Positions 1-22,568 of a stretch of DNA of 22,568 nucleotides are shown piece by piece. A program made the position numbers and the translations under genes. The notes beneath the pieces were generated by a model, which was given only the letters and a program-made list of their open reading frames with translations, did no database searches and was not told the DNA's origin. The stretch lies in the IMG/VR virus record IMGVR_UViG_3300046000_008192, positions 1 to 22,568 of that record. One strand, given 5' to 3'. The stretch's first letter is position 1; each line of letters begins with the position of its first letter. The DNA is from a virus.

Positions 1-3000
1 GAAAGCCACTTGTATTAGAAGTACCTGAAGTACCTGCGGTTCCGCTTCTACCTGCTGTACCATCTGTACCGCTTGAACCTGAAGTACCACTTGTGCCTGA
101 AGTATTTGAATCACCACTAGTACCTGCTAAACCTCTTGTTCCTGAAGAACCAGAAGTGCCAGAAGTACCTGATGTGTTTGATGAACCACTAGTTCCAGCA
201 GCACCTGTTATACCAGAAGTACCTGCTGAACCACTTGTTCCACTTGTATTACTTAAACCTGAAGTACCGGCAGTACTTGAAGCACCTGAAGTACCGGCTG
301 TTCCTGTAGAACCTGATGTTCCTGCTGAACCACTTGTACCTGAAGTGTTAGATAAACCACTTGTTCCAGCAGTATTTGAAGCGCCTGAAGTACCAGCTGT
401 TCCTGTAGTTCCAGATGAACCACTAGAACCTGAAGTACCAGATGTATTTGATAAACCGCTTGTACCAGCAGTTCCGCTTCTACCTGCTGTACCATCTGTA
501 CCGCTTGAACCTGAAGTTCCACTTGTACCTGAAGTATTACTGTCCCCAGAAGTACCTGCTAATCCACGAGTTCCTGAAGAACCTGTAGTTCCTGAAGTTC
601 CTGAAGTGTTACTTAAACCTGAAGTACCAGCTGCGCCTGTTGTACCTGATGTACCTGTAGTTCCTGAAGAACCACTTGTACCAGAAGTTGCACTAATACC
701 TGATGTACCAGCAACTCCATTTATTCCTGAAGTACCTGAAGTACCAGTAGTTCCTGAAGAACCACTTGTACCTGCTGTACCACTTGTGTTACTTAAACCA
801 GATGTACCTGCTACACCTGTTATACCTGAAGTACCATTTGAACCTGATGTTCCTGATGTGTTACTTAATCCAGATGTACCAGCTGTTGTAGATAATCCAC
901 TTGTACCCGCTGTTCCTGTTGAACCAGATGTACCACTTGAACCTGAAGTTCCTGAAGTATTTGAAAGTCCTGATGTGCCTATAGTACCATTTCTTCCACT
1001 TGTACCATCAGTTCCTGATGATCCTGATGTGTTTGATAAACCAGATGTTCCTGAAGTTCCAGAATTACCTGAAGTTCCTGATGTGCCTCTTGTACCAGAA
1101 GAACCAGATGAACCACTTATACCAGAAGTACCACTTGTGTCGTTTATACCACTTGTACCTGCTGTACCTCGTGAACCAGATGTACCTGAGGAACCTGAAG
1201 AACCTGATGTTCCTGATGTGTTACTTAATCCAGATGTACCTGCTACACCTGTTGTACCTGAAGTTCCATTTGAACCACTAGTACCTGAAGTATTTGATAA
1301 TCCACTTGTTCCAGCTACTCCATTTGTACCAGATGTACCATTTGAACCTGATGTTCCACTAGTAGCACTAATTCCAGATGTACCTGCTAATCCAGTAGTT
1401 CCAAAAGTTCCATTTGAACCTGAAGTTCCTGATGTATTACTTAAACCAGATGTACCTGCTACACCTGTTGTACCTGATGTACCTGTTGACCCACTAGTAC
1501 CTGAAGTGTTAGATAAACCAGATGTTCCAGCTGTTGAACTTATACCAGAGGTTCCAGCTGTACCAGTTGAACCACTTGTTCCTGAAGAACCAACTGTACC
1601 TGATGTATTAGATATACCACTTGTACCTGCTGTACTATTTCTACCTGAGGTTCCATCAGTTCCTGAAGAACCACTTGTATTACTTAATCCTGAAGTACCT
1701 GATGTGCCTGAATCACCAGATGTACCACTTGTACCACGTGAACCTGAAGAACCACTTGTACCTGAATTACCAGAAGTATTATTAGCTCCACTTGTACCAG
1801 CGGTTCCTGTTGAACCACTTGTTCCAGATGAACCAGATGTTCCTGAGGTATTACTTAAACCTGAAGTACCAGCGATACCATTAATACCTGATGTGCCTGA
1901 TGTTCCTGATGAACCAGAAGTATTAGAAATTCCAGATGTTCCTGCTATTCCATTTATTCCTGATGTACCATTAGTACCACTAGATCCACTTGTGTTAGAA
2001 GATCCACTTGTACCTATAGTACCACTTATTCCAGAAGTTCCTGAAGTACCACTAGATCCACTTGTGTTAGAAGATCCACTTGTGCCAGCTGTACCACTTC
2101 TACCACTAATACCATCTGTACCAGATGAACCAGATGTATTGGATAATCCACTTGTTCCAGCTGTACCTGAGTCGCCTGATGTACCTGATGTACCTCGAGT
2201 TCCTGAACTTCCAGAAGTACCAGATGTATTGCTTAAACCAGATGTACCTGCCACACCTGTTGTACCTGAAGTTCCATTTGAACCACTAGTACCACTAGTA
2301 TTAGATAACCCTGATGTACCTGCTACTCCATTTATACCTGATGTACCTGAAGTACCTGTTGAGCCGCTTGTATTAGATATACCAGAAGTTCCTGCTATTC
2401 CATTTATTCCTGATGTACCATCAGTTCCTGATGAACCACTTGTATTTGAAAGTCCTGATGTACCAGCTATACCACTTACACCTGAAGTTCCAGTTGAACC
2501 TGATGTGCCTGATGTATTTGAAAGCCCTGATGTACCTGCTGTACCACTTATTCCTGATATACCAGATGTTCCTGAACTACCAGATGTACCTGAAGTTGAA
2601 CTTAATCCTGAAGTTCCAGTTGTACCATTTCTACCAGATGTACCGTCAGTACCACCTGATCCTGAAGTGTTTGATAAACCACTTGTGCCAGATGTACCTG
2701 AATCACCTGAGGTTCCTGATGTACCATATGTTCCAGATGAACCAGATGATCCTGATGTTCCAGATGTGCTTGATAACCCTGATGTTCCAGATGTACTGCT
2801 TGCTCCTGATGTACCTGCGGAACCACTTGTACCTGATGTATTTGATAAACCACTAGTTCCAGTTGTACCACTAATACCAGATGTACCAAATGAGCCACTT
2901 GTATTGCTTAAACCACTTGTGCCAGAAGTTCCAGAATTACCTGATATACCATTTGATCCAGAACTACCACTAGTATTACTTACACCTGATGTGCCAGATG

Positions 3001-5578
3001 TACCATTACGGCCTGAGGTACCATCTGTTCCAGATGAACCACTTGTATTTGAAATTCCTGATGTACCTGATGTTCCAGCTATACCATTTATACCTGAAGT
3101 ACCATTTGAACCTGATGTACCTGAAGTTGAACTTATCCCACCTGTACCAGCTGTACTTGATATACCAGATGTACCAGATGTGCCAGATGAACCACTTGTA
3201 TTACTTAATCCTGAAGTTCCAGCTGTACCTGAAATACCAGATATCCCATTACTTCCAGAAGTACCAGATGTATTTGAAATTCCTGATGTACCAGCTGTAC
3301 CACTTATACCAGATATACCATTTGAACCTGATGTACCTGAGGTGTCACTTATTCCTGAGGTTCCAGCGGTACCATTTATACCTGAAGTACCATTTGTACC
3401 ATTACTACCAGATGTATTACTCAAACCAGAAGTTCCAGCAGTTCCTGAAACACCACTTGTTCCTTGAGAACCAGAAGTACCTGAAGTATCACTTATTCCT
3501 GAAGTTCCAGCGGTTCCTGATATACCTGATGTACCATTGGTACCATTTGATCCAGAAGTGTTGCTTAATCCTGAAGTACCTGCGGTACCGTTTATTCCAG
3601 ATGTTCCATTGGTTCCGTTAGAACCAGAAGTATCACTTAAACCTGAAGTTCCAGCAGTTCCAGAAACACCACTTGTTCCATTACTACCAGAAGTATTTGA
3701 AGTACCTGATGTTCCAGTAGTTCCAGAAACACCACTTGTTCCGTTTGAGCCAGATGTATTAGATATTCCACTAGTACCTGCTGTTCCGTTTATTCCTGAT
3801 GTACCTGAGGTACCATTACTACCAGAAGTATCACTCAATCCTGAAGTACCAGCTGTTCCTGAGATACCTGAAGTACCAGATGATCCATTACTACCTGATG
3901 TATTACTTGAACCTGAAGTACCTGCAGTACCATTTATTCCACTTGTACCTTGAGAACCTGAAGTGCCTGAGGTGTTACTAATACCAGAAGTTCCAGCGGT
4001 ACCATTTATTCCTGAAGTTCCAGAAGAACCATTACTACCTGATGTATCACTCAATCCTGATGTACCAGCAGTTCCATTTATTCCAGAAGTACCATTCGAT
4101 CCTGATGTACCAGATGTATTAGATAAACCACTTGTTCCAGCTGTTCCTGAAATACCAGACGTTCCATTTGTTCCGTTAGAACCACTAGTATTACTTATAC
4201 CTGATGTACCAGCTGTTCCTGATTCTCCTGAAGTACCATTGGTTCCATTAGATCCAGATGTATTACTCAATCCTGATGTACCAGCTGTACCATTAGTACC
4301 ACTTACACCTGAAGTTCCACTAGTACCTGATGAACCACTTGTACCACTTGAACCTGATGTGCCTGAAGAACCTGATGTTCTACTTTCTCCACTTGAACCT
4401 GATGTTCCTGAAGAACCTGATGTTCCGTTTGTTGAGGAATTTCCAGATGTTCCAGCAGTTCCGTTTATTCCTGATGTACCAGATGAACCATTAGTACCAG
4501 ACAAACCAGATGTACTGTTTGAACCAGATGTACCATGAGTTCCTGAAGAACCAGATGATCCACTTGTACCAGAAGTACCACTTGTATCAGAATAACCAGA
4601 TATTAATTTTCCAATTTGTTTAGATACAATAATAACTGAAGGTGCGGATGGATAATTTGGTCCTGCTCCTAAAGCTGTTATTTGTACATGTGAGTTTGAT
4701 GATAAAAATACAAATTCTACATAATCATTTACTTGTAAATCAAATTGATAAGCAACAAATGGCAACTGATAAGCTCCATTTCCAGCCATTGTAATTGTAG
4801 AAGTTGTACGAGGTTCATTATTGCCATTTATACGAGCCCATATAATAACATCTGTATCATTTGCATTTTGAGTTGCTTCTATTTGAGCAGAATATCCTAT
4901 TTCATATACTCCAGCATTATCAACTTTAATTCTAGAACCAGAAACTACTGATATACCACTTGATAATTCTGTTGTATTATAAGTCCATATTGTTGGTATA
5001 TCTGAACCACTAACAATTTGTGTAGTTGAATCACTAAATGAACCATAATAATTTGAACCAGTAAAAGCTGTACCTGAAGTACCTGATATACCGGATGTAC
5101 CAGATACTCCTGATGTACCTGAAGAACCATTAATTCCTGAGGTACCTGAGGAACCAGCTATACCAGATGTACCTGATGTTGTGGCAGGAACTATTCTATG
5201 TCTAACTTCACCTGTTAAAGGATCATATGTTAATACATCACTAAAAGGTGTTATTTCATTTTGAAGAGACTCAGCATATAATTCTAAAGCAGATGATGCT
5301 GGTTTTAATTTTATTATATTACTTTGTAAAGAAGCTGAATCATTAGCTAATTCTAAAGCATTTTTGTAACCTGTTTCAGTTTGTAATTTTTGTATACTTA
5401 CAAAATTACTAGCAGTTAAATAAATATCATCTGCTTTAAGAAAAGCACTAGCACTAGTGATAACAAAAATTTCTTCACCTTCAGAACCACTGAATGTACC
5501 ACTAGAACTAATTTGTAAATATCCAGAACCACTAGCTGTGAATAATAAACCTTCGGAATTATCTATAATATAAGACAT
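1..5578 (-). CDS. Giant Gly-x-x repeat tail fibre with C1q/TNF-like domain (3' end beyond window)
   Basis: I translated this frame from ATG at 5578-5576. It stays open to the left edge, giving at least 1,859 residues with no stop, so the C-terminus lies outside the window. Residues 1-133 are non-repetitive and end in a linker (VLTYDPLTGEV, 115-125) resembling the one in the neighbouring fibre. Residues 134-172 are a short Gly-x-x run. Residues about 173-325 look like a C1q/TNF-type jelly roll (IKVDNAGVYEIGYSAQI and, later, DYVEFVFLSSNS). From about 331 onward the protein is almost entirely G-[TSILVN]-[ST] triplets, broken at intervals by Asn or Asp in place of Gly. Such proteins in Bacteroidota phages are usually adhesin-like fibres; that role is inferred. 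The gene starts 16 bases after the previous fibre gene, with an ATATTTAT motif in the junction. The C1q-like domain is my reading of the fold pattern; I could not run a profile search. Confidence 0.85.
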   Translation of the reverse strand, partial: MSYIIDNSEGLLFTASGSGYLQISSSGTFSGSEGEEIFVITSASAFLKADDIYLTASNFVSIQKLQTETGYKNALELANDSASLQSNIIKLKPASSALELYAESLQNEITPFSDVLTYDPLTGEVRHRIVPATTSGTSGIAGSSGTSGINGSSGTSGVSGTSGISGTSGTAFTGSNYYGSFSDSTTQIVSGSDIPTIWTYNTTELSSGISVVSGSRIKVDNAGVYEIGYSAQIEATQNANDTDVIIWARINGNNEPRTTSTITMAGNGAYQLPFVAYQFDLQVNDYVEFVFLSSNSHVQITALGAGPNYPSAPSVIIVSKQIGKLISGYSDTSGTSGTSGSSGSSGTHGTSGSNSTSGLSGTNGSSGTSGINGTAGTSGNSSTNGTSGSSGTSGSSGESRTSGSSGTSGSSGTSGSSGTSGTSGVSGTNGTAGTSGLSNTSGSNGTNGTSGESGTAGTSGISNTSGSNGTNGTSGISGTAGTSGLSNTSGTSGSNGTSGINGTAGTSGLSDTSGSNGSSGTSGINGTAGTSGISNTSGTSGSQGTSGINGTAGTSGSSNTSGSNGSSGTSGISGTAGTSGLSDTSGSNGTSGTSGINGTAGTSGISNTSGSNGTSGVSGTTGTSGTSNTSGSNGTSGVSGTAGTSGLSDTSGSNGTNGTSGINGTAGTSGLSNTSGSNGTNGTSGISGTAGTSGISDTSGTSGSQGTSGVSGTAGTSGLSNTSGSNGTNGTSGINGTAGTSGISDTSGTSGSNGISGISGTAGTSGISNTSGTSGSNGISGISGTAGTSGLSNTSGSSGTSGTSGISSTAGTGGISSTSGTSGSNGTSGINGIAGTSGTSGISNTSGSSGTDGTSGRNGTSGTSGVSNTSGSSGSNGISGNSGTSGTSGLSNTSGSFGTSGISGTTGTSGLSNTSGTSGSAGTSGASSTSGTSGLSSTSGTSGSSGSSGTYGTSGTSGDSGTSGTSGLSNTSGSGGTDGTSGRNGTTGTSGLSSTSGTSGSSGTSGISGISGTAGTSGLSNTSGTSGSTGTSGVSGIAGTSGLSNTSGSSGTDGTSGINGIAGTSGISNTSGSTGTSGTSGINGVAGTSGLSNTSGTSGSNGTSGTTGVAGTSGLSNTSGTSGSSGTRGTSGTSGDSGTAGTSGLSNTSGSSGTDGISGRSGTAGTSGSSNTSGSSGTSGTSGISGTIGTSGSSNTSGSSGTNGTSGINGIAGTSGISNTSGSSGTSGTSGINGIAGTSGLSNTSGTSGSSGTSGSTGTAGTSGANNTSGNSGTSGSSGSRGTSGTSGDSGTSGTSGLSNTSGSSGTDGTSGRNSTAGTSGISNTSGTVGSSGTSGSTGTAGTSGISSTAGTSGLSNTSGTSGSTGTSGTTGVAGTSGLSNTSGTSGSNGTFGTTGLAGTSGISATSGTSGSNGTSGTNGVAGTSGLSNTSGTSGSNGTSGTTGVAGTSGLSNTSGTSGSSGSSGTSGSRGTAGTSGINDTSGTSGISGSSGSSGTRGTSGTSGNSGTSGTSGLSNTSGSSGTDGTSGRNGTIGTSGLSNTSGTSGSSGTSGSTGTAGTSGLSTTAGTSGLSNTSGTSGSNGTSGITGVAGTSGLSNTSGTAGTSGSSGTTGTSGTSGINGVAGTSGISATSGTSGSSGTTGTSGTTGAAGTSGLSNTSGTSGTTGSSGTRGLAGTSGDSNTSGTSGTSGSSGTDGTAGRSGTAGTSGLSNTSGTSGSSGSSGTTGTAGTSGASNTAGTSGLSNTSGTSGSAGTSGSTGTAGTSGASSTAGTSGLSNTSGTSGSAGTSGITGAAGTSGSSNTSGTSGTSGSSGTRGLAGTSGDSNTSGTSGTSGSSGTDGTAGRSGTAGTSGTSNTSGF
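2..4588 (-). repeat. Gly-x-x coding repeat tract of the giant fibre
   Basis: About 4.6 kb of degenerate 9-base units encode Gly-Thr-Ser, Gly-Ser-Ser, Gly-Thr-Ala and Gly-Ile-Asn triplets, read on the minus strand. Gly codons are almost always GGT or GGA. At intervals the Gly is replaced by Asn, Asp or Ser in a recurring context, GTSG-x-S-[ND]-T-S-G (for example near 4196-4215, 4250-4275 and 4050-4075). Near the left end the breaks are spaced 24, 9, 24, 9, 24, 30, 24, 27 and 33 residues apart, always a multiple of three, so the triplet phase is kept. Such a tract is prone to expansion, contraction and assembly collapse. Confidence 0.9.
5063..5179 (-). repeat. Short Gly-x-x spacer before the C1q-like domain
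   Basis: Thirteen triplets of the same GTS/GSS type link the N-terminal region of the giant fibre to its C1q-like domain. With the long tract on the other side, the globular domain is bracketed by Gly-x-x repeats. In animal C1q-family proteins the head instead sits at the C-terminal end of the collagen stalk. Confidence 0.8.
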
Positions 5579-5584
5579 CTAGTA

Positions 5585-5592
5585 ATAAATAT
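5585..5592 (-). promoter_or_regulatory. ATATTTAT motif before giant fibre gene
   Basis: The sense strand reads GAATATTTATTACTAG and then the start codon, so the motif ends six bases before the ATG (5578). It lies across the 16-base gap and the stop of the upstream fibre gene. It is one of seven exact copies found just ahead of genes in this window. A promoter core is the inference; an A/T-rich translation-initiation leader is the alternative. Confidence 0.35.
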
Positions 5593-5594
5593 TC

Positions 5595-7769
5595 TTAAAT
5601 CTTAACAGTGTACATTCTGAAGTAACAAACTGTTCTAAAAGAAGTTACAGTTGATACAGATGCATTACTATTAAATATATTTGTAATATTAATAACATTT
5701 CCAGTAGGGAATGTAATTGTTGGATTAGTTAAAGGTACAGTAGTTGTTAATACTTTTATTGGGGAATTTGTAGCAAATATTTGTTTTGTTTGTTGAACTG
5801 GTTGGTTAACTCCAGATGAGTTTTTAAATAAACTTCCTTTTATTTGATAATGTTCATAAAATTGTGTACCTGAAGAAACAACTGATATTGTTACTATATT
5901 AGCTTCAAATCCAACATAAATATTATTAGAAGATATTCTAGGTCTATTAGTTGTACTTGGTGATAAACCATCTGTTGTTAAATTATAAGCTACACCTTTA
6001 ACACTTCCACTACCTATTAATACAAAATCTTGTACTTGAGATTCTCCAGCAGCACCTGTAAAACTAACTGGAGAGAATATTAAACTTTTATTAGCTGAGT
6101 ATGTAGATCCACTAGTACCAAAGAAAACAGCTGTAGAATTATCAATTATAGGAAATTCAGTATTTCCAATAGTTGTAGCACTTGTAAATTTAACTACTCT
6201 GTTAGTAGTACCACTTACAGCTACAGATGTACCAGAAGTACCAGCTGTTCCTGATGTGCCTGATCTTCCACTTGAACCTGACGTTCCCGCAGTTCCTGAA
6301 GAACCTGTTATACCTGAAGTACCACTAGAACCTGATGTTCCTGTTGTACCTGAAGTTCCACTAACACCTGATGTACCGCTAGTTCCTGATGAACCTGATG
6401 TTCCGCTAGTTCCTGAAGTTCCACTTATTCCTGATGTACCTGAAGTTCCACTAACTCCTGATGTACCACTTGAACCTGATGTACCTGTTGTACCGCTAGA
6501 ACCTGACAAACCGCTAGTTCCTGATGAACCTGAAGTACCATTTGTACCACTAGTACCTGAAGAACCTGATGTTCCTGTTGTACCACTAGTACCTGAAGAA
6601 CCTGATGTTCCTGTTGTACCACTAGTACCTGAAGAACCTGATGTTCCTGTTGTACCACTTGAACCTGATGTTCCGTTAGTTCCTGATAAACCGCTAGAAC
6701 CTGATGTTCCTGATGAACCACTTGAACCACTTATACCGCTTGAACCTGATGTTCCTGATAAACCTGAACTTCCGCTAGTTCCTGATGAACCACTAGCTCC
6801 TGAAGAACCTGAAGAACCACTTGTACCGCTTGATCCAGATGAACCTGAAGTACCAGATGTTCCACTTGAACCTGAACTTCCGCTAGTTCCTGAAGAACCT
6901 GAGCTACCATCCGAACCACTTGTACCACTTGACCCAGATGTTCCTGAAGAACCACTTGTACCACTTGACCCAGATGTTCCTGATGAACCACTTGTACCAC
7001 TTGAACCACTTATACCGCTTGAACCTGATGTTCCTGATGATCCTGAACTACCATCTGAACCTGAAGTTCCACTTGAACCTGATGTTCCTGATGAACCATT
7101 ATTACCTGATGTTCCTGATAAACCACTTGAACCACTTGAACCTGATGAACCTGAGCTTCCACTAGTTCCTGATGAGCCACTTAAACCTGAAGTTCCTGAT
7201 AAACCTGAGCTACCATTACTTCCACTTGTTCCTGATAAACCACTTGTACCTGATGAACCACTGGTTCCGCTTGAACCTGAACTTCCATCGCTTCCACTTG
7301 TACCTGATAAACCGCTAGTTCCACTTGAACCTGAACTTCCATCGCTTCCACTTGTACCTGATAAACCTGATGAACCACTTGTACCTGATAAACCGCTAGT
7401 TCCACTTGAGCCTGAACTTCCATCATCTCCACTTGAACCTGAAGAACCGGAAGTTCCTGATGAGCCGCTTGAACCTGATGTTCCGCTAGTTCCTGATAAA
7501 CCACTAGTTCCGCTAGAACCTGAACTTCCATTAATTCCACTTGTACCTGAAGAACCAGCTGTACCACTTGATCCAGCTATAGTTGAGCTATAACTTACAT
7601 TACCTGTAGTACTATTATAAGATAATATATAATTTGGATTTGGATTATTTTGTAAACCTACAAGAGTTAATGTATCTGAACCAGATATATAAACACTACC
7701 AGACATTGTTAATGATCCTGATAAGTGTAGGTCAGTGACTAGTTGTTTACCTTTTATTTGTCCACCCAT
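5595..7769 (-). CDS. Gly-x-x repeat tail fibre protein (724 aa)
   Basis: The protein has three parts. Residues 1-65 are non-repetitive and end in the linker YILSYNSTTGNVSY. Residues 66-513 are an unbroken run of about 149 Gly-x-x triplets (GTS, GSS, GLS, GTT). Residues 514-724 form a non-repetitive C-terminal region that begins NRVVKFTSATTIGNTEF and is rich in beta-prone Thr, Val and Ile. The overall plan (short attachment head, long stalk, distal domain) fits a fibre or whisker-like adhesin at the virion surface, but I do not recognise the C-terminal fold. The start lies 2 bases after the stop of the tail-terminator gene, so the two are probably co-transcribed and translationally linked. Unlike the next fibre, this stalk contains no Asn/Asp breaks. 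The opposite strand also shows a long open frame here, which is a by-product of the codon pattern. Confidence 0.88.
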   Translation of the reverse strand: MGGQIKGKQLVTDLHLSGSLTMSGSVYISGSDTLTLVGLQNNPNPNYILSYNSTTGNVSYSSTIAGSSGTAGSSGTSGINGSSGSSGTSGLSGTSGTSGSSGSSGTSGSSGSSGDDGSSGSSGTSGLSGTSGSSGLSGTSGSDGSSGSSGTSGLSGTSGSDGSSGSSGTSGSSGTSGLSGTSGSNGSSGLSGTSGLSGSSGTSGSSGSSGSSGSSGLSGTSGNNGSSGTSGSSGTSGSDGSSGSSGTSGSSGISGSSGTSGSSGTSGSSGTSGSSGTSGSSGTSGSDGSSGSSGTSGSSGSSGTSGTSGSSGSSGTSGSSGSSGASGSSGTSGSSGLSGTSGSSGISGSSGSSGTSGSSGLSGTNGTSGSSGTTGTSGSSGTSGTTGTSGSSGTSGTTGTSGSSGTSGTNGTSGSSGTSGLSGSSGTTGTSGSSGTSGVSGTSGTSGISGTSGTSGTSGSSGTSGTSGVSGTSGTTGTSGSSGTSGITGSSGTAGTSGSSGRSGTSGTAGTSGTSVAVSGTTNRVVKFTSATTIGNTEFPIIDNSTAVFFGTSGSTYSANKSLIFSPVSFTGAAGESQVQDFVLIGSGSVKGVAYNLTTDGLSPSTTNRPRISSNNIYVGFEANIVTISVVSSGTQFYEHYQIKGSLFKNSSGVNQPVQQTKQIFATNSPIKVLTTTVPLTNPTITFPTGNVINITNIFNSNASVSTVTSFRTVCYFRMYTVKI
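6544..6651 (-). repeat. Three perfect 36-bp tandem copies in fibre stalk
   Basis: The plus-strand unit starts gtaccactagtacctgaag and ends cctgatgttcctgtt. It is repeated three times head to tail without a base change (6544-6579, 6580-6615, 6616-6651). Each copy encodes twelve residues, four Gly-x-x triplets of the GTSGSSGTSGTT type. Perfect identity, where neighbouring units differ at wobble positions, points to recent duplication. Confidence 0.9.
7271..7367 (-). repeat. 54-bp-period tandem duplication in fibre stalk
   Basis: A 43-base stretch beginning ttgaacctgaacttccatcg recurs exactly 54 bases later (7271-7313 and 7325-7367). A third, diverged copy follows near 7405. The period is a multiple of nine, so the Gly-x-x phase is unaffected. 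Confidence 0.85.
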
Positions 7770-7771
7770 TA

Positions 7772-9004
7772 TTATTCAAATTTACCTGTTATTGTTACTA
7801 TGTCTGTTGATTGTAATTCATAACCAATATAATATGGAGATGCTGGATTAATGTTTAAAACAACATCTACTTGTGTTGGACCAGATTGGGTTATACTAAT
7901 TACAGAAGTTCTAGGCACAATTGTTGAATTGACAGTAACTAAGAAATTATCTGGAGAAGTTGCTACTAATGGAGATGGAGCGTCTAATATAACTCCTACT
8001 ACATAAAAGGTATTAGTAGATGTTACTGTACCTAATATTGTTTTATTTGTATTTAAATAGTTTAACACGGCTGGGTCTATTGATCCACCACCTGGTCCAG
8101 ATGGTGTAGGTATTAATTGATTTTGAATTACTTGTCTTCTTCTTGCTGGTGTAGCAGCATCAAATAAGTTATCTACAACATAATCTTCTATAACTATTTG
8201 AGCTTTAGTAAAATATTTAAGATTTGTTGATAAATTTTTATTTATACTGTCAGGAATTATATAACCATTTAAAGTTATATTAAATTTAGCGCTAGATGTT
8301 CTATCATTATCAGCTGTATATTCAGTAACTGTTGAGAATGAATCAATTATAGCTCTAAATTGAAATCTATTTTTATCTCCCCAATATGAATTAGAAGCAT
8401 ATTGTATAGCTTCAATAACTTTATTTATTTGTTCAACATAGTTTGTATATATAATACAAGAGTAAGTAAGAGTAACATAATCAGGTACAATTACCACTCT
8501 TTTTTCTTTAACTGGGATTCTATTAGTTAAAAGATCAAAATTATCATATGAATTCTTTTTAGTATAAGGTACATCAAATACATGTATGTTTTGAGCCTTA
8601 TTACCATCTAATTTCCAACTTAAATTTCTATTTCTTTCAACACCATCTCTTTTTAATACAATTAAAGGAGTTAATATTCTACTATTAGCATCTCTTAAAA
8701 ATCCTTCTTTTTGAATAGCTACCCATCTTTCTGGATAAGCATATATTGTTGGTACAGCTACTTGTTCACCATCTTGAGAAACAGTTGGTCTGATATAATC
8801 ATTAATATAATTAATAACTGCTTCATCAATATCCATTAACCCAACAGAAAAATCTTTAATAGGATCACCTTTAGTTGATACTTGTTCACCTCTATTTTGT
8901 TGATCACTATATGGCTGTTTACCATAAACCGGATCATAAGGAACTATTGTTTCTTGTAATGCCTGTTGTGGGGTTTTTGGTACTGGTTTTCTATATTGGG
9001 CCAT
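7772..9004 (-). CDS. Tail terminator / sheath-stabilising protein, T4 gp15-like, with extra C-terminal domain
   Basis: In T4, gp15 caps the finished tail and joins it to the neck. This protein shows the gp15 order of features: an N-terminal helix with IDEAVINYINDYI (59-69), a strand with QVAVPTIYAYPERWVAIQK (81-99) comparable to gp15's VPITYASKEHF, then LTYSCIIYTNYVEQINKVIE (179-198), RFQFRAIIDSF and KFNITLNGYIIPD (240-252), comparable to gp15's WSLTFEVNGWMYPP. These comparisons are from memory of the T4 protein. It is 410 residues against about 272 in T4. After a Gly/Pro linker (TPSGPGGGSIDP, 300-311) there is an added, strand-rich segment to residue 410 that I do not recognise. The start overlaps the stop of the gp14-like gene by one base (TAATG), which suggests coupled translation. 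Position directly after the gp14-like gene matches T4 order. Confidence 0.82.
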   Translation of the reverse strand: MAQYRKPVPKTPQQALQETIVPYDPVYGKQPYSDQQNRGEQVSTKGDPIKDFSVGLMDIDEAVINYINDYIRPTVSQDGEQVAVPTIYAYPERWVAIQKEGFLRDANSRILTPLIVLKRDGVERNRNLSWKLDGNKAQNIHVFDVPYTKKNSYDNFDLLTNRIPVKEKRVVIVPDYVTLTYSCIIYTNYVEQINKVIEAIQYASNSYWGDKNRFQFRAIIDSFSTVTEYTADNDRTSSAKFNITLNGYIIPDSINKNLSTNLKYFTKAQIVIEDYVVDNLFDAATPARRRQVIQNQLIPTPSGPGGGSIDPAVLNYLNTNKTILGTVTSTNTFYVVGVILDAPSPLVATSPDNFLVTVNSTIVPRTSVISITQSGPTQVDVVLNINPASPYYIGYELQSTDIVTITGKFE

Positions 9005-9609
9005 TATTGTAATTTATATGGTAATAGATTTAATTTACTTACTCTACTCATATGACCATCTAATTCAAATACTATACTTTGTCCACGTTTAAATAATGGA
9101 GCTTCATCAAAATTATTAGCATTCATTAAATAATCATTATCATTACCAAAGTCAATTAAGTTTTCATTAACATTATGTACTTCATAATATCTTTCTCTAT
9201 CTAAAATTATATCTCCAACTTGAGGTAATACACCTATTTGTTCTAACATAACATGGACAAAGAAAAATTTAACTTGCTGACTATTATCAGGACCATATTC
9301 TTCAATCACATAAGTTTCATCACCTCTTTCAAGATAACATTTAATCATAACAGGTTCATAGTAATATTTAACTAAAGATTCACCGTATATGTTTGTTTTT
9401 GATTGAGCTGAAACCATTTTATAATAGGCTACTTGAATAGATTGTAATCTTTTATACCCTTCTGTTATAGAAGATATTTGAAGATTAACATCATCACCAG
9501 GTGCAAATGGAGTAGGACGAGCTAAACCATCAGGATTAGTAGCTGACGCTTGATAATCACCTGGGGTTGTTACATCTTGTCCTGGGGGTCTAAAAAATAC
9601 ACCTGGCAT
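9004..9609 (-). CDS. Neck / head-completion protein, T4 gp14-like
   Basis: In T4, gp14 with gp13 completes the filled head and makes the neck surface to which the tail binds. The 201-residue protein has a core comparable to gp14 as I remember it: NIYGESLVKYYYEPVMIKCYLE (73-94 region, like the IFGEDL segment of T4), then LPQVGDIILDRERYYEVHNV (128-147), and FELDGHMSRVSKLNLL near the end. The N-terminus is Pro/Gly-rich and probably extended. It lies between the gp13-like and gp15-like genes, as in T4. The leader before ATG is a run of ten A residues on the sense strand, with no Shine-Dalgarno. Identity rests on motif resemblance plus gene order. Confidence 0.75.
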   Translation of the reverse strand: MPGVFFRPPGQDVTTPGDYQASATNPDGLARPTPFAPGDDVNLQISSITEGYKRLQSIQVAYYKMVSAQSKTNIYGESLVKYYYEPVMIKCYLERGDETYVIEEYGPDNSQQVKFFFVHVMLEQIGVLPQVGDIILDRERYYEVHNVNENLIDFGNDNDYLMNANNFDEAPLFKRGQSIVFELDGHMSRVSKLNLLPYKLQ

Positions 9610-9618
9610 GCTTTTTTT

Positions 9619-11154
9619 TTACATTATATAAATTGGTGAAATAAATGGAATTTTATTTAAAGCATCTTGTTCAGATTGAGCTTCTAAAGCTTTTCTTTCA
9701 AGTTGTTTTTGTGTAGAAACTGAGTCAAGTATTTCTCTTAATTGAGTTAACAATTGTTCTTTTTCAGTTCTAGCGTCTGATGTTAAATCTGTAGAAGACA
9801 TAGCTCCTACACCAGGTAATGTTGCTGATGGATATTTTCCTCTAATGTATCCTAATGTTTCTTTACATAAAGATAAAGTATATCTCATAACCCAACTCTT
9901 ACCTACAGAATTAATATTAGAATATATAGGATTAGAATATGGTACTCGCATCATATCTGTAATTATTGGTGGTTCAGTAGCTGAACCTGATGGATTTCCT
10001 TCTGTTATTTTAAATACTTCTGAAAGTTTTCTATATTCAAATCTTAATATACCAGCACCACCAGTACCATCACCATCTCCACCATAAGGAATTGGGAAAA
10101 TAGTTAGTTGGTTATTAACTATATTAAATGTATAATCATTTGTTCTAACTTCACGTGACATTTCAATTTCTTGAATACGTTGTATATCAAAATAAATTGG
10201 CCACATCATAAAATTTGAACCAGGATAAGCGGCATTTAAACCAATACTATCAGCATATCCAGGTACACCTCCTAATCCTAAATAAGGATCATAATATTGA
10301 GTTATTGGTGGAGGTGGTTCATAAAAAACACGAGTAATTTCAATACCATCATATGGGCTAATACTAGCACTGGCTTGAGCCCAAGCATTCATGTCATAAA
10401 CTTGTTGATTATTTTTTAAATGGAGTTTTCCTTTATATATCGGGATAGCGCCCATATTACTTTGTTGTCCATATGATTCAGCAACTTTAACTAGTCCTGT
10501 AACTAAACCCGGTTTAATTAGCTTATTCGTTAAATTATATGCCGATTTGAACTTAATATAATTTACAGTTTGATTTTTACCACCAAGTGTTGTATCTGTT
10601 ACAAAGAAATTTATTAAAGATCCACTAATATATGTATATTGATTTAATACTTTACCACAATTTTGAATAGAAAAAGCATAAGCCATTAATGGATCAGCCA
10701 TAGACATTGATGGTAAATAACTACCTGATATTTTATATACTAATCCATCAACTATTGATTGGGATAAGGCACCATCACTATTAACTTCAGACCATGTAGC
10801 TACAGAAGCTGATGAAAATCTTACAGAAGCTGTAAAATAAGTTATATTATATTCACATAAAAAAGTATCAGTTTGAGCTCCTTCTAAAGATAAATAATTG
10901 GATTGAATTTTATATTGATAAACTTCATTGCCATAAGTTGTTACTGCTTCTTCATAAGCAGCGTATATTTGAAAATCGCATAACTCAACATCAACCGTAC
11001 CAAAACCTAAACGACGAGTTACAAAAAAACATGCTCTTTGAGCATCATTTTGAAATGAAGGATCCTGATCGTAATAACCAAAAGGTGTATTACCTGGTAC
11101 TGGAGATAAATCAGCTGTTGAGACTGCGTATGTATAAGTTCCTGAAGTAGCCAT
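9619..11154 (-). CDS. Probable neck protein, T4 gp13-like (511 aa)
   Basis: The assignment rests mainly on position: it follows the capsid/PhoH block and directly precedes gp14- and gp15-like genes. The protein contains PIYFDIQRIQEIEMSREVRT and FRYRKL-type segments typical of phage neck proteins, and a C-terminal helical stretch (about 465-500) rich in Glu, Lys and Gln. At 511 residues it is much longer than T4 gp13 (about 309). Part of the extra length is an N-terminal region (about 85-150) whose motif SASVATW...SQSIVD (115-136) is shared with the capsid protein encoded at 11932-13578. The start ATG lies 20 bases after the PhoH stop, with an ATATTTAT motif between. If it is not gp13, it is still a head-tail connector or other virion protein by context. 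Confidence 0.6.
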   Translation of the reverse strand: MATSGTYTYAVSTADLSPVPGNTPFGYYDQDPSFQNDAQRACFFVTRRLGFGTVDVELCDFQIYAAYEEAVTTYGNEVYQYKIQSNYLSLEGAQTDTFLCEYNITYFTASVRFSSASVATWSEVNSDGALSQSIVDGLVYKISGSYLPSMSMADPLMAYAFSIQNCGKVLNQYTYISGSLINFFVTDTTLGGKNQTVNYIKFKSAYNLTNKLIKPGLVTGLVKVAESYGQQSNMGAIPIYKGKLHLKNNQQVYDMNAWAQASASISPYDGIEITRVFYEPPPPITQYYDPYLGLGGVPGYADSIGLNAAYPGSNFMMWPIYFDIQRIQEIEMSREVRTNDYTFNIVNNQLTIFPIPYGGDGDGTGGAGILRFEYRKLSEVFKITEGNPSGSATEPPIITDMMRVPYSNPIYSNINSVGKSWVMRYTLSLCKETLGYIRGKYPSATLPGVGAMSSTDLTSDARTEKEQLLTQLREILDSVSTQKQLERKALEAQSEQDALNKIPFISPIYIM

Positions 11155-11164
11155 ACTATTTTGT

Positions 11165-11172
11165 ATAAATAT
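11165..11172 (-). promoter_or_regulatory. ATATTTAT motif before gp13-like gene
   Basis: The sense strand reads CCATATTTATACAAAATAGT and then ATG (11154). The motif sits in the short gap after the PhoH stop codon and could drive the neck and fibre genes separately from PhoH. It is one of seven copies. Confidence 0.35.
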
Positions 11173-11174
11173 GG

Positions 11175-11849
11175 CTAGTTTCTAAGTTGTTTATATATTT
11201 CTAATATTGGTTCAACAATTGGATGTCTATGATTTGTTTTTAAATGAATATATGATACACCTTCAATAGAATGAGCAATAGCTTTTGTTAGAAAAAACAA
11301 TCCACTATCTTTTTTATCTCTTAAATCTATTTGACCAGTGTCACCCACAATAGCCATTTTTGATCCTTCACACAAACGAGTTATAGCTAATTCCATTTGT
11401 GTATCAGTAATATTTTGAGCTTCATCTAGAATTATAAAAGCATTTGAAAAGTTTCTGCCTCTCATAAAAGCAAAAGGTATAATTTCAATTCTTCCTTCAG
11501 CGAATTCTTTATCAATTTTTTCTTTATTGTATAATCTATACATGTTATCATATATAGGTGCTATAAATGGATCTAATTTATCCTTTAAACCACCTGGAAG
11601 AAATCCTATTTCTTCTTTAGCAGTAACTACAGGTCTAGCTACAATAATTTTTTCAACTTCTCTATTAAATAATAAATCTAAACCAGCTTGACAAGCGGCT
11701 AAAGTTTTACCAGATCCAGCTAAACCAGTTATTACAGTAATAGTATTACTTAAAATTAAAGATTTAGCTTTTTTTTGCTCTTCATTCAGACTAAAATGAA
11801 ATCGAATTGGATTTTTAGGTCTGCGCTTTTCTTTGAAAACATCTTCCAT
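11175..11849 (-). CDS. phoH: PhoH-like P-loop ATPase
   Basis: The 224-residue protein has the whole PhoH core: Walker A GLAGSGKT (42-49), ARPVV (71-75), EIGFLPGG (80-87), Walker B FIILDEAQN (138-146), GDTGQIDL (169-176) and the arginine-bearing NHRHP (206-210). The family is a nucleotide-binding helicase-like ATPase, common in marine phages. Its role in infection is unsettled; links to phosphate stress and RNA metabolism have been proposed for the host forms. It lacks the added PIN or KH-type domains found in some family members. It sits alone between the capsid terminator and the neck genes, with its own upstream ATATTTAT motif, so it may be a separate transcription unit. The start is the first ATG after the terminator. 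Confidence 0.95.
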   Translation of the reverse strand: MEDVFKEKRRPKNPIRFHFSLNEEQKKAKSLILSNTITVITGLAGSGKTLAACQAGLDLLFNREVEKIIVARPVVTAKEEIGFLPGGLKDKLDPFIAPIYDNMYRLYNKEKIDKEFAEGRIEIIPFAFMRGRNFSNAFIILDEAQNITDTQMELAITRLCEGSKMAIVGDTGQIDLRDKKDSGLFFLTKAIAHSIEGVSYIHLKTNHRHPIVEPILEIYKQLRN

Positions 11850-11865
11850 AACAGTATATTCTATT

Positions 11866-11873
11866 ATAAATAT
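11866..11873 (-). promoter_or_regulatory. ATATTTAT motif before phoH
   Basis: The sense strand reads TTATATTTATAATAGAATAT, ending about 13 bases ahead of the phoH ATG (11849). It immediately follows the U-tract of the capsid terminator, which is where a restart of transcription would be expected. Confidence 0.4.
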
Positions 11874-11910
11874 AAAAAAAGAAGCCCAAGCTTGCGCTTG
11901 GGCTCTTTTA
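11874..11910 (-). terminator. Rho-independent terminator after capsid gene
   Basis: On the sense strand a perfect 9-bp stem, AGCCCAAGC / GCTTGGGCT (11883-11904), closes a GCAA tetraloop (GNRA type) and is followed by TCTTTTTTT. It begins 28 bases after the capsid stop codon. It is the only strong terminator I found in the window. It should separate the scaffold/capsid transcript from phoH. Confidence 0.9.
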
Positions 11911-11931
11911 AGGAATTATGCTAGTCTCTGA

Positions 11932-13578
11932 TTAGACAATGTTTAAGTCAGAAACAAACAAGTTAGCATAGAATTCAGGACGGATCATCTTCTTAGCATA
12001 ACGAGTCATAATACCTTTGTTTGGTGTGAAGGTATCAGGATCGTACACTAATGGAGTCATGATCAATGGAACGTATGGAGCGTAAACCGCACCAGCTTCT
12101 AAGAACTGATTTCCACGGAAACCTAACAACACAACGTTTTGAGTCATGTATGGGTTTTTGTAAACTTTGTAACGGCTGTTCAAAGCACCAATTTTCTGAA
12201 CACCAAAAGCATACTTCATAGCATCAGCATCAGCAGAAGCGTCAGCAGCAAATCCTGGGATAGATTCTAAAACTGTAGCTACAGCTGGAGAACATACTAA
12301 GAAGTTAGCACCACCACGTAAAGTTCTTTGGTGGATTGTGTTAGATAATTTTTGTAATTTGATACCAATTGTTTGGAACCAAGACATTTGAGTGTAGTAA
12401 ACACCAGATGTGTTAGATGTAAATGCTGTGTTTGAAGCATTAATTTGCATACCAACTTTAGCTGACCAGAAGTCAGTTGTAGCAGCATTTTGGATCAACA
12501 TATCTAAGATTTCAAGATCAATTTCCATAGAAATATACTCACTCAAAATAGAAGTTAATTCAGCTTCAGCGTCAACATTTTGGTAAGCATTCAAATCTTG
12601 AGCAAATTCAGGTGTCCACTGAGCTTTCAACTTACGAGTTTTAGCTGAGATAGTTTCATTTCTCAACTGGATGTTGATTTGTGGAATTGGGATTTGAGTA
12701 GTATCAGAAGCATTACGAGTTAAAGCGAATGGGTTCTGATCTTCAAAATCACCACGGAAACGAATAGTATCCTGTTTGTTATACAAGAAACTAAATGAAC
12801 CAGTGTCAGATACAACGTTAGCTAAACTAGAACCAGAAATAGTAAATACTAATTGACCAGCAGAGTTTAAGAAAGTAAACTGTGGTAACAATGTATCTGG
12901 AGTGATGAAATTGGCACTACCTGTCAAAGTAAAAGCAGCTAAACCATTGTAATCAAGAACAGAAGCATCAGTAATTGAGCTAGTGTTAACAAAGATTTGA
13001 ATGATTTTGCTATCAACTACTGATTGTGAGTAGTTAGCATCAAAATCAACTTGAGCCCATGTTCCTACAGAAGCAGAAGCAGCTGAAGTTAAAGATTGAG
13101 AGAATTGGTTAACTGAGTAACCAAAACGACCAGCTCCATATAAACCACCAGTAGCTGTGTTACCGAAGTTAGCTGAAGAATCACCATAAAGAGAATCACC
13201 AGATTCAAATGGTAATTTTTTATTACCATATTGGTAATCTAAATAGAATACTAAACCAGCAGGCAATGACATTGGTTGAACGCTAACAAATTCTTTAGCG
13301 GCAATCTGACCAAATACCTTACGTACCATTGGTAAAGCGATACCAGCCCATTGAGCGCCTGTACCGTTTGTAAAGTCAGAAGTACCAACTGTTGTGTTAG
13401 TTTCAACTACTAATTGCTTAGCTTGGTTTTCCAATAAAACCGCCATATTATTGCGGTTGCTGTCTTCAAGACCTTCTAAAAGTCCTGATTTTTCCCACCT
13501 AGAGGCTAAGCGAACAGCATCAGTTTGAGCTGACTGCCAGCCAGTAGTGGATTCTAAAAGAGAGTTAATTGTGCTCAT
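11932..13578 (-). CDS. Major capsid protein, T4 gp23-like
   Basis: The 548-residue protein builds the head shell. Family features are: IALPMVRKVFGQIAAKEFVS (80-99) followed by VQPM (100-103), matching the VQPM segment of T4 gp23; a central LKAQWTPEFAQDLNAYQNVD (317-336) with EAELTSILSEYISMEIDLEI; and the C-terminal block TRYAKKMIRPEFYANLFVSD. The N-terminus has several (L/I)-x-E sites suitable for gp21-type cleavage (LLE at 6-8, 33-35 and 48-50); which one is used is not visible. Residues about 155-280 form a beta-rich segment between conserved blocks, probably an insertion, and contain a motif shared with the gp13-like neck protein. By eye the gene uses more G/C-ending codons than its neighbours, as expected for a highly expressed protein. 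It is preceded by the scaffold gene (24 bases) and followed by a terminator. The leader is A-rich with no Shine-Dalgarno. Confidence 0.93.
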   Translation of the reverse strand: MSTINSLLESTTGWQSAQTDAVRLASRWEKSGLLEGLEDSNRNNMAVLLENQAKQLVVETNTTVGTSDFTNGTGAQWAGIALPMVRKVFGQIAAKEFVSVQPMSLPAGLVFYLDYQYGNKKLPFESGDSLYGDSSANFGNTATGGLYGAGRFGYSVNQFSQSLTSAASASVGTWAQVDFDANYSQSVVDSKIIQIFVNTSSITDASVLDYNGLAAFTLTGSANFITPDTLLPQFTFLNSAGQLVFTISGSSLANVVSDTGSFSFLYNKQDTIRFRGDFEDQNPFALTRNASDTTQIPIPQINIQLRNETISAKTRKLKAQWTPEFAQDLNAYQNVDAEAELTSILSEYISMEIDLEILDMLIQNAATTDFWSAKVGMQINASNTAFTSNTSGVYYTQMSWFQTIGIKLQKLSNTIHQRTLRGGANFLVCSPAVATVLESIPGFAADASADADAMKYAFGVQKIGALNSRYKVYKNPYMTQNVVLLGFRGNQFLEAGAVYAPYVPLIMTPLVYDPDTFTPNKGIMTRYAKKMIRPEFYANLFVSDLNIV

Positions 13579-13602
13579 TTTTATTTAAGTTTGTTTTTAT
13601 GT

Positions 13603-14685
13603 TTATTTTTTAATAATACCTGCTAATTTTTGCATACGTGTTACTTGCACGTCCTCATTAACAATAGTCTTGGCAGGAGCAATACCCATTGGTTTTGAGG
13701 CAAAACCTACAGATTCTTTAATAGTTGACTTTTTAGTTTCAACCAAAGCATCTTTTAATGTTTCATAAATATTCTTAGCTTCGTTCAAGTTAGCAGCTCT
13801 ATCAAGGGCATTGATAACTTTTAACTTTTGACCTTCGCTTAAGTTTTTAGATTTGAAGATTTTGTTCATGTAAAGAAGTTTAGCGTTTAAAAGATTAACT
13901 TCGTTAAGTTCAGATTTAAGAATATTAATAGTTTTAATAGCTTCTTTTAATTCTTCTTCCATCTTTTCTTTTTCTTCATCATCTTCTTTTTTCTTAGCTT
14001 CTTCTACTTCTTCAACTTCATCTAATTCAGCTAAAATTTCTTCAAGATTGAAATCTTCTTCCATGTTTTCTTCATCTTTAGCTTCATCAGTTTTTTCCAT
14101 TTCACTCATGAATACATCACGGATAATGTTACGGAGTTCATCAACTGATATTTTGTCAGATTTTTTCATTTCTTCTATTTCAGCTTCTTCACCAGCTTCT
14201 TTACCTTTTTCATACTCATAAGCTCCCATACCTTCAGCCATATCATCTTTCTTTTCATCATCTTCATCTTCATCTTCTTTTTCTTCAGATGGTTTCTTGG
14301 CTTTTCTTTTTTCTTCTAAAGCTTCAGCTTCTAATTCAGCTAAGATTTCTTCTAAATCAGCTTCTGTGATGTCACCTTCTTCCATGTTGTCAAGGCCGTA
14401 ATCATCATCATCAGCTTCAGTAAATTCTTCATAAGCTTCATCAGTTTCTTCAACTTCATCAGTTTTCATCATTTTACCTTCTTCCTCTTTTTCGTAAGCT
14501 TCATCTTTCATCATTTCTTCTGATTCTTCAACTTCTTCTTCAATTTCTGAAAGTTTAGTTTGAATCATAGACATAATACGTGGGGCTAAAGTTTCTTCAA
14601 GAGCAAGCTTGGCATTTGCTACAGCAGTATCACGTACAGCTTTAGCATCGGCAATAGCCTGTTCAAATAATTCTTTGTTTTTCAT
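13603..14685 (-). CDS. Prohead core scaffold protein, T4 gp22-like
   Basis: Scaffold proteins fill the prohead and are degraded by the gp21 protease before DNA entry. The 360-residue product is extremely acidic (long Glu/Asp runs at 47-145 and 163-245) and predicted coiled coil. Its C-terminal third, LLNAKLLYMNKIFKSKNLSE (265-284) through AANLNEAKNIYETL (297-310), resembles the conserved end of gp22 in marine T4-like phages as I remember it. LEEILAEL occurs twice (111-118 and 214-221), indicating an internal duplication. There are many (L/I)-x-E sites, fitting cleavage to small peptides. It lies between protease and capsid genes, the T4 order 21-22-23. Confidence 0.85.
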   Translation of the reverse strand: MKNKELFEQAIADAKAVRDTAVANAKLALEETLAPRIMSMIQTKLSEIEEEVEESEEMMKDEAYEKEEEGKMMKTDEVEETDEAYEEFTEADDDDYGLDNMEEGDITEADLEEILAELEAEALEEKRKAKKPSEEKEDEDEDDEKKDDMAEGMGAYEYEKGKEAGEEAEIEEMKKSDKISVDELRNIIRDVFMSEMEKTDEAKDEENMEEDFNLEEILAELDEVEEVEEAKKKEDDEEKEKMEEELKEAIKTINILKSELNEVNLLNAKLLYMNKIFKSKNLSEGQKLKVINALDRAANLNEAKNIYETLKDALVETKKSTIKESVGFASKPMGIAPAKTIVNEDVQVTRMQKLAGIIKK

Positions 14686-14837
14686 TTAATTTTTAAAATT
14701 TTTTGGTTTTTCAATTGCTTATTAAAAAAGCAATATAGCGGATTTTACAAATCAGTCACGTGATATTAGAGATCACGTATAAAGGACGGATATAAATATA
14801 TAAGGAAATATAAAAACGCGTCCTTTAAAAAGAAACT
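14686..14837 (-). promoter_or_regulatory. Structured leader before scaffold/capsid genes
   Basis: This 152-base gap is by far the longest in the window and holds no gene that I can see. It contains three consecutive inverted repeats: a 9-bp stem at 14780-14788/14819-14827 with a 30-base loop, a 7-bp stem at 14758-14764/14772-14778 (ACGTGAT), and a 7-bp stem at 14714-14720/14728-14734 (ATTGCTT). The ATATTTAT motif lies in the loop of the first. The likely role is transcription initiation and mRNA stability or translation control for the most abundant structural proteins. That role is inferred from position. Confidence 0.5.
14792..14799 (-). promoter_or_regulatory. ATATTTAT motif in the scaffold/capsid leader
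   Basis: The sense strand reads TTATATATTTATATCC. This copy sits about 105 bases before the scaffold ATG, much farther upstream than the other six. If it is a promoter, the mRNA would carry a leader with two hairpins. Confidence 0.4.
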
Positions 14838-15470
14838 TTATTTTATACAACAAACACCAGTTTGAGAACAAATAATATCTGTAATTATTTGATTAACTCT
14901 TTGATATTTGTTGTGAGTGTTTGTATTGTTTGGATTGTATGATTCACTTAATCCAACAACATCCATAAAAGCACCTTGAGTTGATGGTGTACTAACAAAG
15001 TCCCAACATACTAACTCAAAATCATCTTGTACTTCTACTGTTCCTTCACCTAATGGTTTTACTGAACCCATACCACGAGAAGAAATACCTACAGTAATAT
15101 TATTTAAAAATAAATCACGTAAAATATTACCTGATGGTGTGGGTAAAATTTCAATACGACCCATTAAATCATCACCATCCCACCATAATTTTTTAATATT
15201 ATGACATACATTTTTTAAGTTAATAATAGATGAATCTGGATGGTCTAATTCTCCAAGTGCTCTGTTTTGAGCTATTGGACCAGAAATATATTTTTCTACT
15301 TCACGTTTTAAAACTGGTTCTGGGTATACTCTTTTATTAGCATTTAAAGAGTTAGCACGTTGAACAACTCCCTCTACAACTAAGTTTTTTGTAGGACCAA
15401 GTTTAGCCTCCATCAATGATTGAGGACTAATCTTGAAAGGTAAATATTCTATTAGTACTTGTTTTGACAT
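14838..15470 (-). CDS. Prohead core protease, T4 gp21-like
   Basis: This serine protease matures the prohead by cutting scaffold and capsid precursors, with (L/I)-x-E specificity known for T4. The 210-residue protein has the family signatures: LGELDHP with catalytic His77, GISSRGMG with the nucleophile Ser130 or Ser131, and WDFVSTPS with Asp157 as a likely third residue. The C-terminal 35 residues are Asn-rich and end in a three-cysteine tail (CSQTGVCC), which I do not recognise. Start and upstream stop overlap by one base (TAATG), so translation is probably coupled to the 418-residue gene. Position before the scaffold matches T4. Confidence 0.92.
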   Translation of the reverse strand: MSKQVLIEYLPFKISPQSLMEAKLGPTKNLVVEGVVQRANSLNANKRVYPEPVLKREVEKYISGPIAQNRALGELDHPDSSIINLKNVCHNIKKLWWDGDDLMGRIEILPTPSGNILRDLFLNNITVGISSRGMGSVKPLGEGTVEVQDDFELVCWDFVSTPSTQGAFMDVVGLSESYNPNNTNTHNKYQRVNQIITDIICSQTGVCCIK

Positions 15471-16726
15471 TAGATATCAATTGTTTGTCCAGCATTAAAA
15501 GCTTTTAATAACTCTTGTCTAGCAGATGTGCTAGACACTTTATTAATTCTATTAATTATTTCTTGATTTTGAGATGAATTAGATGTTTTAGCAGTTTTAG
15601 CTTCTTTCATCATTTTTTTAACTAAAGATTTAATTATAGCTACATTATTTTTTGTTAATTTAATTTCAGCTAAAGATGATGGCTGTTTAGTTACTCTAGG
15701 CATTCTGTATAATACAGTATCAATAGCCTTTTTCATGAATTCTTGTTGAATTGGGTATAATTCATTAGCAGGAACATTTTTAGCTTTATCTATATATTCT
15801 TCAAAATCACTAGAAGATTTATATACTTTAAAATTATTACCTGATGGAGCAAACATAAAGAATGCACTTTTCATATCACCTAAATCACCAGTATAAGATC
15901 CTACAGAATATCTTTTTAAGTTTTTTAAATTATCACCATATATTTTTTGTAAGATAACTTCTTCAGTATCAAAAGTTTTAATATCGGGTGTTGATTGTTG
16001 ATATTTCTTTGTACCATCTATAGCTTCATTCATTGAAATCATATTATCTAAAGATGGCTTTTTTTCTTCAAAATCAAGATAATGTTTGGCTTTAACTAAA
16101 TAATCTTTAGCTAAATGAATTTTTTCTTGCCACCAATCAGGAAAATCAACTTCATCTTCCATTTGGTCATATTTATCAAGCATTTTATATAATTCAACAG
16201 CATATTTAGCTATACGATATAAACTAGCTTTTAACATATCTGGTTCATCATCTTCATGACCTAAATCAATATCTTCTTTTTTAACTTTTTTTTCTTTAGT
16301 AGCTTTAGTTATTGATTCTTCTGTATCACCATCACCATCAACATCTGGAAAATCAGGCATTTTAGTCTTTTTTTCATTTAAAGATTCTTTAACTATTTTA
16401 GCTTTTGTCATCTGATTTGGAGCCATGTTATCTTTCTTTTTAACTTCTTCCATTTCAGTACTAGCTACTTCTTTTTTTCTATTAGGTTTTTTCATACCTA
16501 ACATTTCATAAGTAGCATCTTCTAATAAATGAGTATAGTAATTAGCATCAGAAAGTACATTTTTAACAGCTTTAACTAAAGCTTTTTTAACTGTTTCATT
16601 AGTTACTTCTCCACCCATCTTAACTAATTCATAGTCAAGACCTCTTTGGACTTCAAATGGGTTAGCTTTATCAATGTCAGGAATTACTGACATAAGTGAT
16701 TTAAGATATTCGTTTGTGGTAGCCAT
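15470..16726 (-). CDS. Unknown head-cluster protein with DxDGDGD motif (418 aa)
   Basis: I do not recognise a function. Residues 1-80 are a helical N-terminal domain. Residues 80-160 are charged and low-complexity and contain FPDVDGDGDTEES (126-138), an acidic loop like those that bind calcium in dockerin or thrombospondin type 3 repeats. Residues 163-225 are helical with Trp-rich DFPDWWQEK. Residues 240-345 look globular (YSVGSYTGDLGDMKSAFFMF). The C-terminus is Lys-rich, then Asn/Ser/Gln-rich. Its place between portal and protease is where T4 carries the small prohead core proteins gp67 and gp68, so a prohead-internal or virion protein is plausible. The start region is a 28-base element nearly identical to that of the portal gene. 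It is coupled to the protease by a one-base overlap. Confidence 0.8.
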   Translation of the reverse strand: MATTNEYLKSLMSVIPDIDKANPFEVQRGLDYELVKMGGEVTNETVKKALVKAVKNVLSDANYYTHLLEDATYEMLGMKKPNRKKEVASTEMEEVKKKDNMAPNQMTKAKIVKESLNEKKTKMPDFPDVDGDGDTEESITKATKEKKVKKEDIDLGHEDDEPDMLKASLYRIAKYAVELYKMLDKYDQMEDEVDFPDWWQEKIHLAKDYLVKAKHYLDFEEKKPSLDNMISMNEAIDGTKKYQQSTPDIKTFDTEEVILQKIYGDNLKNLKRYSVGSYTGDLGDMKSAFFMFAPSGNNFKVYKSSSDFEEYIDKAKNVPANELYPIQQEFMKKAIDTVLYRMPRVTKQPSSLAEIKLTKNNVAIIKSLVKKMMKEAKTAKTSNSSQNQEIINRINKVSSTSARQELLKAFNAGQTIDI

Positions 16727-16732
16727 TTATAT

Positions 16733-16740
16733 ATAAATAT
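16733..16740 (-). promoter_or_regulatory. ATATTTAT motif before 418-aa gene (part of 28-bp junction element)
   Basis: The sense strand reads AATATTTATATATAA and then ATG, so the motif ends only six bases before the start codon. It lies inside a 28-base block (16722-16749) that matches 20402-20429 at 27 positions, from the GGATAA end of the upstream gene to the ATGGC start of the next. Confidence 0.45.
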
Positions 16741-16743
16741 TAA

Positions 16744-16893
16744 TTATCCCTGCCCAACTGACAGTTTTTTATAGTTTTTACTTTGTTTTAATTTACTTGA
16801 TTTAGTTTTTGCATGGATTCCTGGTCTTCTCTTCTTTGATTTTACTTTGTAAAGTGATGAAGCTGAGAGTGTAGTTTTTTTAGCTTTTGCCAT
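16744..16893 (-). CDS. Small, highly basic protein of unknown function (49 aa)
   Basis: Read on the minus strand from ATG at 16893 to TAA at 16744: MAKAKKTTLSAS, then a Lys/Arg-rich middle (KSKKRRPGIHAKTKSSK), ending in YKKLSVGQG. It has 14 Lys and 2 Arg and no Asp or Glu. The start overlaps the 3' end of the 252-residue gene by 14 bases in another frame, a tight arrangement that supports translation. I recall similar short basic proteins beside head genes in uncultured T4-like phages, but no function. Binding to DNA or to the acidic prohead core is conceivable (inference). Its stop codon is part of the 28-base junction element. Confidence 0.75.
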   Translation of the reverse strand: MAKAKKTTLSASSLYKVKSKKRRPGIHAKTKSSKLKQSKNYKKLSVGQG

Positions 16894-17638
16894 TTGTTAA
16901 GATTTTAATTTTAGTTTGTAAGTCTTTAATTTCACTAACCATTTTTTCTAAAACCTCATTAGTTCTTTTTAAATATATTAAATTTTCATTAGACTGTTTT
17001 AATTCAGTCTTTAATCTATTTGTATATTCTAATATTTTATTAATTTCTAAAATACGTTTACGTACTTCTTTAATAGCATTATGCAATTGATCAGCTGGTT
17101 TACGTGTTTCAGCTGTTCTTTTAAATTGAGAATATTTTACTTCATTTAAAGCTTCTTCTTTTGGTTTAACAATATCATCATAATTTTTCATTGTTAAAGC
17201 TTTATTGTTAGTACTTAAAGATATAACTTTTTCTGTTACATCATGTAAATCCATGTCACTTTTGGCATCTTCTCTAGCGTATTCTAACATACGAATAAAT
17301 AAAGGAACATCCATAATAATAATATCTTTTGGATTTTTCTTAACTTCATTCCATAAATAACTAGCATCTAACATATCTTTTGGTTGTACTTCTTTATAAC
17401 CATAAGATTTAGTATAAACATTATCTTTAGTTCCTTTAACAAAAGCAGAAGGTAAACCTGATTTATTAGGAGTTGGATTTGGTCTTGGGTTATTAGAAGC
17501 TTCTGTTTTAAGTTTTTTTCTTAAAAAAGCATATTTAGCTTCTATACCAGGAACACTAGCTGTGGTTGAAATTTCTTGACTTAATTTTTTCTTAATATAA
17601 GTCTCAATAATTTTTTTAATTTCTTCTTTACTTCTCAT
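16880..17638 (-). CDS. Unknown protein with C-terminal coiled coil (252 aa)
   Basis: I cannot assign a function. A basic helix at 1-45 is followed by a Pro/Asn-rich linker (NNPRPNPTPNKSG). Then comes a compact domain with DVPLFIRMLEYAREDAKSDM (about 107-126) and DLHDVTEKVISLS. The last 75 residues form a clear heptad-type coiled coil (ILEINKILEYTNRLKTELKQ onward). The segment LFIRMLEYAREDAKSDMDLH resembles a domain of unknown function seen in several phages. It starts two bases after the stop of the 282-residue gene and overlaps the 49-residue gene, so it belongs to the same operon between portal and protease. The role is likely structural or assembly-related, by context only. Confidence 0.8.
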   Translation of the reverse strand: MRSKEEIKKIIETYIKKKLSQEISTTASVPGIEAKYAFLRKKLKTEASNNPRPNPTPNKSGLPSAFVKGTKDNVYTKSYGYKEVQPKDMLDASYLWNEVKKNPKDIIIMDVPLFIRMLEYAREDAKSDMDLHDVTEKVISLSTNNKALTMKNYDDIVKPKEEALNEVKYSQFKRTAETRKPADQLHNAIKEVRKRILEINKILEYTNRLKTELKQSNENLIYLKRTNEVLEKMVSEIKDLQTKIKILTNGKS

Positions 17639-17640
17639 GA

Positions 17641-18489
17641 TTATTTAGATAATTCATTCACTAATTCATGATACTGAAGTAAAGTAATAAGATGTTCATC
17701 TTTTACTATTTGTTTTTTAGATAAAAGTTTAATTAGATTTATAGTTTCTTGCAATTTAATTTCAACTGTTTTATCATCAACTTTACTCTTTAATTTAACT
17801 AAATTTTCTCTAATCTCAGTTAAATTTTTATTAACAAATCTTCTTAAATAATCAACATTAGAAATATTACTAATATATTCTTTTAAAACTAATTTTTGTT
17901 TATCAGATAAATTGGAATATTTGTTATTAAACTTTTCAATTAATATTCTGTATGTTAATATACGAATATCTTTATCTTGAGTTTTAAATTCTTGAATAAT
18001 TGTATTTTCAACATTTTCAGAATTTACACTACTTTTTGTTATATGTTCTAATAAAGTTATTTTATTAGTTAAGATTTGATCAGGGGTTGTAAAAGATTTT
18101 AATTTTTTAATTTCAAATAATGTATAAATAGCAGCTGATGTTTTATAGTTATTTATTTTATTTTTAAAAAAATTAGTTAAATCATAATGTTTTTTAATTT
18201 CTCTAATTAATGAATATTTTTCTTTATTAATTTTTTCTTCATCTAATTTAAGAGATAAATCTAATACAGTATTAAGTAACAAATCAGCTTTTGATTCATC
18301 TAATTTATCACTATTTAATACAGAATGATATAGCTTTTGTTCTTTAGCTAGTTCTGTATTAGTAAAATACTTTTTAACTATCTTAACAGCAGATGATTCT
18401 TTTCCAGCCATAACGTCAGAAGCAATTTGTCTGACCAAAAGCTCAAAAAGAACCCCAGTGTTTTTATACTTCGAGTGTTTAATTGTCAT
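17641..18489 (-). CDS. Unknown helical protein after the portal (282 aa)
   Basis: The function is unknown. The N-terminus KHSKYKNTGVLFELLVRQIA is distinctive and, as I recall, recurs in hypothetical proteins next to the portal gene in environmental T4-like phages. The rest is almost wholly helical and Lys/Glu/Asn-rich, with no membrane segment, Cys cluster or catalytic motif that I can see. It is far larger than T4 gp67 and gp68, which occupy this position in T4, so direct equivalence is doubtful. It has its own upstream ATATTTAT motif and is followed after two bases by the 252-residue gene. Confidence 0.8.
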   Translation of the reverse strand: MTIKHSKYKNTGVLFELLVRQIASDVMAGKESSAVKIVKKYFTNTELAKEQKLYHSVLNSDKLDESKADLLLNTVLDLSLKLDEEKINKEKYSLIREIKKHYDLTNFFKNKINNYKTSAAIYTLFEIKKLKSFTTPDQILTNKITLLEHITKSSVNSENVENTIIQEFKTQDKDIRILTYRILIEKFNNKYSNLSDKQKLVLKEYISNISNVDYLRRFVNKNLTEIRENLVKLKSKVDDKTVEIKLQETINLIKLLSKKQIVKDEHLITLLQYHELVNELSK

Positions 18490-18510
18490 GAAGGTATAAT
18501 TATACTACTT

Positions 18511-18518
18511 ATAAATAT
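18511..18518 (-). promoter_or_regulatory. ATATTTAT motif before 282-aa gene
   Basis: The sense strand reads GTATATATTTATAAGTAGTA, about 21 bases before the ATG at 18489, in the 33-base gap after the portal gene. A short palindrome-like stretch, GTATAATTATAC, follows it. Confidence 0.4.
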
Positions 18519-18522
18519 ATAC

Positions 18523-20406
18523 TTATTTTAGTTCCTCACGGATATTTTCTTCATTTAGTAAACTACTTCCTTTAAACATATCAGTTTTTCTAGGTAATCC
18601 ACCAAACATATCTTTATTTTGTAAATATATAGAAGCCGCTGGTATAGATCGTTTAATAGTTTCTCTAATTTCTTCATCATCTTTATATTTACCCTTCATA
18701 GAGTCAACTCCTAGTCTATCTCTACCTAAAGGATCTGTTTGAGTGTTAATAAATGATGATTTATCTTGAGGTCTACCAGGCATGTTTACAATATTAGGCT
18801 CATTTTCATCAAATCCTGGAGGTACATCTTTAGCGGTAGTATACCTACCTTTACCATAAGCATTAGCTAATTGATGTGGTGTACCATATACTTGACCTGT
18901 TTCTGCAGGATCATTACCTTCTTCTTCAATTTGTTTAAGTCTAAAAGTACGTTTTTTATCTTCAGCTACTAAATCTCTATATTCATCAAATTGATCTTCA
19001 CTAAAGTGGAAAATATTATCATATATCCAATTTGAAGGTAATAAAGATGTTTCTTGAATATCTTTAGCTAAAGCAACTTTTTCCTTCATTAAAGCAACTC
19101 TTTCTTGATCATAAATGATAGATGGAGTTGTTAAATTTAATTCAAAGTTAGTTAAACTTTCATTATCATAACCTTGAGTATATAAATGTACTAGAGCAAT
19201 TTTAGTAAGTTCACTTAATAATATACGTTGAATACGTTCAATAGTGCGGGCAAAACGAATATCTTCAGCAGCTAATGTAGCTTTACCACTTAAATCTTTT
19301 TCATATCCTAAATAAGCTTTAGGTACTTTTAAAGCAGCAAATAATTTTTCTCTTAAATAAGCTACATCCTCAATACCATTATATTCTAAACCTTTAGCAG
19401 TGTCAATTTTTGTTGTTGAATCACCACCTCTAACAGGAATATAAATATCTTCTAACATGTTTTGCATGTTAAATTTTAAATTATAATTACCAGTATTAGG
19501 ATCAATAAATGGAGTTTTTTTAACTTTTTGCATCATACGTTGCATATAGTTTTCAACTTCATTTGGTGGGATATTACCTACGTTAACATAAAAAACACGT
19601 TTTTCTGGGGCACGTACAATTCTATGAATTAACATAGCATCTTCCATTAATACATACTGTTTAAATAATTTTCTTCCTGGTTCAAGATATGATCTACCAT
19701 AAGGTAAATAATTAACATCATTAATTAATCTAAAATGAGCCATTTCATAGTTTTGAAATAGAATACCTGTATCTTGACCAGAATAAGAAGCATAATTAGC
19801 TGTTACACCGGTAGCAGCTGTTGGATCATACCTAAATCTAACATAAGCTGGATTGGCTGGATCGGTTCCTTCTTCTCTAATCATTGTGTATGCTGAGAAT
19901 GGAATAACATTATATACTCCATATTTTTCAGCTATTTCTAATTTCAAATAGAAATCACCATATTTACACATATTACGAGTCCATGACCAAAGATTAAATT
20001 CAACATTCAATACATCATAAAATAGATTATAAAGAATTTTTTGAATATTTTCATCACTTGATCTAATTTGTAAAACTTCACCTTGTTCGTTTTTTAAAGT
20101 ACATTCATCTGAAACAATGTCTAGTGCAGAAGACACAATAGCATCTGTATCCATTGATTCATAATCAGCATATAACTGAACACGAATGTTTTGATAGTTT
20201 TGAGCAGAATTTAAATTATAAATTCCAGGACCTGAAGTTGTATATATTTTTTGAAATCTATCAACCAGTGAGTTTGTTTGTAGAACACCTAAAGATTGAA
20301 TTCTATCAGTATCCATAACGGATAGCTGATTTCCACCTGTGTTTCTAATAACAACATCAGATGAGAATAGTCTTTGTAGTCTTCCAAATAAAGAAGTATT
20401 TGCCAT
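18523..20406 (-). CDS. Portal vertex protein, T4 gp20-like
   Basis: The portal forms the dodecameric DNA channel at one head vertex and docks the terminase. At 627 residues it is somewhat longer than T4 gp20 (about 524). Typical gp20 segments are: AIVSSALDIVSDEC (89-102); ALMIHR-type AMLIHRIVRAPEKRVFYVNV (257-276); GNIP followed by a helical stem with MMQKVKK; NMLEDIYIPVRGGDSTTKID (316-335), matching the conserved Arg-Gly-Gly loop; and YLREKLFAALKVPKAYLGYE (350-369). The C-terminal 130 residues are charged and low-complexity (the extra length). The gene follows terminase after 17 bases and begins within the 28-base junction element. Confidence 0.93.
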   Translation of the reverse strand: MANTSLFGRLQRLFSSDVVIRNTGGNQLSVMDTDRIQSLGVLQTNSLVDRFQKIYTTSGPGIYNLNSAQNYQNIRVQLYADYESMDTDAIVSSALDIVSDECTLKNEQGEVLQIRSSDENIQKILYNLFYDVLNVEFNLWSWTRNMCKYGDFYLKLEIAEKYGVYNVIPFSAYTMIREEGTDPANPAYVRFRYDPTAATGVTANYASYSGQDTGILFQNYEMAHFRLINDVNYLPYGRSYLEPGRKLFKQYVLMEDAMLIHRIVRAPEKRVFYVNVGNIPPNEVENYMQRMMQKVKKTPFIDPNTGNYNLKFNMQNMLEDIYIPVRGGDSTTKIDTAKGLEYNGIEDVAYLREKLFAALKVPKAYLGYEKDLSGKATLAAEDIRFARTIERIQRILLSELTKIALVHLYTQGYDNESLTNFELNLTTPSIIYDQERVALMKEKVALAKDIQETSLLPSNWIYDNIFHFSEDQFDEYRDLVAEDKKRTFRLKQIEEEGNDPAETGQVYGTPHQLANAYGKGRYTTAKDVPPGFDENEPNIVNMPGRPQDKSSFINTQTDPLGRDRLGVDSMKGKYKDDEEIRETIKRSIPAASIYLQNKDMFGGLPRKTDMFKGSSLLNEENIREELK

Positions 20407-20412
20407 TTATAT

Positions 20413-20420
20413 ATAAATAT
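20413..20420 (-). promoter_or_regulatory. ATATTTAT motif before portal gene (part of 28-bp junction element)
   Basis: The sense strand reads AAATATTTATATATAA and then ATG, six bases from the start codon. The surrounding block 20402-20429 matches 16722-16749 at 27 of 28 positions and covers the terminase stop codon. Confidence 0.45.
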
Positions 20421-20423
20421 TTA

Positions 20424-22022
20424 TTATCCTATAAGCCAGTTTAAGTTTTCTTTTCCTCCCATACCATCATCCATTGTCCATGGATCATTATGAACATTAT
20501 GTGGTGAATAGTTACTTGACATAACAGGCATATAACCACTAGATATACTGTTTAGACTAGCTCTAGCTAAGTCAATACCTGTTTGTTTAAAACGTAAACT
20601 TGTATCACGTAAAAACATAGCAAATCCAAAACTCATAACCAAATCATCATTATAACCATCCATAGATTGTGCTTTACCATTTTTCCAAACAAATGTTCTA
20701 AATTCCTCTAACAATCTCTTTGATTGTACTGTAACTGAACGTTCGTGAATATAACTAACAAGTTTTGAGATAACAAGCGGTCTTGTACGAAGAGAATTAG
20801 TAAATCCAGGAACCATACCATTTCCATTTTCATATCTATCAAGATACATTTCAACATTAGTTAAAGCCATATCTGATTTTGGAGAGTAATATAAATTTCT
20901 ATATCCTCGTTCAATAGCTGTTTGTAATACATCCCAACCATAAGTAGCATTTTCAATTACTAATAAAGCATCATTATATTCAGATGCTACTCCTACTAAA
21001 AAATTACCATAATCTCTAGTACCTAATTGACCTTTATATTCAGCTACTTGTGTATTTGAATCTACATCAATAACATGAAAAGCTGAAAAGTCTTTACCAT
21101 CACCTCTAGCTACGTCAGCTGTGACTACATATGTTCTTGAAAAATCTGGGTGTTCCCAAATCCAATAATTACCATCAATACCTCTTCTTTCGATTGGATC
21201 TTTTTGATATGTTTCTATATACCAATTTAATATTTCTGGTTCAATAGCTGTATCACCAGATGTACTGAAATCACAATCACACTCTTGGGCGGCTAATCTA
21301 GGTCCTAAGTCAGCAGTTTGTGTATCTCTCCATCTTTGGTCTCGTTCTGGGTGTACAGTCCATGGTAATCTAATTGGTAAAAAACTATTATCTCTAGCCT
21401 CAGCTTTAGTCCATGTTTTATGGAACCAATTACCTGTACCATAAGGTGTAGATATAGCTATACATCCACCACCAGTAGCTAATGTTTGTTGAGCACTAGC
21501 AAATATTTCTTCAATATTATCAATAAATGCTGCTTCATCAATAATTAATAATGAAACTGCTTCACTTCGACCTGAGTCACCAGCTGCTGATACTGCTTTA
21601 ATTTGAGAACCATTAGCTAGTTTAAGTGATAATTTATTGTTTTCTATTGCTTTTAATTTAAGCCAACTTGGTAAATTTTCATAACCAAATTTAACTTTAG
21701 TTACTAAGTTTTTTGCTGTTTCTTGTTTTGTAGCTATACAAAGTATATTTTTATCTTTTTGAAACAACATCATCCATAAAGTATAAGCACCAACCAATGT
21801 TGATATACCTAACTGTCTAGATTTATTGACTATATTGTAACTATTATCTTGAAATAAATTTAATACTTTTTCCTGGAATGGGTATAAATTAAATTGGGTT
21901 CTACCTCTTGTTGGATGTTGAATCCAATAATATTTTTTCATAAAATAAACAGGATCACTAGCACATTTAATATACTCCTGTCTAATTAAAGTTTTGATAT
22001 CTTGGGGTTGTTGTTCACTCAT
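20424..22022 (-). CDS. Terminase large subunit, T4 gp17-like
   Basis: This is the packaging motor ATPase and headful nuclease. The 532-residue protein has an adenine-binding region (FNLYPFQEKVL, 44-54); a Walker A variant NKSRQLGISTLVG (66-78), where the usual Lys before Ser/Thr is Ile; Walker B VSLLIIDEAAF (156-166); and motif III ISTPYGTGN (190-198). The nuclease domain has VVTADVARGDGKDF (299-312) with Asp303, LLVIENATYG (353-362) with Glu357, and YNDDLVMS (457-464) with Asp459/460. It is shorter than T4 gp17 (about 610). The start ATG overlaps the TGA of the upstream spanin-like gene (ATGA, 22019-22022), indicating translational coupling. No small terminase gene is visible in the window. 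Confidence 0.96.
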   Translation of the reverse strand: MSEQQPQDIKTLIRQEYIKCASDPVYFMKKYYWIQHPTRGRTQFNLYPFQEKVLNLFQDNSYNIVNKSRQLGISTLVGAYTLWMMLFQKDKNILCIATKQETAKNLVTKVKFGYENLPSWLKLKAIENNKLSLKLANGSQIKAVSAAGDSGRSEAVSLLIIDEAAFIDNIEEIFASAQQTLATGGGCIAISTPYGTGNWFHKTWTKAEARDNSFLPIRLPWTVHPERDQRWRDTQTADLGPRLAAQECDCDFSTSGDTAIEPEILNWYIETYQKDPIERRGIDGNYWIWEHPDFSRTYVVTADVARGDGKDFSAFHVIDVDSNTQVAEYKGQLGTRDYGNFLVGVASEYNDALLVIENATYGWDVLQTAIERGYRNLYYSPKSDMALTNVEMYLDRYENGNGMVPGFTNSLRTRPLVISKLVSYIHERSVTVQSKRLLEEFRTFVWKNGKAQSMDGYNDDLVMSFGFAMFLRDTSLRFKQTGIDLARASLNSISSGYMPVMSSNYSPHNVHNDPWTMDDGMGGKENLNWLIG

Positions 22023-22426
22023 AAAAGTACTATAATAAAACTTACAATTGAAATCATAAATGCTCCAGTTAATTTTTTAATTGTATTATTTAATTTTATA
22101 TTTTTTTTATTTTTTTCATTTATAATATCATCTTTAGTTATAATTACTCTATTCAAATCTTTAACTTTACTATCTAAAACAATACGAGTAGAGTCTAAAA
22201 CACTAATTATAATATCTTTTCTAAAAATAATAGTGTCCATAGCTTTTATTGAATCACGAGAAATAACTAATTCTTTTTTAAGATTATCTCTTTCAACTTT
22301 AACTAAAAGAGCGTTTTTTAATGATTTAATAGGGACTATTACTGTTGAATCAGTTAAACGCTGTTGTGAACTCGCTGATGATATCATCATCAGACATATT
22401 ATTGATGCGATTATGTTCTTTTTCAT
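22019..22426 (-). CDS. Secreted coiled-coil protein with C-terminal membrane segment; candidate unimolecular spanin (135 aa)
   Basis: Residues 1-20 (MKKNIIASIICLMMISSASS) are a signal-peptide-like stretch. Residues about 25-117 are charged and helical, with VERDNLKKELVISRDS and repeated LDS motifs. Residues 119-135 (LTGAFMISIVSFIIVLL) are a membrane segment at the extreme C-terminus. An export signal, a periplasmic helix and a C-terminal anchor are the plan of unimolecular spanins such as T1 gp11, which fuse inner and outer membranes at lysis; the size is similar. However, there is no convincing lipobox: Cys11 is preceded by Ile, not by a small residue. Lysis is therefore only a candidate role. 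The start lies inside the 3' end of the upstream gene (77-base overlap, different frame). The end overlaps terminase by four bases. Confidence 0.7.
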   Translation of the reverse strand: MKKNIIASIICLMMISSASSQQRLTDSTVIVPIKSLKNALLVKVERDNLKKELVISRDSIKAMDTIIFRKDIIISVLDSTRIVLDSKVKDLNRVIITKDDIINEKNKKNIKLNNTIKKLTGAFMISIVSFIIVLL

Positions 22427-22568
22427 ATTGTTCTTTATATTGTTGAGCTTTTTTAGCTATATTAGCTAATTTAGCTTTATCTAAAATTACTAAAGAATCT
22501 AAAATATGTCTAGTAGAATCTAAAGATGTTATTTTAATATCTTTTTTTCCTATTTCAATATTTAACCC
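22350..22568 (-). CDS. 3' end of an unknown gene overlapping the spanin-like gene
   Basis: An open frame enters from the right edge (first full codon GGG at 22568-22566) and ends at TGA 22352-22350. It gives 72 residues: GLNIEIGKKDIKITSLDSTR, then HILDSLVILDKAK, then a Lys/Ala/Gln/Glu-rich helix, ending in SDDDIISEFTTAFN. The start and any signal peptide are outside the window. The segment KDIKITSLDSTRHILDSLV matches residues 70-88 of the next protein at 13 of 19 positions. Overlap of 77 bases with the next gene in another frame recalls nested Rz/Rz1 lysis genes, but the paralogy is different from that system. The function is unknown. Confidence 0.7.
   Translation of the reverse strand, partial: GLNIEIGKKDIKITSLDSTRHILDSLVILDKAKLANIAKKAQQYKEQYEKEHNRINNMSDDDIISEFTTAFN

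Follow-up and report, generated by a model that had tools for sequence, protein, structure and literature searches.

We consider it very probable that the major capsid protein and the gp13-like neck protein of the phage described here, one of a group of uncultured T4-related phages, carry homologous copies of one domain, located at approximately residues 151–272 of the former and 96–206 of the latter. This assessment is a joint one: it includes that the capsid copy is ubiquitous in this Far-T4-like clade, lies where T4 gp23 has its I domain and has the character of a hypervariable, exchanged cassette, and that the neck copy forms an all-or-none insert at a single site, is limited to one clade of necks and does not go back to recent copying from the capsid gene of its own genome. 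Domain sharing among the virion proteins of phages is already known; the pair at hand consists of the major capsid protein and the head-tail adaptor.

The stretch of DNA that was analysed, referred to as the window in the following, is an entire virus record of 22,568 bases, with its structural genes on the minus strand. Genes for a terminase, a portal protein, a Peptidase_S77 protease, the Gp23 capsid protein, PhoH, the gp13-like neck protein and collagen-like fibres are found on this strand. The capsid protein (548 aa; 11932–13578, minus strand) belongs to the Gp23 family, as seen from its matches to the Pfam profile PF07068 (E = 8e-78; 262.8 bits over residues 75–537), to phrog_138 (E = 1e-73) and to T4 gp23 in the PDB (E ~1e-29). 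Likewise, the neck protein (511 aa; 9619–11154, minus strand) falls into the gp13/Ad2 family by three concordant matches, namely to phrog_211 (head-tail adaptor Ad2, E = 3e-8), to T4 gp13 in the PDB (E = 4e-4) and, when its insert-free homologs are compared with T4 gp13 by hhalign, to the C-terminal 55 residues (95.7%). A PhoH-like gene (11175–11849, minus strand) lies between the two. The capsid protein is similar to those of Rhodothermus phage RM378, Flavobacterium phage immuto and Microcystis phage Mel-JY01, and phoH near the capsid gene is reported for Far-T4 phages (Roux et al., 2015, PMC4360716); the two features together place the window with this group.

Homology between the capsid domain and the neck insert

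A motif shared by the two proteins had been noticed in a first-pass annotation of this DNA, and its residues, coordinates and number of identities all proved exact on recheck. In a direct alignment, residues 168–189 of the capsid protein (SASVGTWAQVDFDANYSQSVVD; 13012–13077, minus strand) and residues 115–136 of the neck protein (SASVATWSEVNSDGALSQSIVD; 10747–10812, minus strand) agree in 13 of 22 residues and in 51 of 66 bases. For comparison, the best ungapped 22-residue match of the capsid protein to each of 400 shuffled neck proteins had 8.1 identities on average and 10 at most, and the Smith-Waterman score of 85 for the two natural sequences contrasts with a mean of 39.7 (SD 5.5, maximum 64) for 1000 shuffles. 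BLASTP aligns them across 106 residues with an E-value of 1e-5. Together, the shuffle tests and the BLASTP result show that the motif match is not due to chance and that the similarity extends well beyond it. The motif is the best-kept stretch of a similarity that spans ~90–110 residues, with an aligned core of ~80–90, and that also includes D154, F161, Q172, F183 and Y199 of the neck protein. By itself, the DNA similarity of the motifs adds little; 11 of the 13 identical residues share their codon, where about seven would be expected from codon usage.

The relationship becomes clearer on the level of profiles. With an HMM based on seven neck inserts and nothing else, we searched 2959 ORFs from 148 loci, a sample that consists mostly of fragment records and is biased toward relatives of the window's capsid. 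Besides necks, the HMM matched only capsids, approximately at residues 165–310 of their ORFs and including that of the window, whose capsid is also found with the neck insert (E = 6e-6). Separately built profiles of the neck insert and the capsid domain match each other in hhalign at 97% (E ~1e-11), and still at 97% without the neck lineage of the window, whereas control comparisons with other regions of both proteins stay below 2%. In 17 large records of related phages, reciprocal searches with both profiles found the domain in gp23-like capsids and gp13-like necks only; the neck profile locates a neck insert in nine of these records, and the capsid profile picked up each of the nine. A third protein carrying the domain was found neither among the 2959 ORFs nor in the 17 large records. 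The profile match, the clean insertion at a single site in the necks and the restriction to these two carriers bear out the first-pass proposal of one domain inserted in two virion proteins. An origin of the match by convergence, or by compositional coincidence in segments rich in Ser, Thr and Val, is extremely improbable: while S, T, V and A are indeed abundant in both regions and the aligned core is short, shuffles of the same composition never reach the observed match, the profile comparison stands far apart from its controls, and nothing besides necks and capsids responds to the neck-insert HMM.

From these profiles, we infer that the two copies would also share their fold, since the structural model of the neck domain, which is based on 14 sequences, is too poor to count (mean pLDDT 43.5); the succession of its strands and helices resembles that of the capsid model. 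The AlphaFold2 model of the capsid domain (12712–13152; pLDDT 79.5) has a mixed alpha/beta structure with strands and three short helices. Foldseek and VIA-align searches with this model yielded nothing above background in the PDB (best E 0.3; best Z 5.8, CusB), and T4 gp23 was not among the PDB matches listed. There is a viral match (UPI000018F68D, 523 residues, E = 1.7e-6), whose length equals that of the RM378 head protein. The capsid profile also matched a flagellin-hook-like PDB entry (E = 3e-6), which was rejected because the score adds up from four weak repeats in which no individual stretch reaches significance. Searches for Ig-like, FN3 or BIG2 families in Pfam gave no match for 14 neck inserts or for the window's capsid, and carbohydrate-binding profiles matched neither the neck inserts (Pfam, PHROG) nor this capsid. 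The idea of a decoration or glycan-binding module, also raised in the first pass, thus found no backing: neither the neck insert nor the complete neck and capsid proteins of the window match such a family in Pfam or PHROG, and no convincing relative of the capsid model's fold was seen in the PDB.

The capsid copy

The capsid copy (residues ~151–272; 12763–13128, minus strand) was delimited by hhalign to the neck inserts, by alignment with T4 gp23, by its divergence profile and by the AlphaFold2 model. It is present in 96 of 96 capsid homologs examined, with 121–167 residues between the anchors used, and also in the capsids of RM378, immuto and Mel-JY01. In the alignment with T4 gp23, it lies between conserved blocks and is flanked by E-loop-like linkers. 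It takes the same place in the Gp23 fold as the T4 I domain, after the conserved N-terminal block and before the one starting near IPQINIQLRNETISAKTRKLKAQW (PMC9958956), but differs from the latter in its size, ~120 residues compared with ~60 in T4, and in its sequence, which shows no similarity to T4 gp23 in this region (hhalign 0.4%). A homology to the T4 I domain on the sequence level was accordingly rejected (hhalign 0.37% and 0.17%, HMM E 0.1–0.34).

Within this conserved frame, the domain is hypervariable. In capsids that are at least 95% identical elsewhere, its median identity is 61% and its minimum 43%, and synonymous divergence is raised as well (0.10 outside versus 0.41 inside the domain for the pair L047/L061), with the reservation that alignment uncertainty inside the domain may inflate these figures. 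The edges of the variable cassette are sharp and lie near residues 151 and 286 of the window's capsid. Furthermore, the nearest neighbor by domain differs from the nearest neighbor by backbone in 53 of 97 sequences, L141 being a clear case. Cassette exchange among capsid alleles would be the simpler reading of this variability, because fast selection on the protein level alone would not lift synonymous change; no donor capsid in our sample was closer in the domain than in the backbone. One locus, L106, has two adjacent gp23-like capsid genes (2288–4024, 579 aa, and 4102–5805, 568 aa), which are 55% and 52% identical to the window's capsid, respectively, and both carry the variable domain.

Variable insertions in Far-T4 capsids, i.e. 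in the same phage group as judged by capsid and phoH, have been described before (Roux et al., 2015, PMC4360716). The available portion of that study makes no mention of cassette exchange, and its main text names neither neck nor gp13. The present analysis delimits the variable insertion of these capsids as a domain in its own right, with the behavior of an exchanged cassette.

The neck copy and its origin

The neck copy (residues ~96–206; 10537–10869, minus strand) is recognized by the length classes of the insert. At one site, neck homologs fall into two classes, 54 with 9–19 residues and 31 with 117 or more, and the flanks (‘..YKI..NYLSLEG..T’ and ‘..LNNKVI..’) align unbroken around it. On a neck tree built without the insert, one change suffices to explain its presence, and the 28 carriers of sufficient length form one side of a branch with 100/98 support; the necks of immuto and Mel-JY01 have no insert. 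In a low-identity alignment, the insert site corresponds approximately to residues 65–68 of T4 gp13, near the start of the swing domain. The motif region is absent from shorter gp13-like proteins, in agreement with its first-pass placement in the part that exceeds gp13 in length. Relatives that lack the motif in one protein and nevertheless align, which had been considered a potential objection to a common domain, do occur for the neck copy; as their alignment is intact, they rather identify this copy as a separable insert. The attribute ‘mobile’, given to the domain in the first pass, fits the capsid cassette with its exchange among related capsid genes, but sits poorly with a neck insert that changes once on the tree and with the lack of a third carrier.

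In some relatives, a module of ~85 residues (..FYIxTGSTxxxTAxNIxxKI..TTGS..) is in turn inserted in the neck domain, as seen in L103 (2159–4189), L131 (6620–8623), L142 (6938–8971) and L019 (8447–10921). Most of these necks have one such module and that of L019 apparently two, and necks with nested modules reach 825 residues. The module has no clear match in Pfam or PHROGs.

Neck and capsid copies are separate in the joint domain tree, which is unrooted, and no neck copies are nested in a capsid lineage. In the window and its nearest relative (L100/L081), the capsid copies are 35% identical and the neck copies 95%; together with the separate groups, this contrast points to a single old event instead of frequent copying between the genes. 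It appears probable to us that the capsid was the original carrier of the domain and that the neck gene received a copy of it in one event. The direction from capsid to neck is suggested by the wide distribution of the capsid copy and should be read with the weak key branch of the tree in mind (91% of bootstrap trees, SH-aLRT 35). Co-variation of the two copies was discarded as support, as the residual correlation across 25 genomes is weak (r = 0.24, p = 0.006) and confounded, and shared ancestry could cause it.

A separate acquisition by capsid and neck from a common outside source would also be compatible with the two groups on the tree and with the absence of neck copies inside the capsid lineage. 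We nevertheless hold it to be rather unlikely, given that no third carrier was found in the searched records, that the neck insert of L133 has no match when used as a query against 50,697 phage records, and that the capsid copy is far more widespread than the neck copy. There is much less still to commend a recent gene conversion within the window itself, between the capsid gene and the neck gene, although the identical bases and the excess of identical codons in the motif would be what it predicts. The window's neck copy groups with other necks on the domain tree, on which ground a recent conversion of these two genes was rejected, and SQS[VI]VD is the common form of the motif in necks and occurs in many other capsids, too. 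Moreover, the close relatives L081 and L001 have the same neck motif alongside a diverged capsid motif, at odds with a recent conversion.

Possible roles and known systems

In T4, gp13 forms a 12-membered ring; its swing domain (residues 52–192) has an anchor region in contact with gp23 and flips up, which brings residues 90–157 to the portal and gp23 (PMC12270204), while the I domain of gp23 rests on the neighboring capsid subunit (PMC9958956). In phage Milano, a loop of the neck protein connects to the capsid vertex (PMC10491603). By analogy, the neck-domain copies, twelve in number if the ring is T4 gp13-like, would be turned outward at the portal vertex, within the equivalent of the gp13 swing domain, and could help to seat the neck on the capsid via contacts like those of the capsid I domain on its neighbors. 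Such a seating role for the outward-facing module is a tentative proposal that we would not call probable, and the closest pair speaks against it insofar as capsid and neck copies do not track each other there. More doubtful is a further step, in which the neck copy of a capsid surface domain would imitate a capsid subunit, thereby dock the neck ring on the symmetry-mismatched vertex, and later have become a platform for nested modules.

An adhesion role has been proposed for the Ig-like domains of phages. Similarly, the domain may be an exposed, putative adhesion module on capsid and neck, directed at host surface glycans or particles, a reading that competes with seating, not with homology; we regard the two roles as about equally possible. 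The hypervariability of the capsid copy and its exchange as a cassette fit an exposed surface, the one or two extra modules in the inserts of some relatives resemble adhesive appendages, and in other phages, neck passage proteins can bear carbohydrate-binding domains (PMC10684548). On the other hand, the neck insert matches no carbohydrate-binding or Ig-like family, the capsid model has no fold match, and the neck copy has changed little between the window and its closest relative (dN 0.024, dS 0.21).

Ig-like domains are reportedly common to different structural proteins of phages. They resemble the present case in being separable and in recurring across virion proteins of tailed phages, and differ from it in that no Ig-like family match is found here, the capsid model is mixed alpha/beta, and the carriers are gp23 and gp13. 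That domains are shared across functional classes, among them neck proteins, is also found in a study on domain shuffling in phages (PMC10684548); the term ‘major capsid’ is absent from its text, and a capsid/neck pair is apparently not among its examples. Milano neck 1, with its beta-sandwich and head-joining loop, is another gp13-type neck with an extra part that reaches the capsid vertex, and this part is not described as capsid-related in the available portion of the report (PMC10491603). Our search of the open-access literature found no description of a domain shared by capsid and neck. The neck copy is a concrete candidate for how a neck might gain capsid contacts at a symmetry-mismatched vertex, and its clean presence or absence in related necks makes the role of the insert testable by comparison and removal.

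Apart from the head genes, the window encodes a collagen-like protein of 724 aa (5595–7769, minus strand; Pfam Collagen, E = 1e-65). A minus-strand frame of 1859 aa (2–5578), which exits the window, is probably of the same kind, and the large PxVPxVP ORFs on the plus strand of this region (2–7769) resemble antisense shadows.
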